Positions 1-64,000 of a DNA stretch of 64,000 nt are shown piece by piece. The notes beneath the pieces were generated by a model. The model had not been told where the DNA came from. It did no database searches and saw only the letters and a program-made list of their open reading frames with translations. Both the position numbers and the translations under genes were made by a program. Where the stretch lies: the NCBI RefSeq assembly GCF_003002815.1, contig NZ_PVTF01000004.1:186001-250000 (forward strand). Direction: 5' to 3'. The stretch's first letter is position 1, and each line of letters begins with the position of its first letter. The stretch comes from Umezawaea tangerina. GTDB lineage: Bacteria > Actinomycetota > Actinomycetes > Mycobacteriales > Pseudonocardiaceae.

Positions 1-1468
1 TCCGCGACACCCTCGACACCAGTGACACCAGCACGATGCCGAGGATGAACACCCCGGAGATCGCGATGCCGTCCGGTTTCTCCCGCACGTTCTCGGCCAG
101 GGCGTACAGCAGCACCAGCGTCAGCACCGTGAAGCCGACCGTGGCCGGTTTCTGCTTGCGCCGCCACGCCGAGATGGTCACCGCGACCGCCCCGGACACC
201 ATCATCGCCAGGATCCCGGTCGCGTAGGCGCCCGCCTGGGCGTTCACGTCGGCCCCGAACGCCACCGTGATCAGGACGCTGATGAGCGTGTAGACCAGCA
301 CGACCGGCCGCACGGCCCGGCCCCAGTCCGGTGCCATGCCGTAGGACGGCAGGTAGCGCGGCACGATGTTGATCAGGCCCGCCATCGCGGAGGCGCCCGC
401 GAACCACAGGATCAGGATGCTGCTGATGTCGTAGAGCGTGCCGAAGGCGTTGCCCAGCTCGTGGTGCGCCAGGTAGGCCAGGGCGCGGCCGTTGGCCTCG
501 CCGCCCTCCTTGAACGCGTCGGCGGGCACCAGCACCGTCGTGATGAAGCTGGTCGCGAGCAGGTAGACGGACATGATCAGCGCGGCGACGGTGAGCAGCT
601 TGCGGGTGTTGCGGATCCGGTCGGCCAGCTTCGCCTCGGCGTCCTCGCCGTCGGCGGCGACCAGCGGCATCATGCTCACGCCGGTCTCGAACCCGGACAA
701 CCCCAGCACCAGCAACGGGAACGCGAGGATCGCGGGTCCGACCACGTCACCGAGGCCGCCGCCCGCGGTGAGCGCGTCCACCCACCTCGACAGCGCGTCG
801 GGCGAGGAGAGCACGTCCACCAGGCCGACCACGGCGACGACCGTGTTCAGCAGCAGGAACAGCCCCACCAACGGGATCGCGACGCTGACGGCCTCGCTGA
901 AGCCCAGCAGGAACACCCCGCCGAGGATCAGCAGCAGCACCACGGTGACCAGCACCTCGTGCCCGTGCAAGACGCCGGGCACGAGCGGGTTCTCCAGCAT
1001 GTGCACGGTCGCGTCCGCGGACGACAGGGTGATCGTGATGATCCACGACGTGGCCACGAACCCCAGCAGCACCAGCACGAAGATCTTGCCCCGCCAGAAC
1101 GGCAGCAGGGTCTCCAGCATCGCCACCGACCCCTGGCCGTGCGGGCTCTCCTTCGCCACCCTGCGGTACATCGGCAGCATGCCCAGCAGGGTCAGCGCGA
1201 CGATCAGCAGCGTCGCCAACGGCGACAGCGCGCCCGCGGCGAGCGCCGCGATGCCGGGCAGGTAGGACAGCGTGGAGAAGTAGTCGACACCGGTCAGGCA
1301 CATGACCTTCCACCACGCCTGCGGCGTCGCGTGCGACTCCTCGCTCTCCGGTCCCACCGGCTGCACGCGGTTCGCGAGCAGCCAACGCGCCAGCGCGCTC
1401 TTCGGCGGCGTCACCCGCACCGGGGAGTCGACGCTCTCCGGAACGACGAGTTCTGGGGTCGTGCTCAT
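1..1468 (-). CDS. APC-family amino-acid permease (C-terminus cut by window edge)
   Basis: Integral membrane transporter, probably a cation-coupled amino-acid permease of the APC superfamily. The gene starts with ATG at 1468 and runs off the left edge, so at least 489 residues are seen. After a cytoplasmic N-terminal tail of about 50 residues comes a segment reading [20 protein letters not shown], typical of large actinobacterial APC permeases. Alternating hydrophobic helices follow to the edge, including a late one around [14 protein letters not shown]. The reading frame is open throughout. It is followed upstream by trpF on the same strand with a 129-bp gap, so co-transcription is possible but not required. 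The substrate cannot be deduced. Confidence 0.8.
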
Positions 1469-1597
1469 GTCACTCCTGCCGGCGGGCCGTCGGGCAAACG
1501 AGCCAAGGATGCCCGACCACTCCCCGTGCCGCCGATCAACCCTCCCACCTGCCCGTTTTGTCCGCCGCCACCGGTTCGGCGGTGGGCGAACGGCAGG

Positions 1598-2191
1598 TCA
1601 GGCCCCGCGGGCGGCGGCCACGAACCCGTGCATGAGCCCGTGGTCCTTCACGCCGCGACTCGACTCGATGCCGCTGGACACGTCCACGCCCCACGGCCGG
1701 GCCTGGGCGATGGCCTCGGCGACGTTGTGCACGTCCAGACCGCCCGCCAGCAGCCAGTTCCCCTCGATCCTGGTGGAACCGAGCTCCCAGCGGTGGCCGG
1801 AGCCCGCCACCGGGGAGTCGAGCAGCAGGAGGTCCTCGCCGTACGCGCCGACGGTGACGTCGGTGTCCTCGGTCAGCGGGGTCGCGCGGATCAGCTTGAC
1901 CGGGAGGTCGGCCAGCGCGTCGAACGACGACCGCGGGTAGTCGGCGCCGTGCAGCTGCACCGCCTCGACGCCCGCGGCCACCGCCAGCTCACCCGCCTCC
2001 CGCGCCGGGAGCCCGGCGAACACCGCGACGGTGAGGATCCCGGCGGGCACGGCGGCGACGAGCCGCTTGGCGGTGTCGAGGTCGACCTGCCGGGCGCTCC
2101 GGGTGAGCACGAACCCGACCGCGTCGGCACCGGCGGAGACGGCGGCGGCGACATCGGCTTCGGTGCGCAGGCCGCACAGCTTCACGTACAT
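1598..2191 (-). CDS. trpF: Phosphoribosylanthranilate isomerase TrpF
   Basis: Catalyses the Amadori rearrangement of N-(5-phosphoribosyl)anthranilate to CdRP in cytoplasmic tryptophan synthesis. The 197-residue product has the (beta/alpha)8 TrpF pattern: MYVKLCGLR at the N-terminus with the catalytic Cys, AGADAVGFVL after it, VEAVQLHG in the middle, LLLDSPVAGSG carrying the catalytic Asp, LLAGGLDVHNV, and a C-terminal GVDVSSGIESSRGVKD phosphate-binding loop. Start is ATG 2191. Many actinobacteria lack a separate trpF and use the bifunctional PriA for this step, so a stand-alone copy away from other trp genes is notable. It could duplicate the PriA activity or serve a dedicated tryptophan supply. 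Family assignment is firm; physiological role is inferred. Confidence 0.93.
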   Translation of the reverse strand: MYVKLCGLRTEADVAAAVSAGADAVGFVLTRSARQVDLDTAKRLVAAVPAGILTVAVFAGLPAREAGELAVAAGVEAVQLHGADYPRSSFDALADLPVKLIRATPLTEDTDVTVGAYGEDLLLLDSPVAGSGHRWELGSTRIEGNWLLAGGLDVHNVAEAIAQARPWGVDVSSGIESSRGVKDHGLMHGFVAAARGA

Positions 2192-2723
2192 GCCAGGACC
2201 GTACGACACGGTGAGCACGGTCGTCACCGCACGTCTTGGCGCGCAACGGAAGCGCCGACCGCGGCGGACGACGCCCGTGGCCCGGTCGGACCACGCCGGG
2301 GCCGTGACCGCTCCACCGAACAGGCGGCCCTCCGCCGTGCCCGACGCCGCGCCGCACGCCGCCGCGGCCGGGGTCCCCGGCCATCCACCCGTGCCACCGG
2401 GGCCGGTCGCCCCCAGGTCGCCGTCGTCGGGTGGTCGCGCCGCTGTTCCCCCTGGTCGGCGGCCTCGTCGAAGGGCCCGACTTCGACCGGTCAACCGACC
2501 CCGGCGCCCTCACGTCGTCCACGGGCGCCGCGGGCGTCCTGGTCGCCCTGGGCACCGGACCGTGGCGCCGGTCGCCGTCCAGGACGGCCGCACGGTCGTC
2601 CGGCCGGTGATCCGACGTGGTGGCGGCCCCGGACCACCCGCGGCTACCGCCGCACCGCCTACGGCATGACGAAGGTCCGTGACGGCCCTCCGAACGGGGA
2701 CTCCACGGACCTCCGACCGGGCC
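2192..2723. other. Gap without a convincing gene; possible decayed coding remnant
   Basis: No intact gene is recognised in these 530 bases. On the plus strand two short protein-like stretches lie in different frames. One is around 2440-2560 (it contains VVAPLFPLVGGLVEGPDF). The other, in another frame, ends with a stop at 2667-2669 (it contains APVAVQDGRTVVRPVIRR). Together they could be a frameshifted relic. They are equally compatible with chance open frames in very GC-rich DNA. Confidence 0.25.
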
Positions 2724-3140
2724 CTAGCGCTCCAGCACGATGACCGGGATGAGCCGGTCGGTCTTCTTCTCGTAGTCGGCGAAGCCCGGCATGACCGCCA
2801 CCATGTCCGCGTACAGGCGGTCGCGCTCCGCGCGGTCGGTGACCTCGCTGGCCGTGGCCTCGAACTTGTCCGTGCCGAACTCCACCGTGACGCGCGGGTG
2901 TGCCAGGACGTTGTAGTACCAGTCGGGGTTGCGGTCCGCCCCGCCGTAGGACGCGATGATCACGAAGCGGTCGCCGTCGCGGCTCGTCGCGAGCGGGGTG
3001 GTGCGCTCCCTGCCGCTCTTGGCCCCGGTCATCGTGAGCAGCACGAGCTCCTTGCCCTCGAAGGGGCCGCCGACCTTGCCGCCGTTCGCGCGGAACTCGT
3101 CGACGATCTTCTCGTTCCAGCCGCGGGTGTCCTCCGCCAT
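2724..3140 (-). CDS. F420H2-dependent nitroreductase / quinone reductase family protein
   Basis: A 138-residue protein of the deazaflavin (F420)-dependent Ddn-like family (split beta-barrel), which reduces quinones or nitro compounds with F420H2 in actinobacteria. Visible hallmarks are the N-terminal WNEKIVDEFRANGG, the central strand block LVLLTMTGAKSGRERTTPL, a GDRFVIIASYGGADRNPDWY segment that forms the cofactor pocket, and VLAHPRVTVEFG. The length matches the family. ATG 3140 was chosen because a GAAGGGA-like ribosome-binding sequence precedes it at a slightly long spacing and the family N-terminus begins there. The physiological substrate is unknown; a role in redox protection is a family-level guess. 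Confidence 0.88.
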   Translation of the reverse strand: MAEDTRGWNEKIVDEFRANGGKVGGPFEGKELVLLTMTGAKSGRERTTPLATSRDGDRFVIIASYGGADRNPDWYYNVLAHPRVTVEFGTDKFEATASEVTDRAERDRLYADMVAVMPGFADYEKKTDRLIPVIVLER

Positions 3141-3975
3141 CGGTGTCCGATTCCCTTCACCGGGCGCGCTCGCACACACCACACCTATGTAGAAACCCAA
3201 AGCTACGACCGGCACTTCCGCGGTGTCAACGACACCGGAGTGTGACCCCCGGACGACTGGTGACGTGCACCGGTGACAACTTGGCGCGAAATGACACGCT
3301 CACCGCAAAGACGTGAATTCCACCGCGGCTCGACAGGAGACCTTCCGGCGCGCCCGGTCGTGCCACCGCCATCGGAACCAGACCACCCCCTCCGGAACAC
3401 CCCGAACGAACACCCGCCGTTCCCCTCGTCGGAACACCGAATCACCGCGGCGGGCATAACACCCACTCCCGCCGCGCGCCGAACCGCCGTCCGGCGACCG
3501 GGCACGCGTTATGCGCCGGAATCCCCTCCGGAGATCCACCTCATCGACATCCACCCGACCCGGCATAACCACCGAACGCGCGCACGCGGCAGATCCACAC
3601 CACCCGGTTCGGATCCCCTCCGTTTTGCCGTACCAATCCAATCCACGACCACCCACCGCGACCGCACCGCCCGGATCGGGTCGCACCGGAAATCAAGCCG
3701 CTCACCCCCGCGCGGACCCCCGTCCGCCAACCCGCAGTCCGGCTTGCAGTTCTCAACGCAGATCCACCCCGAACACCCCCGTGACCGCCCCGCGGCCCGG
3801 TATAGGCGGTTTCGATGCTTTGCGCGCACATCCGGCCGAACACGATCCACCCGGCACCCGGCTTATGGTGCGCATGGTGCAACGGATGCTGGTGTTGTCA
3901 CCGTCCGCACCCGCCCGCCAATGCCACCGCCCCCCGCCGAGATCGACTTCTCCGATCGCGCGGACGAGTTCGGGC
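3141..3975. other. Long intergenic region, no gene recognised
   Basis: Roughly 830 bases between the nitroreductase start and the tRNA terminator. The plus strand is markedly C-rich and the minus strand G-rich, and no frame shows family-like protein sequence or steady third-position GC bias. It must contain the promoter of the nitroreductase near 3150-3250. I see nothing else that I can name. Confidence 0.5.
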
Positions 3976-4012
3976 AAACAAAAAGGATGCACACCGCGTG
4001 CGGTGTGCATCC
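3976..4012 (-). terminator. Rho-independent terminator of tRNA-Leu
   Basis: Perfect 12-bp stem with a 4-base loop (GGATGCACACCG / CGGTGTGCATCC, 3985-4012), followed in the minus-strand direction by a T-rich tract TTTTTGTTT. It sits 7 bases past the 3' end of the tRNA, as expected for its terminator. Confidence 0.88.
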
Positions 4013-4018
4013 TGTGCG

Positions 4019-4092
4019 TGCCCCCGGTCAGAGTCGAACTGACACTGGACGGATTTTGAGTCCGCTGCCTCTGCCGGTTGGGCTACGGGGGC
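4019..4092 (-). tRNA. tRNA-Leu(CAA) with short variable arm
   Basis: A 74-nt cloverleaf can be drawn by eye. The acceptor stem GCCCCCG/CGGGGGC is perfect, followed by a D-arm with AACCGGCAGA loop, anticodon stem GCGGA/TCCGT with loop CTCAAAA (anticodon CAA), a 5-nt variable region CCAGT, T-stem GTCAG/CTGAC with loop TTCGACT, and discriminator A. CCA is not encoded. Anticodon CAA reads UUG (Leu) and A73 fits leucine identity. Bacterial leucine tRNAs normally carry a long type II variable arm, which is absent here. A strong terminator follows directly. Confidence 0.9.
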
Positions 4093-4178
4093 CGGCCGGG
4101 GCCAACTGTACTGGATCAGGTGGATCCGGTCGGGCAAGGGGTGCGCGGGTTCCGGGCGGGTCCGGGCGGGTGGTGGGG

Positions 4179-4460
4179 TCAGGAGCGGACGAGGCGGCTG
4201 ATCGCCTCGCTCGCCTCGCGGATCTTCTCGTCGGCGACCGGGCCGCCTTCCGCGGCCGCCTGGGCCACGCAGTGCTTGAGGTGCTCGTCCAGCAGGCCGA
4301 GGGACACCGCCTGGAGCGCCTTGGTGGCGGCGGAGATCTGGGTGAGCACGTCGATGCAGTACTCGTCGTTGTCGACCATGCGCTGGAGTCCGCGGACCTG
4401 GCCTTCGACGCGGCGCAGGCGCTTGAGGTAGGCGTCCTTGTTCGAGGTGTACCCGTGCAT
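4179..4460 (-). CDS. csoR: CsoR-family metal-sensing transcriptional repressor
   Basis: A 93-residue all-helical DUF156 protein. In this family the apo-repressor blocks its operator and releases it on Cu(I) binding. The Cu(I) ligand set is present: Cys in NDEYCIDVL (residue 35 from ATG 4460), His and Cys in DEHLKHC (residues 60 and 64). This Cys-His-Cys pattern is that of true CsoR rather than of the nickel (RcnR) or sulfide (CstR) sensors. A GTG one codon upstream is an alternative start. A G-tract palindrome-like sequence lies just upstream. No copper ATPase or chaperone is adjacent, so the target genes lie elsewhere or the gene is only autoregulated. Confidence 0.9.
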   Translation of the reverse strand: MHGYTSNKDAYLKRLRRVEGQVRGLQRMVDNDEYCIDVLTQISAATKALQAVSLGLLDEHLKHCVAQAAAEGGPVADEKIREASEAISRLVRS

Positions 4461-4475
4461 CACTCCCGGCCTTCC

Positions 4476-4493
4476 CTACCCTGGGTGGGTATG
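4476..4493. promoter_or_regulatory. Candidate CsoR operator
   Basis: The sequence CTACCCTGGGTGGGTATG lies 16 bases upstream of the csoR start. It resembles the G/C-tract pseudo-palindromes flanked by TA that CsoR repressors bind. Autoregulation is the simplest reading. This is a motif match by eye only. Confidence 0.5.
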
Positions 4494-4732
4494 CCGCTCC
4501 AGGATAGGCGGTCGGCGGGCGCCGCGAAGGGGCGATTGTGCCGGTAACGCCGCCGTGCCAAGGCGGACATTTAAACGCCGGGTCGCAAAATGACCCGACC
4601 GGGGGGCTTCTGTCACATTTTCCCTCTCAAAGGTTAGCCGATATTCAAGTTGTGCACTATGGTGACCCCGAAGCGTGTGGCGAAGTTACAGTCGACGGCA
4701 GCACGCGCTATGCGAGCACATACGGAGGAACA

Positions 4733-5074
4733 GTGGCACAGCAGACCGTCGTCCAACTCATCGACGACCTCGACGGCGGCGAAGCCGACGAGACCGTAAC
4801 CTTCGCGCTGGACGGTGTGGAGTACTCCATCGACCTGTCCAAGGAGAATGCGGACAAGCTGCGCGACTCGCTGGGTGACTTCGTCGCCAAGGCGCGTCGT
4901 GCGGGCGGCCGCAAGCAGCGCAAGGGCACTGGCAAGAGCACCGTCAAGGCCGGTGACAAGGCCCAGGCTCAGGCCATTCGCGACTGGGCGCGCGCGCAGG
5001 GGCACCAGATCTCCGACCGTGGCCGCATTCCGCAGGGCCTGGTCGTGCAGTTCCAGGAAGCCCACGCTTCCTGA
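4733..5074 (+). CDS. lsr2: Lsr2-family nucleoid-associated protein
   Basis: A 113-residue H-NS-like xenogeneic silencer that bridges AT-rich DNA and dampens horizontally acquired and specialised-metabolite genes in actinobacteria. The N-terminal dimerisation region reads VVQLIDDLDGGEADETVTFA followed by DGVEYSIDLSKENADKLR. A basic linker rich in Lys/Arg/Gly follows. The C-terminal DNA-binding domain reads IRDWARAQGHQISDRGRIPQ, with the RGR hook that enters the minor groove. The start is GTG 4733, chosen for the GGAGG ribosome-binding site 5 bases before it and the conserved MAQQTVVQL N-terminus. A GC hairpin terminator follows. Identification is secure. Confidence 0.96.
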   Translation: MAQQTVVQLIDDLDGGEADETVTFALDGVEYSIDLSKENADKLRDSLGDFVAKARRAGGRKQRKGTGKSTVKAGDKAQAQAIRDWARAQGHQISDRGRIPQGLVVQFQEAHAS

Positions 5075-5081
5075 CGTCGTC

Positions 5082-5128
5082 GTTTCGCCGCGTTGGCCTT
5101 GCCTACTGGCAGGTCAACGCGGGGAAAC
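5082..5128 (+). terminator. Stem-loop downstream of lsr2
   Basis: GTTTC and CCGCGTTG pair with CAACGCGG and GAAAC around an inner CCTTGCC/GGCAGG stem with one bulge. It lies between the lsr2 stop and the convergent pabAB stop, so it probably acts as the lsr2 terminator. Confidence 0.6.
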
Positions 5129-5177
5129 GGGTGGTTAACCACATCGTGGGACATTCCGCCGTCCGCTGATCACCGGT

Positions 5178-7196
5178 CTAGCGGCCGGGAAACGGCGTGT
5201 CCAGCAGACGGAGCATCGCGGTCGCCTTCACGGCCGTCTCCTCGAATTCCGCCGCCGGGTCGGAGAGCGCGATGACGGCTCCGCCGACGCCGAAACTCAC
5301 CTTGTCGTCGTGGACCACCAGTGTCCTGATGACGATGCTGAAGTCCGCTGAACCGGACAGCGAGAAGTAACCGAGGGCACCCGAGTAGACACCTCTGGGT
5401 CCCCCTTCCAGCCCATCGAGGATCTGCATTGTGCGGATCTTCGGCGCACCGGTCATCGAACCGCCGGGGAACGCGTCCCGGACGCACCGGACGGCCGAAG
5501 CACCGGTCCGCAGCCTCGCCCGCACGCCGCTGACGAGCTGGTGCACGGTCGCGTAGGTCTCGACGTCGAACAGGCGCGGCACCTCGACCGAGCCGACCTC
5601 CGCGTTGCGCCCGAGGTCGTTGCGGACCAGGTCCACGATCATCAGGTTCTCCGCGCGGTCCTTCTCGCTGGTCGCGAGGTCGTGCCGCAGCGCGTCGTCC
5701 TCCTCCGGCGTCCTCCCCCGCGGCCGCGTGCCCTTGATCGGCTCCGACTCCACGACGCCCGCGCGGTCGACCCGCAGGAACCGCTCCGGCGACGTGCTGA
5801 GCACCGAGAGACCGCCGAACCGCAGGAACGCGGCGAACGGGGCCGGGCTCTCCCGCCGCAGGAACCGGTAGGCCGCCCACGGGTCCACCTCGCCGCGCCG
5901 GGTCACCTGGTTGGTCAGGCACACCTCGTAGGTCTCCCCCGCGGTGATCGCCTCCAGGCAGGCGTCGACGAGCTTCAGGTAGTGCGGTCTGGCGTGCCGG
6001 AGGCGCACCTCCCCCGACGCGGTCCCCGGAACCGGCCCCGGCAACGGCCGCACCTCCCGCAGCACCGCCTCGACCCGGTCGAACCACCCGTCGTCGGTCA
6101 GCGCCAGCAGATGCGCGCGCCGGGTGAGGTGGTCGAACACGACGGCCCGGTCGGCGAACACCATCTCCGCGTCCGGCGTCTCCGACCGGTGGGCCGCGTC
6201 GCCGCCGCACTCGGCCTTCAGCTCGTACCCGAGGTAGCCCACCCAGCCCAGCGCGAACTCGAACGGCAGGTCGGGCGGCCGGACCGCGTGCTCGGCGAGG
6301 TCGCGTTCCAGCCAGTCCAGGAACGGCCCGTCGTGCGTCGACTCGCCGTCCGCACCCCTCACGGTCACCCGTGCGGTCCACACGTCGTAGGAGGCCACCC
6401 GCGCCAGCGGACCGCTCACGTCCCCCATCACCGAGAACCGCCCCCGCCCACCGGTCAGGCTGCTGTCCAGCCAGAACGCGTCCGGCGACCCGCCGTGCAG
6501 CCGGGCGAACACCGCCTCGGGGTCCGGGTGCACGTCCAGCGACCGCACCAGCACCTCCCGCTCCGGCACCGGCGGCGCGGGCCGCACCACCGACACGGGC
6601 GGCTCGGGGACGACCGGGTGGTGTTCCTCGGTGAGACGGCGGAAGTTCGCCAACAGCCGGTGCCCGTGCTCGGTGCGGATCGACTCGGGGTGGAACTGCA
6701 CGCCCCACGCGGGCCGGGTCCGGTGCCGCACGGCCATCAGCACGCCGTCGTCCGCCCAGCCGATCGCCTCGAGCTCCGGCGGCAGGTCGGTGACCGCGAG
6801 CGAGTGGTAGCGCACCACCGAGAACGGCGACGGCAGCCCGTCCAGCACGTCCACGCCGGTGTGCCGGACGAGGTCGACCCGACCGTGCCGCGGTTGTGGG
6901 GCGGGCCCGACCGCGGCGCCGTGCTCCAGGCACAGCCCCTGGTGCCCGAGGCACACGCCGAGCAGCGGGATGGGGCTCTCCCGGACCACGTCGGCGCAGA
7001 TCCCGAAATCGGACCTGGTGCGCGGGTTCCCCGGCCCCGGCGAGATCACCACGTTGTCGAAGCCGCCGAGATCGGCGAGTCGGAAGCGCGGGTCGTCGTT
7101 GGTGATGACGACCGGGTCCCGCCCGTTCACCTGTGCGAGGTGGTGGAACAGGTTGAAGGTGAACGAGTCGTGGTTGTCGATCAGCAGCGTGCGCAT
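5178..7196 (-). CDS. pabAB: Fused aminodeoxychorismate synthase PabAB
   Basis: A 672-residue fusion that makes 4-amino-4-deoxychorismate from chorismate and glutamine. Residues 1-190 are a class I glutamine amidotransferase (LLIDNHDSFTFNL at the start, nucleophile Cys82 in LGVCLGHQ, and GVQFHPESI with the catalytic His/Glu). Residues of roughly 240-670 are the chorismate-binding PabB domain, with EPIKGTRPRG carrying the PabB-type Lys, NLMIVDLVRNDLGR and PGGSMTGAPKIRTMQILD. Starts at ATG 7196. Fused pabAB genes in actinomycetes often belong to specialised pathways that use p-aminobenzoate or p-aminophenylalanine, but this one could equally serve folate. It sits next to an aromatic lyase operon but is separated from it by a convergent small gene. 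No ADC lyase (pabC) or PapB/PapC is in the window. Confidence 0.95.
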   Translation of the reverse strand: MRTLLIDNHDSFTFNLFHHLAQVNGRDPVVITNDDPRFRLADLGGFDNVVISPGPGNPRTRSDFGICADVVRESPIPLLGVCLGHQGLCLEHGAAVGPAPQPRHGRVDLVRHTGVDVLDGLPSPFSVVRYHSLAVTDLPPELEAIGWADDGVLMAVRHRTRPAWGVQFHPESIRTEHGHRLLANFRRLTEEHHPVVPEPPVSVVRPAPPVPEREVLVRSLDVHPDPEAVFARLHGGSPDAFWLDSSLTGGRGRFSVMGDVSGPLARVASYDVWTARVTVRGADGESTHDGPFLDWLERDLAEHAVRPPDLPFEFALGWVGYLGYELKAECGGDAAHRSETPDAEMVFADRAVVFDHLTRRAHLLALTDDGWFDRVEAVLREVRPLPGPVPGTASGEVRLRHARPHYLKLVDACLEAITAGETYEVCLTNQVTRRGEVDPWAAYRFLRRESPAPFAAFLRFGGLSVLSTSPERFLRVDRAGVVESEPIKGTRPRGRTPEEDDALRHDLATSEKDRAENLMIVDLVRNDLGRNAEVGSVEVPRLFDVETYATVHQLVSGVRARLRTGASAVRCVRDAFPGGSMTGAPKIRTMQILDGLEGGPRGVYSGALGYFSLSGSADFSIVIRTLVVHDDKVSFGVGGAVIALSDPAAEFEETAVKATAMLRLLDTPFPGR

Positions 7197-7288
7197 GACG
7201 TACGGCACGGTACCTGCTGAAACACCCGGAAGGAGTACCCCGACCACGGGCCGGTGGCGCAGCTCTCAACAGGTACGGTGGTGCCCTG

Positions 7289-7552
7289 ATGAGCGAGGAC
7301 GACGAGCAGGACGACGACTACTCCGAGGACGACGACGAGGGCTTCGACGAGGATTTCGAAGAAGACCCGTCCGACCTGTTCGAGGTGACCCGCGAGGTGC
7401 GCACGGTGTGCCAGCTGTGCGGTGGCGCGGGGTTCGTGGCGAACCCGGTGCTGGCTGTGATCAGCGGGACGCCCCGCACCGTCGACAACGGCCGGTCGTG
7501 CCCGCACTGCGAGGGCAACCGGACGTTCACCGGGCTGATCCCGCCGCTGTGA
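7289..7552 (+). CDS. Small acidic protein with two CxxC zinc-ribbon motifs
   Basis: An 87-residue protein. The first 35 residues are nearly all Asp/Glu (EDDEQDDDYSEDDDEGFDED). The C-terminal half has two CxxC knuckles, CQLCGGAGF and CPHCEGN, spaced about 30 residues apart, as in DnaJ-type zinc ribbons. It ends TFTGLIPPL. ATG 7289 is the start. Its last 26 bases overlap the 3' end of the convergent ligase gene, so the two transcripts are antisense at their ends. A small metal-binding adaptor or a nucleic-acid mimic is conceivable, but no function can be assigned. Confidence 0.75.
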   Translation: MSEDDEQDDDYSEDDDEGFDEDFEEDPSDLFEVTREVRTVCQLCGGAGFVANPVLAVISGTPRTVDNGRSCPHCEGNRTFTGLIPPL

Positions 7553-9287
7553 TCACGTCCGGGTCGGGTGGGTCGGCGTAGAGCCGTTCCACCGCCCCGG
7601 CCCGGCGGCCGAGCACCGCGAGCTGGTTCACGTAGCCCTTGTCGGTGATCTCGCCCGCGTCCAGGTCGGGCGGGTCGGCCAGGAGCAGCAGCCTGGTGAT
7701 GCGGGACGCCGAACCGAGGCCGTCGCCCAGCGACGCGAGCACGTCGGCCAGGTGGTCGCGGAGGAACTGGTCGTCCAGGGCGACGTCGTGGTCCTTGCCG
7801 CACAGCACCCGCGCCTCGATCGGGTTCAGCCACGCCAAAGCCGTCACCTCGGCGCGGTCGTGGCCCGCGATCACCGCGTCGGAGAGCACCCCGGCCGCGG
7901 ACACCAGGGCGGTGCGCAGCGCGCCCGTGCTGACCCAGCTGCCGGTGGTGAGCTTGAAGTCCTCGGCGATCCGGCCGTCGAACACCAGGCCCCGCCCCGG
8001 ATCCGCCGGGTCGGCGAGCGCCGCGGCGTCGCCGGTCCGGTAGAAGCCGTCCTCGTCGAACGCCGCCGCGGTCCGGTCCGGCGCGTCGAAGTAGCCGGGC
8101 GTGACGTTGGGTCCGGCCACCCGGATCTCGCGCTTGCCGCCGACCGGGACGAGCTTCACCGTCACGCCGGGCAGCGGGACGCCGATGGAGCCGCACGGCG
8201 CGTCGGCCCAGTGCGCGGACGTGGCGGCGGGCGCGGTCTCGGTCGCGCCCCACGCGGCGGTCAGCGGGATCGGGTGGTCGGCGTGCCGGTCGACCAGCCG
8301 CCGGATCCGGTCCCACAGCGCGGTCGGCATGGCCGCCGCGGCGCAGAACAGCAGGCGCAGCCGGGAGAAGAAGTGCCGGGCGAACGCCGGGTCGGCCTCC
8401 AGCCTCGGCACCAGCACGGCGTACCCGGCGGGCACGTTGAGGTACACCGTCGGGCGGGTCGCGGTCAGCGCCGTGATCGACCGCTCGAACAGCGCGGGCG
8501 CCGGGCGGCCGGTGTCGACGTGGAACGTGCCGCCGTTGGTGAGGACCAGGTGCACGTTGTGGTTGCCGCCGAAGGTGTGGCTCCACGGCAGCCAGTCCAC
8601 GAGCACCGGCGGCTCGTCCACCAGGAACGGCCAGGTGGCGCGCAGCATCGCCTGGTTCGCGGTCAGCATGCGGTGGGTGTTCAGCACGCCCTTCGGGGTG
8701 CCGGTGGAACCCGAGGTGAACAGCACCTTCGCCACCGTGTCCGGGGTGATCGCGTCGAACGCGGCCGCCAGGCTCGCGCCGGGCACCGCGGCCGCCAGCG
8801 GTTCCAGGTCGGTCACGGCGTGGGCGCGCGTCGCTTCGAGCGCGGGCCCGAAGGCGTCGGCGTCGTCGGCGAACACCACACCCGGCCGCACCAGCTCCGC
8901 CATCGCCCGCAGGCGGCCGTGGTCCTTGGACAGCAACGAGTACGCCGCGCTGACCGGGACCACCGGGACGCCCGCGGTGTAGCAGGCGAGCGTGATCCTC
9001 AAGTGCGCCAACGAGTTCCCGGACAGCACCATGACCGGGCGCTCGCGGGAGGCGCCGAGGTCCAGCAGCGCCTGGCCGATCGCGTCCGCGTCCCGCGCGG
9101 CCCGGCCGTAGGTCAGCGAGCCCGTCCCGTCCGTCGCGAGCACGGCGTCCGGCGCGGCGGAAGCCCAGTGCCGCAACGACAGCGCGAGGTGCGCCGGGTG
9201 GTCGCCCAGCGGCTCGGCGGAGCGCAGGAGCAGCGCCCCGTCCGGCCGTTGTTCGGCGACCACCCTGGGTTCGGCGAAGGTCCTCAT
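7527..9287 (-). CDS. Feruloyl-CoA synthetase-like AMP-dependent ligase
   Basis: A 586-residue ANL-superfamily adenylating enzyme, expected to activate an aryl acrylic acid with ATP and CoA. Core motifs in order: P-loop VLFTSGSTGTPKGV, WLPWSHTFGGNHN, AAWGATETAPAATS, GFYRTGD, VFDGRIAEDFKLTTGSWVS, and the C-terminal lysine in EITDKGYVNQ. The AEDFKLTTGTWV-type hinge and the WSHTFGGNHN block are typical of feruloyl-CoA synthetases rather than of plain 4-coumarate ligases or NRPS adenylation domains. It is the last gene of a three-gene operon; its ATG overlaps the halogenase stop (ATGA), implying translational coupling. The expected substrate is the product of the upstream lyase, possibly after halogenation. 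Confidence 0.88.
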   Translation of the reverse strand: MRTFAEPRVVAEQRPDGALLLRSAEPLGDHPAHLALSLRHWASAAPDAVLATDGTGSLTYGRAARDADAIGQALLDLGASRERPVMVLSGNSLAHLRITLACYTAGVPVVPVSAAYSLLSKDHGRLRAMAELVRPGVVFADDADAFGPALEATRAHAVTDLEPLAAAVPGASLAAAFDAITPDTVAKVLFTSGSTGTPKGVLNTHRMLTANQAMLRATWPFLVDEPPVLVDWLPWSHTFGGNHNVHLVLTNGGTFHVDTGRPAPALFERSITALTATRPTVYLNVPAGYAVLVPRLEADPAFARHFFSRLRLLFCAAAAMPTALWDRIRRLVDRHADHPIPLTAAWGATETAPAATSAHWADAPCGSIGVPLPGVTVKLVPVGGKREIRVAGPNVTPGYFDAPDRTAAAFDEDGFYRTGDAAALADPADPGRGLVFDGRIAEDFKLTTGSWVSTGALRTALVSAAGVLSDAVIAGHDRAEVTALAWLNPIEARVLCGKDHDVALDDQFLRDHLADVLASLGDGLGSASRITRLLLLADPPDLDAGEITDKGYVNQLAVLGRRAGAVERLYADPPDPDVITAAGSAR

Positions 9288-10594
9288 CCGATGCCCAGCA
9301 CCATTCCCTTCTCCTCCGTCGCGTCGATCTCGGGGTAGACCGGGCAGCCGTAGAGGGGTTCGAAGGGGGCGAACGTGTCGAAGTCCTCAATGGACCGGAG
9401 GTGGTTGGCGAGCGCGTTCTTCTCGCTCCAGAAGTCTCCGCCGAGCAGCCGGGCGACCCACCGCGGGTCCACCCACACGCCGGTGCTCTTGAGGAACGAG
9501 CCGATCTTGAAGTCGTGGTCGTAGAACGCGTAGATCAACCGGAAGTAGCAGTCGTAGCCGGTCTTGTAGAACCGGGTGTACTGGTCGACCGCGTCCTCCT
9601 CGGACAGCTCGCCCTCCAGCGCGCTCGCGGCGAGCTCACCGGCCCGCAGGCCGCTGGAGGTCGCCAGGTAGACGCCCGCGGAGAAGATCGGGTCGACGAA
9701 GCAGCCCGCGTCCCCGGCCACGAAGAAGCCCGGTCCCGCCAGGTCCTCGGTGTGGTAGGAGTAGTCGCTCTCGCTCTTGAGCTCCGTCACGGCGGTCGCG
9801 TCCGCGATCCGCTGCCGGATGCGGGGGATGCGGTCGACGTGCTCGGCGAACACCTGCTCCGGGTCGCCCACCCGCTGGTACACCGCCGGGCTGCTCACCG
9901 TGCCGACGCTGAGCTTCCCCGGCCGGATGGGGATCGACCAGACCCAGCCCTCGGTGTGCGACCCGATCACGATGTCGCCCTCGACACCGGGGTTGGTGGC
10001 CTCGTCGATGCCGTCGTAGTGCTTGAACACGGCCAGCATCCGCAGCCGTTCGCTGATCCGCCTGCTCCGGAAGTGCTGGTTCGCGATGACGCCCGCGCGG
10101 CCGCTGGCGTCGACCACCTGCCTGGCCCGCACGGTGTGCGAGGCGTCGCCGATGGCCACCACGACACCCGCGACCCGACCGCCCTCGACGAGGACCTTGG
10201 TCACCTTGGCCTCGTGGATCACCTCTGCACCCGCCTTGGCGGCGTTGTCCAGCAGCATCTCGTCGAAGTCCGCGCGCTCCACCTGGAACGTGGTCTCCAC
10301 CCGGCCGCCGCCCTGGTCGGCGAAGTCGACCCTGGTGACCTTGCCGTCGGTGTCGCAGAACTCCGCGCCGGTCTTGATCGGGAACTCCGAGCGCAGCCGG
10401 TCGCCGAGCCCGAGCCGCTCGAACAGGGCGGCGGCGTAGGTCAGCATCGACTCGCCGATGTGGAACCGCGGGAACGGCTGGCGGTCCAGGACGAGCACCG
10501 AGTGGCCTCGGTTGGCGAGGGTCCACGCGGCGGCCGAACCAGCCGGGCCGCCACCGATCACGATCGCGTCGTACTCAGCCGAAGGACTGGACAT
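9284..10594 (-). CDS. FAD-dependent halogenase-like oxidoreductase
   Basis: A 436-residue flavoprotein monooxygenase fold. GGGPAGSAAAWTLANRG (residues 14-30) is the FAD dinucleotide-binding site, and FHIGESML follows at about 44-51. The flavin-dependent-halogenase signature WxWxIP is present as GWVWSIPI, and a lysine lies at residue 74 in FPIKTGAEF, the position of the conserved Lys in phenol-type (CndH/PltM-like) halogenases. FVAGDAGCFVDPIFSAGVYLA is the second FAD contact. Chlorination or bromination of an aromatic ring with FADH2 from a separate reductase is the family reaction; a hydroxylase-like or cryptic role cannot be excluded. ATG 10594 is preferred over ATG 10612 because AGGAG lies 8 bases before it. 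It follows the lyase stop by 20 bases and overlaps the ligase start. Confidence 0.8.
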   Translation of the reverse strand: MSSPSAEYDAIVIGGGPAGSAAAWTLANRGHSVLVLDRQPFPRFHIGESMLTYAAALFERLGLGDRLRSEFPIKTGAEFCDTDGKVTRVDFADQGGGRVETTFQVERADFDEMLLDNAAKAGAEVIHEAKVTKVLVEGGRVAGVVVAIGDASHTVRARQVVDASGRAGVIANQHFRSRRISERLRMLAVFKHYDGIDEATNPGVEGDIVIGSHTEGWVWSIPIRPGKLSVGTVSSPAVYQRVGDPEQVFAEHVDRIPRIRQRIADATAVTELKSESDYSYHTEDLAGPGFFVAGDAGCFVDPIFSAGVYLATSSGLRAGELAASALEGELSEEDAVDQYTRFYKTGYDCYFRLIYAFYDHDFKIGSFLKSTGVWVDPRWVARLLGGDFWSEKNALANHLRSIEDFDTFAPFEPLYGCPVYPEIDATEEKGMVLGIG

Positions 10595-10614
10595 GGGGTC
10601 ACTCCTCACCATGG

Positions 10615-12234
10615 TCAGGACACCGCGCAGGACTTCCGCAGCGCACCGCTGCGGATCAGCGCGACGACCGCGTGGATGTCGGCGTCCATGCGACGGTCGC
10701 TGTGGACGAACGGCACGTGCTCGCGGACGAGGTCGTAGGCGGGCCGCGAGCCGGGGCTGAGCAGGTCCGGCCCGCGGAAGTCGACCGCCTGGCACAGCGC
10801 CAGCAGGTGGATCGCGGCGACCTGCTCGGTCAGCTCGAGCACGGTCCTCGCGTCGCGGGCGGCGATCGTGCCCATGCTGACCTTGTCCTGGTTGTGCGCC
10901 TCGGTGGAGCGGGAGAACGCGCTCGCGGGCATGGTCAGCTTCAGCGCCTCGGCCGCCAACGAGGAGGCGGCGATCTGCATCCCCTTGAAACCGTGGTGCA
11001 GCCCCGCCTGCCAGTCGTCCGGCTCGACCGGGCGGACCAGGTTCGCGGGCAGGCCGTTGTTGAACTTCTCGTCCACGATGAGCGCGAGCTGCCGGTCCAG
11101 CAGGTCCGCGACGTTGGCGATGGCGAGTTTCAGCCCGTCCATGGACTGGCCGATGTGCCCGCCGTAGAAGTTGCCGCCGCTGCGCACGACGTTCTCGCCC
11201 GCGTCGAACAAGGGGTTGTCATTGGTCGAGTTGATCTCGATCGACACCCATTTCTCCGACCATTCCAGCAGGTCGCGGAGCACGCCGGTGACGCCGGGGG
11301 CGCAGCGCAGGGAATAGCGATCCTGAACGGGGTGGTCCAGCCGGTAGTACCCGGTACCCGACGGCATCGGGTCGGAGGTCAGAACCTCGCCCTGGGTGTG
11401 CGAAAGACCGGAACCCCTCATGAGCCTGGAGATGTTCTCGGCACTGCACAGCTGACCGGGATGGGGTTTCTGCTCGTGGATGAAACGGTCGTAATGGCCC
11501 TGGTTGCCCAGCATGACCTGCGCGCCGAGCGCCGTGCAGAGGTCCGCGACCGCGGCGATCTCCTTCGCGCCCTCGACCGCCAGAACCGCGAACGCCGACA
11601 TGAACGAGGTCCCGTTTATGAGCGCGAGTCCCTCTTTCGCCTCGAGCACGAACGGCTCCATGCCGCAGTCCTCGTACGCCTCCACTGCGGGCACGTCACG
11701 CCCTTGGTACCGGACGGTACCGACGCCGATGACGGCGCTCGCGACGTAGCACAGCGGAACGAGGTCGCCGCTCGCGCCGACCGAGCCGCGCTCGGGGATG
11801 ATCGGCAGGACGTCGTTCTCCAGCATCGCCAGCAGGTGGGCCGCCAGCTCGGGACGAATACCCGAATGGCCGCGGGCCAGGCAGTTCGCCCGGATGAGCA
11901 GGGTGGCGCGGACGACCTCGCGGGTGCTCTCCGGGCCGGTGCCGTTGAGGTGGTAGACCACGAGGTTGCGCTGCAGGTCGGCCGTCTTCTCGGGCGAGAT
12001 CTGCCGCGTGCTGCTGTCCCCGAAACCGGTCGTGACCCCGTAGATGGGCAGCCCGAGGTCGATCAGCCTGAGCTTGAGACCGTGCGAGTCCGCCATCCTG
12101 GAGGCCGCGTCGGGATCGACCTTCAAACGCAGCGGTAAGGAGCCGCACGCGACGTCGGCGACCTCACGGAGCGTCAGATCGTGCCCGTTGACGAAAAGCG
12201 ATTTCTGCACGTCGTCGTCGATCGTCGAGGTCAT
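10615..12234 (-). CDS. MIO-type aromatic amino-acid ammonia-lyase (HAL/PAL family)
   Basis: A 539-residue enzyme that removes ammonia from an aromatic L-amino acid to give an aryl acrylate, using the autocatalytic MIO group. The MIO triad Ala-Ser-Gly is at 154-156 in SVGASGDLVPLCYVA; the catalytic Tyr is at 65 in LPIYGVTTGFGD; YSLRCAPGVTGV, GGNFYGGHIGQSMD and AHNQDKVSMG are further family blocks. At the substrate-selectivity pair it has Tyr94-His95 (LVVYHLNG). Classical TAL has His-Leu, PAL Phe-Leu and HAL Ser-His at this place, so the substrate is uncertain. Start ATG 12234 has GAAAGAGG upstream. The gene is first in the operon lyase, halogenase, ligase. No hut genes are nearby, which argues against histidine catabolism. 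An aminomutase activity is an alternative. Confidence 0.9.
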   Translation of the reverse strand: MTSTIDDDVQKSLFVNGHDLTLREVADVACGSLPLRLKVDPDAASRMADSHGLKLRLIDLGLPIYGVTTGFGDSSTRQISPEKTADLQRNLVVYHLNGTGPESTREVVRATLLIRANCLARGHSGIRPELAAHLLAMLENDVLPIIPERGSVGASGDLVPLCYVASAVIGVGTVRYQGRDVPAVEAYEDCGMEPFVLEAKEGLALINGTSFMSAFAVLAVEGAKEIAAVADLCTALGAQVMLGNQGHYDRFIHEQKPHPGQLCSAENISRLMRGSGLSHTQGEVLTSDPMPSGTGYYRLDHPVQDRYSLRCAPGVTGVLRDLLEWSEKWVSIEINSTNDNPLFDAGENVVRSGGNFYGGHIGQSMDGLKLAIANVADLLDRQLALIVDEKFNNGLPANLVRPVEPDDWQAGLHHGFKGMQIAASSLAAEALKLTMPASAFSRSTEAHNQDKVSMGTIAARDARTVLELTEQVAAIHLLALCQAVDFRGPDLLSPGSRPAYDLVREHVPFVHSDRRMDADIHAVVALIRSGALRKSCAVS

Positions 12235-12630
12235 CTCAAGCCTCTTTCCAGCCAATAGGCCCACGAAGCCCCCACCCGTGGCGGAAAACGGAGATGTCCG
12301 CCAGGAAGCTGGATTCCGGTCCAGTCCAGCCGACCGGGAAACCCGTGAATTCCACGGGTGCGCTTCCCCCAGTGGAAGCAAGCGGTTTCAACGCCGCCGC
12401 GGGGAGCGTGGCAGTGCCGGAGATAACCTGTCAATACTTGAATCCGGAGCGACATGGCAGGTCACCTCGTCTTCATTTGAGACGCACTTTCCGCATTATG
12501 CCCCGGGAAACGTCTTCGTGGAGGTCCGTTCGGGTGGCAAGCGCTGATCGTTAGGGCGGATCGCGTCACCCCGAATGGCCGATCGGCGGGGCCGCCGACG
12601 GGGGCGCGCCCGGACGTGGAGACTTGAGGG
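12235..12630. other. Divergent promoter region with a possible 74-codon leader frame
   Basis: About 400 bases between the lyase and the metallophosphoesterase. Base composition is less GC-rich than the flanking genes. On the minus strand a 74-codon frame starts at ATG 12455 with AGGTG upstream and stops at 12231-12233, so its TGA overlaps the lyase ATG as ATGA. It has no recognised homology. A TTGACA hexamer lies inside it at 12427-12432 on the minus strand. The region therefore either encodes a small coupled protein or is simply promoter and leader. Confidence 0.4.
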
Positions 12631-13860
12631 GTGATCTTCCTCCTGCTGCTCGGCGTGCCGTGCGGGCTCGCCCACCTCTACCTGTGGAAGCGGCTCGTCC
12701 GCGACACCACGCGGTCCGGTCGCGGCCGCACGCTGGGCACGGTGGCCGTCGTCGTGATGTTCCTGGTCCTGCTGGGCGGGCTGGTGGGGTCGCGGGCGCT
12801 CGGCCCGGACGTCGCCGCGGTGCTGGCCTGGCCCGGCTACCTGTGGCTCGCGATGGTCCTCTACCTCACCTTGCTGCTGCTCGTGCTGGAAGTGCCCCGC
12901 GCGGTGCTGAACCGCCGTCTGCGGCCCGTTCGCACCCCGGCGGAGGTGACGGTGCCCGCCGGGCCCGAGGAGCCCGTCGCGGACGACGTGGCGCCCGCGC
13001 CCGAACCGGCCGGGGGCGAGCCCGCCGACCCCGGCAGGCGGCTGTTCATCGCCCGGTCGCTGGCCGTGGCCGGCGGCGTGGTGGCCACCGGCGTCGTCGG
13101 CTACGGCGTGACCCAGGCGATGGGTGGACCGGTCGTCAAGCGGGTCCCGATCGCGCTGGGCAAGCTCGCGCCCGCGTTCGACGGGTTCCGGATCGCGGTC
13201 GTCAGCGACATCCACCTGGGACCGCTGCTCGGCCGCTCGCACACCGAGCGGGTCGTGAACACCATCAACGGCCTGCGGCCCGACCTCGTCGCGATCGTCG
13301 GCGACCTGGTCGACGGGACGGTGGAGGAGCTCGGCGAGGCCGCCGCACCGCTGCGGGACCTGGTCAGCCCGCACGGCAGCTTCTTCGTCACCGGCAACCA
13401 CGAGCACTTCTCCGGCGCGCAGCCGTGGCTGGCCGAGCTGACCAGGCTCGGCGTGCACCCGCTGCGCAACGAGCTGCTCGCGGTCACCCGCGGCGGCGCG
13501 GCGTTCGACCTCGCGGGCGTCAACGACGTGACCGGGCGGAGCTACGGCGACGGGCCGGACATGGAGAAGGCCCTGGAGCGGCACGACACCTCGACGCCCG
13601 TGGTGCTGCTGGCGCACCAGCCCGTGCAGGCGGTGCAGGCCGCGAAGCTCGGGGTGGACCTCCAGCTGTCCGGGCACACCCACGGTGGCCAGATGTGGCC
13701 GTTCAACTACGCCGTCACGCTCCAGCAGCCGGTGGTCTCCGGACTGGCCGAAGTCGACGGGATGCCCGTGTACGTCAGCAACGGCGCGGGTTTCTGGGGA
13801 CCACCGGTCCGCGTCGGCGCACCGCCGGACGTCACCCTGGTGGAGCTGCGTACAGCCTGA
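12631..13860 (+). CDS. Membrane-anchored metallophosphoesterase (YkuE/YaeI-like)
   Basis: A 409-residue calcineurin-like phosphoesterase with a membrane N-terminus. Hydrophobic helices occupy roughly residues 1-15, 35-60 and 65-90, then a Pro/Glu-rich linker, then a further hydrophobic segment after GRRLFIARSLAVAGG. The catalytic domain shows the metal-binding motifs SDIHLGP, GDLVDG, GNHEH, AHQP and SGHTHGGQ in the usual order. The active site probably faces outside the membrane. Family members act on lipid head groups or UDP-sugar lipids, but no specific substrate can be assigned. Start is GTG 12631. Divergent from the lyase operon; followed by the polyamine genes with a 99-bp gap. Confidence 0.88.
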   Translation: MIFLLLLGVPCGLAHLYLWKRLVRDTTRSGRGRTLGTVAVVVMFLVLLGGLVGSRALGPDVAAVLAWPGYLWLAMVLYLTLLLLVLEVPRAVLNRRLRPVRTPAEVTVPAGPEEPVADDVAPAPEPAGGEPADPGRRLFIARSLAVAGGVVATGVVGYGVTQAMGGPVVKRVPIALGKLAPAFDGFRIAVVSDIHLGPLLGRSHTERVVNTINGLRPDLVAIVGDLVDGTVEELGEAAAPLRDLVSPHGSFFVTGNHEHFSGAQPWLAELTRLGVHPLRNELLAVTRGGAAFDLAGVNDVTGRSYGDGPDMEKALERHDTSTPVVLLAHQPVQAVQAAKLGVDLQLSGHTHGGQMWPFNYAVTLQQPVVSGLAEVDGMPVYVSNGAGFWGPPVRVGAPPDVTLVELRTA

Positions 13861-13959
13861 TCGATCACATTGACCGGATCGGATACCCCGTTTTCCGCGA
13901 ACACCACCTAGAGTGGACGGCCGTGCCCGAACACGGTGTGATGGGAGATCCCTGGCGGA

Positions 13960-15165
13960 ATGACTGAGAGCGTTGCCACACCGGCGGTCGAACCGCCGAT
14001 GCCGCGTCCCGCTGGAACCGGGCGTGAGGAGGCACAAGCTCGTATCCGCCGTTTCCTGGATCGTGAGCGACCGGCCACGCCGTGCCTGGTCATCGACCTC
14101 GAGACCGTCCGCGAGCGGTACGCCGCGATCGCGTCGGCGCTGCCGGGGGTCGGCGTCTTCTACGCCGTGAAGGCGAACCCGGAGCCCGAGGTGGTGGCGC
14201 TGCTGGCCACCGAGGGCTGCTCGTTCGACGTCGCCAGCCCCGCCGAGATCGACCTGTGCCTGGCGCAGGGCGCGCCCGCCGAGCGGATCTCCTACAGCAA
14301 CCCCATCAAGAAGGCCGCGGACATCGCCTACGCCCACGGGCGCGGCGTGCGGCTGTTCGTGTCGGACAGCGAGCAGGACGTGCGGGCGATCGCCGAGCAC
14401 GCGCCGGGCTCCTCCGTGCTGCTGCGGATCTTCGTGGAGGCCAACAGGTCCACGTACCCGTTCGGCAAGAAGTTCGGCTGCGACCCGGAGATGGCGACGG
14501 ATCTCCTGCGTTCGGCCTCCCGGATGGGACTTCGCGCGCTGGGCGTCGCGTTCCACGCCGGTTCCCAGCAACTGGACCCCAACGGGTGGGACGGCGCGAT
14601 CGCCGACGCCGCCGCGGTGACCGCGAAGCTGCGCGCCGAGGGGCTGGAGCTGTCGACGGTCAACCTCGGCGGCGGGCTCCCCTCGGCGTACCTGGACGAA
14701 CCGCCGCCGCTGGCCGAGTTCGCCGCCGCCATCACCGCCTCGATCGCCCGGCACTTCGGCGACCACGCGCCGCGGGTGATGATCGAGCCGGGGCGCGCGG
14801 TCGTGGCCGAGTCCGGTGTCATCCGGTCGGAAGTCGTTCTGGTGTCGCGGAAGTCGTACTCCGACGAACGGCGGTGGGTCTACCTCGACGTCGGCCGCTA
14901 CGGTGGTCTGGCCGAGACCGAGGGCGAGGCCATCGCGTACCCGTTGCGCACGGGCAAGGACGACGGGCCGCGCGGGCCGGTCGTGCTGGCCGGGCCGACG
15001 TGCGACGCCGACGACGTGCTGTACCAGCGCACCGTCTACGAGCTGCCGCTCGACCTGACCGCGGGCGACCACGTCGACCTGCTCGGCACGGGCGCGTACA
15101 CGTCGAGCTACTCCTCGGTGGCCTTCAACGGTTTCGGCCCGCTGGCCACCCACTGCGTGCGGTGA
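13960..15165 (+). CDS. PLP-dependent ornithine/lysine-type decarboxylase (fold III, group IV)
   Basis: A 401-residue alanine-racemase-fold decarboxylase that converts ornithine or lysine to putrescine or cadaverine. PLP-binding Lys71 lies in VFYAVKANPE; SFDVASPAEI, ISYSNPIKK, VAFHAGSQ and the phosphate loop LGGGLP follow; IEPGRAVVAESG and the catalytic Cys in GPTCDADDVL are present, and GTGAYTSSYSSVAFNGFGPL is a typical eukaryote-like ODC C-terminus. About 30 extra N-terminal residues precede the core. It is the first gene of a three-gene polyamine set (decarboxylase, AdoMet decarboxylase, aminopropyltransferase-like). Whether ornithine or lysine is preferred cannot be read from sequence. Confidence 0.9.
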   Translation: MTESVATPAVEPPMPRPAGTGREEAQARIRRFLDRERPATPCLVIDLETVRERYAAIASALPGVGVFYAVKANPEPEVVALLATEGCSFDVASPAEIDLCLAQGAPAERISYSNPIKKAADIAYAHGRGVRLFVSDSEQDVRAIAEHAPGSSVLLRIFVEANRSTYPFGKKFGCDPEMATDLLRSASRMGLRALGVAFHAGSQQLDPNGWDGAIADAAAVTAKLRAEGLELSTVNLGGGLPSAYLDEPPPLAEFAAAITASIARHFGDHAPRVMIEPGRAVVAESGVIRSEVVLVSRKSYSDERRWVYLDVGRYGGLAETEGEAIAYPLRTGKDDGPRGPVVLAGPTCDADDVLYQRTVYELPLDLTAGDHVDLLGTGAYTSSYSSVAFNGFGPLATHCVR

Positions 15166-15219
15166 GCACGCCCCGGATTGTCCACAGCCCGGTCCCACTG
15201 AAGATGTTTGGAGTGATTG

Positions 15220-15630
15220 ATGTCCGAAGTTCCGTGCGAGACGGAGCCGGTCGGCTTGTTCGCAGGACAGCACGTGCTCGCCGAGTTGGAGGGCGTGAGC
15301 CCCGAGATCCTCGATGACGAGAAGTTCCTGCGGCACGCGCTCGGTGAGGCTCTCACCCAGGCGAATGCCACGGTGCTGGAGGTGATCTCCAAGCAGTTCG
15401 ACCCGCAGGGGGTCACCGTGCTGGCCCTGCTTTCGGAGTCGCACGCGTCCATCCACACCTATCCGGAGGTCGGATCGGTGTTCGTGGACGTGTTCACCTG
15501 CGGTACGAAGGCGAAACCCGCGCTTGCGGTGCAGTTGCTCGCCGAGGCGCTGGGCGCCGCGTCGACACGGACGGACATGATCAGCCGCGGCAACCGCGTC
15601 CCGGCTCTTGTTGGTGAGGAAAAGGTATGA
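15220..15630 (+). CDS. speH: S-adenosylmethionine decarboxylase, prokaryotic class 1B
   Basis: A 136-residue pyruvoyl proenzyme that supplies decarboxylated AdoMet, the aminopropyl donor. The self-cleavage motif is LSESHASIHTYPE. The processing Ser is residue 74, with the acid/base His at 79 and the Cys proton donor at 94, exactly the spacing of the Thermotoga-type enzyme (Ser63, His68, Cys83). ATG 15220 follows GGAG by 7 bases; an in-frame TTG three bases earlier is an alternative. The stop codon overlaps the next ATG (ATGA), so it is coupled to the aminopropyltransferase-like gene. Confidence 0.95.
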   Translation: MSEVPCETEPVGLFAGQHVLAELEGVSPEILDDEKFLRHALGEALTQANATVLEVISKQFDPQGVTVLALLSESHASIHTYPEVGSVFVDVFTCGTKAKPALAVQLLAEALGAASTRTDMISRGNRVPALVGEEKV

Positions 15631-16511
15631 ACGGCATCGACACTGATGTCCAGCTGTCGTCTTCGACGACGATCCGCGAACCCCTCGGCGACGGGCTCAC
15701 CAGGATCTGGGACCTCGACGACGTCGTCGTCGACACCAGGACCGAGTTCCAGCACCTGGTGATCGCCGACACCGCGCAGGGCAGGTCCCTGTTCTGCGAC
15801 AACGACCGGCAGAGCACCGAGTTCAGCCAGCTGACCTACCACGAGGCGCTGATGGTCCCGGCGCTGCTGCTCGCGGACCGGGTCGACCGCGTGCTCGTCA
15901 TCGGCTCCAGCGAGGGCGTCGTGTGCCAGATGGCCGTCGCGGCGGGCGCGACCGCCGTCGACCACATCGACATCGACTCGCAGGCCGTGAAGCTCTGCGC
16001 CGAGCACCTGCCCTACGGCTACACGACCACCGAGCTGGCCGAGGCCGAAGCGGGCGACGGCACCGTCCGGGTGAAGTACGTCGACGGGTGGGAGTACATC
16101 CGCACCACCTCGGAGAAGTACGACATCGTGCTGGTCGACCTCCCCGACGAGCGCGAGGAGGAGGCCCAGCACAACCGCCTGTACGGCGAGGAGTTCCTCC
16201 GCATGTGCAAGGCGCTGCTCACGCCCGGCGGCGTGGTCGTGACGCAGGCGGGCTGCCAGACCATGTGGCGCAACAAGACGCTGATCCGCTCGTTCCAGCG
16301 GTTCAACGACGTGTTCGACACGACGGTCTACTACGGCTCCGACGAGCACGAGTGGGCCTACCTGTTCGGCCGCGCGGACGTCGTGGAGGACCCGACCGCG
16401 CTGATGACCGAGCGCCTGGCGACCTCGGGCTACCAGCCGGAGACCATCGACGACCTGGCCCTGCTGTCGGGCTCGATCCCGCCGTACACCGTGCGGCGGT
16501 CGTTGGCGTGA
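15627..16511 (+). CDS. Spermidine synthase-like aminopropyltransferase, atypical motifs
   Basis: A 294-residue Rossmann-fold protein of the SpeE superfamily, expected to transfer an aminopropyl group from decarboxylated AdoMet to a diamine. The N-terminal QHLVIADTAQGRSLFCDN block and the TEFSQLTYHEALMVPALL block match SpeE. The glycine loop reads VLVIGSSEGVVCQMAV instead of GGGDGG, and the usual DSTDP-like active-site segment reads VDLPDEREEEAQ. The Asp pair HIDID for ribose binding is kept. The altered loops suggest an unusual diamine or triamine acceptor, or a related transferase. It is translationally coupled to the AdoMet decarboxylase, which strongly supports a polyamine function. Confidence 0.85.
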   Translation: MNGIDTDVQLSSSTTIREPLGDGLTRIWDLDDVVVDTRTEFQHLVIADTAQGRSLFCDNDRQSTEFSQLTYHEALMVPALLLADRVDRVLVIGSSEGVVCQMAVAAGATAVDHIDIDSQAVKLCAEHLPYGYTTTELAEAEAGDGTVRVKYVDGWEYIRTTSEKYDIVLVDLPDEREEEAQHNRLYGEEFLRMCKALLTPGGVVVTQAGCQTMWRNKTLIRSFQRFNDVFDTTVYYGSDEHEWAYLFGRADVVEDPTALMTERLATSGYQPETIDDLALLSGSIPPYTVRRSLA

Positions 16512-16517
16512 GCCGTC

Positions 16518-16546
16518 GGGGGAGCCGGGTCGACCGGCTCCCCCGT
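16518..16546. terminator. Bidirectional terminator hairpin
   Basis: Perfect 12-bp stem (CGGGGGAGCCGG / CCGGCTCCCCCG) with a 5-base loop between the convergent stops of the polyamine operon and the S9 peptidase. It lacks a T tract, as is common in actinobacteria. Confidence 0.75.
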
Positions 16547-16550
16547 TCGC

Positions 16551-18617
16551 TCAGCCGAGCGACCTCTTCAGGAATTCCACCTGGAGCAGCAACAGGTTCT
16601 CCGCGACCTGCTCCTGCGGCGTCATGTGCGTGACCCCGGACAGCGGCAGCACGGTGTGCGGCCTGCCCGCGGCGACCAGCGCGGAGGACAGCCGCAGCGT
16701 GTGCGCCGCCACCACGTTGTCGTCGGCCAGCCCGTGGATGATCATCAGCGGCCGCTCCAGGTCCCCCGCGTCGGCGATCAGCGAGTTCCGCTCGTAGACC
16801 TCCGGCCGTTCCTCGGGGTGGCCGAGGTAGCGCTCGGTGTAGTGCGTGTCGTACAGCGCCCAGTCCGTCACCGGCGCCCCCGCGATGCCCGCGTGGAACA
16901 CGTCGGGCCTGCGCAGCACGGCCAGCGCGGACAGGTACCCGCCGTAGGACCAGCCCCTGATCGCGACGCGGGTCAGGTCGAGGTCCTCGTACTTGGCCGC
17001 CACCGCGTGCAGCCCGTCGACCTGGTCCTGCAGCGTCGCCCCGGCGAAGTCGAACGCGATCTCCCGCTCCCACACCGGTCCGCGCCCCGGCGTGCCGCGG
17101 CCGTCCACGACGAGCACCGCGAACCCCTGGTCCGCCAACCACTGCGAGGCCAGGTGGACGTTGCGCGCCGACAGGACCCGTTGCGCGTGCGGCCCGCCGT
17201 ACGGGTCCAGCAGCACCGGCAGCTTGGCCGAGCCGGGCACGTGGCCGGTCGGGAACAGCAGCGCCACCCGCAGGTCGCGCTCGCCGACGGTGAGCATCTC
17301 CACCTCGGGCGTGAGCACCGGGGTCTCCGCGGACGAGCCGATCTCGTGCCCGTTCACCGTCACCTTCGAGCCGTACCAACCGAGACCGGCCGACGCCAGC
17401 AGCAGCACGTCGCCGCCGCGCACCGCGGTGTGCACGCCGTCCACAGTGGACAGCCGCTCGACACCGGCCGCGGTGACCCGGTAGACGTGGATCTGCGTCG
17501 GGTCGTCCTCCGAGGCCGTCACGAGCACGTCGTCGGCCGTCACGTCGAGCACCGAGCGCACCTGGAAGCCGTCCGGCGTCCACTCGTCGGCGCCGACCAC
17601 GAGCCGGTTGGCGCCGTCGCGCACGGCGATCCGGACGAGCTTCGCGTCCGGCGTCCAGACCGGCACGCCCGGCATGATCTCGACCCACGTCGGGTCGGTG
17701 TCGGTGTGCAGCAGCTCGGTGGCGCCGGTCGCGGTGTCGACCGCCAGGACCTGCGCGGTCCGCTGGTCCCTGGTCTGCACCAGCAGCAGCGGGGAGCCCG
17801 CGGCGGACCAGTGCGCCGAAGCCAGGTAGGGGAAGGCCTCCCGGTCCCAGACGACCTCGACCGACGAGCCGTCCACGCCCAGCACGAACAGACCCACGAG
17901 CGCGTTCGCCGTGCCCGCGGCCGGGTAGGCGATCTCGGCCGCGGGGGTCGCCGGGTTGGCGGGGTCGGCGATGTACCAGCGCGGTACCGGGGTGTTGTCC
18001 ACCCTGGCCGCCAGCAGGGACTCGCCGTCCGGCGCGAACCAGTACCCGCGGAAGCGGCTCATCTCCTCCGCCGCGATGAACTCCGCGAGCCCCCAGGTGA
18101 CCTCGGGGTCGTCGTCCCGGCCGAGCGCGGTGTCGTTGCCACCGGCCAGGTCCAGGACGTGCAGCGCGCCGTCGGCCACGTAGGCGACGCGGGCGCCGGT
18201 CGGGTCGAGCCGGGGGTCGATCACCGGGCCCGCCGCGGGCAGCTCCCGCACCTCGTGCGAGACCAGGTCGGCGAGGAACAGCCTGCCGGACAAGGCGAAC
18301 ACCGCCTGCCGGGCCGCCGCGTCGACCACGTAGCCGACGATGCCCGCGCCCGACTCGCGGCTGCGCTCCCGTCGTGCGCGCTCCTGCGGCGAGAGGTCCT
18401 CGGGGTCGGTCAGCAGCACCGCCGGGTCGGCGACGAGCTTCTCCGCGCCGGTGGCGGTGTCCAGGGTCCACAGCCCGTTCGCCCGGCTCGTGGCCGTCGC
18501 GACGCGCAGGAAGAACACGTGTGAACCGTCGGGTGCGACGGTGAAGGTCCTCGGTGCGCCGAGGGTGAACCGCTGGGTGCGCGCGTGTTGGCGCGGGAAG
18601 GAGGTGTCGTTGCCCAC
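16551..18617 (-). CDS. S9-family prolyl oligopeptidase (dipeptidyl-peptidase IV-like)
   Basis: A 688-residue serine peptidase with a WD-like beta-propeller N-terminal domain (to about residue 430) and an alpha/beta-hydrolase catalytic domain. Catalytic residues are Ser557 in RGWSYGGYLS, Asp632 or Asp633 in HGLADDNV and His664 in GVTHMTPQ. A double Glu motif in AEFIAAEEMSRFRGYW matches the substrate N-terminus anchor of DPP IV, which favours release of X-Pro dipeptides. There is no signal peptide, so it is probably cytoplasmic. Start is ATG 18617. It stands alone, upstream of the two-component system on the same strand. Confidence 0.92.
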   Translation of the reverse strand: MGNDTSFPRQHARTQRFTLGAPRTFTVAPDGSHVFFLRVATATSRANGLWTLDTATGAEKLVADPAVLLTDPEDLSPQERARRERSRESGAGIVGYVVDAAARQAVFALSGRLFLADLVSHEVRELPAAGPVIDPRLDPTGARVAYVADGALHVLDLAGGNDTALGRDDDPEVTWGLAEFIAAEEMSRFRGYWFAPDGESLLAARVDNTPVPRWYIADPANPATPAAEIAYPAAGTANALVGLFVLGVDGSSVEVVWDREAFPYLASAHWSAAGSPLLLVQTRDQRTAQVLAVDTATGATELLHTDTDPTWVEIMPGVPVWTPDAKLVRIAVRDGANRLVVGADEWTPDGFQVRSVLDVTADDVLVTASEDDPTQIHVYRVTAAGVERLSTVDGVHTAVRGGDVLLLASAGLGWYGSKVTVNGHEIGSSAETPVLTPEVEMLTVGERDLRVALLFPTGHVPGSAKLPVLLDPYGGPHAQRVLSARNVHLASQWLADQGFAVLVVDGRGTPGRGPVWEREIAFDFAGATLQDQVDGLHAVAAKYEDLDLTRVAIRGWSYGGYLSALAVLRRPDVFHAGIAGAPVTDWALYDTHYTERYLGHPEERPEVYERNSLIADAGDLERPLMIIHGLADDNVVAAHTLRLSSALVAAGRPHTVLPLSGVTHMTPQEQVAENLLLLQVEFLKRSLG

Positions 18618-18666
18618 CCGGCCACCCTAATACCGTGATCCGCGCTGGTACCGGCGGTTGGGCGGG

Positions 18667-20001
18667 TCAGAGGGTGAACCCGATCTCCGCTCCCCCACCC
18701 GGCCGCGTGCGGGCGAACACGGCGCCGCCGTGCGTGGTGGCGACCTCGTGGACGATCGCCAGGCCCAGCCCCGATCCGGGCAGCGACCGCGCGGCCGCGG
18801 AGCGGTGGAACCGGTCGAAGATCCGGGCGGAGTCCTCGGGCGCCACACCGGGTCCGCGGTCCAGGACGCGGAAGCCGGTGGGCCGCAGCACGAGCTCGAC
18901 GGGGCCGTCGGGGGCGAACTTGACCGCGTTGTCGACCAGGTTGGCCAGCGCCCGTTCCAGCCCGCGCGCCCGGCCCGTGACCACGCCCTCGGCGTCCACG
19001 AGGACGTCCCGCCCGCTGCGCCGCCGGGCCCGCGTGGCCACCCGGTCGCCCAGGTCCGGCAGGTCGACCGCGCCGAACTCCTCGTCGACCCGGCGTTCGG
19101 AGGAGAACTCCATCAGCTCGGCGACGAGGTGCGACAGCTCCCGCGTCTCGCCGTCGAGGTCCTCGATCAGCTGCCCGCGCGACTCCGGCGACAGCTCGTC
19201 CATCCGCTTGAGCACGGACACGTTGGTGCGCAGGCTGGTCAGGGGTGTGCGCAGCTCGTGGTTCGCGTCCTGCACCAGCCGCCGCTGGTCCTCGCGGGCG
19301 GCGGCGAGCCGCACCAGCACCGAGTCGAACGCCGCGGCCAGCCTGGCCACCTCGTCGGTGCCGCCGGTCGCCAGCACGACGTCGAGGCGACCGCCCGCGG
19401 CGACCTCGTGAGCGGTCTCCGCCAACCGCTCCAGCCCGCGGGTCGTCCGCCGCGCCACGAGCCACCCGGCCAGGACGGCCAGCAGCAGCACCGCGCCCGC
19501 CTTGCCCGCCGTCCGCCACGCCAGCCCGTCGAGCAGGCGCTCGGTCCTGGTGATGGGCCGCGCGACCTGGACGGCACCCCGCCCACCGCCGAGCGACACC
19601 GTGACCAGGCGCAGCTCGTCGCCCCCGCGCGGGGTGATCCCGCTCTCGGCCTGCTGCCCGGCGGCGTCGAGGGCCGCGACTTCCTTGGCGTCGCTGTAGA
19701 CGGGGATGGTCGGGCGGTCGGACTCGACGCGGATGGCCACCCCGTTGCCGCCGAGGACCTGCACGACGACGTCGCGCGAGTGCAGCAGCTCGTCCCCGAC
19801 CTGCGCCTCGACGAACGCCCGCGGGGTCAGCTCGGCCCGGTGGGTGGCGTCGACCGCGGCCCGGACGTGCTCGCGGAACACCCGTTCGGCGTCGCCCTCG
19901 AACAGCTCGGTCGCGGCCCGGTACCCGAGCAGGGCTACCGCGACCACGGCGGCGGAGGCGACCAAGGCGGACGCCAGCGCGGCCCGGCGCCGCGCCCTCA
20001 C
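18667..20001 (-). CDS. MprB-like sensor histidine kinase
   Basis: A 444-residue membrane histidine kinase. TM1 is near residues 8-25 (ALVASAAVVAVALLGY), followed by an extracytoplasmic sensor loop of about 135 residues, TM2 (AGAVLLLAVLAGWLVARR), HAMP, the H-box DANHELRTPLTSLR, the N-box LANLVDNAVKFAP and the G-box DRGPGVAPEDS plus GSGLGLAIVHEVATTHGG. The GTG start at 20001 overlaps the response-regulator TGA (GTGA), so the pair is translationally coupled. Its architecture resembles MprB/envelope-stress kinases. The stimulus is unknown. Confidence 0.92.
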   Translation of the reverse strand: MRARRRAALASALVASAAVVAVALLGYRAATELFEGDAERVFREHVRAAVDATHRAELTPRAFVEAQVGDELLHSRDVVVQVLGGNGVAIRVESDRPTIPVYSDAKEVAALDAAGQQAESGITPRGGDELRLVTVSLGGGRGAVQVARPITRTERLLDGLAWRTAGKAGAVLLLAVLAGWLVARRTTRGLERLAETAHEVAAGGRLDVVLATGGTDEVARLAAAFDSVLVRLAAAREDQRRLVQDANHELRTPLTSLRTNVSVLKRMDELSPESRGQLIEDLDGETRELSHLVAELMEFSSERRVDEEFGAVDLPDLGDRVATRARRRSGRDVLVDAEGVVTGRARGLERALANLVDNAVKFAPDGPVELVLRPTGFRVLDRGPGVAPEDSARIFDRFHRSAAARSLPGSGLGLAIVHEVATTHGGAVFARTRPGGGAEIGFTL

Positions 20002-20672
20002 GGCTCGCGCACCGTGTAGCCGACACCGCGCACGGTGTGGATCAACGACGGCTTGCCCACCTTGCGCCGCAGGTACCCCACGTACACGGCGAGGTTCTTC
20101 GACTCGACACCGAAGTCGTAGCCCCAGATCCGCTCGTAGATGGTGCCGTGGTCCAGCACGATGCCCGCGTTGCGCACCAGCAGTTCCAGCAGGTCGAACT
20201 CGGTCTTGGACAGCTCGACCGCGGTGTCGCCGCGCCACACCCGCCGGGCCGCCGGGTCGAGCCGCAGGTCGGCGACCCGCAGCACCCGGTTCTCCTCCGG
20301 CGGCGGCTCCACCCGGCGCAGCAGCGCCCTGAGCCGGGCCAGCAGCTCGTCCAGCTCGAACGGCTTCACCAGGTAGTCGTCGGCGCCCGCGTCCAGCCCC
20401 TCGACCCGCTCCGACGTCTCGGACCTGGCCGTGAGCAACAGGATCGGCGTCCGGTAGCCGCCCGCGCGCAGCAGGCGGCACACGTCCAGCCCGTCGACAC
20501 CCGGCATCATCACGTCGACGACGGCCGCGTCCACCCCGGACCGGCGCACCTCGTTGAGCGCCTGCACCCCGTTGGGCACCGGGATGACCCGGTACCCCTC
20601 CAGTTCCATCGCCCGCACCAGGGAGTCGCGGATCGCGCGGTCGTCGTCAGCCAGCAGCACCGTGCTCGTCAC
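19998..20672 (-). CDS. MprA-like OmpR-family response regulator
   Basis: A 224-residue response regulator with receiver domain (LADDD acidic pocket, phospho-acceptor Asp53 in AVVDVMMPG, Lys in YLVKPFELDELLARLRALLRR) and a winged-helix DNA-binding domain (LSKTEFDLLELLVRNAG, GYDFGVESKNLAVYVGYLRRKVG, VRGVGYTVREP). The start is GTG 20672. It forms an operon with the histidine kinase through a GTGA overlap. Targets are not evident; the lipid-modifying pair just upstream on the same strand is a plausible but unproved member of its regulon. Confidence 0.94.
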   Translation of the reverse strand: MTSTVLLADDDRAIRDSLVRAMELEGYRVIPVPNGVQALNEVRRSGVDAAVVDVMMPGVDGLDVCRLLRAGGYRTPILLLTARSETSERVEGLDAGADDYLVKPFELDELLARLRALLRRVEPPPEENRVLRVADLRLDPAARRVWRGDTAVELSKTEFDLLELLVRNAGIVLDHGTIYERIWGYDFGVESKNLAVYVGYLRRKVGKPSLIHTVRGVGYTVREP

Positions 20673-20714
20673 CCGACGCAGTCTGGCCGGTCCCGGTGAG
20701 AGGCGGGTAAGAAC

Positions 20715-21494
20715 CTAGGAGGCGGCCTTCTTCGGGGGCCACGGGACGAAGCCGCTGGTCCGCCGCACGTAGTCGGCGTAACCGGGGCGGCGCTTCTCCA
20801 TCCCCTTCTCCAGCATGGGTTTCCCGGTGCCGTTGGCCAGGGTGAACGTCATCGCGATCGGCGCGACCACGGTCAGCAGCCCGACCCAGTGGTGGGTGGC
20901 GAACAGGAACAGGCCCCACCACACCACGGCGTCGCCGAAGTAGTTCGGGTGCCGGGTGTAGCGCCACAGACCGCGGTCCATCACCTGGCCCTTGCTGGCC
21001 GGGTCGTTGCGGAACCTGGTCAGCTGCCAGTCGCCGACGGACTCGAACGCGAAGCCGACGACCCAGAGCAGGACCGCGAGGTAGTCGAGCAGACCGATCG
21101 GGGCGGTCTCGTAGGACGCGGCCTGCACCGGCAGCGACACCAGGATCATGATCACGGCCTGGGTCAGGTACACCCGGTACATGCCGAGCACGCCGCGGCG
21201 CTTGAGGATCGCCACGTAGCGCGGGTCCTCGTCCTTGCCGTGGTTGCGCAGGTGGATGTGCACGCCGAGGCGCACGCCCCACACCACCGTCAGCAGGGCC
21301 ACCAGCAGACCGCGCGGCGTCGGGCCCGCGATCAGCAGCGTCGCGACCGAGATGATCGCGAAGCCGACGCCCCAGAAGACGTCGACAACGTCGTAGCGAC
21401 CGCGCGCCTTGGCGGCGGTGAACAGGGCCGACACGAGCACCACCACGAAGATCCCGGTGAACAGCACGTTCAGGCCGAAGGCACCCGCGTTCAC
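20715..21494 (-). CDS. DUF1295 membrane protein (steroid 5-alpha-reductase-like)
   Basis: A 259-residue polytopic protein with about six to seven helices, of the DUF1295 / isoprenylcysteine methyltransferase-like fold. The C-terminal signature GLWRYTRHPNYFGDAVVWWG is the conserved NADPH/substrate block of the family, and a MLEKGMEKRRPGYADYVRRT tail follows. Start is GTG 21494, overlapping the stop of the upstream methyltransferase by 4 bases (GTGA). In actinobacteria such genes often accompany cyclopropane-synthase-like enzymes. Reduction of a methylene lipid intermediate is an attractive but unproved role. Confidence 0.85.
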   Translation of the reverse strand: MNAGAFGLNVLFTGIFVVVLVSALFTAAKARGRYDVVDVFWGVGFAIISVATLLIAGPTPRGLLVALLTVVWGVRLGVHIHLRNHGKDEDPRYVAILKRRGVLGMYRVYLTQAVIMILVSLPVQAASYETAPIGLLDYLAVLLWVVGFAFESVGDWQLTRFRNDPASKGQVMDRGLWRYTRHPNYFGDAVVWWGLFLFATHHWVGLLTVVAPIAMTFTLANGTGKPMLEKGMEKRRPGYADYVRRTSGFVPWPPKKAAS

Positions 21495-22774
21495 CGCACC
21501 ACCCAGTCGCGCACGCGCGGCATGCCGCTGGTGCCGTTCGCACTCGGCCGCACCGCGAGGATCTGGTCCACGCCCATCCGCCCCTCCTCGAAGGTCAGCG
21601 CCCCACCGGCGAGGTAGAGGCGCCACACCCGCGCCTGGCCCTCGCCGACCAGCGCGACGACCTCGTCCCACCGCTCTTCCAGCGTCGCGGCCCAGGCGCG
21701 CACGGTCCAAACGTAGTGCTCGCGCAGCGCTTCCACATCACGGATCTCCAGGCCCGCCCGCTCCAGGTGGCCGACCGTCGCGCTGACCGGGCGCATGTGC
21801 ATGTCCGGGGCCACGTAGGACTCGATGAACGCACCGCCGCCGGGGGCGTTGGCGCCGCGCGACATCTGCTGGAGCAGCAGCCTGCCCTCGGGCTTGAGCA
21901 GCCGGTGCAGGGTGGCGGCGTACTCGGGGTAGTTCTCCTCGCCGACGTGCTCGCCCATCTCGATCGTGGAGATCGCGTCGAACGGGGCGTCGTCCACCTC
22001 CCGGTAGTCCTGGAGCTTCACGGTGACCAGCTCCTCCAGGCCCTCGTCGGCGACGCGCTTGCGGATGTGCGCGTGCTGCTGGCGGGAGATGGTGACGCCG
22101 GTCGTGGTCGCGCCGAAGTGCTTGGCCGCGTGGATGATCATCGAGCCCCAGCCGCAGCCGACGTCGAGCATCCGGGTGCCCTCGCCGACACCGAGCTTGC
22201 GGCACACCAGGTCGAGCTTGTCGCGCTGCGCGTCGGCCACCGTGTACTCGGGGCTGTCGGACGTCCAGTACCCGCTGGAGTAGGCCATGCTCGGGTCGAG
22301 CACCAGCTGGTAGAAGTCGTTGCTCAGGTCGTAGTGGTGCGCGATGGCGGCCTTGTCGCGGTCGCGGGTGTGCCGCGTGCCGGACAGCCGGGCCTCCTCA
22401 CCGGGCGCGGCGGGCCGCGGGCCGAGCGCGCCGAGGCGGGCCGCGACGCGCAGCGCGCCCAGCAGGTCGGCGGGCTTCGGCTTGCCGACGCGCAGGGCAC
22501 CCGCGCGGGCCAGCTCCCAGAACCGGGCGAGCCCGTCGGTGAGGTCGCCGTCCACGTCCAGCTCTCCTGCTACGTACGCGCGCGCGAGGCCCAGCTCGTT
22601 CGGGTTCCACACCAGGCGGCGCAGCGCGCGCTTGGACCGGATCACCGCCACCGGCCCGTCCGACGGCCCCGCGGAACTGCCGTCCCAGGCGCGCAGGCCG
22701 ATCGGGAGGGAGGTGCCGAGCACCTTCTCGACCACCGAGGCCAGCTGACCTGCCACTCCACCGGTACCGACCAC
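21491..22774 (-). CDS. Cyclopropane-fatty-acid-synthase-like SAM methyltransferase
   Basis: A 427-residue SAM-dependent methyltransferase of the CFA/mycolic-acid cyclopropane synthase family, which adds a methyl or methylene carbon to unsaturated lipid acyl chains. An N-terminal domain of about 130 residues (VWNPNELGLARAYVAGELDV) precedes the catalytic domain with IAHHYDLSNDFYQLVLDPSM, YSSGYW, the SAM loop MLDVGCGWGS, GVTISRQQHAHIRKRV, ISTIEMGEHVGEENY and the C-terminal FEEGRMGVDQILAVR. GTG 22774 is chosen since GGAGG lies about 7 bases before it; GTG 22777 is an alternative. It is coupled to the DUF1295 gene. Confidence 0.9.
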   Translation of the reverse strand: MVGTGGVAGQLASVVEKVLGTSLPIGLRAWDGSSAGPSDGPVAVIRSKRALRRLVWNPNELGLARAYVAGELDVDGDLTDGLARFWELARAGALRVGKPKPADLLGALRVAARLGALGPRPAAPGEEARLSGTRHTRDRDKAAIAHHYDLSNDFYQLVLDPSMAYSSGYWTSDSPEYTVADAQRDKLDLVCRKLGVGEGTRMLDVGCGWGSMIIHAAKHFGATTTGVTISRQQHAHIRKRVADEGLEELVTVKLQDYREVDDAPFDAISTIEMGEHVGEENYPEYAATLHRLLKPEGRLLLQQMSRGANAPGGGAFIESYVAPDMHMRPVSATVGHLERAGLEIRDVEALREHYVWTVRAWAATLEERWDEVVALVGEGQARVWRLYLAGGALTFEEGRMGVDQILAVRPSANGTSGMPRVRDWVVR

Positions 22775-22832
22775 CACATGCCTCCACACTCACGACGGAT
22801 GGCTGTAGTTCGTCCCGAGATTGTTTTCGGTT

Positions 22833-22845
22833 CGGTTCTGAACCG
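22833..22845. promoter_or_regulatory. Small palindrome in divergent promoter
   Basis: CGGTTCTGAACCG, a 6+1+6 palindrome, sits midway between the lipid methyltransferase and the divergent secreted-protein gene. It could be an operator for either. No known factor is assigned. Confidence 0.3.
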
Positions 22846-22907
22846 CTCACGCGCTCCCCCCGTATTGCTCCAGTGAAGCGAATGAACGGACGAGGAGGAG
22901 TTGAGAA

Positions 22908-23561
22908 GTGATCCGACGTAACCGCATCGCCATCGCCGTTGCAGGCGGCATGGCAACCGTGCTCGCGCTGGTCATGTGGAGCACCAACGCCGTTGGCGTG
23001 CAGGGCACCAACGTGGCTCAGACCGGTTCCGCGGTGGAGGCAGCTGCCGCGCCGGGTGACTACGGCTACGACGCGCCCAGCAGCAGTGCCCCCACCGACG
23101 CCCCCGCCGCCGGCGCCCAGAACAGCGCCGCCCAGCAGCCCCCGGCCGCCGCCCCCGCGGTGTCCAACGTGCGACTGGTCGCCAAGACCGTCGACAAGAT
23201 GGGCGACGTCGTGCAGGACGGCGACGGCCGCACGCTCTACCGCTTCGACAAGGACACCCCCAAGCCCCCGGCCTCCAACTGCGTCGACAAGTGCGCCGAG
23301 ACTTGGCCGCCGCTGACCGTCGCCCCCGGCTCCACCCCGCAGCTCGAAGGCGTCGACCCCGCTCTCGTGGGCACGATCAAGCGCGCCGACGGCACCGAGC
23401 AGGTCACCCTCGCGGGCTGGGCCCTCTACACCTACTCCAAGGACCCGGCCCCCGGTAAGTGGGCGGGCCAGGGCGTCGGCGGCACCTGGTTCGTGATCCA
23501 GCCCAACGGCAAGCGCAACGTCGAGTGCCTCCCCGCGGGCGTCACCGCTCCGGCCGCCTAG
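22908..23561 (+). CDS. Secreted or membrane-anchored COG4315-type repeat protein
   Basis: A 217-residue exported protein: basic start MIRRNRIAIAV, hydrophobic helix to about residue 28, then an Ala/Pro/Ser-rich linker (residues 45-85), then two copies of the COG4315 secreted-repeat unit. The first contains DGRTLYRFDKDTPKPPASNC and CAETWPPLTV, the second LAGWALYTYSKDPAPGKWAGQ and GTWFVI. There is no lipobox cysteine, unlike many homologues that are lipoproteins. The GTG start at 22908 follows a strong AGGAGGAG site. The domain is thought to bind redox or metal cofactors in the envelope, but function is not established. A strong terminator follows. Confidence 0.82.
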   Translation: MIRRNRIAIAVAGGMATVLALVMWSTNAVGVQGTNVAQTGSAVEAAAAPGDYGYDAPSSSAPTDAPAAGAQNSAAQQPPAAAPAVSNVRLVAKTVDKMGDVVQDGDGRTLYRFDKDTPKPPASNCVDKCAETWPPLTVAPGSTPQLEGVDPALVGTIKRADGTEQVTLAGWALYTYSKDPAPGKWAGQGVGGTWFVIQPNGKRNVECLPAGVTAPAA

Positions 23562-23581
23562 GAGCCGACGATCCGGTGAAA

Positions 23582-23623
23582 CCACCGAAGCCCGGCCCCG
23601 GGGAAGGGGCCGGGCTTCGGTGG
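23582..23623 (+). terminator. Strong hairpin terminator
   Basis: Perfect 18-bp stem (left arm 23582-23599, right arm 23606-23623) with loop GGGGAA, 20 bases after the stop of the secreted-protein gene. The stem core is GAAGCCCGGCCCC. Confidence 0.85.
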
Positions 23624-23674
23624 CATACTGGAAACGCAGTACTTGCCGCTCATTCGCTTCGCGGTGAGGTACGA

Positions 23675-23711
23675 CGAGGCCCGGCCCCGCAATCCGCGGG
23701 GCCGGGCCTCG
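23675..23711. terminator. Second GAGGCCCGGCCCC-type hairpin
   Basis: Perfect 16-bp stem (23675-23690 with 23696-23711), loop AATCC, 27 bases beyond the stop of the minus-strand nucleotidyltransferase gene, for which it can act as terminator. A T-rich stretch on the plus-strand side (GTTCTTGTG) makes it usable in that direction as well. The same GAGGCCCGGC core recurs at 25931-25982 on the other side of the toxin-antitoxin pair. Confidence 0.7.
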
Positions 23712-23737
23712 TTCTTGTGCGGGGTGGGGTCAGGGTG

Positions 23738-24598
23738 TCAGGGCAAGTGGCGGAGAGCGGTGACGTAAGCGCGGGAGACCCGCGCGACGCGGTCCGCGGG
23801 AACATCACCTGCAAGAGCCTCAACCGCAAGCCGCACACCAGGGGTGTCCAGTCCTCCGAACTGCTCCCGCAGGTACTTCAACCCGGTCGCGGTCACCTCA
23901 CCGACCCTCGGGTCGGCAAGCAGACGAGCGAAGGACTCGGCGGTGACGCGGGCATCGATCTCGGTCATCAGTCGGTAGACGTCGCCCGCGTCCTTGTTGG
24001 TCAGTCGGTTCGGCTTCGTGGCCGCATCGTCCAGCCGGTCGTGGATCTTGTGCGCTTTGGCCACGAGAAGGGCGACAGGACCCGCCACGTGGACGTGGAT
24101 CGAACGGTCGGTTCCGTCGAGCGCGGTGATCTCCATGGGTGAGCGGTCCACGAGAGCCGTTTCCAGACCGGGCACCCGGCGGGCGGTCATCTTGTCGTGC
24201 GGCTTGAGGTCGGCACTTCGGGATCCCTTGCCGGCGACGGTGGCACCGACGAGCAGGTCGAGTTCCACTGCAACCGGCGTGTCGATTCCGGGGAACACCA
24301 GTTCGCGCACCCACAGACCCGGCTGGTTCCCGTCGAGCAGTTCGAAACCGGCTTCCCGAAGGCGTTGCTGGATCAGGGGCTCGGAACCGAGGACGGCCGG
24401 GTCGAGTCCGAGGTCTCCATCCGAGGTGTACGCGGCTGTGGCCAGCCGCGACCCCTGGGTACGCAGGTAAACAGCCTGCGCGCCGACAACGGTGACGGCG
24501 TCGAGATGATCGCTCAACGCCGTCAGCCCGTCGAGCAGAACGTTCCGCGCGACAACGGTCAGTTCGGCTTGGTCGACACCCGCGGGGGCCTTCGACAT
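23738..24598 (-). CDS. AbiEii/GSU2403-like nucleotidyltransferase (putative toxin)
   Basis: A 286-residue protein of the DNA polymerase beta-type nucleotidyltransferase superfamily. VVGAQAVYLRTQ provides the glycine motif, AYTSDGDLGLD the metal-binding TxDxD motif and VAVELDLLVG the third acidic residue; a later VAKAHKIHDRL block carries the basic residues typical of AbiEii/MenA-like toxins. In that family the enzyme adds nucleotides to tRNA or other targets and arrests growth. It lies 47 bases downstream of, and in the same orientation as, a winged-helix gene, the arrangement of AbiE-type systems. Start is ATG 24598. Function as a toxin is inferred from family and context. Confidence 0.78.
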   Translation of the reverse strand: MSKAPAGVDQAELTVVARNVLLDGLTALSDHLDAVTVVGAQAVYLRTQGSRLATAAYTSDGDLGLDPAVLGSEPLIQQRLREAGFELLDGNQPGLWVRELVFPGIDTPVAVELDLLVGATVAGKGSRSADLKPHDKMTARRVPGLETALVDRSPMEITALDGTDRSIHVHVAGPVALLVAKAHKIHDRLDDAATKPNRLTNKDAGDVYRLMTEIDARVTAESFARLLADPRVGEVTATGLKYLREQFGGLDTPGVRLAVEALAGDVPADRVARVSRAYVTALRHLP

Positions 24599-24645
24599 CG
24601 TTGGAACCTCACTTGAACGGGAGCCAGGATCCTAACGGCGCTTGA

Positions 24646-25785
24646 TCAGACACGATCGGGCGACCACGGACGTCGCCACCTCGAGTCGTTGTCGGTCAAG
24701 TACTTCAGCACCTGCCTGGCTTCCGCGGGCATTCGTCCCGGCCCGGACAGCCCGTCGAGCACCACCTGGGTCGGTGCCACGTAAGGAATGTCTTCCACCG
24801 TTGTCGTGCGCTCGAAGACGACCGGGTCGTGCGCGCGGAGCAGGAGGACGTCGCCCGCCTCCTCGTCCGGAAGCAGGTTCAGCGCGTCGATCCACCTGTG
24901 CGGAGCCGTCGGCTCGTCGTCCACGTAGAGCAGCAACTGGCCGCCGACCGCGAACGGTGCGATCCGCCGCGCGGCGTAGGTGCCGGTGACGGCGATTCGC
25001 GGCAGGGCTTCGCCACGGTGGAGCACGTCGCGGAGATCGTCCAGCACCGAGCGGGCACCGTTCAGGGCGACGGCGTTGACATGGGGGTTCCGCCGGAGGA
25101 GGTCGTAGGACTCCGCGCGTGCTTCGAGCAGTTCCGGCCATTTCACCGCGGTGATCGTGCGGCCGTCGCGGCGGATGAGCAGTTGGTCTTCCAACTGGCC
25201 GAGCAGTCGGGACACCCAGGCCAAGCTGACGCCGGTGGCGTCGGCGATGTTCTTGGCCTGGTACGGCGGGGTGAAGTCGGCCAGGAACCGCACGACGCGG
25301 GCGGCTCGGGCACCGCCCAGTCCGACCGTTCGGCCGGTATCCGCCTCCTTCAGCAGCGACCCCGGAGCCTTGGCCGCACCGTGGGTGTGGATGCGGACGG
25401 ACGGATAGGTGATCGACAAGGAGGCGTTGCCGGTGAGGTCCAGGTACGCGACATCGTGATCGCTCAACTGCTGCCGCGTGCGAGGACTCAGCCAGGGCGA
25501 CACCACGAGCAGCGTCTGGCGGTTGTCGGAGTGGCGCATGATGTTGCGCATCGCGCGGAACTCGGTGTCGACGTCGCGCGGCACCACGTTCTGCCGCGCG
25601 GCAACGAGGATCTCCGTGTACGGGCTTGCACCGTCGGGAGGTGAGATCCGCACCGCGGCGTCGATCGCACTGTCGGAAGCGTGGTCTTGCCCCTCATTCG
25701 GCAGCGGCAAGACCGTCCAGCCGGTGCCCAGCAGGCTCCGCAGCTGGTCCAGGGCCTGTTCAAGCAGGCTGTCCGTCGCATCCAT
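24646..25785 (-). CDS. AbiEi-like winged-helix regulator with nuclease-fold N-domain (putative antitoxin)
   Basis: A 379-residue protein. Residues about 30-125 resemble a PD-(D/E)xK-type fold: TEILVAARQNVVPRDVD, RQTLLVVSPWLSPRTRQ and VAYLDLTGNASLS. A winged helix follows near 155-215 (YQAKNIADATGVSLAWVSRL, then LEDQLLIRRDGRTITAVKW). The C-terminal domain (about 220-370) has IAVTGTYAARRIAPFAVGG and LLYVDDEP, as in AbiEi-like proteins that pair with nucleotidyltransferases. ATG 25785 is favoured by GAGGG 6 bases upstream; ATG 25797 is possible. The gene precedes the nucleotidyltransferase, and its promoter is covered by repeats of TAGGCAAGT, which fits negative autoregulation by an antitoxin. 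Confidence 0.75.
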   Translation of the reverse strand: MDATDSLLEQALDQLRSLLGTGWTVLPLPNEGQDHASDSAIDAAVRISPPDGASPYTEILVAARQNVVPRDVDTEFRAMRNIMRHSDNRQTLLVVSPWLSPRTRQQLSDHDVAYLDLTGNASLSITYPSVRIHTHGAAKAPGSLLKEADTGRTVGLGGARAARVVRFLADFTPPYQAKNIADATGVSLAWVSRLLGQLEDQLLIRRDGRTITAVKWPELLEARAESYDLLRRNPHVNAVALNGARSVLDDLRDVLHRGEALPRIAVTGTYAARRIAPFAVGGQLLLYVDDEPTAPHRWIDALNLLPDEEAGDVLLLRAHDPVVFERTTTVEDIPYVAPTQVVLDGLSGPGRMPAEARQVLKYLTDNDSRWRRPWSPDRV

Positions 25786-25814
25786 GGCTGCCCTCATCCC
25801 GACCACTGGCTTCA

Positions 25815-25869
25815 ACTTGCCTAAAAGCCCACCTTGCTTAGTATAGGCAAGTGGCCAATTTAGGCAAGT
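25815..25869 (-). promoter_or_regulatory. Promoter and operator array of the AbiE-like pair
   Basis: Read on the minus strand, TTGCCT (25862-25867) and TATACT (25840-25845) form a sigma-70-like promoter with a 16-base spacer. The 9-mer ACTTGCCTA occurs at 25861-25869 over the -35 and at 25844-25852 next to the -10. It recurs in inverted orientation at 25815-25823 just downstream, and a degenerate inverted half (CTTGCTTA) lies at 25833-25840. Such spaced direct and inverted sites are what an autorepressing winged-helix antitoxin needs. Confidence 0.72.
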
Positions 25870-25930
25870 TTGCGGAGATTCCTCGGTTTCTCGAACGAGG
25901 CAAGCTCAGCTTTGCCGCAAACTTGCGCGC

Positions 25931-25982
25931 CACACGACCGAGGCCCGGCCCCCGCGTACGGGAGCCGGGCCTCGGTCGTGTG
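25931..25982 (-). terminator. Terminator of glyA
   Basis: Perfect 19-bp stem (25931-25949 with 25964-25982) with a 14-base loop, 6 bases beyond the glyA stop. The stem includes the same GAGGCCCGGC core seen at 23675-23711. Confidence 0.8.
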
Positions 25983-25988
25983 AGCAGG

Positions 25989-27254
25989 TCAGAGGGTCGG
26001 GTAGAGCGGGTGCTTGGCGGCGAGGACCTCGACGCGGGAGCGGAGGTCGGTGAGGTCGGGGTCGGTGCCGAGGGCGGTGGCGATGATGTCGGCGACCTCG
26101 ACGAAGTCGGCCTCGCCGAAGCCGCGGGTGGCCAGGGCGGGGGTGCCGACGCGGAGGCCGGAGGTGATCATCGGGGGGCGGGGGTCGTTCGGGACGGCGT
26201 TGCGGTTGACGGTGATGCCGACCTGGTGCAGGCGGTCCTCGGCCTGCTTGCCGTCGAGCTCCGAGGCGACCAGGTCGACGAGGACCAGGTGGACGTCGGT
26301 GCCGCCGGTGAGCACCTTGATGCCCGCGGCCGCGGCGTCGGGGCGGGTGAGGCGGTCGGCGAGGATCTTGGCGCCCTCGACGGTGCGGCGCTGGCGATCG
26401 GCGAACTCCGGGCTGGCGGCGTGCTTGAACGCCACGGCCTTGCCCGCGATCACGTGCTCGAGCGGGCCGCCCTGCTGGCCGGGGAAGACCGCGGAGTTGA
26501 CCTTCTTGGCGATGTCGGCGTCGTTGGACAGGATCACGCCGCCGCGCGGGCCGCCGAGGGTCTTGTGCGTGGTCGTGGTGGTCACGTGGGCGTGCGGCAC
26601 CGGGCTCGGGTGCAGGCCCGCGGCGACCAGGCCCGCGAAGTGGGCCATGTCGACCATCAGGAACGCGCCGACGGAGTCCGCGATCCGGCGGAACTCGGCG
26701 AAGTCCAGCTGGCGCGGGTACGCCGACCAGCCCGCGACGATCAGCTTCGGCCGGTGCTCGACGGCGAGGCGCTCGACCTCGGCCATGTCGACCAGACCGT
26801 CCGACTCGGACACGTGGTAGGGCACCACGTTGTACAGCTTGCCGGAGAAGTTGATCCGCATGCCGTGCGTCAGGTGGCCGCCGTGGGCGAGGTCGAGGCC
26901 CAGGATCGTGTCGCCGGTGTCGAGCAGCGCGAACATCGCGGCGGCGTTGGCCTGCGCGCCGGAGTGCGGCTGGACGTTGGCGAAGCCCGCGCCGAACAGC
27001 TCCTTGATCCGCGCGATGGCGAGGCGCTCGACGACGTCGACGTTCTCGCACCCGCCGTAGTAGCGGCGGCCGGGGTAGCCCTCCGCGTACTTGTTGGTCA
27101 GCACCGAGCCCTGCGCCTCGAGGACCGACACCGGCGTGAAGTTCTCCGACGCGATCATCTCCAGCGTGTTCTGCTGGCGGGAGAGCTCGGCGGCGACGGC
27201 TTCCGCCACCTCCGGGTCGAACTCCGCGAGGGAGGAGTTGAAGTGGTCGGACAT
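25989..27254 (-). CDS. glyA: Serine hydroxymethyltransferase GlyA
   Basis: A 421-residue PLP enzyme that interconverts serine and glycine while loading C1 units on tetrahydrofolate. Family blocks are complete: [55 protein letters not shown], and the PLP lysine at 231 in [15 protein letters not shown]. Start is ATG 27254. It lies 20 bases downstream of gcvT, so the two form an operon controlled by the glycine riboswitch upstream of gcvT. The pairing makes sense: excess glycine is either cleaved by the glycine cleavage system or converted to serine. Confidence 0.97.
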
Positions 27255-27273
27255 GTGATCTCCCTTGGACGGA

Positions 27274-28374
27274 TCAGTTGGCGCGCTTGTAGAACGGCAG
27301 TGCGACGACCTCGACGGGCTCCTGCCTGCCGCGGACGTCGACCGCCAGTTTGGTACCGGGCTCGGCGCTGGACCTGGCCACGTAGGCCATGGCGACCGAG
27401 TACCCGAGCGTCGGGGACAGCGCCCCGCTGGTGACCTCGCCGACCGCGGCGCCCTCGGCGTCGAGCACGGTGTACCCGTGCCGCGGCGCCCGGCGGCCCT
27501 CGGACCGCAGGCCCACCAGCGTGGTGTCCACACCGGACTCGGCGACCGCCGCCAGCGCCTCGCGGCCGACGAAGTCGCCGGGCTTGTCGAGCTTGACGAC
27601 CCGGCCGAGGTTGGCGTGGTACGGGGTGTGCGCGGTGTCGAGCTCGTTGCCGTACAACGGCATCCCGGCCTCCAGGCGCAGCGTGTCGCGGCAGCCGAGG
27701 CCCGCGGGCTTGAGGTCGTGGGCCTTGCCTGCCTCCAGCAGCGCCGCCCAGACGGCGGGCGCGTCGGCCGGTGCCACGAACAGCTCGAAGCCGTCCTCGC
27801 CGGTGTAGCCCGTCCTGGCCAGCAGCACCGGCGTGCCCGCGACCTCGGTCGGGTAGGAGGCGTAGTACTTCACCGTCGCCAGGTCGGTCGGCGTGAGGCC
27901 CGCGAGGATCGCGGTCGACGCCGGGCCCTGCACGGCGAGCAGCGCGTAGTCCTGCGACCTGTCGACGACCTCGGTGTCGAAGTCCGCGGCCCGCTCGACC
28001 AGCTCGCCGAACACGAGCTCGGCGTTGGAGGCGTTGGCGACCACCAGGTACTCGGTCTCGCCGAGGCGGTACACGATCAGGTCGTCCAGCACGCCGCCGT
28101 CGACCCGCGTGATCATCGTGTAGCGGGCCCTGCCGACGCCGATGGCCGACGAGTGGCCGACGAGCGCGTGGTCCAGCGCCGCACCGGCCTCGGGGCCCGT
28201 CAGGACGATCTCGCCCATGTGCGTGAGGTCGAACAGGCCCGCCGTCGTGCGGACGGCGTGGTGCTCGGCGAGCTCGCTGTCGTAGCGCAGCGGCATCCGC
28301 CAGCCCGCGAAGTCGGTGAACATGGCGCCCAGCGCCTCGTGCTCGGCGTGCAGCGGCGTCCGACGGCTTTCCAT
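27274..28374 (-). CDS. gcvT: Glycine cleavage system T protein (aminomethyltransferase)
   Basis: A 366-residue folate-dependent aminomethyltransferase of the glycine cleavage complex. It shows [15 protein letters not shown] at the N-terminus, [16 protein letters not shown] with the catalytic Asp region, [15 protein letters not shown], and the C-terminal [24 protein letters not shown] 28374 follows GGGAGG at suitable distance. The leader upstream contains a tandem glycine riboswitch. gcvP and gcvH are not in the window, so the complex is encoded at several loci. Operon partner is glyA. Confidence 0.96.
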
Positions 28375-28497
28375 CTGGGTGGGTCCTCCCTGGTGGCGGG
28401 CATGCGGAACGGCCGACTGGCGCGCGGACGCGACCGGTCGACCGACGGCGGGCGAGGGGAACACGGTCACCGGCGAGACTCCTCCACTAGAGCGAGC

Positions 28498-28672
28498 CTC
28501 CCCCTCTGTCATGAGCCTGAGAGCTTCGTCGCGCGGGCGCGACTTGCACCGTGGGCGAGGCGCGCTGGTGCGCCTGCTTTCCAGAGTTGCCTGCGGTGCG
28601 CGGTACCTGTGCCTGAGAGATTCCGGGGAGGAGTTGCTCCTTCGGCGCCCCCGAGGGGGACTCTTCCGCACA
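28498..28672 (-). ncRNA. Tandem glycine riboswitch
   Basis: On the minus strand the leader of gcvT shows the glycine aptamer core twice. Aptamer 1 has GGAAGAGTCCC, GGCGCCGAAGGAGCAA and GGAATCTCTCAGGCAC. Aptamer 2 has ACTCTGGAAAGCAGGCG, CCCACGGTGCAAG and AAGCTCTCAGGCTC, closing with TGACAGAGGGGGA. The element ends about 120 bases before the gcvT ATG. In this class glycine binding turns the downstream cleavage genes on. The match to the known consensus is clear by eye; exact ends are approximate. Confidence 0.93.
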
Positions 28673-28746
28673 CCATCGACGGCCGTGTTCAGTTGATACC
28701 GCCAGACGCTATTCGCCGGTCGGGTCGCAGGTCAACAGGGGTCGCC

Positions 28747-29049
28747 TCACAGTGGGACGCCCTCGCGGACCCGCTCGACCACCTTGCGCTCCGCGTAGAA
28801 CGACAGGAAGGGGATCGTGCCCGCCAGCAGCACCAGGATCGTGCCCTTGATCGACCAGCGCGCCTTGAGGCCGAGGTCGACCGCGAGCACGAGGTAGATG
28901 GCGTAGAGGAAGCCGTGGACCGGGCCGACGACCTTGACCAGGCCGGGGGCGTCGCCGACGTACTTGAACAGCATCGCCACGACCAGCACCAGCAACCCGA
29001 CCCCGACCACGTAGGCCATGAACCGGAACCGGCTCAACGCACCGTTCAT
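28747..29049 (-). CDS. DUF3817 small membrane protein
   Basis: A 100-residue protein with three hydrophobic helices (AYVVGVGLLVLVVAMLF, GPVHGFLYAIYLVLAVDLG, GTILVLLAGTIPFLSFYAE). The central GPVHGFLYAIYL and IPFLSFYAERKV blocks are characteristic of DUF3817, a conserved actinobacterial membrane family without known function. ATG 29049 starts MNGALSRFR; an in-frame upstream ATG is less likely. It lies 25 bases downstream of another small membrane gene on the same strand. Confidence 0.85.
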   Translation of the reverse strand: MNGALSRFRFMAYVVGVGLLVLVVAMLFKYVGDAPGLVKVVGPVHGFLYAIYLVLAVDLGLKARWSIKGTILVLLAGTIPFLSFYAERKVVERVREGVPL

Positions 29050-29074
29050 CGCCCGACAGACCGCCTTCGTTCCG

Positions 29075-29425
29075 CTACCGGTCCCGCGCGTTGAGCTCGG
29101 CGAGGTAGCGGTTGTAGACCGCCAGCTCGTCGTCCTCGTCCGCGACGGGTGTCCTGACGGCGTCAACGGTAACGACAGGCGTGGGCGCCACTACGGGCGG
29201 CTCGGCTTTGCGCTGGGCGTCCAGCCTGCGGATGCGCCAGACCATGAAAGCCGGGAAGAGGCCGAACAACGGCCACTGCAACACGTAGCCGAGGTTCTGG
29301 AAGGTCCCGCTGGCGGACTCGAACCGGGTCCACTGCCACCACGCGAGACCGCAGCAGCCGACCAGCGAGACGACGCAGACCAGCGCGATGGCCAGTCTCC
29401 GCGAAGTCGTTGCACCGCCGGACAC
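29075..29425 (-). CDS. Conserved two-helix actinobacterial membrane protein
   Basis: A 116-residue protein with a hydrophobic segment at about 11-29 (LAIALVCVVSLVGCCGLAWW), a second at about 44-62 (LGYVLQWPLFGLFPAFMVWR), and a cytoplasmic tail ending DELAVYNRYLAELNARD. The closing motif EDDELAVYNRYLAELN is a hallmark of a conserved actinobacterial family that tends to travel with DUF3817 genes. No biochemical function is known. GTG 29425 is the start. Probably an operon with the DUF3817 gene. Confidence 0.8.
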   Translation of the reverse strand: MSGGATTSRRLAIALVCVVSLVGCCGLAWWQWTRFESASGTFQNLGYVLQWPLFGLFPAFMVWRIRRLDAQRKAEPPVVAPTPVVTVDAVRTPVADEDDELAVYNRYLAELNARDR

Positions 29426-29531
29426 AGCTCAAAGCTAGCACCGGTGGTCGTGCGGTTGGAGGTCCAGGGCCGGGTGCCCAAGGGTTGGGGCTCCACCAGG
29501 AGCCCACTCCCGTATCCGGACCGCCAGCCTC

Positions 29532-30023
29532 CTAGGCCACGCCGTCCCGGCGTTGCCGCTGCAGCCGCGCCACGCACCACGCCGCCGCACTGCCCCGACG
29601 CAGGTGCTGGAGCACCGTCATCGGACCGAGACGACGACCGAGGTCGGCGGGCAGGAGCCCGGCCACCCGGTAGTCCAGAGCGCGCTGGTCCAGCGGGCTG
29701 ATGCCCGCGTCCCACCACTGCTCCGCCTCGGCGAGGTCGCCGACCAGCTGCCAGTAGCTGGCGGCCGCCTCGAGCAGGACCTCGGGCACCTCGGGTGCCC
29801 TCCTGCGCATCGCTGCCACGTAGGCGGGGTTGGCCGACTCGACCCTCACCACGCCACGCGGTCCACCGTTCGCCCGCTGGGAGGGGATCCCCGGAGAAGC
29901 GCTTGGCGGTGCCTCCGCGAGCCACGCGTTCTTGATCCGGTTCACCTCCTGCATCTCAGCGTCGTCCGACCGCTCCGCCGCCCACTGCCTAAGCAGTTCG
30001 TCGACTCCGGAGTCCTCGACCAT
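29532..30023 (-). CDS. Hypothetical protein
   Basis: A 163-residue soluble, mostly helical protein that I do not recognise. The N-terminus (MVEDSGVDELLRQWAAERSD) and the run AEQWWDAGISPLDQRALDYR look like genuine coding sequence; Arg and Glu/Asp are balanced, and the C-terminus is basic (RLQRQRRDG). The DAGISPLDQRALDYRVAGL segment and the short domain after it loosely recall small DNA- or tRNA-associated helical domains, but this is weak. Start is ATG 30023. It has its own promoter space (240 bases) upstream. Confidence 0.6.
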   Translation of the reverse strand: MVEDSGVDELLRQWAAERSDDAEMQEVNRIKNAWLAEAPPSASPGIPSQRANGGPRGVVRVESANPAYVAAMRRRAPEVPEVLLEAAASYWQLVGDLAEAEQWWDAGISPLDQRALDYRVAGLLPADLGRRLGPMTVLQHLRRGSAAAWCVARLQRQRRDGVA

Positions 30024-30264
30024 TTATGCCTCCCTGGGGTCGAAGATCAGCCAATGCAGCGCACCGTATTCAAGCGTTCGGACAACCGCTAGACCCTGGT
30101 TTGCCGATAACCCCGTTACCAGGGTGTTATAGCCCCTATTCCACCCATAAGGTCCAACGCTCCAGGCCTGACGTCACCGAGGGTGACAGGTCGGGAACGC
30201 GGTCCCGGAGGGGTGGCGCGACCTGCCGCGCGGTACGGCGAACAGCCGTACCGGCGGCGGCCGA

Positions 30265-30426
30265 CTAGCCGAACAGGCTCCTGAGGAAGGTGATGATCGA
30301 CTCCGCGCCCTCCCGCAGCCAGGTCAGGACCTGCTGCACGGCGTCGGCGGACTCCACCGGCCTGGTGATCAGGAGGAACAGCACCAGCGCGACCGCCGCC
30401 AGCACGACCACCTTCTTGGTGTTCAC
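30265..30426 (-). CDS. Small single-helix membrane protein
   Basis: A 53-residue protein starting at GTG 30426: a short basic N-terminus (NTKK), one transmembrane helix VVVLAAVALVLFLLITRP, and an amphipathic C-terminal helix around VQQVLTWLREGAESIITFLR. This arrangement recurs in small actinobacterial membrane proteins of unknown function. A longer frame from 30486 is possible but its extra residues look non-coding. GGAGTGG upstream may serve as ribosome-binding site. Confidence 0.7.
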   Translation of the reverse strand: MNTKKVVVLAAVALVLFLLITRPVESADAVQQVLTWLREGAESIITFLRSLFG

Positions 30427-30822
30427 GTCAAGCCACTCCGTCCGCTCAGGTCCGTGTCGGCGCTCCCCGGTGATCGCCGGTTGCACGCCGCGTCACCGAC
30501 ATGGTCCCCCATTCACCCGGTTGATGAACGTGGAACACGCGGCCCGCCACCGTACGGACCCAAGATCGGCCGCCTGGCACGCCTCAGCGTCATCAAGCAT
30601 CACCCGAATGGCCGCTCAAGGACCTGCCCCGACGGGACGATGACCTGGGTACGGGCCATTCGCCCGACACCCCCAGCACAGATGCACCGAGGTACTCGCG
30701 AACCACCAGCACTCCCGTGGGCCCGTCGCCCCCAGAACCATGCACGGTGAACACTCTGCGTGATCACTGCGTTCGTGTGCTGCGACCATTTCCCGGCTGT
30801 TATTACGCTGCCCATTTAATGA
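30427..30822. other. Intergenic region, nothing recognised
   Basis: About 395 bases between a small membrane protein gene and the 3' end of the CoA-transferase-family gene. The stretch at 30770-30835 is unusually AT-rich for this DNA. I see no gene, RNA or clear hairpin terminator. Confidence 0.5.
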
Positions 30823-31959
30823 TCAGCCAATAACTCCGGCCCGCCCCAGTTCCGTAATGTCGTCCTCGCCCAGCCCGAGCTCCGCCAGCACCTCGGTCGT
30901 GTGCTTTCCCGGCCGCACCGGCGCGTCGGGCCGACCGGTGGGCGTGCGGTCGAACCGCGGCGCCGGAGCGGGCAGCGCGGTGCCGTCCACGTCGACGAAC
31001 GCGGCGCGCGCGACGTTGTGCGGGTGTCCGGGCGCCTCGGCGGGCTCCAGCACGGGCGCCAGGCACGCGTCGGTGCCGTCGGCGAGGTCCGCCCACTCGT
31101 CCCTGGTCCTGGTCGCGACCACCGCGCCGATGCGCGCCCGCAGCTCGGGCCAGTTGGCCGGGTCGTGCCGGTTCGGCAGCTCCTCCTCGGCCAGGCCGAG
31201 CACGTCGAGCAGCTCGGCGTAGAACTTCTCCTCCAGCGCCCCGATGCTCACGTAGCGGTCGTCGGAGGTGCGGTAGACGTCGTAGAACGGCGCCCCGCCG
31301 TCCAGCAGGTTCGTGCCGCGCGCGCCCTTCTCGCCGCCCGCCGCGCGCATGCCGTGCAGGAACGTGGTCAGCAGCGCCGCCCCGTCCACCATCGCGGCGT
31401 CGACGACCTGGCCGTGCCCGGAGCGCTCCCGCTCGTACAGCGCGGCGAGCACGCCCATGGCCAGCAGCAGACCGCCGCCGCCGAAGTCGCCGAGCAGGTT
31501 GAGCGGCACGGTCGGCGGATCGCCCGCCCGGCCGATGGGCTCCAGCGCGCCCGCCACGGAGATGTAGTTGATGTCGTGGCCCGCGCGGTCGGCCAGCGGC
31601 CCGTCCTGGCCCCAGCCGGTCATCCGGCCGTAGATCAGCCGCGGGTTGCGGGCCAGCGCGTGCGCCGGGCCGATGCCGAGCCGTTCGGTCACGCCGGGCC
31701 GGAACCCCTCGATCAGCACGTCGGCGCGCGCCACCAGGCGCAGCACCAGGTCCGCGCCCTCCGGCTTGCGGATGTCGATCGCCACCGAGCGCCTGCCGCG
31801 CCCCAGCGGGTCGCCCGGCACCGCGCCGGGGTCGCCGCCGATGCGGTCGACCCTGATGACGTCCGCCCCCAGGTCGGCCAGCACCATCGCGCCGAACGGC
31901 GCGGGCGCGAGCCCGGCCAGCTCGACGACGGTCAACCCGGCCAGTGGTCCCTGCTTCAT
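30823..31959 (-). CDS. Alpha-methylacyl-CoA racemase (CaiB/BaiF family III CoA-transferase fold)
   Basis: A 378-residue enzyme that epimerises 2-methylacyl-CoA so that methyl-branched chains (for example sterol side chains or phytanic/pristanic-type acids) can enter beta-oxidation. The racemase catalytic pair is visible: His128 in RAGHDINYISVAG and Asp158 in NLLGDFGGGG, the same motifs as in the mycobacterial racemase MCR. The N-terminus LAPAPFGAMVLADLGADVIR is the family CoA site. True CoA-transferases of the family have a catalytic Asp in a different context, so racemase is favoured. ATG 31959 is the start. It lies 20 bases downstream of the acyl-CoA dehydrogenase in the same operon. Confidence 0.88.
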   Translation of the reverse strand: MKQGPLAGLTVVELAGLAPAPFGAMVLADLGADVIRVDRIGGDPGAVPGDPLGRGRRSVAIDIRKPEGADLVLRLVARADVLIEGFRPGVTERLGIGPAHALARNPRLIYGRMTGWGQDGPLADRAGHDINYISVAGALEPIGRAGDPPTVPLNLLGDFGGGGLLLAMGVLAALYERERSGHGQVVDAAMVDGAALLTTFLHGMRAAGGEKGARGTNLLDGGAPFYDVYRTSDDRYVSIGALEEKFYAELLDVLGLAEEELPNRHDPANWPELRARIGAVVATRTRDEWADLADGTDACLAPVLEPAEAPGHPHNVARAAFVDVDGTALPAPAPRFDRTPTGRPDAPVRPGKHTTEVLAELGLGEDDITELGRAGVIG

Positions 31960-31979
31960 GCCGCTTCCCCTCGTGAGCA

Positions 31980-33125
31980 CTACAGCGACCGGGCGATGAT
32001 CTCCTTCATGATCTCGTTCGTCCCGCCGTAGATCTTCTGGACCCGCGCGTCCGCCCACGCCCGCGCGATGGGGTACTCGGTCATGTAGCCGTAGCCGCCG
32101 AAGAGCTGCACGCACTCGTCCACGACCCGGCAGAGCCGCTCGGTGGACCACCACTTCGCCATCGCGGCGGTGGGGATGTCCAGCTCGCCCGCCAGGTGCC
32201 GGTTGACGCAGTCGTCGACGAAGGACCTGGTGACGGCGGCCTCGGTGGCGCACTCGGCGAGGGTGAACCGGGTGTTCTGGAACTTGATCAGCTCACGCCC
32301 GAAGGCGGTGCGGTCCTTCACGTACTCCAGCGTCATGTCCACGGCCGCCTCGATGCCCGCGATGGACGCCACCGCGATGATCAGCCGCTCCTGCGGGAGC
32401 TGGTTCATCAGCTGGACGAACCCCTGCCCCTCGACGCCGCCGAGCAGGTTGCCCGCCGGCACGCGCACGTCGTCGAAGAACAGCTCGGCGGTGTCCTGGC
32501 CCTTCATGCCGACCTTGTCCAGCACCCGGCCGCGGCGGAAGCCCGGCGTCGAGGTCTCCACGACGACCAGCGAGATGCCCGCCGCGCCCCGCTCGGGGTC
32601 GGTCTTGGCCACGACGACCACCAGGTCGGCCTGGCTGCCGTTGGTGATGAACGTCTTGGAGCCGCTGACCACGTACTCGTCGCCGTCGCGGACGGCCTTG
32701 GTCCTGATGCCCTGGAGGTCCGACCCCGCGCCCGGCTCGGACATCGCGATGGCGCCCACGAACTCGCCGCCGGCGAGCTTGGGCAGCCACCGCAGCTTCT
32801 GCTCCTCGGTGCCGTAGGCCAGCAGGTAGGGCGCCACGATGCCGCTGTGCACGCTGTTGCCCCACGAGCTGTCGCCGCCGCGCGCCTGCTCCTCGATCAC
32901 CACGGCCTCGTGCGCGAAGGTGCCGCCCCCGCCGCCGTACTCCTCCGGGATCGACAGGCACAGCAGCCCGACCTCGCCCGCCTTGGTCCACAGCGCGCGG
33001 TCGACCTGCTTCTGCTCGGCCCAGCGCTCCTGGTTCGGCGTCATCTCCTTGGCGACGAACGTGCGGGCGAGCTCGCGCAGCTGGTCGAGGTCCTCGGTCA
33101 TCCAGGTGGAACGGCGCTTCGGCAT
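31980..33125 (-). CDS. Acyl-CoA dehydrogenase
   Basis: A 381-residue FAD-dependent dehydrogenase that introduces the alpha,beta double bond of acyl-CoA. Visible: N-terminal helical domain (LRELARTFVAKEMTPNQERW), FAD/acyl-CoA blocks AIAMSEPGAGSDLQGIRTKA and VSGSKTFITNGSQADLVVVV, and the C-terminal LFGGYGYMTEYPIARAWADA and YGGTNEIMKEIIARSL. The catalytic glutamate should lie in that C-terminal stretch, as usual for short- and medium-chain types. First gene of the operon with the racemase; divergent from the thiolase gene, with repeated sequence in the shared promoter region. Confidence 0.93.
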   Translation of the reverse strand: MPKRRSTWMTEDLDQLRELARTFVAKEMTPNQERWAEQKQVDRALWTKAGEVGLLCLSIPEEYGGGGGTFAHEAVVIEEQARGGDSSWGNSVHSGIVAPYLLAYGTEEQKLRWLPKLAGGEFVGAIAMSEPGAGSDLQGIRTKAVRDGDEYVVSGSKTFITNGSQADLVVVVAKTDPERGAAGISLVVVETSTPGFRRGRVLDKVGMKGQDTAELFFDDVRVPAGNLLGGVEGQGFVQLMNQLPQERLIIAVASIAGIEAAVDMTLEYVKDRTAFGRELIKFQNTRFTLAECATEAAVTRSFVDDCVNRHLAGELDIPTAAMAKWWSTERLCRVVDECVQLFGGYGYMTEYPIARAWADARVQKIYGGTNEIMKEIIARSL

Positions 33126-33193
33126 ACCCGCTACGAAACCACCGCACCGCCCGGTCTGCCATGACCATCGCGCTTCGGATCGACGGGCAAAGA

Positions 33194-33270
33194 TGAGCGA
33201 AAAGGTCGTTCCGCTCGGGTGAGCGCCTGGTCACACCCTTCGCACGGGGGTGATCCTGAGCGAAAAGGTC
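33194..33270. promoter_or_regulatory. Repeated TGAGCG-n-GGTC sites in divergent beta-oxidation promoter
   Basis: The 14-mer TGAGCGAAAAGGTC occurs exactly at 33194-33207 and 33257-33270. A related TGAGCGCCTGGTCAC lies between them at 33220. They occupy the 195-base region between the divergent acyl-CoA dehydrogenase and thiolase genes and are good candidates for binding sites of a common regulator. Confidence 0.5.
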
Positions 33271-33320
33271 ACCTCCGGCGGTCATGGGCAAGTTGTCGCC
33301 ACGGGCCTACCGTCGGGTGC

Positions 33321-34523
33321 ATGAGCGAAGCCTTGATCTTCGATGCCGTGCGGACGCCGCGCGGCAAGGGAAAGCGCGGGTCGCTGCACAGCGTCAAGCC
33401 GGTCACGCTGGCCGCCGGGGTGCTGAAGTCGCTGGCCGAGCGCAACGAGCTGGACACCGCGGCGGTCGACGACGTCGTGTTCGGCGTGGTGTCACCGGTG
33501 GGTGAGCAGGGCGCGGACATCGCGCGCACGGCCGTGCTGGCGGCGGGGTGGGCGCAGCGGACGGCGGGCGTGCAGCTCAACCGGTTCTGCGCGTCCGGCC
33601 TGGAGTCGGTGAACATGGCCGCGGCGAAGGTGGCGTCCGGGTTCGAGGACCTGGTGGTCGCGGGCGGTGTCGAGTCGATGTCGCGGGTGCCGATGGGGTC
33701 CGACGGCGGCGCGTGGCTGGCCGACCCGGAGACCAACATGGCGACGAACTTCGTGCCGCAGGGCGTGAGCGCCGACCTGATCGCGACCCTGGAGGGCTTC
33801 GACCGCGAGGCCGTCGACACCTGGGCCGTGCGGTCGCACCGGCTGGCGACCCTCGCCCAGGAGAAGGGCTACTTCGACCGGTCGATCGTGCCGGTGGTGG
33901 ACCAGAACGGCACGCTCGTGCTGGCCGCCGACGAGACCATCCGGCCCGAGACGACGCTGGAGCGGCTGGCCGGGCTCAAGCCGAGCTTCCAGTTCCACGG
34001 CGACCTCGGGTACGACTCGGTCGCCATCGACCGCTACCCGTCGGTCGAGCGGATCCACCACGTGCACACGCCCGGCAACTCGTCGCAGATCGTCGACGGC
34101 GCCGCGGCGATGCTGATCGGCAACGAGCGCGCGGGCCGCGACCTCGGTCTCACGCCGAGGGCGCGGATCATCGCGACTGCCGTGATCGGCAGCGAGCCGA
34201 CGATCATGCTGACCGGGCCCGCGCCCGCCGCGCGCAAGGCGCTGGACCGCGCCGGGCTGGGCGTCGAGGACATCGACCTGTTCGAGATCAACGAGGCGTT
34301 CTCCTCCGTGGTGCTGAAGTTCCGGCGCGACCTGGACCTGCCCGAGGAGAAGATCAACGTCAACGGCGGCGCGATCGCCATGGGCCACCCGCTGGGCGCC
34401 ACCGGCTGCATGATCCTGTCGACCCTGCTCGACGAGCTGGAGCGCCAGGACCTGCGCCGCGGCCTCGCCACGCTCTGCGTCGGCGGCGGCATGGGCATCG
34501 CGACGATCATCGAGAGGGTCTAG
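33321..34523 (+). CDS. Acetyl-CoA C-acetyltransferase (FadA-type thiolase)
   Basis: A 400-residue thiolase that cleaves 3-ketoacyl-CoA with CoA. The nucleophile Cys90 is in [13 protein letters not shown], and the C-terminal motifs [15 protein letters not shown] (His) and LCVGGGMG (second Cys) are intact, as is [13 protein letters not shown]. The start is ATG 33321. Its stop is 3 bases before the ATG of the FadB-like gene, so the two form a trifunctional-type beta-oxidation operon. Sequence style matches mycobacterial FadA partners of FadB. Confidence 0.95.
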
Positions 34524-34526
34524 GAC

Positions 34527-36590
34527 ATGCCGGTGCACTACGAGCGCGACGCCGAGGGCGTCGTGACGCTGACGATGGACATGTCCGGCTCGGCGAACGT
34601 GATGAACGCCGAGTACACGGAAGCGATGGGCGGAGCCGTCGATCGGCTCGAAGCCGAGCGCGACGAGATCACCGGTGTGGTGCTCACCTCGGCCAAGAAG
34701 ACCTTCTTCGCCGGTGGCGACCTCAACGTGCTGGTCCAGGTCCGGCCGGACAACGCCGACGAGGCGCTGTCGGGCGTCACCGGGGTCAAGGCGCAGCTGC
34801 GCAGGCTCGAACTGCTCGGCAAGCCGGTCGTCGCCGCGGTCAACGGCGCCGCGCTGGGCGGTGGGCTGGAGATCGCCCTGGCGTGCCACCACCGCGTCGT
34901 GGTCGACGACGACAAGATCAAGCTCGGGCTGCCCGAGGCCACGCTGGGCCTGCTGCCCGGTGGCGGCGGCGTGACCAGGATGGTGCGGCTGCTGGGTCTG
35001 CAGGCCGCGCTGCCGCTGCTGATGGAGGGCAGGCAGCTCCGTCCCGCACGGGCGTTGCAGGCGGGTTTCATCGACGAGCTGGCCACCGACCGCGACGACC
35101 TGATCGCCAAGGCGCGGGCGTGGATCGCCGCGAACCCGGCGCCGCGGCAGCCGTGGGACAAGCCCGGCTTCACGATCAAGGACATGCGGGTCGGCGACCC
35201 GAACGTCTACGCCCTGCTGGGCGCGGCACCGGCCGTGCTGCGCAAGAAGACGCACGGCGCGTTCCCGGCGCAGGAGAAGATCATGGCCGCCGCCGTCGAG
35301 GGCGCGCTGGTCGACTTCGACACCGCGCTGAAGATCGAGGGCCGGTACTTCCTGGAGCTGGCCTCCGGCCAGGTCGCCAAGAACATGATCACCGCGTTCT
35401 GGTTCCAGCTCAACGAGATCAACGCCGGCGGCTCGCGTCCGTCCGGTGTGGACCGCGCGAGGACCACCAAGGTCGGCGTGCTCGGCGCGGGCATGATGGG
35501 CGCGGGCATCGCCGAGGTGAGCGCCAAGGCCGGCATCGAGGTCGTCCTGAAGGACGTGACCCGCGAGGCCGCCGAGAAGGGCGCCAACGGCGTCCCCGGC
35601 ATCACCGCGACCGACTCCGACGCCGACCTCGCGGGCTGCGACCTGATCATCGAGGCCGTGTTCGAGAACCGCGAGCTCAAGGGCAAGGTCCTGCCCGCCG
35701 CCGAGTCCGCCGCCCTGCCCGACGCCGTGATCGCGTCCAACACCTCCACGCTCCCGATCACCGGCCTGGCCACCGCGGTGTCCGACCCGGAGAAGTTCAT
35801 CGGCCTGCACTTCTTCTCCCCCGTGCAGAAGATGCGCCTGGTCGAGATCATCCGCGGCGAGAAGACCTCCGACGAGACCCTCGCCAAGGCCTTCGACTAC
35901 GTGCTGCAGATCGGCAAGACCCCGATCGTCGTCAACGACAGCAGGGGTTTCTACACCTCGCGCACGTTCGGCACCTACGTCACCGAGGCCGTGACCATGG
36001 TCGCCGAGGGCGTCAAGCCCGCGCTCGTCGAGAACGTCGCCCGCAAGGCGGGCATGGCCGTCGGCCCGCTCGCCGTCTCCGACGAGGTCACGCTCACCCT
36101 CCAGCTCAAGATCCGCGACCAGGCGCTCGCCGACGACCCGGACGCGGCACCGCTGGGCGACCACCCGGCGTACCGGGTCATCGAGGAGCTGGTCGGCCTC
36201 GGCCGCACCGGCAAGTCCGGCGGCGCGGGCTTCTACGAGTACCCCGAGGGCGCCAAGAAGTTCCTGTGGCCCGAGCTGGTCACCCGCTACACCCGCGACG
36301 ACGCCGGGGTCTCCGAGCAGGACGTGCGCGACCGCCTGCTCTTCGTCCAGTCGCTGGAGACCATCCGCTGCCTCGACGAGGGCGTGCTCACCAGCGCCCG
36401 CGACGCCAACATCGGCAGCATCTTCGGCTTCGGGTTCGCCCCGTGGTCGGGCGGCACGCTCCAGTTCGCCAACTCCTACGGGCTGGCCGCGTTCGTCGAG
36501 CGCGCCGACTACCTCGCCGACACCTACGGCGAGCGCTTCCGGCCACCGGCCTCGCTGCGCGAGCGGGCGGCGCGCGACGAGCAGTTCTGA
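34527..36590 (+). CDS. Multifunctional enoyl-CoA hydratase / 3-hydroxyacyl-CoA dehydrogenase (FadB-like)
   Basis: A 687-residue fusion catalysing hydration and oxidation of enoyl-CoA. Residues 1-190 are crotonase-fold (KKTFFAGGDLN, AAVNGAALGGGLEIALACHH, LGLPEATLGLLPGGGGVTR). The dehydrogenase starts with the NAD loop VGVLGAGMMGAGIAEVSAKAG near 313, then SNTSTLPITGLA, LHFFSPVQKMRLVEIIRG with the catalytic His, and VNDSRGFYTSRTFGT. The C-terminal helical domain ends near the stop. Between the NAD loop and DADLAGCDLIIEAV the helix-rich segment usual in this family is about 20 residues shorter than in mycobacterial FadB, as I recall it. It works with the thiolase immediately upstream. Confidence 0.94.
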   Translation: MPVHYERDAEGVVTLTMDMSGSANVMNAEYTEAMGGAVDRLEAERDEITGVVLTSAKKTFFAGGDLNVLVQVRPDNADEALSGVTGVKAQLRRLELLGKPVVAAVNGAALGGGLEIALACHHRVVVDDDKIKLGLPEATLGLLPGGGGVTRMVRLLGLQAALPLLMEGRQLRPARALQAGFIDELATDRDDLIAKARAWIAANPAPRQPWDKPGFTIKDMRVGDPNVYALLGAAPAVLRKKTHGAFPAQEKIMAAAVEGALVDFDTALKIEGRYFLELASGQVAKNMITAFWFQLNEINAGGSRPSGVDRARTTKVGVLGAGMMGAGIAEVSAKAGIEVVLKDVTREAAEKGANGVPGITATDSDADLAGCDLIIEAVFENRELKGKVLPAAESAALPDAVIASNTSTLPITGLATAVSDPEKFIGLHFFSPVQKMRLVEIIRGEKTSDETLAKAFDYVLQIGKTPIVVNDSRGFYTSRTFGTYVTEAVTMVAEGVKPALVENVARKAGMAVGPLAVSDEVTLTLQLKIRDQALADDPDAAPLGDHPAYRVIEELVGLGRTGKSGGAGFYEYPEGAKKFLWPELVTRYTRDDAGVSEQDVRDRLLFVQSLETIRCLDEGVLTSARDANIGSIFGFGFAPWSGGTLQFANSYGLAAFVERADYLADTYGERFRPPASLRERAARDEQF

Positions 36591-36601
36591 CCGGCAGCAC
36601 G

Positions 36602-36637
36602 GGAAAGGGCCCTCACCGCGCGGTGAGGGCCCTTTCC
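36602..36637. terminator. Bidirectional terminator palindrome
   Basis: A perfect 36-bp palindrome (18-bp arms without loop, core CTCACCGCGCGGTGAG) between the convergent stops of the FadB-like gene and the AraC regulator. Confidence 0.85.
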
Positions 36638-36644
36638 GGCACGG

Positions 36645-37640
36645 TCAGGAGCTGCCCGCCCGGTAGGCGCCGGGGCTGCTGCCCGTCCAGCGCTTGAACG
36701 CCCGGTGGAACGCGCTGGCCTCCGAGAACCCGAGGCGGATCGCCAGCTCCTCGACGGACTCGCCGCCGCGCACGAGGCTCGCGACCGCCTGGTCGCGGAG
36801 CAGCTGCTCCCGGACCTCCCGGAACGAGGTCCCCTCGGTGGCGAGCTTGCGCCGCAGCGTCGGCGCGCTCACCCCGAGCCGGGAGGCCACCTCCGGCAGC
36901 CCGCCGCTGATCCCGTTGCCGAGGATCCGCCGCACCAGGCTCGCCGTGTTCGCCCCGTAGTCCCTGCGGGACAACAGCTCCGCGGGCGACCCGCGCAGGT
37001 AGCGGCGCAACGCCGCCTCGTCCTGCACCACGGGCATCCGCAGGAACCGCGAGTCGAACCACAGCGACGTGCTGGACGCCTCGAACCCCAAGGGGCAGCC
37101 GAAGATCAGGTGGTACTCGCCGCCGTGCGCGGGTTCCGGGTAGGTGAAGTCCACCCGCCGCAACGGGATCCGCCTGCCCACCAGCCAGCTCGAGAACCGG
37201 TGCCACAGCACCAGCAGCGACTCCGTCAGGAAGTGGTCCGGGTCGTCCGCCCCCGACAGGTCCAGCTCCAGCCGGTGGACCTCGCCCCCGTCGTCGACCA
37301 GCCGGGCGGTCGGCTGGGCGTCGAGCAGGTCGTAGAAGTCGAGCCCCCGGCGCAGCGCCGACCCGAGGTCGGGGCAGTGCACGGCGAGCAGGCACATGGT
37401 CTGGAACGTGCCGCGCTTGCTGGGTTTGGCGGCGAAGCCCATGGCCTCGTCGTCCAGCTCGTCCCACAGCGCCTGGATGAGCAGGGTGTACTGGTCGGCG
37501 GTGACGCGGGCGCGGTCGTCGGCCAGCAGGGCCGCGCTGACGCCCGCGGCGGCGAGGACACCGGACACGTCGTGCCCACCGCGGAGCGCGCCGCGCAGGG
37601 CGGCCCGGACGTAGTGGATCGCGATGGTCCTGGTGAGCAT
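36645..37640 (-). CDS. AraC-family regulator with arabinose-binding-like N-domain
   Basis: A 331-residue regulator: N-terminal domain of about 210 residues of the type often called Arabinose_bd (DQYTLLIQALWDELDDEAM, LDFYDLLDAQPTARL, RVDFTYPEPAHGGEYHLIFG), then two helix-turn-helix motifs (LPEVASRLGVSAPTLRRKLA and VEELAIRLGFSEASAFHRAF followed by KRWTGSSPGAYR). Members of this subgroup commonly control fatty-acid or amino-acid catabolism. ATG 37640 is chosen; GTG 37658 is possible. It is convergent with the beta-oxidation operon, which is a plausible target. A DasR-type palindrome lies 157 bases upstream of its start. Confidence 0.9.
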   Translation of the reverse strand: MLTRTIAIHYVRAALRGALRGGHDVSGVLAAAGVSAALLADDRARVTADQYTLLIQALWDELDDEAMGFAAKPSKRGTFQTMCLLAVHCPDLGSALRRGLDFYDLLDAQPTARLVDDGGEVHRLELDLSGADDPDHFLTESLLVLWHRFSSWLVGRRIPLRRVDFTYPEPAHGGEYHLIFGCPLGFEASSTSLWFDSRFLRMPVVQDEAALRRYLRGSPAELLSRRDYGANTASLVRRILGNGISGGLPEVASRLGVSAPTLRRKLATEGTSFREVREQLLRDQAVASLVRGGESVEELAIRLGFSEASAFHRAFKRWTGSSPGAYRAGSS

Positions 37641-37796
37641 CACCGACCAGTGTGGCACCGGGTGACCGCGGGCGGCGGCGCGGGGAGAGCCCGCACCGCC
37701 GTCCGCGGTGGCTCACCCCAGTGAGCCGGCTCCTCGCCGATGGGGCTTCCGCTCGCCCACCGACAAGGGACGTGGTGTGTCGCACACCACTTTATG

Positions 37797-37808
37797 TGGT
37801 CTAGACCA
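37797..37808. promoter_or_regulatory. DasR-like dre palindrome
   Basis: TGGTCTAGACCA, a perfect 12-bp palindrome identical to the core of the DasR-responsive element known from Streptomyces. A second small palindrome (TGGTGTG-TCG-CACACCA) lies just before it at 37773-37789. The nearest downstream gene is the AraC regulator on the minus strand; nothing on the plus strand starts nearby. Confidence 0.65.
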
Positions 37809-37872
37809 GATACGTCAATACTGCGAAAAGGCTATGCCTGGCCCAGACCAATCGGAATGTTTCCCCCGGATG

Positions 37873-38448
37873 TCACGCTCGTTCCAGGGGCGCTACGGCG
37901 AAGCCGGCGGAGAAGCGCTTGCACCAGATGACGACACTGCGCACGTCCTCCAGCGCCGCGTCGGCCGGAACGGGGTACACCTGGTTGCCCTGGTTGGCCT
38001 TGAGCTCGCCCAGGCTGGTGAACCCGCTGCCGAACGCCGACTCCGCGGAGTCCGACGGCTTGTCCGACAGGTACACGTACAGGTCCGGCCCGTCGCTGGT
38101 GTCCAGTCCCTCGAACTGCACCGCGTGCCCGCCGTCGGCCAGCCGCACCAGCGTCGCCGACCCCGTCGTGGCGTGCTCCAACGACCGGAACGGACCCGAC
38201 GCCAACGCCACCGGGCCCGCCGGGACCGCCGGGACCGAGGACGCGGCCGAGGAGGGGGCCGGGGCCACCGGGGCGGCCGAGGGCGTGGTCGGCACGACCA
38301 CCGCGCCCGCCGACGACGTGGGCACCAGCAGCGCCTCGTCCGCCGTCCGGGTCGTCACCAGCCGCCACGGCTGGAACAGCGCGAGGCCGACCCCGATCCC
38401 CACCACCAGCACCACCGCGACCACACCCACCAGCACCCGCCGGGACAT
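37873..38448 (-). CDS. Membrane-anchored DM13-domain protein
   Basis: A 191-residue exported protein: MSRRVLVGVVAVVLVVGIGV gives one N-terminal transmembrane anchor, then a Ser/Ala/Pro-rich linker to about residue 85, then a DM13 domain. The domain shows FRSLEHATTGSATLVRLADG, TSDGPDLYVYLSDKP, LGELKANQGNQVYPVP and a conserved Cys in SVVIWCKRFSAGFAVAPL. DM13 domains are proposed to be extracellular redox or electron-transfer modules around this single cysteine. ATG 38448 is the start. It stands alone, with a possible DasR site beyond its 3' end. Confidence 0.85.
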   Translation of the reverse strand: MSRRVLVGVVAVVLVVGIGVGLALFQPWRLVTTRTADEALLVPTSSAGAVVVPTTPSAAPVAPAPSSAASSVPAVPAGPVALASGPFRSLEHATTGSATLVRLADGGHAVQFEGLDTSDGPDLYVYLSDKPSDSAESAFGSGFTSLGELKANQGNQVYPVPADAALEDVRSVVIWCKRFSAGFAVAPLERA

Positions 38449-38575
38449 GCCCCACCGCCTTCCGCCGTCGTCCGTCCATCTTCGACAAAGGGGACGCCCC
38501 GGACACCGCCCGGAGTCCCGTTCCGGCATTACGAAGTTCTGACGGCGGGCCCCCGACGCGGGTTAGGGTCGCCCG

Positions 38576-39001
38576 GTGGTTTCACGAACGAGCAGGGACA
38601 CCGCCGTCGGCCAGGCGGTCGTCGGGGCTCTCATGCTCGGCTGCGCCGCCCTCGGCCCGTTCCCGAGTCCCGTGCCCCTGCTGTTCGCGATCGCCGCGGT
38701 GGGCACCGCGAACGCCGCGTTCGACCTCATGCGCACGTTCGGCTCGGCACTGCTCGGCGGCGTCGCCGTGACGAGCATCGGCCTGGCCGCCGTGCCGTTC
38801 GCGACCTGCTCGACCGAGCGGTTTACCGACGTGTTCAGCTGCACCGGCGACGCGCCCACGTGGCACATGACCGGCGCGGTGCTGGTCGCCGGGCTGTCCG
38901 GCGCGAGCCTGGTGCTGGCCAGGATCGCGGGCACCGGCAGCGTCGACCGCAGGCTGGCCCGGATCCAGCACGACCTCGACGCGCTGCGCGACCGCCGCTG
39001 A
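38576..39001 (+). CDS. Hypothetical membrane protein
   Basis: A 141-residue protein with about four hydrophobic segments (AVVGALMLGCAALGPF, VPLLFAIAAVGTANAAF, ALLGGVAVTSIGLAAVPF, TGAVLVAGLSGASLVLARI), a Cys pair (FATCSTERFTDVFSCTG) in an external loop that could form a disulfide, and a charged C-terminal tail RRLARIQHDLDALRDRR. The start is GTG 38576. No family recognised. It is divergent from the DM13 gene. Confidence 0.65.
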   Translation: MVSRTSRDTAVGQAVVGALMLGCAALGPFPSPVPLLFAIAAVGTANAAFDLMRTFGSALLGGVAVTSIGLAAVPFATCSTERFTDVFSCTGDAPTWHMTGAVLVAGLSGASLVLARIAGTGSVDRRLARIQHDLDALRDRR

Positions 39002-39428
39002 CCCCGCGGCGCGCCCACCCGGCCGACCGCCGACGTCGCCGTCCGCCGCGCGGGCCGGGCCGCCGCCACCACCAGGCACGCGAGCGGACCGCCGTCCGGC
39101 ATTTCACCCGACCGTGTGCACCGGCCCGGCGGGTCGCCCGTCCCGACCCCGAAGGTGCGCCGGAAGTTCATCCCGACAGGCTCCACAAGCGCGCGGGCAA
39201 GTGCCCCGAGGTGTCCGCGGAGCCATTCCGCAAGGTCAGCGCACCGGTGCGGAATTCCGCGGCGAAAGAGATCGATCGGTTCGCCGGGCACCGGCGAACT
39301 CCCGCCGCCGCGCAATGGCAGGATCGAGCCCGGTCGACGCATTCTGCTAATGCCGAAGTAGCGGTACTGTCTCGGTCGATCCTCTTCTCCCCCACCTTGT
39401 TGTCGCGACACCTGTGAAGGAGACGGCT
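39002..39428. other. Intergenic region, no gene recognised
   Basis: About 425 bases. Several open frames exist on both strands but none has recognisable protein features or a good ribosome-binding site. The last 70 bases are less GC-rich (ATTCTGCTAATGCC region) and probably contain the promoter for the following secreted protein. Confidence 0.45.
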
Positions 39429-39827
39429 GTGCGGGTGCTCTGGGCCGCGTGCGGTTCCGCGGTCGCGGCGTCGGCGTTGGCGGGCGTGCTGTTGGGTGTC
39501 CTCCTCGACGGGTCGGGCGGCAAGACGAGCGAGGCCCCGAAGACCGGCGCGAACTGGGCGACCGTCATGCCGACCAACAGCTCCAGACCCGTCTCGTCGT
39601 CGAGCGGCCCGAGCTCGTCGACGCCGTCGTCCTCCTCGACGACGACCTCCAAGACCACCACCACGACCCCTCCGGCGGCACCACCGCCAGTGGACCCGAC
39701 GTCGACGACCGCGGAACCACCCCCCGTCACGACGCAGCCGACCACGACGGTGACGACGACCAGCACCCCCAAGGGCTGGCCGTGCAGTCCTCTCAACCCC
39801 CTCCCACCGCCCACCTGCGGGCCGTGA
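39429..39827 (+). CDS. Membrane-anchored Ser/Thr/Pro-rich small protein
   Basis: A 132-residue protein. The first 30 residues contain a single hydrophobic helix (VLWAACGSAVAASALAGVLL) that can serve as signal anchor. The remainder is low-complexity, rich in Ser, Thr and Pro (SSSSGPSSSTPSSSST and TTTTTPPAAPPP), ending in a short motif with two Cys residues (WPCSPLNPLPPPTC). GTG 39429 is chosen because AAGGAG lies 8 bases upstream. Likely a wall-spanning or O-mannosylated surface protein; no specific role can be named. Confidence 0.65.
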   Translation: MRVLWAACGSAVAASALAGVLLGVLLDGSGGKTSEAPKTGANWATVMPTNSSRPVSSSSGPSSSTPSSSSTTTSKTTTTTPPAAPPPVDPTSTTAEPPPVTTQPTTTVTTTSTPKGWPCSPLNPLPPPTCGP

Positions 39828-39894
39828 CGGGAAGTCCACGCGGCCGAAACAGCGCCGTCCCCCATCGGCAACAGGAGCCGGCGACCCTGGGGGC

Positions 39895-40998
39895 ATGGAG
39901 CCCACCGGGAAGACCACACCGCTGACCTGGCGACTTCGCGTCCAGCTGGACGACAGTCCCGGCGCGCTCGCCAGGGTGACCATCAGACTCGCCGAACGGG
40001 ACTGCAACGTGCTGGCGCTGGCCGTGATCCCGGTGCCCGGCGGGGTGATCGACGAGATCGTCGTGCAGGTCGCGCCGGGGCTGCTGCCCGCGGACCTGGT
40101 CGAGGCGATCCGGGCCGAGGGCGGCCGGTGCGTCGGCATCACCAACGCCGACGTGCGCGACCTGGTCGACGCGCCGACGGCGGCCCTGCGCGCGGCGGGC
40201 AACGCGGTGCGCGACCCCGGCAGCGTGTGCGACGCCCTGCGCGCCGTGCTGGCCGCGGACTCCGTCGTGGTGCTGCCCGCGGGCGGCGAGGGCGACCCGG
40301 ACGACGACAGGCCCGGCCACCACGCGCGGCTGCTGACCCGCGAGGGCACGGTGGTGGTCGCCCGGCGCGGCTGGTCGCCGTTCACCCAGGTCGAGCTGGC
40401 CAGGGCGGCGGCGTTGATCGACCTGCTCAGCGAGTCCGGCACGCCCACCCCGCAGCCGACCGCGGTGCTCAGCTCGGACGGCATGGCGCTGGTGCTGCGG
40501 CCCGGCGGCGCGGAGGACGAGGACGCCGTGGCGGACCTGCACGCCAGGTGCTCGGCGGGCACCCTGTTCACCCGCTACCACTCCGGCGTGCGGACCCTGC
40601 CGCGCCGGTGGCTGCACCGGCTGCTCAGCCCGCCGCGCGGCAGCACCGTCGTCGCGCAGTGCGCGGACCGGGTCGTGGCGCTGGGGCAGCTGATCCGGAC
40701 GTCCACTCCGGACAGCGCGGAGATCTCCCTGCTCGTCGAGGACGACTGGCAGCACCGGGGTGTCGGCACGGCGCTGCTGGGTCGGCTGGCCGACACCGCG
40801 CGGGCCGCGGGCTACCGCGAGCTGGTCGCGTGGTGCCTGCCGTCGGAGACGGGGCTGGTGCGCACGGCGGCCCGCGCGGGCCTGGAGACCGCGGTGCGCA
40901 CGGAGGACGGACTGCTCAGGGTGTCGATCACGCCGACGCCCGCGCCGCTGCGCACGCCGAGCGCCGCGCCGCGCGCCCGGATCGCGGGAACACGCTGA
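39895..40998 (+). CDS. ACT-GNAT protein acetyltransferase
   Basis: A 367-residue protein. Residues 10-80 form an ACT domain (WRLRVQLDDSPGALARVTIR), the amino-acid sensing fold. A middle domain of about 110 residues (ADSVVVLPAGGEGD, REGTVVVARRGWSPFTQVE) resembles a small GAF-like unit. The C-terminal GNAT domain starts near MALVLRPGGAEDEDAVADLH, with the acetyl-CoA loop QHRGVGTALLGRLAD. Such ACT-GNAT enzymes in actinobacteria acetylate protein lysines, for example on acyl-CoA synthetases, under allosteric control by amino acids. ATG 39895 is the start. Which amino acid is sensed cannot be read from sequence. Confidence 0.82.
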   Translation: MEPTGKTTPLTWRLRVQLDDSPGALARVTIRLAERDCNVLALAVIPVPGGVIDEIVVQVAPGLLPADLVEAIRAEGGRCVGITNADVRDLVDAPTAALRAAGNAVRDPGSVCDALRAVLAADSVVVLPAGGEGDPDDDRPGHHARLLTREGTVVVARRGWSPFTQVELARAAALIDLLSESGTPTPQPTAVLSSDGMALVLRPGGAEDEDAVADLHARCSAGTLFTRYHSGVRTLPRRWLHRLLSPPRGSTVVAQCADRVVALGQLIRTSTPDSAEISLLVEDDWQHRGVGTALLGRLADTARAAGYRELVAWCLPSETGLVRTAARAGLETAVRTEDGLLRVSITPTPAPLRTPSAAPRARIAGTR

Positions 40999-41009
40999 CC
41001 CAGACCCTG

Positions 41010-41023
41010 TGGGAGCGCTCCCG
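41010..41023. promoter_or_regulatory. CebR-type operator upstream of the LacI gene
   Basis: TGGGAGCGCTCCCG at 41010-41023 matches the CebR box (TGGGAGCGCTCCCA) known from Streptomyces, with 13 of 14 bases. It lies 58 bases upstream of the GTG start of the LacI-type regulator, indicating autoregulation. Confidence 0.8.
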
Positions 41024-41080
41024 TGGACGGGCCACCCGGCTAAGCTGAGCCGGTTCGCCGACCGCCGAGGAGTGGTGCCC

Positions 41081-42112
41081 GTGTCCGTCCAACCGCAGCG
41101 CGCGGCGCGCCCGACCCTGGAGGACGTCGCCGAACGGGCGGGCGTCTCGAGGGCGACGGCCTCCCGCGTGCTCAACTCGTCGCCGAGGGTCAGCCCCGAG
41201 GCGCACGAAGCGGTGACGGCGGCCGTGCTGGAGCTCGGGTACACGCCGAACCACGCCGCGCGCTCGCTCGTCACCAGGCGCACGGACGCCGTCGCGGTCG
41301 TGTTCTCCGAGCCCGAGCCCAAGATCTTCGACGACCCGCACTTCGGTCAGCTGATCCGCGCCGCCGCGCGGGCGCTGTCCTCCGCGGACGTGCAGATGGT
41401 GCTCATGCTCGTGCACTCGCCCGACGACCAGGCGCGCGCCGAGCGGTTCCTCGCGGGCGGTCACGTGGACGGCGCCCTGCTGTTCGCGCCGCACAAGGGC
41501 GACCAGCTCCCGTCCATCGCCCGCAAGCTGCCCCTCCCGGTCGTCTACGCGGGCCGCCCGTGGGGTCCGCTGCGCGGTCTGCACCTGGTCGACAACGACA
41601 ACATCGGCGGCAGCGTGCTGGCGACCGAGCACCTGATGTCGTTGGGCCGCAAGAGGATCGTCAGCGTCACCGGCACCGTCGACGAGTTCTCCTCGATCGA
41701 CCGGGTCGAGGGCTGGCGCACCGCCGTCGGCGCCGACGAGGCGATGACGGAGCTGATGACCGAGAGCGGCAACTTCAACCGCGACGGCGGCAAGCTCGCC
41801 ATGGCCGCCCTGCTCAAGCGGGTGCCGGACCTCGACGCGGTGTTCGTGGCCAGCGACCTGATGGCCGCGGGCGCGCTCGACGCGCTGCGCGAGGCGGGCA
41901 GGCGGGTGCCGGAGGACGTGGCCGTGGTCGGGTTCGACGACCACCCGCTGATCGCCCCGCACACCGAGCCGCCGCTGACGACGATCAAGCAGGACGCCAA
42001 CGAGCAGGTCGCGCACATGGTGGCGCACCTGCTGCGGCTGCTGCGCGACGAGCCTGTGCGGGCCCGCCGCGAGGTGCTGCCGACGATTCTGGTGCGTCGT
42101 CAGTCGACCTGA
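41081..42112 (+). CDS. LacI-family repressor, CebR-like
   Basis: A 343-residue LacI/GalR regulator. Residues 9-60 are the HTH and hinge (TLEDVAERAGVSRATASRVL, LGYTPNHAARSLVTRRT). The rest is a periplasmic-binding-protein-like sugar domain (VVYAGRP, VDNDNIGGSVLATEHL, AVFVASDLMAAGALDAL, VVGFDDHPLIAPHTEPPLTT). GTG 41081 is preferred for GAGGAG 8 bases upstream. A CebR-like operator precedes it and a related palindrome precedes the sugar-binding lipoprotein gene. The regulator and the beta-glucosidase are convergent, as in cellobiose loci, so cello-oligosaccharide or another beta-glucoside is the probable inducer. Confidence 0.9.
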   Translation: MSVQPQRAARPTLEDVAERAGVSRATASRVLNSSPRVSPEAHEAVTAAVLELGYTPNHAARSLVTRRTDAVAVVFSEPEPKIFDDPHFGQLIRAAARALSSADVQMVLMLVHSPDDQARAERFLAGGHVDGALLFAPHKGDQLPSIARKLPLPVVYAGRPWGPLRGLHLVDNDNIGGSVLATEHLMSLGRKRIVSVTGTVDEFSSIDRVEGWRTAVGADEAMTELMTESGNFNRDGGKLAMAALLKRVPDLDAVFVASDLMAAGALDALREAGRRVPEDVAVVGFDDHPLIAPHTEPPLTTIKQDANEQVAHMVAHLLRLLRDEPVRARREVLPTILVRRQST

Positions 42113-42393
42113 TGACCGGTCGACTTGATACCTCGTTCGGGGACGCTTTTGTCACCCGATGTGTTTTTCGAGGATAACCAGCCGCTCTTTCCGGGGATTT
42201 TGCGAATAAAGCAGTCACGAACCGTGTTTGTCGGCCCCTCCGAGCAAGGTCGAAAACGGGGGCCCACTCACGCGGTGGAACTCTGGTCGCTTATCCGCCC
42301 CGACAACGCTGAACCGGTTCAGTTCGGGGTCCGGGTTCGTGCTCCGGTCGTCCGGAGGGCATTCGTCCGGAAGGCGGGACCGCCGCCCCAAGA

Positions 42394-42430
42394 CGAGGGA
42401 CCCGCGCGCGATCCGGGCGCGGGCCCCTCG
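42394..42430. terminator. Hairpin between lacI-type gene and beta-glucosidase
   Basis: Imperfect stem of 14 bp (CGAGGG-A-CCCGCGC with GCGCGGG-C-CCCTCG) and a 9-base loop, 6 bases beyond the beta-glucosidase stop. It probably terminates the beta-glucosidase transcript. The other 270 bases of this gap show nothing. Confidence 0.65.
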
Positions 42431-42436
42431 CCACCT

Positions 42437-43879
42437 CTACGCCACCTCGTACCCGGTGGCCGGAACCGAGTTGCGGCCGATGATCCGCGCCAGCGTCGCC
42501 CCGCTGCGCTTCACCGTCCGCACCTGCGTGTCGTAGTCCACCCGCACCAGCCCGAACCGCTGGCTGTACCCCTCGGCCCACTCGAAGTTGTCGAGCAGCG
42601 ACCAGGCCAGGTACCCGCGGACGTCGACGCCCGCCGAGATGGCCGTGTGCACCGCCCGCAGGTGGTCGAGCAGGTACGCGACCCGCCGCGGGTCGTCGAC
42701 GCGGCCCAGCTCGTCGACCTCGTCGTGGAACGCCGACCCGTTCTCGGTGACCACGATGGGCAGGTCGCCGACCGTGCGCCCGAGGGTGAGCAGCAGCTCC
42801 GCGAACGCGTCCGCGCTTTGCTCCCAGCCGAAGCTGGTCAGCTCGCCGCGCGGGTCCAGCAGCTCGGCGCCGCGCAGACCGGGGAACGGGCCCTCGGTGA
42901 CGTGGGCGGGGTCCGCGGCGGGCGCGACGCGGGTTGGGCTGTAGTAGTTCACGCCGAGCCAGTCGATCGGCGTGGCGATGACGTCCATGTCGCCGTCGCG
43001 GACCACCCGCTGCCAGTCGCCGACCCAGGCGACGTCCTCGACGACGTCGGCCGGGTAGCCGCGGCCGAGCACCGGGTCCAGGAAGATCCGGTTGTGCAGG
43101 CCGTCGACCTTGCGGACGACGTCCCTCGACGCGCTGTCGTCGTTGTCGGCCCACGCCGTGGTGAAGTTCAGGACGAGCGAGAACCGGTGGTCCTCCGGCG
43201 CCTGCGCGCGCATGGCCTCCACGGCGAGGCCGTGGCCCAGGAGGAGGTGGTGCATGGCCTCCAGGGACGCCTGGGAGTCCGTGAGGCCGGGCGCGTGGAT
43301 GCCGTTGTGGTGACCGAGGAACGCGGAGCACCACGGCTCGTTGAGGGTGCTCCACAGCTGGACCCGGTCGCCGAGGCGGGCGTGCACGAGCTCGGCGTAC
43401 TCGGCGAACCGGTAGGCGGTGTCGCGGTTGCGCCACCCGCCCTCGTCCTCCAGCGCCTGCGGCAGGTCCCAGTGGTAGAGGGTGGCGACGGGCCGCACGT
43501 CCTTGGCCAGCAGCTCGTCCACGAGCCGGTCGTAGAACGCGAGACCGCGCGGCTCCACGGCGCCCGCGCCCCGCGGCAGGATCCGGGACCAGGCCACGGA
43601 GAACCGGTAGGCGGCCAGGCCGAGCGAGGTCATCAGCTCGACGTCCTCGGCGTAGCGGTTGTAGTGGTCGCAGGCGGGGTCGCCGTTGTCGCCCGCGAGG
43701 ACCTTGCCGGGCGTGGCGGCGAAGGTGTCCCAGATGGACGGCCCGCGACCGTCCGCGGTGGTGGACCCCTCGATCTGGAACGCCGCGGTGGCCGCGCCCC
43801 AGAGGAAGTCCGGCGGGAACTCCAGCGCCTGTGCGGCGGAGGCGGGCCCGACCCGGCTGTCGGAGTCTGTGGTGGTCAT
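42437..43879 (-). CDS. GH1 family beta-glucosidase
   Basis: A 480-residue cytoplasmic glycoside hydrolase family 1 enzyme that splits cellobiose and related beta-glucosides. Hallmarks: FLWGAATAAFQIEGS and DTFAATPGKV at the N-terminus, acid/base Glu181 in STLNEPWCSAFLG, nucleophile Glu379 in PIVVTENGSAF, and the C-terminal YLAWSLLDNFEWAEGYSQRFG aglycone/sugar site. There is no signal peptide. The start is ATG 43879. It is the last gene of a sugar-uptake operon; 4 bases before it lies a stop codon preceded by GAVKG, the usual last residues of a sugar ABC permease that is otherwise missing. Confidence 0.96.
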   Translation of the reverse strand: MTTTDSDSRVGPASAAQALEFPPDFLWGAATAAFQIEGSTTADGRGPSIWDTFAATPGKVLAGDNGDPACDHYNRYAEDVELMTSLGLAAYRFSVAWSRILPRGAGAVEPRGLAFYDRLVDELLAKDVRPVATLYHWDLPQALEDEGGWRNRDTAYRFAEYAELVHARLGDRVQLWSTLNEPWCSAFLGHHNGIHAPGLTDSQASLEAMHHLLLGHGLAVEAMRAQAPEDHRFSLVLNFTTAWADNDDSASRDVVRKVDGLHNRIFLDPVLGRGYPADVVEDVAWVGDWQRVVRDGDMDVIATPIDWLGVNYYSPTRVAPAADPAHVTEGPFPGLRGAELLDPRGELTSFGWEQSADAFAELLLTLGRTVGDLPIVVTENGSAFHDEVDELGRVDDPRRVAYLLDHLRAVHTAISAGVDVRGYLAWSLLDNFEWAEGYSQRFGLVRVDYDTQVRTVKRSGATLARIIGRNSVPATGYEVA

Positions 43880-44203
43880 CAGGTCATCCCTTCACGGCAC
43901 CCGGCACGTCCCGGCCGGCGATCCGGCGGGACGACGGGGTGCGGTTCGCGACGGCGGGCGGCACCGCGGACGGCGCGCCCGCGAGCATGGGCGGGTAGTC
44001 GGAGCAGTGACCGCCGAGGGGCACCGGCGGGGTCCGCGGACCCGTGGTGCCCTCGACGGGGTGACCACCCGGCAGCGGTGACGGGACGGCCTCTTCCCAG
44101 TTCTTCCTCGCGCCGACGCGGGCGACGGCCCGCGCCGCCGGTCGGGAACCCGGTCGACGTCGGGCGGGGCCACGGCCCCGCTCCGCCACCGGGTTCCCGC
44201 GCG
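43880..44203 (-). pseudogene. Site of missing sugar-ABC permeases with C-terminal permease scrap
   Basis: In cellobiose-type operons the lipoprotein gene is followed by two permease genes and then the beta-glucosidase. Here only 324 bases separate lipoprotein and glucosidase. The minus-strand frame just before the glucosidase ends ...AGRDVPGAVKG with TGA at 43884-43886, and GAVKG is the common C-terminus of MalG/CebG-type permeases. The preceding residues are not permease-like. At the other end a strong hairpin (44144-44198) follows the lipoprotein stop. I read this as a deletion that removed both permeases and left a few final codons. Confidence 0.55.
44144..44198 (-). terminator. Hairpin after the sugar-binding lipoprotein gene
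   Basis: Outer stem GGGAACCCGGT / ACCGGGTTCCC (11 bp) enclosing an inner stem GCGGGGCC / GGCCCCGC. Placed 6 bases after the stop codon. In sugar ABC operons such structures give high binding-protein and low permease expression; here it may act as a plain terminator. Confidence 0.75.
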
Positions 44204-45487
44204 TCACTTGGCGGCGTCCTGCGCTTCCTGCAACGCCTGGGCGAACGCGTCGGAGGTGGCCTGCTTGCCCTGTTCCACCCTGGACAGGGCGTTGCTGAAC
44301 ACCGGGGTGACCTTGGAGTCCTTGGTGCCGCGGTAGGCGGGCTGCAGGCTCTCGGCCGAGGCGGCGAAGATCTCGCCGACCGGCGCGGAGTTGAAGTACC
44401 CGTTCACCGTCGCGGTGACCTCGGGGTCCTTGTAGGCCACCGGTTCACTGGGCAGGTTGCCGGTCTCCTTGAAGATCCTCTTCTGCTGCTCGGGCGCGGT
44501 CAGCCACTTCGCCAGCTCGTAGGCCTCCTTGGGGTGGGCGCCCTGCTTGGGCACGGCCAGGAACGAGCCGCCCCAGTTGCCGCCGCCGCCCGGCGCGTCG
44601 GCGACGTCCCACTTGCCCGCGGCATCGTCGCCCGCACCGGCCTTGATCAGCGCGAGCGCCCAGGCGGGGCAGGTGGTCGTGGCGAAGGCGGCCCGCTTCA
44701 GCCCGGCGTTCCACTCCTGGCTGAACGGCGGCAGCGCGCTGGTCTGCCTCTTCTCGCCGAGGACGGCGGCGAGCCGGAAGCCGTCGGCCACCTTCTGGTT
44801 GGTGCCGCCGATGTAGGAGTCGTCCGCCTTGGCGAAGTAGCCCTCCTCGGTCTGGTCGAGGATCGCCTTGTAGACGTTCAGCGCGGTGTCGACGAACTTC
44901 ACGTCCGGCGTCTTCTCGGTGAAGGCCTGCGCGGTCGCCACGTAGTCCTCCCAGGTCGGCCACAGCTTGCCGACCTCGACGCGGTCGACGGGCAGCCCGG
45001 CGGCCTCGAACAGGTCGCGGCGGTAGCACAGCGCGAGGCTGCCCATGTCCGTGCCGAGGCCCAGGACGAAGTTCCCGTCGTCGGTGGTGCCCTGGTTCCA
45101 CTTCCACGGCGTCCACTGGTCCTTGAGGTCCTTGGCGCCGTAGTCCGCGAGGTTCACGAACTTGTCCTTGGACTGGCGGAACTGGGCGACGTTGCCCTCT
45201 TCGATGGCGACGACGTCGGCCGCGCCGCGACCACCGGCGAGCTGGGTGGCGAGCTGCGCGTGGTGCTGCTCCATCTTGACCTTGCGCTGCTCGATCTCGA
45301 TGTCGGGGTGCGCGGACTGGTACTCCTTGATCAGGCTGTCGTACCCGAAGTCGGAGAAGACGCCGATGGACAGCTTGGTCCTGCCGCCGTCCGCACCGCT
45401 GGCACCTCCCCCGCACGCCACGACGCCCGTGGCCGCCACGGCGACCGCGATCGCCACCGCCGCACGACCGACCAGGGTGTTGCTCAT
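44204..45487 (-). CDS. Sugar-binding lipoprotein of an ABC importer (CebE-like)
   Basis: A 427-residue extracellular solute-binding protein, family 1, expected to capture cellobiose or other oligosaccharides. It has a signal peptide with lipobox VVACGGG, so it is anchored to the membrane as a lipoprotein. The binding-protein fold is shown by LSIGVFSDFGYDSLIKEYQS, VVAIEEGNVAQF, GTDMGSLALCYRRDLFEAAG, NWGGSFLAVPKQGAHPKEAY and the closing QGKQATSDAFAQALQEAQ. ATG 45487 has AGGAGG 5 bases upstream. A LacI-type operator lies 39 bases before the ATG. Its permease partners are absent from the window, so it must work with another transporter or be non-functional for uptake. Confidence 0.93.
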   Translation of the reverse strand: MSNTLVGRAAVAIAVAVAATGVVACGGGASGADGGRTKLSIGVFSDFGYDSLIKEYQSAHPDIEIEQRKVKMEQHHAQLATQLAGGRGAADVVAIEEGNVAQFRQSKDKFVNLADYGAKDLKDQWTPWKWNQGTTDDGNFVLGLGTDMGSLALCYRRDLFEAAGLPVDRVEVGKLWPTWEDYVATAQAFTEKTPDVKFVDTALNVYKAILDQTEEGYFAKADDSYIGGTNQKVADGFRLAAVLGEKRQTSALPPFSQEWNAGLKRAAFATTTCPAWALALIKAGAGDDAAGKWDVADAPGGGGNWGGSFLAVPKQGAHPKEAYELAKWLTAPEQQKRIFKETGNLPSEPVAYKDPEVTATVNGYFNSAPVGEIFAASAESLQPAYRGTKDSKVTPVFSNALSRVEQGKQATSDAFAQALQEAQDAAK

Positions 45488-45525
45488 CCGTCCTCCTTGC
45501 GCGCCCGTCGCGCTTCCCGCCGCGA

Positions 45526-45539
45526 TGAGAGCGCTCTCA
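45526..45539. promoter_or_regulatory. CebR-type operator upstream of the lipoprotein gene
   Basis: TGAGAGCGCTCTCA is a perfect 14-bp palindrome with the AGCGCT core shared with the operator at 41010-41023. Located 39 bases upstream of the lipoprotein ATG, in the expected promoter-proximal place for repression by the adjacent LacI-type protein. Confidence 0.78.
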
Positions 45540-45740
45540 CAGTCGACCGGACGATCTCCGAAGTCAAGCCGGAGCCTCTCTGCCGACATGTATCCGTAAC
45601 CTTCTGACCGCGTTCGTCCGCCACCGCCCGAAGGACATGGCGCTGCTCAAGATCACAGCAGCACGACGTGGCGACGGCAGCACCAATACGGGTGAAACCA
45701 AGGTGAACTGTGCGCCGAACGGCCCAACAGGGCAAGAGGC

Positions 45741-45773
45741 GTGGTTGGCCCGGCCCTCGCACGGGCCAACCAC
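45741..45773. terminator. Hairpin in the gap between lipoprotein and exporter genes
   Basis: Perfect 12-bp stem (GTGGTTGGCCCG / CGGGCCAACCAC), 9-base loop. It lies in the roughly 400-base gap downstream of the ABC exporter operon and upstream of the lipoprotein promoter; otherwise the gap shows no gene. Confidence 0.5.
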
Positions 45774-45899
45774 GCACCTGGTTAGAGGTGGCCACGGGCC
45801 GGATGTGACGCCCGGACGCGGATTTTCCCGAAGTCGTGGACCGGTCGGTCCGCTCGAACACCGCGGTGGACCGGGACCCGCGTCCACCGTGGACGCGGA

Positions 45900-45941
45900 C
45901 GAGCCGGTGTCCACGACCCTGGAGTCGTGGACACCGGCTCG
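45900..45941 (-). terminator. Terminator of the ABC exporter operon
   Basis: Perfect 18-bp stem (left arm 45900-45917, right arm 45924-45941), loop CCTGGA, about 48 bases past the stop of the permease gene. A second palindromic stretch (CGCGTCCACCGTGGACGCG) lies just beyond it at 45880-45898. Confidence 0.8.
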
Positions 45942-45988
45942 CCGGGAGACCGCCGCGCCCTTCCCCGACGGAGGCCGCGGCGGTCGGG

Positions 45989-48511
45989 TCAGGCCTCGGC
46001 CATCCCGGCCACGACCGAGGTGCGACCGGCCCGCCTGGCGGGCATGGCGGCGGCGACCATCGCGGCGACGACGGCGGCGAGGAGCATCACGGCGATCTGC
46101 CCGTAGGGCACCGCGAACGCGATGGGGAAGCTGTCCGAGGACATGCCCTTCACCAGGAGCCCGCCGAAGCCGATGCCGAGGACCAGGCCGATCGCGGCGC
46201 CCATGACCGCCATCAGGACCGACTCGACCACCAGCATCAGGCGCAGCTGGCCCTTGGTGAGGCCGAGCGCCCTGAGCAGGGCCGACTCCCTGGTGCGCTC
46301 CAGCACCGAGAGCGTGAGGGTGTTGGCGATGCCGAACAGTGCGATGACGACGGCCAGCCCGATGAGCGCCCAGATGAACGCCAGCACCTGGTCGACCTGG
46401 GTGTTGAGCTGGGCCTTCGTCTCGGCGGCGCTGTCGATGACGGCGATCGGCGACGGGTCGGTGACCTTCTCGACGGCCGTGCGGCCCGCCTCGGCGGTGA
46501 CCCCGTCCCTCAGCTTCACCATGATGCTGTCGAAGCCGTCGTCCGCGGGCTTGAACGCCCTGAGGGTGTCCAGGGTGACCAGCCCGGAGGCGTCCAGGCC
46601 CTCGACGACCGCGACGACCTTCAGGTCCCGCTTGGTGGCGTCGGCGCCCAGGGTCAGGGTGCTGCCCACGGCCAGGCCGCTGCGCTCGGCGAACCTGCTG
46701 TTGACGGCCACGTCGCCGCTCTTGAGCCCGGTGATGGCGCCGGAGGTGGCCTTCGGCTTCACCAGGTCGCCGATCATCTCCGGGGTGGTCGCCATCAGGT
46801 AGGCGCCGCCGTCGGCCGGGCCGGGCACGCCGAACGCCGCCACCGGGGCGACCTTGGCGACCTCGGGGACCGCGGCCAGCTGCGCGGCCATGCCCTGCGG
46901 CAGCGTCCGGCTGCCGACCGAGGAGGTGACCGTGTAGTCGGCCGGGAAGCGGCTGTCGACCTCGGCGTTCGCGGTCTCCTTCGCGCTGGTGGCGACGACG
47001 GTGACCAGGCTGACGATGGTGACGCCGATCATCAGGGCGGCGGTCGTGGCGGCGGTGCGCTTGGGGTTGCGGCCCGCGTTGCCGGACGCGAGCTTCGCCG
47101 GGACGCCGAACAGCGCCCGCGGCAGCACGCCCAGCACCCGGTTGACCGGGCCGACCAGCACCGGGCCGAGCGTCACGACCATGGCGAGCAGCAGCATCGT
47201 GCCGGTGCCGGTGACCAGCAGGGCCTGCTCCTCGTCCAGGTTCATGCCGAAGGCGACCACACCGACCCCCGCCAGGCCCAGGAGCAGCGCGAACGCGATC
47301 CGCACCTTGCTGGTCCTGGCCACCTCCTCGTGGCTGTCGAGCTGGGCGCGCAGCGCCGCGATCGGGGCGACCTTCGTCGCCTTGTGGGCGGGCAGGAACG
47401 CCGCGACCACGGTGATCAGCACCCCGACGGCGAACGCGGCGAGGACCGTCGTGGGGGCCAGCGGGAGGCGGACGACGATGTTGTCGTCGGACACCGCGCC
47501 GATCACGACCTGCATCAGCGCCGACACCCCCAGCCCGCCGAGCAGGCCGATGACGGACGCGAACAGGCCCATCACGAAGGCCTCGGCCATCACGCTGCCG
47601 AACACCTGGCCGCGGCTCGCGCCGACGCACCTCATCAGGGCCAGCTCCCTGGTGCGCTGGGCGACCAGGATGGTGAACGTGTTGTAGATGACCATGGCCG
47701 CGACCACGAGCGCGATCAGCGCGAACACCAGCAGCACCTGGGTCATCTCGCTCGACCGGCTGCTGATCTGCGCGAGCGTCTCGGTGGTGAGCTGCTCACC
47801 GGTCCGGAAGGTGTAGCCCTGCTCGCCGACGGCCTTCTTGACGTCGGCGACGAGCTGTTCCTGGGTCACGCCCGGCGCGGCCTTGGCGACCAGCCCGTAG
47901 GCGTGCAGCTCGTCGGTGAGCCCGGACATCACCTCCGGCAGCACCACGAAGTGCTCGCTGCCCGCGAGCGACATCGAGTTGGCGCCCTGGGCGAACGTGC
48001 CGACGATGGTGAACGGGTGCTTGCCGTCCTGCTTGTCCAGCAGGGTGATCTGCTGGCCGATCGACACCTTGGCCGTGGCCAGCGTGCGGACGTCGACCGC
48101 GGCCTCGGTGGGCGAGGTGGGGTAGCGCCCCTCCTTCAGGTCGTACTCGCGCAGCTCCGGAGTGGACGCGAGCGGCCCGACGGTGGCGGGCTTCGCCTTG
48201 CCCGACTGGGTGAGCATCGCCGCGCCGACGACCGTGCGCAGGTCCGCGCCCTGCACGCCGGGGGTGCTCCGGACCTTGTCGAGGGTGGCCTGGCTGATGC
48301 CGGTCTCGGCCTGCGGTCCCTCGCCGGTGGTCGACATCGACAGGTCGACACCGCGGGCGCTCTTGGCGAACTCGTCCCTCATGCCCTCGGTGATGCCGTC
48401 GCCGAGCACGAGCGTGCCGGTGACGAAGGCGACGCCGAGCATGATCGCGACCGAGGACAGCAGCAGCCGCGCGGTGCGGGCCCGGACGCCCGCGATGATC
48501 GTGCGCAGCAT
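45989..48511 (-). CDS. MacB/FtsX-type ABC transporter permease (two FtsX modules)
   Basis: An 840-residue permease with two FtsX-like modules. It has an N-terminal helix (LLLSSVAIMLGVAFVTGTLV) and a large extracytoplasmic MacB-type domain. A four-helix set follows (QVLLVFALIALVVAAMVIYN, RELALMRCVGASRGQVFGSV), then a second periplasmic domain and the C-terminal helices (ALLRALGLTKGQLRLMLVVE). The RELALMRCVGAS and RESALLRALGLT coupling loops are the family signatures. These proteins drive mechanotransmission or export of lipids, peptides or antibiotics. The ATG overlaps the ATPase stop (TGATG). The substrate is unknown; a divergent AraC-GyrI gene hints at drug response. Confidence 0.93.
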   Translation of the reverse strand: MLRTIIAGVRARTARLLLSSVAIMLGVAFVTGTLVLGDGITEGMRDEFAKSARGVDLSMSTTGEGPQAETGISQATLDKVRSTPGVQGADLRTVVGAAMLTQSGKAKPATVGPLASTPELREYDLKEGRYPTSPTEAAVDVRTLATAKVSIGQQITLLDKQDGKHPFTIVGTFAQGANSMSLAGSEHFVVLPEVMSGLTDELHAYGLVAKAAPGVTQEQLVADVKKAVGEQGYTFRTGEQLTTETLAQISSRSSEMTQVLLVFALIALVVAAMVIYNTFTILVAQRTRELALMRCVGASRGQVFGSVMAEAFVMGLFASVIGLLGGLGVSALMQVVIGAVSDDNIVVRLPLAPTTVLAAFAVGVLITVVAAFLPAHKATKVAPIAALRAQLDSHEEVARTSKVRIAFALLLGLAGVGVVAFGMNLDEEQALLVTGTGTMLLLAMVVTLGPVLVGPVNRVLGVLPRALFGVPAKLASGNAGRNPKRTAATTAALMIGVTIVSLVTVVATSAKETANAEVDSRFPADYTVTSSVGSRTLPQGMAAQLAAVPEVAKVAPVAAFGVPGPADGGAYLMATTPEMIGDLVKPKATSGAITGLKSGDVAVNSRFAERSGLAVGSTLTLGADATKRDLKVVAVVEGLDASGLVTLDTLRAFKPADDGFDSIMVKLRDGVTAEAGRTAVEKVTDPSPIAVIDSAAETKAQLNTQVDQVLAFIWALIGLAVVIALFGIANTLTLSVLERTRESALLRALGLTKGQLRLMLVVESVLMAVMGAAIGLVLGIGFGGLLVKGMSSDSFPIAFAVPYGQIAVMLLAAVVAAMVAAAMPARRAGRTSVVAGMAEA

Positions 48512-49284
48512 CACGCCCCCAGGTGCTTGAGCGCGGACAGCACCGAGTCGGCGGTCGGGTTCTGGATCTCGCCCGCGAGGTGGCCGTCGGCGAGCAGGAC
48601 GACGCGGTCCGCGTAGGACGCGGCCACCGGGTCGTGCGTCACCATGATCACGGTCTGGCCGAGCTTGCGCACGGACATCCGCAGGAAGTCGAGGACCTCG
48701 GCGCCCGAGCGCGAGTCCAGGTTGCCGGTGGGCTCGTCGGCGAACACCACGTCCGGGCGGGCGACCAGGGCGCGGGCGCAGGCCACGCGCTGCTGCTGGC
48801 CGCCGGAGAGCTCGGAGGGCTTGTGCTTCAACCGGTCGCGCAGGCCGAGCACGTCGACGATGGTGTCGAACCACTGCTTGTCGGCCTTGCGGCCCGCGAG
48901 CTCGAGGCCCAGCAGGATGTTCTGCTCCGCGGACAGCGTGGGCAGCAGGTTGAACGCCTGGAAGACGAACCCGACGCGGTCGCGGCGCAGCTTCGTCAGG
49001 TCCTTGTCGTTCAGGCCGGTGATCTCGGTCCCTCCGATGTGGACGGACCCGCCGTCGGAGCTGTCCAGGCCCGCGAGGCAGTGCATCAGGGTGGACTTGC
49101 CGGACCCGGACGGCCCCATGATCGCGGTGAACCTGCCCGCCTGGAACTCCACGCTGACCCCGCCCAGCGCCCGCACCGCGGTGTCGCCCTTGCCGTAGAC
49201 CTTCACCAGGCCGTTGGCGGCGACGGCGGCTTGCGTGCCCACCCGGCTCGTCTCGGACGCCACTGCAGACATGCTCTGCCCCAT
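48511..49284 (-). CDS. MacB-type ABC transporter ATP-binding protein
   Basis: A 257-residue ATPase (LolD/MacB type). Walker A GPSGSGKST, Q-loop VGFVFQAFNLLPTLSAEQNI, signature LSGGQQQRVACARAL, Walker B VVFADEPTGNLD and H-loop VIMVTHDPVAA are all intact. ATG 49284 and ATG 49272 are both possible starts; neither has a strong ribosome site, GGAAGAG slightly favours 49284. It is coupled to the permease gene by a TGATG overlap. Powers the two-module permease. Confidence 0.94.
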   Translation of the reverse strand: MGQSMSAVASETSRVGTQAAVAANGLVKVYGKGDTAVRALGGVSVEFQAGRFTAIMGPSGSGKSTLMHCLAGLDSSDGGSVHIGGTEITGLNDKDLTKLRRDRVGFVFQAFNLLPTLSAEQNILLGLELAGRKADKQWFDTIVDVLGLRDRLKHKPSELSGGQQQRVACARALVARPDVVFADEPTGNLDSRSGAEVLDFLRMSVRKLGQTVIMVTHDPVAASYADRVVLLADGHLAGEIQNPTADSVLSALKHLGA

Positions 49285-49489
49285 TTCCACTCTTCCGTCT
49301 CGCTGACAGGGGGAAATCTACGAAGGGGCGGTGTGCGCGGACATCACTCCCGACGCGCACACCGGACTCAGCCCGGAGGATGACCCGGAGTCCTCCCGTG
49401 GTCGCACAACCCGACCGGGGCGGGCACGAACTGTCGGGTCGGGCAGGGTGGGCGGGCCGCAGCATTGGTGTCGAGGAAGGGAGGCCGGA

Positions 49490-50356
49490 GTGCTGGAACG
49501 GCTGAACCAGGCCATGGAGCACGTCGAGCGCAACCTCGACCAGCCGATCGAGGTGGCCGACCTGGCGCGGATCGCGCTGACGTCGGAGTACCACCTGCGG
49601 CGGCTGTTCTCCGCGCTGGCGGGCGTGCCGCTGTCGGAGTACATCCGGCGCAGGCGGCTCACCCTCGCGGGCGCCGAGGTGCTGGCGGGCGAGGAGACGC
49701 TGCTCGACATCGCCGTGCGGTACGGCTACGGCTCGGGCGAGGCCTTCGCCAGGGCGTTCCGCGCGGTGCACGGCGTCGGGCCGGGTGAGGCGCGCAGGAC
49801 CGGTGCGGCCCTGCGGTCCCAGCCCCGGATGTCCTTCCGCCTCGTCGTCGAAGGGAGCAGCAGCATGCGGTACCGGATCGTGGAGAAGGAAGCGTTCAGG
49901 GTGGTCGGCCGCAAGGAGCGGGTGCCGCTCGTGCACGAGGGGATGAACCCGGCGATCGTCGAGTTCGTCAAGGGGCTCGACCCGCGGGAGCGGGCGCGGA
50001 TCGAGGCGCTGTCGGACCAGGAGCCCGCCGGCGTGCTCAACGTCAGCGTCAACGTGGACGAGGGCTTCGAGGAGGGCACCGAGCTGGACTTCTACTACGC
50101 CGTCGCGTCCGGCGCGGACGTGCCCGAGGGCTTGGACTCGCTGGACGTGGACGCCGGGACGTGGGCGGTGTTCGAGAGCTCGGGCGAGTTCCCGAAGGTG
50201 CTCCAGTACGTGTGGCGGGACGTCTACACGCAGTGGTTCCCGTCCAACCCGTACCGCAGCGTGCCGGGGCCGTCGTTGCTCAGCGCGAAGCTGGCGGAAG
50301 GCGGTGCCACGGCCGACGCCGCGCTGTGGATCCCGGTGGAGCGCACCACCTCCTAG
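49490..50356 (+). CDS. AraC-family regulator with GyrI-like effector domain
   Basis: A 288-residue protein. Residues 1-105 are an N-terminal AraC-type double HTH (ERLNQAMEHVERNLDQPIEV, LALTSEYHLRRLFSAL-like, DIAVRYGYGSGEAFARAFRA). Residues 125-288 are a GyrI/BacE-type ligand-binding domain (MRYRIVEKEAFRVVGRKERV, DFYYAVASGADVPEGLDSL, YVWRDVYTQWFPSNPYR). The order HTH then GyrI is that of Rob/SoxS-like multidrug sensors. GTG 49490 follows GGAAGGGAGG. It is divergent from the ABC exporter, which is its most probable target. A 44-bp perfect palindrome terminates it. Confidence 0.9.
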   Translation: MLERLNQAMEHVERNLDQPIEVADLARIALTSEYHLRRLFSALAGVPLSEYIRRRRLTLAGAEVLAGEETLLDIAVRYGYGSGEAFARAFRAVHGVGPGEARRTGAALRSQPRMSFRLVVEGSSSMRYRIVEKEAFRVVGRKERVPLVHEGMNPAIVEFVKGLDPRERARIEALSDQEPAGVLNVSVNVDEGFEEGTELDFYYAVASGADVPEGLDSLDVDAGTWAVFESSGEFPKVLQYVWRDVYTQWFPSNPYRSVPGPSLLSAKLAEGGATADAALWIPVERTTS

Positions 50357-50358
50357 CG

Positions 50359-50402
50359 CGGTGCGGCGGTCGGTCCCCGGCCGGGGACCGACCGCCGCAC
50401 CG
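50359..50402. terminator. Bidirectional terminator palindrome
   Basis: A perfect 44-bp palindrome (22-bp arms, no loop) centred at 50380, between the convergent stops of the AraC-GyrI regulator and the ATPase gene. Confidence 0.88.
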
Positions 50403-50404
50403 GG

Positions 50405-51121
50405 TCAGTCGCCGTCGGCGAGCAGGTGGCGCAGGTAGGCCCGCGGGTCGGCCAGGAAGCCGCGCGTCAGCCGGACGGGCAGGGCGTCGTCGTAGGAGGT
50501 GGGCGCGATCGTGCCGTCGTCCTCGACCTCCAGGATCGTGGCGCCGGGCAGGGCGAGCAGGACCGGGGAGTGCGTGGCCACGACGACCTGGCAGCTCTGG
50601 TCCGCCAGCTCGGCAAGGCGCGCCAGGACGGCCATGCACCCGCGCACCGACAGCGCCGCCTCCGGCTCGTCCAGGAGGTACAGGCCCTCCGGGCCGAACC
50701 GGTGGTTCACCAGGTCGATGAACGACTCCCCGTGCGAGCGCTCGTGCGGGGACCGCCCGCCGTAGGAGGGCACGAGGCCGAGGCGTTCGATCTCGGTCGC
50801 GACGTTGTAGTAGGACTCCGCCCGCAGGAAGAACCCGGTCCTCGGCTTGCGACCGGACCACGACAGCACCAGCCGGTCGCCCAGCGAGGACTCCGAGGCG
50901 CGGGTGGCGAACCTGAAGTTCTGGCTGCCGCCCTCCGGGTTGAAGCCGCACGCCACGGCCATCGCCTCGACCAGCGTGGACTTGCCGCTCCCGTTCTCCC
51001 CCACCAGGAACGTGACGCCCGCGGCCAGGTCGAGCCCGTGCTCGCCGAGCGCCCGGACCGCGGGCAGCGTGTACGGGTAGCGGCCGGTGTCCGACCGCTC
51101 CTCGACGCGCACGTGCCGCAC
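50405..51121 (-). CDS. Predicted AAA-type ATPase (ABC-like, single-domain)
   Basis: A 238-residue soluble ATPase with ABC-ATPase fold but no transporter partner. Walker A VGENGSGKSTLVEA, a degenerate middle region with SPHERSHGESFIDLVNHRF in place of a canonical signature, Walker B YLLDEPEAALS and H-loop VVVATHSPVLLALP. The DEPEAALS and ATHSP motifs put it with the predicted AAA ATPases related to OLD/RecF-like proteins rather than with transporters. GTG 51121 fits the family N-terminus RHVRVEERSD; a longer start cannot be excluded. Its role may be in DNA or stress functions; nothing more specific can be supported. Confidence 0.82.
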   Translation of the reverse strand: MRHVRVEERSDTGRYPYTLPAVRALGEHGLDLAAGVTFLVGENGSGKSTLVEAMAVACGFNPEGGSQNFRFATRASESSLGDRLVLSWSGRKPRTGFFLRAESYYNVATEIERLGLVPSYGGRSPHERSHGESFIDLVNHRFGPEGLYLLDEPEAALSVRGCMAVLARLAELADQSCQVVVATHSPVLLALPGATILEVEDDGTIAPTSYDDALPVRLTRGFLADPRAYLRHLLADGD

Positions 51122-51224
51122 GAAGTGGCCGGGTCCTCGGCGGGGTCGTCGTGGGGGCACCGGCGGGGCTCCTCGGCTCGGGGGGTTCCACAGGGGACGG
51201 CCACCCACTCTGCCACCGGTGCGC

Positions 51225-54200
51225 TCAGCCGGGCTGTTCCAGCAGGCCCCGGTCGTAGGCGATGGCCACGGCTTCGGCGCGGCGGCCCGCGCCGAGCTTG
51301 GCCATGATGCGGGTGAGGTGGACGCTGACCGTCTTCTCGCTGATGTACAGCTCCTCGCCCACCTCGCGGTTGGTGCGGCCCAACGCGACCAGCGCGAGCA
51401 CCGACCGTTCCCGCGGGGTGAACGGGTCCACGTGGTCGCGCGGTTCGGCCTCGTCCGGGCGGAGGGTGACGCGGGCCCGGCGGGCGGTCTGCGCGACGGC
51501 GTCGAGCAGGGGCTTGGCACCGACGGCGCGGGCGAAGTCGGTGGCGGCGCGCAGGTGCTCCACGGCCTCGTCACGGCGGTCGGCGCCCAGCAGGGCCTCG
51601 GCCAGCCGCCAACGGCAGTAGGCCTGCTCGGAGACGGCGCCGTAGCCGAACTCCGCCACGGCCCGGCTCCACAGCTCCGGGTCGCCGGGACCGGTGAGCC
51701 TGCTCTCCTCGGCCTCGGCGCGGGCCAGCCAGGCGCGGCCTTCCGGGCCGAGGACACCGGTGCGGGGCAGGCCGTTGACGGCGGTGGCGCGGGCGTACCC
51801 GGCCAGGTCGCCGCCGCCGGTGACGGCCGAGATCTCCCCGGCCTTGTCCCGGCGCCTGCGGGCGCGGGCGGCGAGGTCGGCGTGGGCGGCGATGCCGAGG
51901 GCGCCGAGGCGGATGCCCGCCAGCAGCCATTCGCCCTCCTGGCCTTCGGCCGCGAGCCTGCGGGTCCACTCCACGGTGTCGGCGACCCGGTCGACGGCCT
52001 GCTCCGGCTTGCCGCGCCACTGGGCCAGCTCGGCGCCGGTGCCGCCGGTGATGAGGGCGATCTGCAGGTCGCGGTGCCAGTCCTTGCGCAGCTCGGTGAT
52101 CAGGCGTTCGGCCTGGTCGAAGTGGCCGCGGCTGACGGCGACGTGGGTGCCCGCGGCGGCGAGCCTGGCCAGGACGGTGTTGGAGACGGCCAGACCGGGC
52201 GGTTCGGCGATGGCGGCGCTCTCGTCCCAGCGGCCGAGGTGGTAGAGCGCGAGGGCGCGCAGCACCCGCACCTCCAGCCCGAAACCGCTCCACGTCATGC
52301 CCTTGGCCTTGGCGCGGTCCGCGGCCTCGTCGAACACCAGCAGGGCGTCGGTGAGCTCGCCGCGGTCGTAGTGGTGCAGGCCGAGGAAGTAGCGGGCGCG
52401 CAGCTCGGTGTTGACCGCGTCGGCCTCGACCGCGCAGTCGATCGCCTCGGTGAGGTGCTCGCGCGCCGACTCGGTGCGGTTGCCGCTGTCGTCCAGCAGC
52501 CCCAACGTGGCCAGCGCGTCCGCCACCGCGCCCGCGCACTCCGACGCGCGGCCGTCGCGCACGGCCATCTCGGCCCGTTCACGGGCCAGGGCGAAGCTCC
52601 TGGCGTAGCGCAGGCAGGACGCCGACACGGCCAGCACCCACGCGCGCGACGGGCTGGCCGGGCGGTCCTGGACCAGCTCCCACGCCCGTTGGATCGCCTC
52701 GTGCATCTCGCGGTCGTGCCCGTCGAGGCCCTGCGAGGCCTGGGCGACCCGCCGCCACGTCTCCGCGGCGGCCTCGGGGTCGGCCGGGTCGGCCGCGCGG
52801 GCGGAGGAGCGGGCGAACGCGAGCGCGCGTTCGGGCTGGCCCGCCGTGCCCGCCGACCAGGACGCGCGGCTGAGCAGCACCAGCTCGGTGACGTCGGCGG
52901 GCCGCTGGTCCTCCGCGACCGCGTCCCACAGCTTGAGCGCCTGCTCGAAGTGCCGCAGCGCCTCGGCGGGCGCGCCGGTGCGGTGCGCCTCCTGCCCGGC
53001 GTCCACCGACGCGGCCAGCGCGCGCGGCAGGTCGTGGCTCTCCATGGCGTGGTAGGCCAGCCCGGCGGCGGTGCCGCGGTCGGTGCGGCCGGTGAGGTAG
53101 CGGGCGTAGGCGGCGTGCAGCCGGACGCGTTCGCCGGGCAGCAGGTCCCCGTACACGGCCTCGCGCAGCAGGGCGTGCCGGAACACGTAGATCTCGTCGC
53201 CCTCGCCGACCAGCAGCACGTGGTGCTGCACGGCCTCGCGCAGCGCCTCGTCCAGCGCCACGTCGTCCAGGCCCGCGACGGTGCGCAGCCGGTCGTGGCT
53301 CACCCGGCGGCCGCCGACCGACGCCACCCGCACCACGTGCTGGGTGCCGGGCGCGAGGCGTTCGATGCGGGTCAGCAGCACGTCGGCCAGCGCGGACGGG
53401 ACACCGCCGCTGGGCAGGCAGGTGGCGGCGGCGAGCAGCTCCTCGGCGAAGAACGGGTTGCCCTCCGAGCGGGCGGCGACCTCGCGGACGACGTCCTCGG
53501 GCAGCTCGTCGGCCAGCGCGTCCACGAACGCGCGCGAGTCGTCGGCGTCGAACGGGCCCAGCGCGACGCGCTCGACGGCGGGCAGCCGGAGCAGCTCGGT
53601 CAGCAGCGGGCGCAGCGGGTGGGCGCGGTGCAGGTCGTCGGAGCGGTAGGTGCCGACGATCAGCAGGCGCTGGGAGCGCAGCCGGGACAGCAGGAACGAC
53701 AGCAGGTAGCGGGTCGACGCGTCGGCCCAGTGCAGGTCCTCCAGGACCAGCAGGACGGTGCGCCGCTCGGCCAGGTCGCCGAGCAGACCGTGCACGGCGT
53801 CGAACAGCTGGAGCTGGCCGACGTCCTGCTCCGAGCGCCTGCCCGTCGGGAACAGCGGCGGCTGGTTGGAGCTCTCCCGGCCGTCGTCGCCCCCGGTCGG
53901 GAGGCCCAGCTCCGGCAGCAGCCGCGCGAGCGCGGGCCTGCCCGCGATGTCGAGCAGCCCCTGGTCCCGCACCCGGCCGAGCACCTCGGCGAACGGGAGG
54001 TAGGGGATGCCGATCTCGCCCACGTCGAGGCACCGGCCGGTCAGCACCAGGGCGTCGGGGTCCGCGGTGGCCAGCTCCTCGACCACGCGGGTCTTGCCGA
54101 CCCCGGCGTCACCGGCGAGCAGCACCGCCGTGGCCGCACCGCCCGACGCCTGGGCGAGCGCGGCCCGCAGCCGGGCCATCTCCCGACCGCGGGCCACCAG

Positions 54201-54236
54201 GGGGATGCCGGATCCGAGACGTGCCACGGGTGGCAT
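51225..54236 (-). CDS. LAL-type (LuxR-like large ATP-binding) transcriptional regulator
   Basis: A 1003-residue regulator. The N-terminal AAA module has Walker A LLAGDAGVGKTRVVEE (residues about 40-55) and Walker B VLLVLEDLHWADAST. A long middle region of TPR-like repeats follows, and the protein ends in a LuxR HTH (FTPRERSVLALVALGRTNRE, EELYISEKTVSVHLTRIMAK). LAL proteins are typical activators of specialised-metabolite and sugar-degradation genes in actinomycetes. ATG 54236 was chosen as the start of the conserved RLGSGIPLVARGREMARLR segment. A 64-residue gene lies 11 bases upstream in the same operon. The targets are not evident from the neighbours. Confidence 0.93.
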   Translation of the reverse strand: MPPVARLGSGIPLVARGREMARLRAALAQASGGAATAVLLAGDAGVGKTRVVEELATADPDALVLTGRCLDVGEIGIPYLPFAEVLGRVRDQGLLDIAGRPALARLLPELGLPTGGDDGRESSNQPPLFPTGRRSEQDVGQLQLFDAVHGLLGDLAERRTVLLVLEDLHWADASTRYLLSFLLSRLRSQRLLIVGTYRSDDLHRAHPLRPLLTELLRLPAVERVALGPFDADDSRAFVDALADELPEDVVREVAARSEGNPFFAEELLAAATCLPSGGVPSALADVLLTRIERLAPGTQHVVRVASVGGRRVSHDRLRTVAGLDDVALDEALREAVQHHVLLVGEGDEIYVFRHALLREAVYGDLLPGERVRLHAAYARYLTGRTDRGTAAGLAYHAMESHDLPRALAASVDAGQEAHRTGAPAEALRHFEQALKLWDAVAEDQRPADVTELVLLSRASWSAGTAGQPERALAFARSSARAADPADPEAAAETWRRVAQASQGLDGHDREMHEAIQRAWELVQDRPASPSRAWVLAVSASCLRYARSFALARERAEMAVRDGRASECAGAVADALATLGLLDDSGNRTESAREHLTEAIDCAVEADAVNTELRARYFLGLHHYDRGELTDALLVFDEAADRAKAKGMTWSGFGLEVRVLRALALYHLGRWDESAAIAEPPGLAVSNTVLARLAAAGTHVAVSRGHFDQAERLITELRKDWHRDLQIALITGGTGAELAQWRGKPEQAVDRVADTVEWTRRLAAEGQEGEWLLAGIRLGALGIAAHADLAARARRRRDKAGEISAVTGGGDLAGYARATAVNGLPRTGVLGPEGRAWLARAEAEESRLTGPGDPELWSRAVAEFGYGAVSEQAYCRWRLAEALLGADRRDEAVEHLRAATDFARAVGAKPLLDAVAQTARRARVTLRPDEAEPRDHVDPFTPRERSVLALVALGRTNREVGEELYISEKTVSVHLTRIMAKLGAGRRAEAVAIAYDRGLLEQPG

Positions 54237-54247
54237 GTTCGCACACC

Positions 54248-54442
54248 TCAGGCGGCGCTGCCCTGGACTTTCCGCCCCTCGGGCGCGGTGGGCCCGGCGC
54301 GGCGCGCCAGCCTGGCCCACCAGGACTGGTGCTCGGGCAGGCCGCGGCGCGCGGCGCGGACGTGCTCGGCGTCGGCCAGCATGGAGCGCTGCCGGTAGTC
54401 GATCTCCGCCTTGATCGCTTCGGGGGTCCATTCGAGGCTCAT
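54248..54442 (-). CDS. Small conserved hypothetical protein
   Basis: A 64-residue protein from ATG 54442. The N-terminal half (MSLEWTPEAIKAEIDYRQRS) is helical and acidic, followed by a basic Arg/Trp-rich part (RRGLPEHQSWWARLARRAGP). Its stop is 11 bases before the LAL regulator start, so it is probably co-transcribed with it. The WTPEAIKAEIDYRQ motif looks like a family, but I cannot name it. It may be a partner or modulator of the regulator. Confidence 0.65.
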   Translation of the reverse strand: MSLEWTPEAIKAEIDYRQRSMLADAEHVRAARRGLPEHQSWWARLARRAGPTAPEGRKVQGSAA

Positions 54443-54555
54443 CGGAACTCCTTGTGTCGTCTTCCCGGTGACACTGAGAGTCGCCGTAAGGCCCCTGGCC
54501 CGGCATCGGAGGTTCACGTGCCCCGCCCCGCGAATCCCTTACCCCCGAACGGCGA

Positions 54556-54587
54556 AGCGGCACGCCCGGACGCCCGGACGTGCCGCT
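54556..54587 (-). terminator. Terminator of the chitinase gene
   Basis: AGCGGCACG pairs with CGTGCCGCT around an inner CCGG-type stem, 19 bases after the chitinase stop. No T tract. Confidence 0.65.
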
Positions 54588-54606
54588 CCCCTTACCCCTT
54601 GCGCGG

Positions 54607-56985
54607 TCAGCAGGCGCCGCTGTCGCGCCAGACGCCCCACTCACCGGTGGTGCCGGGCTCCTCGCCCGTCGTCCACCACTGCGCCGTCCACTTGCGGCCC
54701 TTCCACGACACCGCGTTCGTGCCGACGTAGACCTTGGTCCGGTCCCACGCCGCCACCGCGCAGGTCGGCGGGGTGGTCGTGGTGGTCGTCGTCGTGGTGG
54801 TCGTCGTCGTGGTCGTGGTGGTCGTGGTCGTCGTCGTGGTCGTGGTGCTGGTCGGCGGGTTGCCGCCGCCGCCGCCGCGCGGGTGGTCCGACGCGATCGC
54901 GTAGGTCTTGCCGCCGAACGTGAAGCGGAAGTTCGACGGCGACGAGATCGGCAGCTGGTAGTTGATGGTGATGTCGACGCTGGCGCCCGGTGCGAGCGAC
55001 TGCCACGTCGGCATGGTCACCGACACGTGCTGGAAGTCGCCGCGCAGGCCGCCGACGTTGGACCCGGTGTGGCCCTTGGCGACCACCTGGAGGCCGAAGC
55101 CGGACTGGTCGGACATGCTGCCCGGCGCGCTGGTGCCGTAGTCGAACTCGATCTTCGCGCCACCGGGGACGGTGAGCGTCGAGTTGTTGGTGACCTTCAG
55201 CTTCGGCGTGATCGGGTAGTTGTTGTCCCCCAACGCGAACCCGCCGACGGTGGCCGAGACGTCCAGGACGTCGGCCGGGGTCGCCGTGGACGCCTTGAGG
55301 TTGCCGTACGGCGCGGCGCCGCGCAGCCCGTCGTTGATCTTGGTGAGGAGCGTGTCGCCCATGGTGTACTGCTTCTTCACCGAGTCGTACTTGTAATCGC
55401 CCGCGAGCTCCCAGATCATGACGCCGCCGATGCCCTTGTCGGCGATGTACTTCGCCTTCGCGGCCACCGAGGTCTCGTCCTCAGTGGACAGGAACACCTT
55501 CTTGCTGTCGTTCCACAGCCACGGCGAGACGAGCGTGGTGTCGTAGTTGCGGGTGTAGGCGCCGCTGATCCGGTCGGTCGGGTCGGTGGCGGGCGTGAGG
55601 CCGTAGGCGGCCAGGTAGTCCGGCGTGATGCCGTTCTGCAGGTTCATGGCGTGCCACATGGGGTTCACCCCCGACGGCACCTCGGCGTTGCCCGCGGTGC
55701 TGTCGTGCCACAGGTTGTCGATGCCGATCGCGCCGTTGCCGCACGGGGTGGTGGACCCGACGCTGCCGCCGGTGCCCGCCGGGCACTTCGACTGGTCCGG
55801 CAGCGCCGCCGTGCCGCCGAGCCCGTTGACGCCGCCGGTGACGCCCTGCCAGCCGCGGGTGTAGAACGGCAGGCCCATGTTGATCCGCCCGGCCTGCATG
55901 GCGCCGCGGAAGTAGTGGTAGGCCCAGTCGGTGTTCAGGTAGCCGATGCCCTCGTACTGCGGGGCCGTGTAGACACCGCCCGCGGCGAGCTCGCCGTCCT
56001 TGCCGTTGTCGTAGAGGGCGGCGTTCGGGCCGACGAAGTGGTTCCACGAGCCGTGCAGGTCGTAGCTCATGACGTTGAGGTAGTCCAGGTACCTGGTGAC
56101 CTGGAAGGCCTCCATGCCGCGCAGCAGCCAGCCCGACGCGGGGACGGCGGCGGTCAGCAGGTAGTGCTTGCCGTCGGCCGCGCTCGCCCGGTCCAGCTTC
56201 TCGCGCAGCGTCTTCATGATCCGCTCGTAGCCCGCCCACAGCGTGCCGCGGTTGGCGTTGGCGAGCGCGAAGTCGTCCGGGTTGCCCGCGTTGTTGTTCG
56301 ACGTCGGGTACTCGTAGTCGATGTCCGCGCCGTTGAAGCCGTAGGTGCGCAGGAACGTCACGACCGAGTCGGCGAACGTGTCGATCGCGGCCTGGTCCTG
56401 GCCCAGCTTGTAGAAACCGCCGTTGGCGTCACGGGTGCCGTCGGCCTTGAGGTAGCCGCCGGTCTCGGCCCAGCCGCCGATGGAGATCAGCGTCTTGACC
56501 TTCGGGTTCTGCTTCTTGAACTTCGTCAGCTGGTTGAAGTGCCCCTTGTAGGACAGCGACGTGTCCATCTCGGCGCCCGCGACACCTGGCCACTCCATGC
56601 CGGTCGAGGCGTTGGTCGCGCCCGGATCTCCGACGGAGATCCTGTTCTGGTTGTCGATGTGCGCGAAGGCGTAGTTGAGGTGCGTGACCTTGTCCCACGG
56701 GATGTCCTTCGGCAGGTACGCGGGCGACCCGTCCTTGCCGGTGCGCCAGCTGCTGAAGTACCCGATCACGCGTCGGGAGTGGTTGGCGTCCAGCACCTCC
56801 CGGCCAGAGGTGTCGTAGACCGAGCAGTAGGGGACGTCGACGCCGGGCGTCTTGTACAGGCCGTCGGGACGGCAGTCCTCGTTGCCCGCCGCGAGTGACG
56901 CGGTCGGGTTGGCCACGGCGATCAGGAGTCCGGCCAGCGTGGCGAGCGACGCCAGCGCGGGGAGGAGTCTTCTGTTCCTGGGCAA
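54607..56985 (-). CDS. Secreted GH18 chitinase with C-terminal chitin-binding module
   Basis: A 792-residue secreted endochitinase. Signal peptide (residues 1-33, ending TASLAAGN); GH18 catalytic domain with LISIGGWAETGGYLK and the DxxDxDxE site as FNGADIDYEYPTSN, catalytic Glu225; MSYDLHGSWN and IGGVMIWELAGDYKYD further mark the barrel. Then comes a beta-sandwich domain (VLDVSATVGGFALGDNNYPI to YAIASDHP), a linker of about 26 threonines, and a CBM5/12-type module (AWDRTKVYVGTNAVSWKGRK, WTTGEEPG). The start is TTG 56985, which has AGGAGG 6 bases upstream. The promoter carries a DasR-like site, so it is probably controlled by N-acetylglucosamine signalling. Confidence 0.95.
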   Translation of the reverse strand: MPRNRRLLPALASLATLAGLLIAVANPTASLAAGNEDCRPDGLYKTPGVDVPYCSVYDTSGREVLDANHSRRVIGYFSSWRTGKDGSPAYLPKDIPWDKVTHLNYAFAHIDNQNRISVGDPGATNASTGMEWPGVAGAEMDTSLSYKGHFNQLTKFKKQNPKVKTLISIGGWAETGGYLKADGTRDANGGFYKLGQDQAAIDTFADSVVTFLRTYGFNGADIDYEYPTSNNNAGNPDDFALANANRGTLWAGYERIMKTLREKLDRASAADGKHYLLTAAVPASGWLLRGMEAFQVTRYLDYLNVMSYDLHGSWNHFVGPNAALYDNGKDGELAAGGVYTAPQYEGIGYLNTDWAYHYFRGAMQAGRINMGLPFYTRGWQGVTGGVNGLGGTAALPDQSKCPAGTGGSVGSTTPCGNGAIGIDNLWHDSTAGNAEVPSGVNPMWHAMNLQNGITPDYLAAYGLTPATDPTDRISGAYTRNYDTTLVSPWLWNDSKKVFLSTEDETSVAAKAKYIADKGIGGVMIWELAGDYKYDSVKKQYTMGDTLLTKINDGLRGAAPYGNLKASTATPADVLDVSATVGGFALGDNNYPITPKLKVTNNSTLTVPGGAKIEFDYGTSAPGSMSDQSGFGLQVVAKGHTGSNVGGLRGDFQHVSVTMPTWQSLAPGASVDITINYQLPISSPSNFRFTFGGKTYAIASDHPRGGGGGNPPTSTTTTTTTTTTTTTTTTTTTTTTTTTPPTCAVAAWDRTKVYVGTNAVSWKGRKWTAQWWTTGEEPGTTGEWGVWRDSGAC
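54772..54852 (-). repeat. Poly-threonine coding microsatellite
   Basis: A 27-codon tract of ACC/ACG threonine codons (GTGGTCGTC-type on the plus strand) encoding the linker between the chitinase and its chitin-binding module. Such tracts are prone to length change by slippage in steps of three bases. Confidence 0.85.
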
Positions 56986-57072
56986 GGCAGACCTCCTGCA
57001 CCTGGCGGCGGCCGTTGGCAGGTGATGTCGAGAGCAGGGATGTGTCACGGCTCACCCGTGACGGTTGACCAG

Positions 57073-57117
57073 AACGTAAGGAGATCGGGCGGTCCGTGTC
57101 AATAGGTATAGACCAAT
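57073..57117 (-). promoter_or_regulatory. Chitinase promoter with overlapping DasR-like site
   Basis: On the minus strand TTGACA (57097-57102) and TACGTT (57073-57078) are spaced by 18 bases, giving a plausible sigma-70-type promoter with an approximately 80-base leader. A 16-base sequence at 57102-57117 (plus strand ATAGGTATAGACCAAT) matches the DasR element ACTGGTCTAGACCACT at 11 of 16 positions and touches the -35, the right place for repression. Confidence 0.6.
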
Positions 57118-57119
57118 CG

Positions 57120-60026
57120 TCACACCGCGGTGTGCGACGTGGTCCGGGTCCGCGCCAGCCGCGCCCTGACCTGGTCGGCCTCGGGCGCGTCCAGGTCGGT
57201 GAACAGGGCGAGCGCCCGCTGCCAGTGCGACACCGCGCCCGCCGCGCCCTGGCGGTCGAACACGGTGGCGAGCTGGTCGTGCGCGAGGGCCTGGTGGTAG
57301 GGGCTCGCGGCCTCGGTCGCCAACGACAGCGCGGACCGCGCGCTGGCCGCCGCCTCCTCGAACCGGTCCTGGGCCAGCAGCGCGGCCGACAGGTCCGAGT
57401 GGCAGATCGACTCGCCGCACTGCTCGCCGACCTCGCGGTACATGCCCAGCGCCGCGCGCAGCCAGGTCGGCGCCTCGGTGCCGCGCCCGGTGACCAGCAG
57501 GAGCAGCCCGAGGTTGTGGTGGGCGTTGGCCTCGGTCCACCGCGACCCGGCGGCCCTGCTGACCTCGATCGCCTCCCGGTAGTGCGCCTCCGACTCGTCC
57601 ATCCGCTTGAAGTCCTGCAACGTGTCCGCGACCGTCGTCAACGCGCGCGCCTGCTGGTCGAGGTCGCCCGCGGCCCGTGCCACGTCGAGCGCCTCCTGGT
57701 GCCGTTGCAGCGCCTCGTCCTGGCGGCGCAGCCGGAGCAGCGCCGTGCCGAGGTTGAACAGCATCACGAACTTCGCCTTCGACTCGCCGAGCTCCGCGGC
57801 CGCGCGCAGCCCGGACTCGGTGACCCGCAACCAGGTCTCGTGGTCGGTGCGCAGCCAGAAGAACCGCGACAGCGTGTACGCGAGCTGCCAGGCGTGCACG
57901 AGCCACTCGCGGTCGAAGACCGGCTCCGAGCTCGCCGCGGCCAGGTCCGCCACGGCCAGCAGGTTCGCCTCCTCGGTCTCCAGCCAGGTGAGCGCCTCGG
58001 TCGCGTCGGTCAGGCTCGGCACCTCGGTCGGCCGGTGCCGCAGCTCGATCCGCACGCTGCCGCGGCCGATCGGCAGCAGGCCGTCGGCGAGGTCGGCGCA
58101 GTGCAGGTAGTAGTCGAGCATCCGGCCCACGGCCTCGCGCCGCTCGTCGGCCAGCAGCTCCCCGGCCAGCGTCCTGGTGTAGACCCGGACGAGGTCGTGT
58201 GCGCCGTAGCGGCCGGGTTCGCCCGCCGACAGCAGGTTCGCCGCCGCCAGCGCGTCCAGCGCCCGCTGCGCCTGGCCCGCGTCGACCCGCGCCAGTGCGG
58301 CGGCCACGAACTTGGTCACGTGCGGGCCGGGGTGCAGGCCCAGCAGCGCGAGCAGCCGGGCGGCCAGCGGGGGCAGCGCGCGGCGGGAGGCGTCCAGCGC
58401 GACCCGCACCGGGCCCTCGCCGTCCTCCAGGCCGAGCGCGGCGAGCCTGCCGTGCTCGTCGTCCAGCTCCGCCACGAAGTCCGCCACCCGCAGCGTCGGG
58501 GACACGGCGAGCCGGGCGGCGGCGATGCGCAGCGCGAGCGGCAGCCCGTCGCACAGCTCGGCGAGCCTGCGCAGGGCGTCCACCTCGGTGCTCGGCCCGC
58601 GCCCGGCGACCCGGCCCAGCACCTCGACGGCGGCGTCCACGGTGAGCATGTCCAGCTCCACCAGCCGCGCCTCGGCGTGCGCGACGAGCCCCACCAGTCG
58701 CCTGCGGCTGGTGACCACCACGCAGGAGGAGGACCCCGGCAGCAGCGGCAGCAGTTCGGTCGAGCCCAGCACGTTGTCCAGCATCACGAGCATCCGCCGG
58801 TCCGCCACCAGGGTCCGGAACAGCGCCGAGCGCTCCTCGACGGTCACCGGCGCGTCGCCGGGCTGCACGCCGAGCGTGCGCAGGAACCGGTTGAGCACCT
58901 CGCCCGCGTCCAGCGGGTCCTGGTTCGGGTCGTAGCCGTGCAGGTCGACGTAGAGCTGCCCGTCGGGGAAGTCGTCGCGCACCCGGTGCGCCCAGTGCAG
59001 CGCGAGCGCGGTCTTGCCGACCCCGGCCGGGCCGCTGACCACGAGCAGCAGCCCGCCGTCGGGGTCCGCGGCCAGCAGCTCGTCCATCCGGCGCAGCTCG
59101 GCGTCGCGGCCGATCAGCGCGACGGGCGCGCGCGGCAGCTGGGCGGGCACGGTCGGCCGGACCGGGGCGGGCGGCGCGGCGGCGGCCACCACCGGCGCGT
59201 CCTGCCTGCTCGGCTCCGGGTCCTCCCCGGCCAGCACGGCCATCTGCACGCGGCGCAGCTCGGGGCCGGGCTCCACGCCCAGCTCGTCGATCAGCACCCG
59301 CCGCGCCTCGCGGTAGACGGCCAGCGCCTCGGCCTGCCGGTCGGCCTGGCACAGCGCGCGCATCAGCAGCCCGTGGGCGCGTTCGCGCAGCGGCTGGTCG
59401 CCGACCAGCGAGGTGAGCTGGCCGACCAGGTCCGCGCCCTGGCCGAGCGAGAGCCGCAGCTCGGCGCGCTCCTCCAGGACGGCGAACCGGCGTTCCACCA
59501 GCCTGCCGCGCTCGACCTCGGCGAACAGCCCGGCGACACCGCCCAGGGGTTCGGCCCGCCACAGCGCCAGCCCGTCCTCCAGCACGCGGGCCGCGCCTGC
59601 GAGGTCGCCCGCGGCGCGCAGCCGGGTCGCGGTCGTCACTCCGGTCTCGAACACGTCCAGGTCCAGCGCGTCGCGCTCGACCCGCAGCAGGTAGCCGTCG
59701 CCGACCGACGTCAGCAGCTCCGCGGGCGCGCGCCTGGCGCGCCGGGGCTCCAGCGCGCGCCGCAGCCCGGCCACGTAGGTCTGCACGAGGTTCACCGCGC
59801 TGCTCGGCACGGCGTCGCCCCAGACGGCGTTGATGATGTGGTCGCGGGTCACCGGGATGTTGCGGTTGAGCAGCAGCACGGCGAGGACGGCGCGCTGCTT
59901 GGCCGCACCGAGGTCGACCTCGTGACCGGTGCGGAGGACCCGGAGCAGACCGAGTACCTCGAACCTGAGGGACTCGGGGATGTCCTGCGCCACCGACGTG
60001 TCCTTTGCCGAAGTGCTGTGCCCCAC
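57120..60026 (-). CDS. SARP-family regulator (AfsR-like, with NB-ARC and TPR domains)
   Basis: A 968-residue pathway or pleiotropic activator. Residues 20-115 are an OmpR-type winged helix (RFEVLGLLRVLRTGHEVDLG, AKQRAVLAVLLLNRN, LVQTYVAGLRRALEP). Residues about 120-265 are the bacterial transcriptional activator domain (LDLDVFETGVTTATRL, ALYREARRVLIDELGVEPGP-like). Then comes an NB-ARC ATPase (LLVVSGPAGVGKTALALHWA, MLVMLDNVLGS) and C-terminal TPR repeats from about 680. This is the AfsR architecture. Start is GTG 60026. It is upstream of, and on the same strand as, the chitinase but separated by its own stop and the chitinase promoter. Two stem-loops lie in its leader. It may activate cryptic metabolism elsewhere. 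Confidence 0.94.
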   Translation of the reverse strand: MGHSTSAKDTSVAQDIPESLRFEVLGLLRVLRTGHEVDLGAAKQRAVLAVLLLNRNIPVTRDHIINAVWGDAVPSSAVNLVQTYVAGLRRALEPRRARRAPAELLTSVGDGYLLRVERDALDLDVFETGVTTATRLRAAGDLAGAARVLEDGLALWRAEPLGGVAGLFAEVERGRLVERRFAVLEERAELRLSLGQGADLVGQLTSLVGDQPLRERAHGLLMRALCQADRQAEALAVYREARRVLIDELGVEPGPELRRVQMAVLAGEDPEPSRQDAPVVAAAAPPAPVRPTVPAQLPRAPVALIGRDAELRRMDELLAADPDGGLLLVVSGPAGVGKTALALHWAHRVRDDFPDGQLYVDLHGYDPNQDPLDAGEVLNRFLRTLGVQPGDAPVTVEERSALFRTLVADRRMLVMLDNVLGSTELLPLLPGSSSCVVVTSRRRLVGLVAHAEARLVELDMLTVDAAVEVLGRVAGRGPSTEVDALRRLAELCDGLPLALRIAAARLAVSPTLRVADFVAELDDEHGRLAALGLEDGEGPVRVALDASRRALPPLAARLLALLGLHPGPHVTKFVAAALARVDAGQAQRALDALAAANLLSAGEPGRYGAHDLVRVYTRTLAGELLADERREAVGRMLDYYLHCADLADGLLPIGRGSVRIELRHRPTEVPSLTDATEALTWLETEEANLLAVADLAAASSEPVFDREWLVHAWQLAYTLSRFFWLRTDHETWLRVTESGLRAAAELGESKAKFVMLFNLGTALLRLRRQDEALQRHQEALDVARAAGDLDQQARALTTVADTLQDFKRMDESEAHYREAIEVSRAAGSRWTEANAHHNLGLLLLVTGRGTEAPTWLRAALGMYREVGEQCGESICHSDLSAALLAQDRFEEAAASARSALSLATEAASPYHQALAHDQLATVFDRQGAAGAVSHWQRALALFTDLDAPEADQVRARLARTRTTSHTAV

Positions 60027-60140
60027 GCCTTGAGCCTAGAGATCACTTCAGTCCGGCTCCAGTCGCGCTGTAGCCGCATTCTTACGCTAAGCGTGTCCGA
60101 CCAACCACACAGGGCGAAACCCGGTGGGGGAGGTTGGACC

Positions 60141-60243
60141 AGACGGTGGAACCGAACCTCCACCGTCTCCCTGATCGACGTGGGTCGTCCGGCGTGCAAG
60201 GGGCATCCAGCCCGCGGCGGCGGAACGCCGGCCGACCCACGTC
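60141..60243. other. Two stem-loops upstream of the SARP gene
   Basis: Hairpin 1: AGACGGTGG / CCACCGTCT, 60141-60168. Hairpin 2: GACGTGGGTCG-T-CCGGCG paired with CGCCGG-C-CGACCCACGTC, 60177-60243, a long stem with one mismatch and a 31-base loop. They lie 115-217 bases before the SARP start and may be part of its leader RNA. Confidence 0.5.
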
Positions 60244-60253
60244 CCCATCAGAA

Positions 60254-60287
60254 GAAGAGGGCCACCCGGTAGGGGGTGGCCCTCTTC
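60254..60287 (-). terminator. Terminator of the DedA-like gene
   Basis: Perfect 14-bp stem GAAGAGGGCCACCC / GGGTGGCCCTCTTC with loop GGTAGG, 20 bases after the stop. Confidence 0.85.
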
Positions 60288-60307
60288 GCCCTTTCCGGGG
60301 TGTTCTC

Positions 60308-60955
60308 CTAGCCCACCTCTTCAAGCTCGCGGGTCTCCCGCGCACCGGCCTGCTTGCGGCGGCGGCGCAACGCGTAGACCGCGCCCGCCACGGCCACCGC
60401 GCCGAACAGCACCCAGCTCACGCCGCCCAGCACCGACTCGACGTACTTCGCCGACGCGCCCGCCGCCGACCCGATGCCGATGTGCAGGGCGGCCCAGCAC
60501 ACCGCCCCGGCGACGGAGGCGGGCAGGAACCGGCGGTAGGGCAGGTTCGACGCCCCCGCCGAGGCCGGGACGAGGGTCCGCACGACGGGCAGGAAGCGGG
60601 CGGTGAACACCGCGATCCCACCGCGGTCGCGGAGCAGCCCGCCCGCGCGGTCCCAGTGCGCCCGCCCGAGCTTGCGGACGATCCGCGAGTCACGCAGCCG
60701 ATCGCCGTAGCGGCGCCCGAGCAGGTACCCGATGCTGTCGCCCGCCACCGCGCACACCGACACCACCAGCCACATGACCAGGAACCGCGGCACCGTCGTG
60801 ACGGTCGTCGAGGCGATCAGCAGCGAGGCCTCGCCGGGGGCCAGGAACCCCACCCCCAGCGTGCACTCGGCCAGGGTCATCGCCCCGGTCACCGCCACCA
60901 CCGCCGGTTGCGGCAGACCGGCCAGTCCGGCCAGCGCGTCGGTCACGAATCCCAT
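60308..60955 (-). CDS. DedA-family membrane protein
   Basis: A 215-residue DedA/SNARE-associated-family protein with about five helices; such proteins act as lipid scramblases/flippases needed for envelope homeostasis. Motifs: LGVGFLAPGEASLLIAST (re-entrant loop with the membrane Glu), GDSIGYLLGRRYGDRL, FTARFLPVVRTLVPASAGAS (the conserved Arg-containing F.RF.P..R motif) and NLPYRRFLPASVAGAVCWA. ATG 60955 begins MGFVTDALAGL. The upstream rhomboid-like gene overlaps its start in another frame. Only a weak ribosome-binding sequence is visible, which agrees with coupling to the upstream gene. Confidence 0.9.
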   Translation of the reverse strand: MGFVTDALAGLAGLPQPAVVAVTGAMTLAECTLGVGFLAPGEASLLIASTTVTTVPRFLVMWLVVSVCAVAGDSIGYLLGRRYGDRLRDSRIVRKLGRAHWDRAGGLLRDRGGIAVFTARFLPVVRTLVPASAGASNLPYRRFLPASVAGAVCWAALHIGIGSAAGASAKYVESVLGGVSWVLFGAVAVAGAVYALRRRRKQAGARETRELEEVG

Positions 60956-61481
60956 GCTGTCCCCCCAGGAGAAGGGCGCCGGCACCGAGCCCGAGCAGGA
61001 CCGCGGTCCAGTGCTCCGCGGCCGTGAGCCAGTCGCTGTAGAAGAGGTCTGCCACGAGCAGCGCGACGAGCACCGCCGCGATGGCCCGTGAGCGGCGCAG
61101 CAGCGCCAGGGCGCCGGCGGCGCACGCGAGCGCGGCCGAGGCGCCGTAGTCGAGCCGGTGCAGCACGTCCTGCGCGCCGGACAGGCGCGCGAGGCCGAAC
61201 GCGGCGAGCGTGGGCCCGAGGTGGCCCAGCAGGAGGACGAGCAGCGTCGCGGCCGGGCCGACGAGCCGTTCGAGGGTGGCCACCACGAGCACCACCAGCA
61301 GCAGCGTCCACAGGACGTGCGCGAGGTGGTAGGAGCCGAACAGGCTCGCCGGGAGGCGCCACCAGTGGCCGTCCAGCAGGTCCGCGCCGCGGTAGCGGGT
61401 GGCTTCGCGCAACGCCGGGACCAGGCCCACGACGAGGCAGGACACGCCGAGCGCGCCGGAGACGGGGACGTGCCTGGACAT
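60690..61481 (-). CDS. Rhomboid-like membrane protein, 3' end unclear (possible frameshift)
   Basis: From ATG 61481 about 175 residues are clearly a six-helix rhomboid-like membrane protein: HWWRLPASLFGSYHLAHVLW, LERLVGPAATLLVLLLGHLG, the serine-containing LDYGASAALACAAG (GxS) and a C-terminal His in AEHWTAVLLGLGAG. The frame then runs on for about 90 residues, to 60690, through the DedA gene with no membrane character. A run of six G (minus strand) at 60961-60966 precedes this. One extra G would bring a stop at 60943, ending the protein just inside the DedA start; one fewer would fuse it to DedA. The true end is therefore probably near 60943. It may be an active intramembrane serine protease or a pseudoprotease. 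Confidence 0.7.
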   Translation of the reverse strand: MSRHVPVSGALGVSCLVVGLVPALREATRYRGADLLDGHWWRLPASLFGSYHLAHVLWTLLLVVLVVATLERLVGPAATLLVLLLGHLGPTLAAFGLARLSGAQDVLHRLDYGASAALACAAGALALLRRSRAIAAVLVALLVADLFYSDWLTAAEHWTAVLLGLGAGALLLGGQHGIRDRRAGRTGRSAATGGGGGDRGDDPGRVHAGGGVPGPRRGLAADRLDDRHDGAAVPGHVAGGVGVRGGGRQHRVPARAPLRRSAA

Positions 61482-61652
61482 GACGTGGACCCCTTCCCGG
61501 TGAGTGCGTCCAGTTCACCGGAAAGGGGTGGTGCGGACATCGGTCCGCGGTCTACCGCGCGTGATCCCCTGGTCTGACCACGAACCAGACCGGGGTAGGA
61601 CGGGCCCCCTGGCGAAAGGACGGGGAAAGCCCCGTCAGGGGTCCCGGGGTCG

Positions 61653-61865
61653 TCAGGTCAGGTCGAAGCCGCCGAGCTTGGTGGCGCCGAGGAACCGGCC
61701 CCAGGCGGCACCGTCGAAGCCCAGCACCGGGCCGGAGGGGTTCTTCGAGTCCCGCACGCCGGCCGCGCGCGGCGCCAGCGCGATCTCCACGCAGTCGGGT
61801 CCGCTCGCGGAGGACCGGCTGCTCTTGCGCCACGTCGCGTTCGTGAAGTCGACTTCTGGTTCCAC
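61653..61865 (-). CDS. DUF397 domain protein
   Basis: A 70-residue DUF397 protein. The family pattern is clear: ATWRKSSRSSASGPDCVEIA, then VRDSKNPSGPVLGFDGAAWG and RFLGATKLGGFDL. GTG 61865 is the likely start. It is the second gene of a pair with the XRE-family regulator 19 bases upstream. DUF397 proteins in actinomycetes are small partners of Scr1/DUF5753-type regulators and form toxin-antitoxin-like or regulator-effector pairs such as those around BldB/WhiJ. No enzymatic function is known. Confidence 0.9.
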   Translation of the reverse strand: MEPEVDFTNATWRKSSRSSASGPDCVEIALAPRAAGVRDSKNPSGPVLGFDGAAWGRFLGATKLGGFDLT

Positions 61866-61884
61866 TGCGAACTCACTCCAGTCA

Positions 61885-62733
61885 TCAGGAAAGAGCGTGC
61901 GCCACGGTGTCGAGCAGGCGCGCGGAATCGTCCGGATCCAGCGCGGTGGTCGACAGTCGCCCGAAGACGTCCGAGTACCACAGGACATCCGAGGGTTGCT
62001 CCAAATAGACGCCGCTTCTGGTGCTTTCGATGTATACCACGTCGGGATCGAGCCGCTCGGGGAAGCTCAGGATGACGAACGGACCGTCCATCGCCGCGTG
62101 ACCGCCGGAGGTGAAGGGGACCACCTGGAGGGTGACGTTGGGCAGCGCGCCGACTTCCAGCAACCGCCGGACCTGCGCCCGCAGCACCTCGGCCCCACCC
62201 ACGAGCCGCCGCAGCGCGGCCTCGTCGATGACCACGTCGAGCCGCAGCGGGTCCTCCTCGTGCAGCAGCGCCTGGCGGGCGTTGCGCAGCGCGACCCGCC
62301 GGTCCACCTCACCGGGTGACGCCTCCGGCGTCACCTCGCCGATGAGCGCCCGCGTGTACTCCTCGCACTGCAGCAGTCCGGGGATCATCAGCCCCTGGTA
62401 GGTCCGCACCGACTCCGCGTCCGCCTCGAACCCGATGTACCGACCGGGCGCGATGTCGCCGTACTCGTCCCACCAGCCCTTGCGCCGCGCTTCCCGCGCC
62501 AGCTGGACCAGCTCTTCGAGCAGGGCCTCGTCCGCCCCGTACGCGGCGAGCATGTCCCGCACGTCACGCGGCGTCACCCCCACCCGTCCGGTCTCGATCC
62601 GGCTGATCTTCGACGCCGAGCACTCCAGCCGCTCCCCGACCTCCTCGATCGTCAGACCAGCGACTTCCCGCAACCTCCGCAGCTCTTGGACAAGCCGCCG
62701 CTTGCGCAACGTCGGGCTGCTGCCCCGTGCCAT
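61885..62733 (-). CDS. XRE-family regulator with DUF5753 (Scr1-like) domain
   Basis: A 282-residue protein. Residues 10-70 are a helix-turn-helix (LRRLREVAGLTIEEVGERLE, CSASKISRIETGRVGVTPRD). Residues 95-275 are the DUF5753 domain (YIGFEADAESVRTYQGLMIP, GLLQCEEYTRALI, RVALRNARQALLHEEDPLRL, LQVVPFTSGGHAAMDGPFVI). WhiJ/Scr1-like regulators of this kind occur in many copies in actinomycetes and pair with DUF397 genes, as here. ATG 62733 is the start. It is divergent from two small genes; a palindrome in between could be its operator. Confidence 0.92.
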   Translation of the reverse strand: MARGSSPTLRKRRLVQELRRLREVAGLTIEEVGERLECSASKISRIETGRVGVTPRDVRDMLAAYGADEALLEELVQLAREARRKGWWDEYGDIAPGRYIGFEADAESVRTYQGLMIPGLLQCEEYTRALIGEVTPEASPGEVDRRVALRNARQALLHEEDPLRLDVVIDEAALRRLVGGAEVLRAQVRRLLEVGALPNVTLQVVPFTSGGHAAMDGPFVILSFPERLDPDVVYIESTRSGVYLEQPSDVLWYSDVFGRLSTTALDPDDSARLLDTVAHALS

Positions 62734-62808
62734 CTCCTGGTACCTCCTGGGTCATGCACAGTCTGTGACCCCAGCACAACCAAGCAAAGAGACGTCATCC
62801 ATTCGTGT

Positions 62809-62823
62809 ACTGCAACTTGCAGT
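62809..62823. promoter_or_regulatory. Palindrome in divergent promoter of the XRE gene
   Basis: ACTGCAA-C-TTGCAGT, a perfect 7+1+7 inverted repeat, located 75 bases upstream of the XRE regulator ATG and 69 bases upstream of the 24-codon gene on the other strand. A good candidate operator for the regulator. Confidence 0.55.
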
Positions 62824-62891
62824 TCGCCGCCCACCGGTCGCACGCTGCTGGGGTCACGCTCCACCGACACCCGAAGCCGGAGGTCCTCACC

Positions 62892-62966
62892 ATGAGCAGC
62901 GCCGCGGGACGACGCGAATCCGTCGCCTGGAGGATTCCCGCCACCGACCTGGCCGGGGAGCGCTGA
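62892..62966 (+). CDS. 24-residue small protein
   Basis: ATG 62892 is preceded by GGAGG with 8 bases spacing. The frame encodes 24 residues (starts MSSAAGRRES, ends DLAGER) and stops at 62966, two bases before the ATG of the next gene. The good ribosome-binding site and tight junction argue that it is translated, possibly as a leader coupling the next gene. The composition is hydrophilic and no homology is known to me. Confidence 0.55.
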   Translation: MSSAAGRRESVAWRIPATDLAGER

Positions 62967-62968
62967 CC

Positions 62969-63295
62969 ATGTCCGTCACCGTCTTCAGCCAACTCGACAA
63001 GTCCTTGCACGAGCACCTGGCCACGGTCAGCCAGCTCGCCGCCCACGGCGACGACCACTCCGCCGCCGAACTGGCCCGCGCCGAGCTCCCCCGCCTGGTC
63101 GCCACCGTCAAGGCCCTCCTCGACGAACACCAACCCGACGAACACGGCCGCTGCCCCACCTGCCGCACCCGCTGGTGGAGCCGCCGCCTCCCCGCCCCCT
63201 GCCGCGCCTACCTCAGCGCCCAGCTCTGCCTCACCGTCGCAGGCGAACAATCCTCCGGCGGCGGCACCCACCGCCACCTACGCCGCGTCGGCTGA
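62969..63295 (+). CDS. Hypothetical protein with Cys knuckle
   Basis: A 108-residue protein. The first 65 residues are helical (VFSQLDKSLHEHLATVSQLA, AAELARAELPRLVATVKALL) and resemble small actinobacterial proteins found next to XRE/DUF397 pairs. A short CxxC motif follows (GRCPTCRTRWWSRRLPAPCR), with a third Cys nearby and a fourth in AQLC, possibly a zinc site. The C-terminus is basic. ATG 62969. It is divergent from the XRE regulator and probably controlled by it. Function unknown. Confidence 0.75.
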   Translation: MSVTVFSQLDKSLHEHLATVSQLAAHGDDHSAAELARAELPRLVATVKALLDEHQPDEHGRCPTCRTRWWSRRLPAPCRAYLSAQLCLTVAGEQSSGGGTHRHLRRVG

Positions 63296-63555
63296 CAAAG
63301 CCAAAGCCAAAAGCCCGCACCCACCCCACACCCCACAATCCAGCCGCTCCGACCCTTCGGACGGCCAGATCGCACCGGACCGGCCCCTTCCCCGACCCGG
63401 CCCGGTGCGATCACCAAACCAACAACCCAACAAAACCCACCCACCCCAACACACGGCGAGGACACCAGTCAGGCGCAGCCTGATCCCCACCCGGCGCAGC
63501 CGCCACCTCGCATCCGGCGCGGAGCGCCCCACCGCTTCGTCCGCAGCGCAGCAAG
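63296..63555. other. Gene-free region with terminator and start of mini-hairpins
   Basis: A hairpin GATCGCACCGG-A-CCGG / CCGG-C-CCGGTGCGATC (63368-63383 with 63397-63412) probably terminates the preceding gene. The plus strand is unusually C- and A-rich here. From about 63470 small self-complementary units (AGGCGCAGCCT, CGGCGCAGCCG) appear that lead into the ordered array downstream. Confidence 0.55.
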
Positions 63556-63780
63556 GATGCCCTGTCGGCGCCAGCCGATGCCCTGTCCGACGGCGAAGCC
63601 CAGGATGCTTGGTCCAACGGCGAAGCCGAGGATGCCCTGTCCGACGCGCAGCGAGGATGCCCTGTCGGCGAAGCCGATGCCCTGTCAGGCGCAGCCTGAT
63701 GCCCTGTCCGACGCGCAGCGAGGATGCCTTGTCGGCGAAGCCGATGCCCTGTCGGACGTAGTCCGATGCTGGCGTAGCCA
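63556..63780 (+). repeat. GATGCCCTGTC mini-hairpin repeat array
   Basis: Nine near-identical 11-base units GATGCCCTGTC (63556, 63577, 63604, 63631, 63656, 63676, 63698, 63723, 63743; two have one to three changes) plus a partial tenth at 63765. Each is followed by a 9-16-base segment that in most units is a tiny hairpin with a GNA-type triloop: GGCGAAGCC, AGGCGCAGCCT, GGACGTAGTCC, CTGGCGTAGCCAG. Periods are 20-27 bases, not multiples of three. No protein is convincingly encoded. Confidence 0.8.
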
Positions 63781-63812
63781 GACTTACCCCTGCACCCCGA
63801 TCCGAAGCCATC

Positions 63813-63875
63813 TCTATGCTCGCCCAAGCTTGTCAAGATAGCTTCACCGTCTTGACAAGCTTGGGCGAGCATAGA
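63813..63875. repeat. Perfect 26-bp inverted repeat
   Basis: Arms 63813-63838 and 63850-63875 are exact reverse complements over 26 bases, separated by TAGCTTCACCG. The arms contain AAGCTTGTCAAGA. AT content is much higher than in flanking DNA. Immediately follows the mini-hairpin array and is not next to a recognised gene end. Confidence 0.85.
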
Positions 63876-64000
63876 ACACTCGGCGAGCGGGGTGGAGGCA
63901 TGTTCCCTAAACCCGCGAGCCCAACGCCACCACAAGAAGCACCCCAAACCCCGGACCCCGCACAAGCGACCCGGCACCGACCGTGGCGGAACCGACCCCG

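Follow-up and report, generated by a model that had tools for sequence, protein, structure and literature searches.

What a compact run of three minus-strand genes in the soil-type actinomycete Umezawaea tangerina makes, and whether it represents a pathway by which bacteria natively produce ring-halogenated phenylpropanoids, is the question raised by this locus. The genes lie within a window of 64,000 nucleotides (the whole stretch of DNA that was analyzed) and encode a MIO ammonia-lyase, a flavoprotein with halogenase motifs and a ligase (Table 1). The original prediction described them as coupled through 20-base and ATGA junctions, and the coordinates and Pfam scores agree with that description, the lyase falling in PF00221 (548.1 bits), the flavoprotein in PF04820 (99.9 bits) and the ligase in PF00501 (188.7 bits). 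A second in-frame ATG is located inside the 20-base junction, 18 bases upstream of the flavoprotein ATG. Each of the three operon proteins scores below the cut-off of its top NCBIfam model. Because all three genes recur in the same order in the sister genome (G022), the arrangement is more than chance. The three genes form an operon with purifying selection on each of them, dN/dS between this genome and the sister genome being 0.091 for the lyase, 0.186 for the flavoprotein and 0.279 for the ligase.

Table 1. Genes and junctions of the operon, in positions of the window
Feature	Position	Strand	Remarks
MIO ammonia-lyase gene	10615..12234	minus	539 aa, open reading frame
Flavin-dependent halogenase-like gene	9284..10594	minus	436 aa, open reading frame
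Aryl-CoA ligase gene (predicted)	7527..9287	minus	586 aa, open reading frame
Lyase/flavoprotein junction	10595..10614	minus	20 bases, lyase stop to flavoprotein ATG (sequence)
ATGA overlap, flavoprotein stop / ligase start	9284..9287	minus	sequence

The lyase contains the MIO triad A154-S155-G156, within GASGD, and the specificity pair Y94-H95, within NLVVYHLNGTG. YH has been described as the TAL motif and FL as the PAL motif, with BagA a strict TAL (PMC5651878), and in a TAL from Streptomyces the His89 column is occupied by Tyr (PMC8773403). Because of its YH pair, the most likely substrate of the lyase is tyrosine. The top NCBIfam model is NF041222 (BagA_FevW) at 719.6 bits, below the 1000-bit cut-off, and the protein would appear to be a TAL-like relative that is not filed as BagA itself. 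The original prediction had allowed that the enzyme might prove to be a histidine ammonia-lyase. Against this stand the YH pair, a HutH model (TIGR01225) score of 445.5 bits that falls under the 539.15-bit cut-off, and a separate HutH-like gene in this genome at C3:656039, whose protein reads QEDHVSMG where the lyase reads NQDKVSMG. All five aligned rows of halogenase-linked lyases carry YH, as does the fragment of the Fodinicola lyase. The pair is also found in 14 of 18 rows of lyases with neither halogenase nor ligase alongside, so its presence in the linked lyases is necessary and no sign of coupling.

Within the flavoprotein the dinucleotide motif GxGxxG is present (GGGPAGS from residue 14), and WxWxIP (W217, W219, I221, P222) is conserved in 41 of 41 aligned rows, two of which are copies. 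Residues K74, D301 and F304 align with K74, D325 and F328 of RadH, and D301 adjoins P302. The K74 column holds Lys in 40 of the 41 rows and one gap, the D301 column Asp in 39 and Asn in two. RadH cannot work without K74 or D325, and F328 is a conserved position of phenol halogenases (PMC5637929). Since the RadH residues are kept, the flavoprotein probably requires the phenol in its substrate. PDB sequence matches were obtained with 8zop, CndH, Bmp2, RadH, CmlS and PltA. The AlphaFold model (pLDDT 91.5) has a predicted halogenase fold, Foldseek ranks 1–13 all being halogenase chains (Bmp2, FasV, RadH, ChlB4, CndH, PltA, Mpy16). The top NCBIfam model, CmlS, gave 197.1 bits with a cut-off of 900, and the protein shares 49% identity with the halogenase of Actinosynnema pretiosum locus L060, presumed to be Asm12. 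Foldseek rank 14 is 3nix, an uncharacterised flavoprotein with the same Lys, Asp and WxWxIP-like features, so the motifs alone do not prove halogenation.

Among the models listed, the ligase scored highest with NF009232 (PRK12582, feruloyl-CoA-synthetase-like), at 693.5 bits and below the 777-bit cut-off, and is a predicted aryl-CoA ligase of that kind. At the Fodinicola locus the next gene encodes a hydroxycinnamoyl-CoA hydratase-lyase (HCHL). This genome has an HCHL gene at another locus, on contig C25 (430.7 bits, over the 276-bit cut-off), with no ligase recognised near it. HCHL occurs in 71 of 294 family genomes, and in the family sample it was enriched neither with the ligase (6/16, p 0.16) nor with the lyase (8/26, p 0.27). 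Within the genus, this genome (G000) and the sister genome have both the ligase and HCHL, and a third genome (G060) has neither. The family counts do not uphold HCHL as a proven operon partner, and we treat it as a possible one. Because of the other loci and the unlinked HCHL gene in this genome, the pathway may run on beyond the CoA ester instead of ending with it.

Conservation of the three families together and in this order, as the original prediction would have it, holds in part. The full set is found in two of the three genus genomes examined, the third (G060) having kept the lyase without halogenase and ligase, and among the 28 of 29 lyase places covered in the family sample no further genome carried the exact set. 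Lyase-halogenase and lyase-ligase linkages do recur in other genomes. Four other records have a similar BagA-like lyase beside or close to such a halogenase; within the family set the pairing is seen in G022 and G029, the latter being the same organism as one of those four. Of 80 halogenase loci kept, four have a BagA-like lyase, all of them belonging to a subset of 22 with identity of at least 42%, and the lyase is absent from the other 18 of these 22 closest named loci, some of which are represented by short stretches. The linked lyases do not form one clade (AU p 1.3e-21, or p 0.001 without Fodinicola, the second test having been added after the tree was seen). In the AU tests the long rows L157 and L236 were left out and the broken Fodinicola lyase was represented by its best piece only. 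Thus either lyase and halogenase became linked on repeated occasions or partner genes were swapped, and by sequence the first two gene kinds seem to have been brought together more than once in related bacteria. A class-wide sample of 394 genomes added three halogenase relatives (E ≤ 1e-105); around the two whose neighbourhoods were covered, no BagA-like lyase was seen in 20 kb. Flavin-reductase-like genes, below curated cut-offs, are located in the L053 and L058 neighbourhoods, and none was recognised by eye among the window gene calls near the operon. Two family-set halogenase loci, L046 and L048, have a MIO lyase about 8 kb off that is cut by the stretch end and is 40% identical, which is also the identity of HutH.

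Taken together, we consider it fairly probable that the operon is a native halogenated-phenylpropanoid cassette leading from tyrosine to a halogenated coumaroyl-CoA. L-tyrosine would be deaminated by the lyase to p-coumarate, after which the FADH2-dependent halogenase would chlorinate or brominate p-coumarate, or its CoA ester, at a position ortho to the phenol. By analogy with RadH, hypohalous acid would be captured by Lys74 with Asp301 acting as base. The ligase would then yield 3-halo-p-coumaroyl-CoA, the most likely product, perhaps cut by the HCHL encoded elsewhere in the genome to 3-halo-4-hydroxybenzaldehyde and acetyl-CoA. The analysis shows the genes, their motifs, the predicted fold, the operon kept in the sister genome and the recurrent lyase-halogenase linkage, whereas we infer what each enzyme catalyses, which halide is used, whether the second or the third step comes first and what becomes of the product. 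A possible halogenated aryl-acryloyl-CoA had been proposed from the outset; the tyrosine-type lyase, phenol-type flavin halogenase and aryl-CoA ligase predicted here fit that proposal, while its standing as the final product is less secure. More tentatively, and as something we would not yet call probable, the operon may exemplify a wider native route to ring-halogenated phenylpropanoids in bacteria. Tyrosine-type lyases would have been recruited repeatedly to one phenol-halogenase branch, the halogenase would act on a free small phenol or CoA ester, and the route would end in 3-halo-p-coumaroyl-CoA or, via HCHL, in 3-halo-4-hydroxybenzaldehyde, as free metabolite or starter unit.

Three other readings were weighed. 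The flavoprotein could act as a monooxygenase or some other kind of oxidoreductase, in which case the operon would make an oxidised, non-halogenated coumaroyl-CoA. The superfamily does hold non-halogenases, and the QhpG (146 bits, cut-off 240) and geranylgeranyl reductase family (131.1 bits, cut-off 158.8) models score below threshold; the motifs shared with 3nix and the Asn at the D301 column in two fairly close relatives point the same way. This reading is nonetheless unlikely given the retained K74, D301, F304 and WxWxIP, the identity with the presumed Asm12 and the unbroken run of halogenases at the top of the fold matches. Alternatively, lyase, ligase and the unlinked HCHL could serve tyrosine catabolism to 4-hydroxybenzaldehyde, with halogenation a side branch. 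We regard this as distinctly unlikely: the feruloyl-CoA-synthetase kind of ligase, the HCHL score and the joint presence and absence of the two genes in the genus would suit it, but the halogenase sits inside the operon under purifying selection, and HCHL lies at a separate locus away from any recognised ligase and, across the family sample, shows no enrichment with the ligase.

For many CndH/PltA-like halogenases the substrate is carrier-bound, and among solved structures the lyase matches the Tyr aminomutase 2rjr best. Both would suit a precursor unit of the beta-tyrosine type found in enediyne clusters, with the MIO enzyme an aminomutase and halogenation taking place on a carrier protein. 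However, the Tyr 2,3-aminomutase model (TIGR03832, Tyr_2_3_mutase) reaches 380.8 bits (cut-off 501), against 719.6 bits for BagA_FevW, an aminomutase-like unit is encoded separately, elsewhere in the third genus genome, and neither a carrier protein nor an adenylation-carrier pair was recognised by eye among window gene calls of at least 80 aa, although a smaller or more distant carrier protein may exist. As such, this reading is very improbable, and the halogenated coumaroyl-CoA cassette is preferred.

Neighbouring genes and possible users of the product were also considered. PabAB (5178 to about 7200) was ruled out as a fourth operon gene because it was not found in the 20-kb operon stretch of the sister genome, yet is present in the third genus genome without two of the operon genes. 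The polyamine genes at 13960-16511 were rejected as partners; they are kept in that same third genome and so are not tied to halogenase and ligase. As originally noted, no PKS or NRPS was recognised in the window, judged by eye from the N-terminal sequences of our own gene calls. A type III PKS search of this genome gave three matches over the 27-bit PF00195 cut-off (69.5, 47.4 and 27.2 bits), which may be FabH-like because control genomes match too. None of the 83 ketosynthase matches in this genome could be linked to the operon as a PKS user elsewhere.

C-1027-type beta-tyrosine units likewise bring together a MIO enzyme, a flavin halogenase and an AMP-forming enzyme, but differ from the operon in using an aminomutase and carrier-bound halogenation. 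Among tyrosine-type systems, the FevV/BagA tyrosine ammonia-lyase of bagremycin/ferroverdin converts tyrosine to trans-coumarate (PMC6692506) and is, by family model, of the same branch as the operon lyase. There, however, a UbiX-UbiD pair removes the carboxyl group of coumarate and p-vinylphenol undergoes condensation, and the portions of that account cited here mention no halogenase (PMC6692506). On the halogenase side, Asm12 provides the chlorination step of ansamitocin (PMC3388874) and Nat1 is the halogenase of naphthomycin (PMC3826140); both are kin of the operon flavoprotein, but serve pathways that make ansamycins. Around the A. pretiosum halogenase the neighbours look, by eye, like methoxymalonyl-ACP genes and a PKS, without a BagA-like lyase. 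In the flexirubin cluster of Chitinophaga pinensis a TAL and a 4-coumarate-CoA ligase start the pathway (PMC3992019), although this is an aryl-polyene pigment cluster for which the sections cited mention no halogenase.

A search of the open-licence literature for chlorinated coumaric acids by name found no paper. If the preferred reading is true, the pairing of a BagA-like YH lyase with a neighbouring halogenase of the Asm12 kin would be a genetic handle for halogenated phenylpropanoids in actinomycete genomes, and the flavoprotein would be an aryl halogenase of small size whose predicted substrate is simple. Within one genus, the same lyase with or without halogenase and ligase offers a ready natural comparison. 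A further parallel is an engineered Escherichia coli pathway in which TAL, 4CL, F6'H and a RadH variant give 8-chloro-7-hydroxycoumarin (PMC5637929). It shares with the operon the halogenase catalytic residues and the halogenation of a tyrosine-derived phenylpropanoid, but its genes were combined artificially from bacterial, plant and fungal sources, and the Umezawaea operon would be the natural counterpart of its TAL-ligase-halogenase sequence.

The lyase, flavoprotein and ligase genes (see table) form one tight unit within the window (G000:C4:186001-250000, of a 10.68 Mb genome). As originally noted, the three minus-strand genes are coupled, with a spacing of 20 bases between lyase and flavoprotein and an ATGA overlap between flavoprotein and ligase. 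A fused PabA-PabB aminodeoxychorismate synthase gene was considered as a further member and placed outside the unit because it was not found in the corresponding stretch of the sister genome G022, whereas G000 and a third genome of the genus, G060, have it at the locus. The best listed model for the ligase is the PRK12582 acyl-CoA synthetase (693.5 bits, cut-off 777), and the ligase is the sole match at E <= 1e-90 within G000.

Positions of the operon genes, their neighbors and features at loci (L-numbers) around relatives
Feature	Position	Strand	Remark
Lyase	12234-10615	minus	open frame, first of three-gene unit
Flavoprotein	10594-9284	minus	open frame, middle of three-gene unit
Ligase	9287-7527	minus	open frame, last of three-gene unit
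Small open frame	7289-7552		convergent; overlapped by ligase 3' end
Fused PabA-PabB	5178-7208		downstream of operon
Metallophosphoesterase	12631-13860		divergent from lyase
Fodinicola feengrottensis lyase	L049:8461-9948		with halogenase; reads in several frames
Goodfellowiella lyase	L050		with halogenase on opposite strand; aldehyde-dehydrogenase gene between
Egibacteraceae MAG lyase	L053		4-base overlap with halogenase
Nocardiopsaceae MAG lyase	L058		with halogenase
Streptomyces sliding-clamp (DnaN) genes	L051:8262-9386; L052:8253-9383		near halogenase
Plantactinospora halogenase and metallophosphoesterase	L059:9974-12549		overlapping
L157 locus (G060:C3:385000-404990)	5536-7122; 15550-17031		apart from operon site

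The lyase matches PF00221 at 548.1 bits, and among NCBIfam models BagA_FevW fits it best (719.6 bits, below the 1000-bit cut-off). The hutH and tyrosine aminomutase models score 445.5 and 380.8 bits, under their cut-offs of 539.15 and 501. Tyrosine aminomutase chains are the best solved-structure matches. A separate HutH-like gene is located at C3:656039 of G000, and its protein aligns QEDHVSMG against NQDKVSMG in the window lyase. The window lyase carries ASG as its MIO triad and Y94-H95 as its specificity pair. This pair (YH) is described as the mark of known TALs and FL as that of known PALs, with BagA a strict TAL (PMC5651878); the two positions are reported to strongly influence selectivity (PMC9002059), and FevV/BagA are assigned the conversion of tyrosine to trans-coumarate (PMC6692506). 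A Streptomyces enzyme held to be a true TAL is reported with Tyr at the His89 column (PMC8773403). From these sequence features we infer that the window lyase is a tyrosine ammonia-lyase.

By sequence, with a profile search also run, the closest solved chains to the flavoprotein are the halogenases 8zop, CndH, Bmp2, RadH and CmlS, with the uncharacterised flavoprotein 3nix next. Its AlphaFold model (pLDDT 91.5, pTM 0.92) was compared by Foldseek, where ranks 1-13 are Bmp2, FasV (8zop), RadH, ChlB4, CndH, PltA and Mpy16 chains and rank 14 is 3nix. RadH activity is reported to be abolished by K74A and by D325A, a phenol is described as its prerequisite, and K74, D325 and F328 are reported as conserved among known and putative phenol-using fungal halogenases (PMC5637929). 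K74, D301 and F304 of the flavoprotein occupy these columns; across 41 aligned rows (40 different) the lysine is found in 40 with a gap in one, the aspartate in 39 with Asn in two Streptomyces rows, and the phenylalanine in 35. Because the Lys, the Asp and the tryptophan motif all have counterparts in the aligned 3nix, these features alone are no proof of halogenation. The flavoprotein is also 49% identical to an Actinosynnema pretiosum protein (L060) whose neighbors, by eye, resemble methoxymalonyl-ACP genes; it is presumably Asm12, to which the ansamitocin chlorination step is ascribed (PMC3388874).

Among other halogenase loci, the Streptomyces loci L051 and L052, whose halogenases (59% identical) both have Asn at the D301 column, carry a DnaN gene (identified by Pfam and by eye, respectively) and a large synthetase, an NRPS by eye; their product is possibly clamp-targeting, with self-resistance. 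The Plantactinospora metallophosphoesterase is 53% identical to that beside the window lyase. The L157 locus of G060 resembles an enediyne beta-tyrosine unit: it combines a CndH-like halogenase (39% identical) with an adenylation-type gene and an aminomutase-like MIO gene whose product is 35% identical to the window lyase.

Conservation was compared across three genomes of the genus. G022 retains the full set in a matching setting (97, 93 and 91% identity for lyase, halogenase and ligase), with dN/dS against G000 of 0.091, 0.186 and 0.279, and 0.188 for the adjoining phosphoesterase. The G060 lyase is 83% identical and in the same place, and the interval from it to the small convergent gene contains neither halogenase nor ligase.

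Beyond the genus, 80 of 125 halogenase relatives were kept in a scan of named genomes, 22 of them at >= 42% identity (one, L081, partial). A BagA-like lyase (tblastn E <= 1e-8) is found at four of the 80 loci, all within the 22; none was found in the remaining 18, several of which are short stretches. At L054 a lyase may still be present, as the stretch begins 1 kb upstream of the halogenase. The several reading frames of the Fodinicola lyase may reflect sequencing error or decay. L046 and L048, from two related genomes, each have in their last kilobase a MIO lyase (40% identity to the window lyase) that is cut by the stretch end, some 8 kb away from an Asm12-kin halogenase. Among 294 family genomes, 26 carry a BagA-like lyase, at 29 places, and surroundings were covered for 28 (G166 left out). 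Within these 28, a relative of the window halogenase is near three lyases (G000, G022 and G029), a relative of the ligase near eight (G000, G022 and six others), and both only in G000 and G022. At these places, the co-occurrence of all three families extends to the sister genome and no further, and pairwise linkages recur. Ligase and lyase are common to nine of the 294 genomes (ligase 16, lyase 26; Fisher p 6e-7, ignoring kinship).

In the halogenase tree, five of six lyase-linked proteins fall in one starred eight-row branch, with L058 outside; the other rows of the branch, L051, L052 and L054, are not known to be lyase-linked. The lyases of halogenase-linked loci and of G060 do not form a single clade (AU p 1.3e-21, or 0.001 without Fodinicola, with two long rows left out and Fodinicola entered as one piece only), and the window ligase clusters with L180, a ligase that stands alone, and not with the six lyase-adjoining ligases. 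Either the lyase-halogenase and lyase-ligase linkages therefore each had more than one origin, or there was exchange of partners; of all the evidence, this recurrence argues most strongly for a shared pathway. YH is found in all five aligned halogenase-linked lyases (two being near-copies), in the Fodinicola fragment, in the G060 lyase and in 14 of 18 lyases without adjoining halogenase or ligase; FL is found in six ligase-linked lyases without halogenase, which are one clade. The specificity pair fits the linkage but adds little. FL-type lyase/ligase pairs with 4-base overlaps are found at L181 (G259) and L182 (G213); the L181 pair adjoins a ketosynthase, a second KS-like protein and an ACP-like gene (by eye), and perhaps primes a type II PKS with a cinnamoyl unit. 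At L223 (G066) a BagA-like lyase near UbiD-, UbiX-, flavin reductase- and HpaB-like oxygenase-looking genes (by eye) perhaps marks a vinylphenol or vinylcatechol route.

Neighboring genes bear on the possible fate of the product. In Fodinicola the halogenase is followed by a p-hydroxycinnamoyl-CoA hydratase/lyase (HCHL; 337.2 bits against a cut-off of 276) and a further acyl-CoA synthetase. The Goodfellowiella vicinity contains a type I PKS, a gene resembling aldehyde dehydrogenases and one for a 3-hydroxyacyl-CoA dehydrogenase. Flavin-reductase-like genes that score under the curated cut-offs are found at both L053 and L058, and L053 has a ketosynthase as well. HCHL is present at another locus in G000 (430.7 bits) and G022; G060 lacks it but keeps CtaB, an HD-domain gene and three more of its neighbors. 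It occurs in all three family genomes with linked lyase and halogenase and in 71 of 294 overall, with no enrichment among those with the ligase (6/16) or lyase (8/26). A role for HCHL in the operon pathway is a guess. None of 83 ketosynthase matches in G000 could be linked to the operon.

The best reading is a predicted route in which L-tyrosine would be converted to p-coumarate and then, by halogenation and CoA activation in either order, to 3-halo-p-coumaroyl-CoA, which might be cleaved to 3-halo-4-hydroxybenzaldehyde. The individual parts are already known. The lyase-halogenase-ligase combination was not found in the literature searched, in which the nearest printed counterpart is an engineered RadH pathway.
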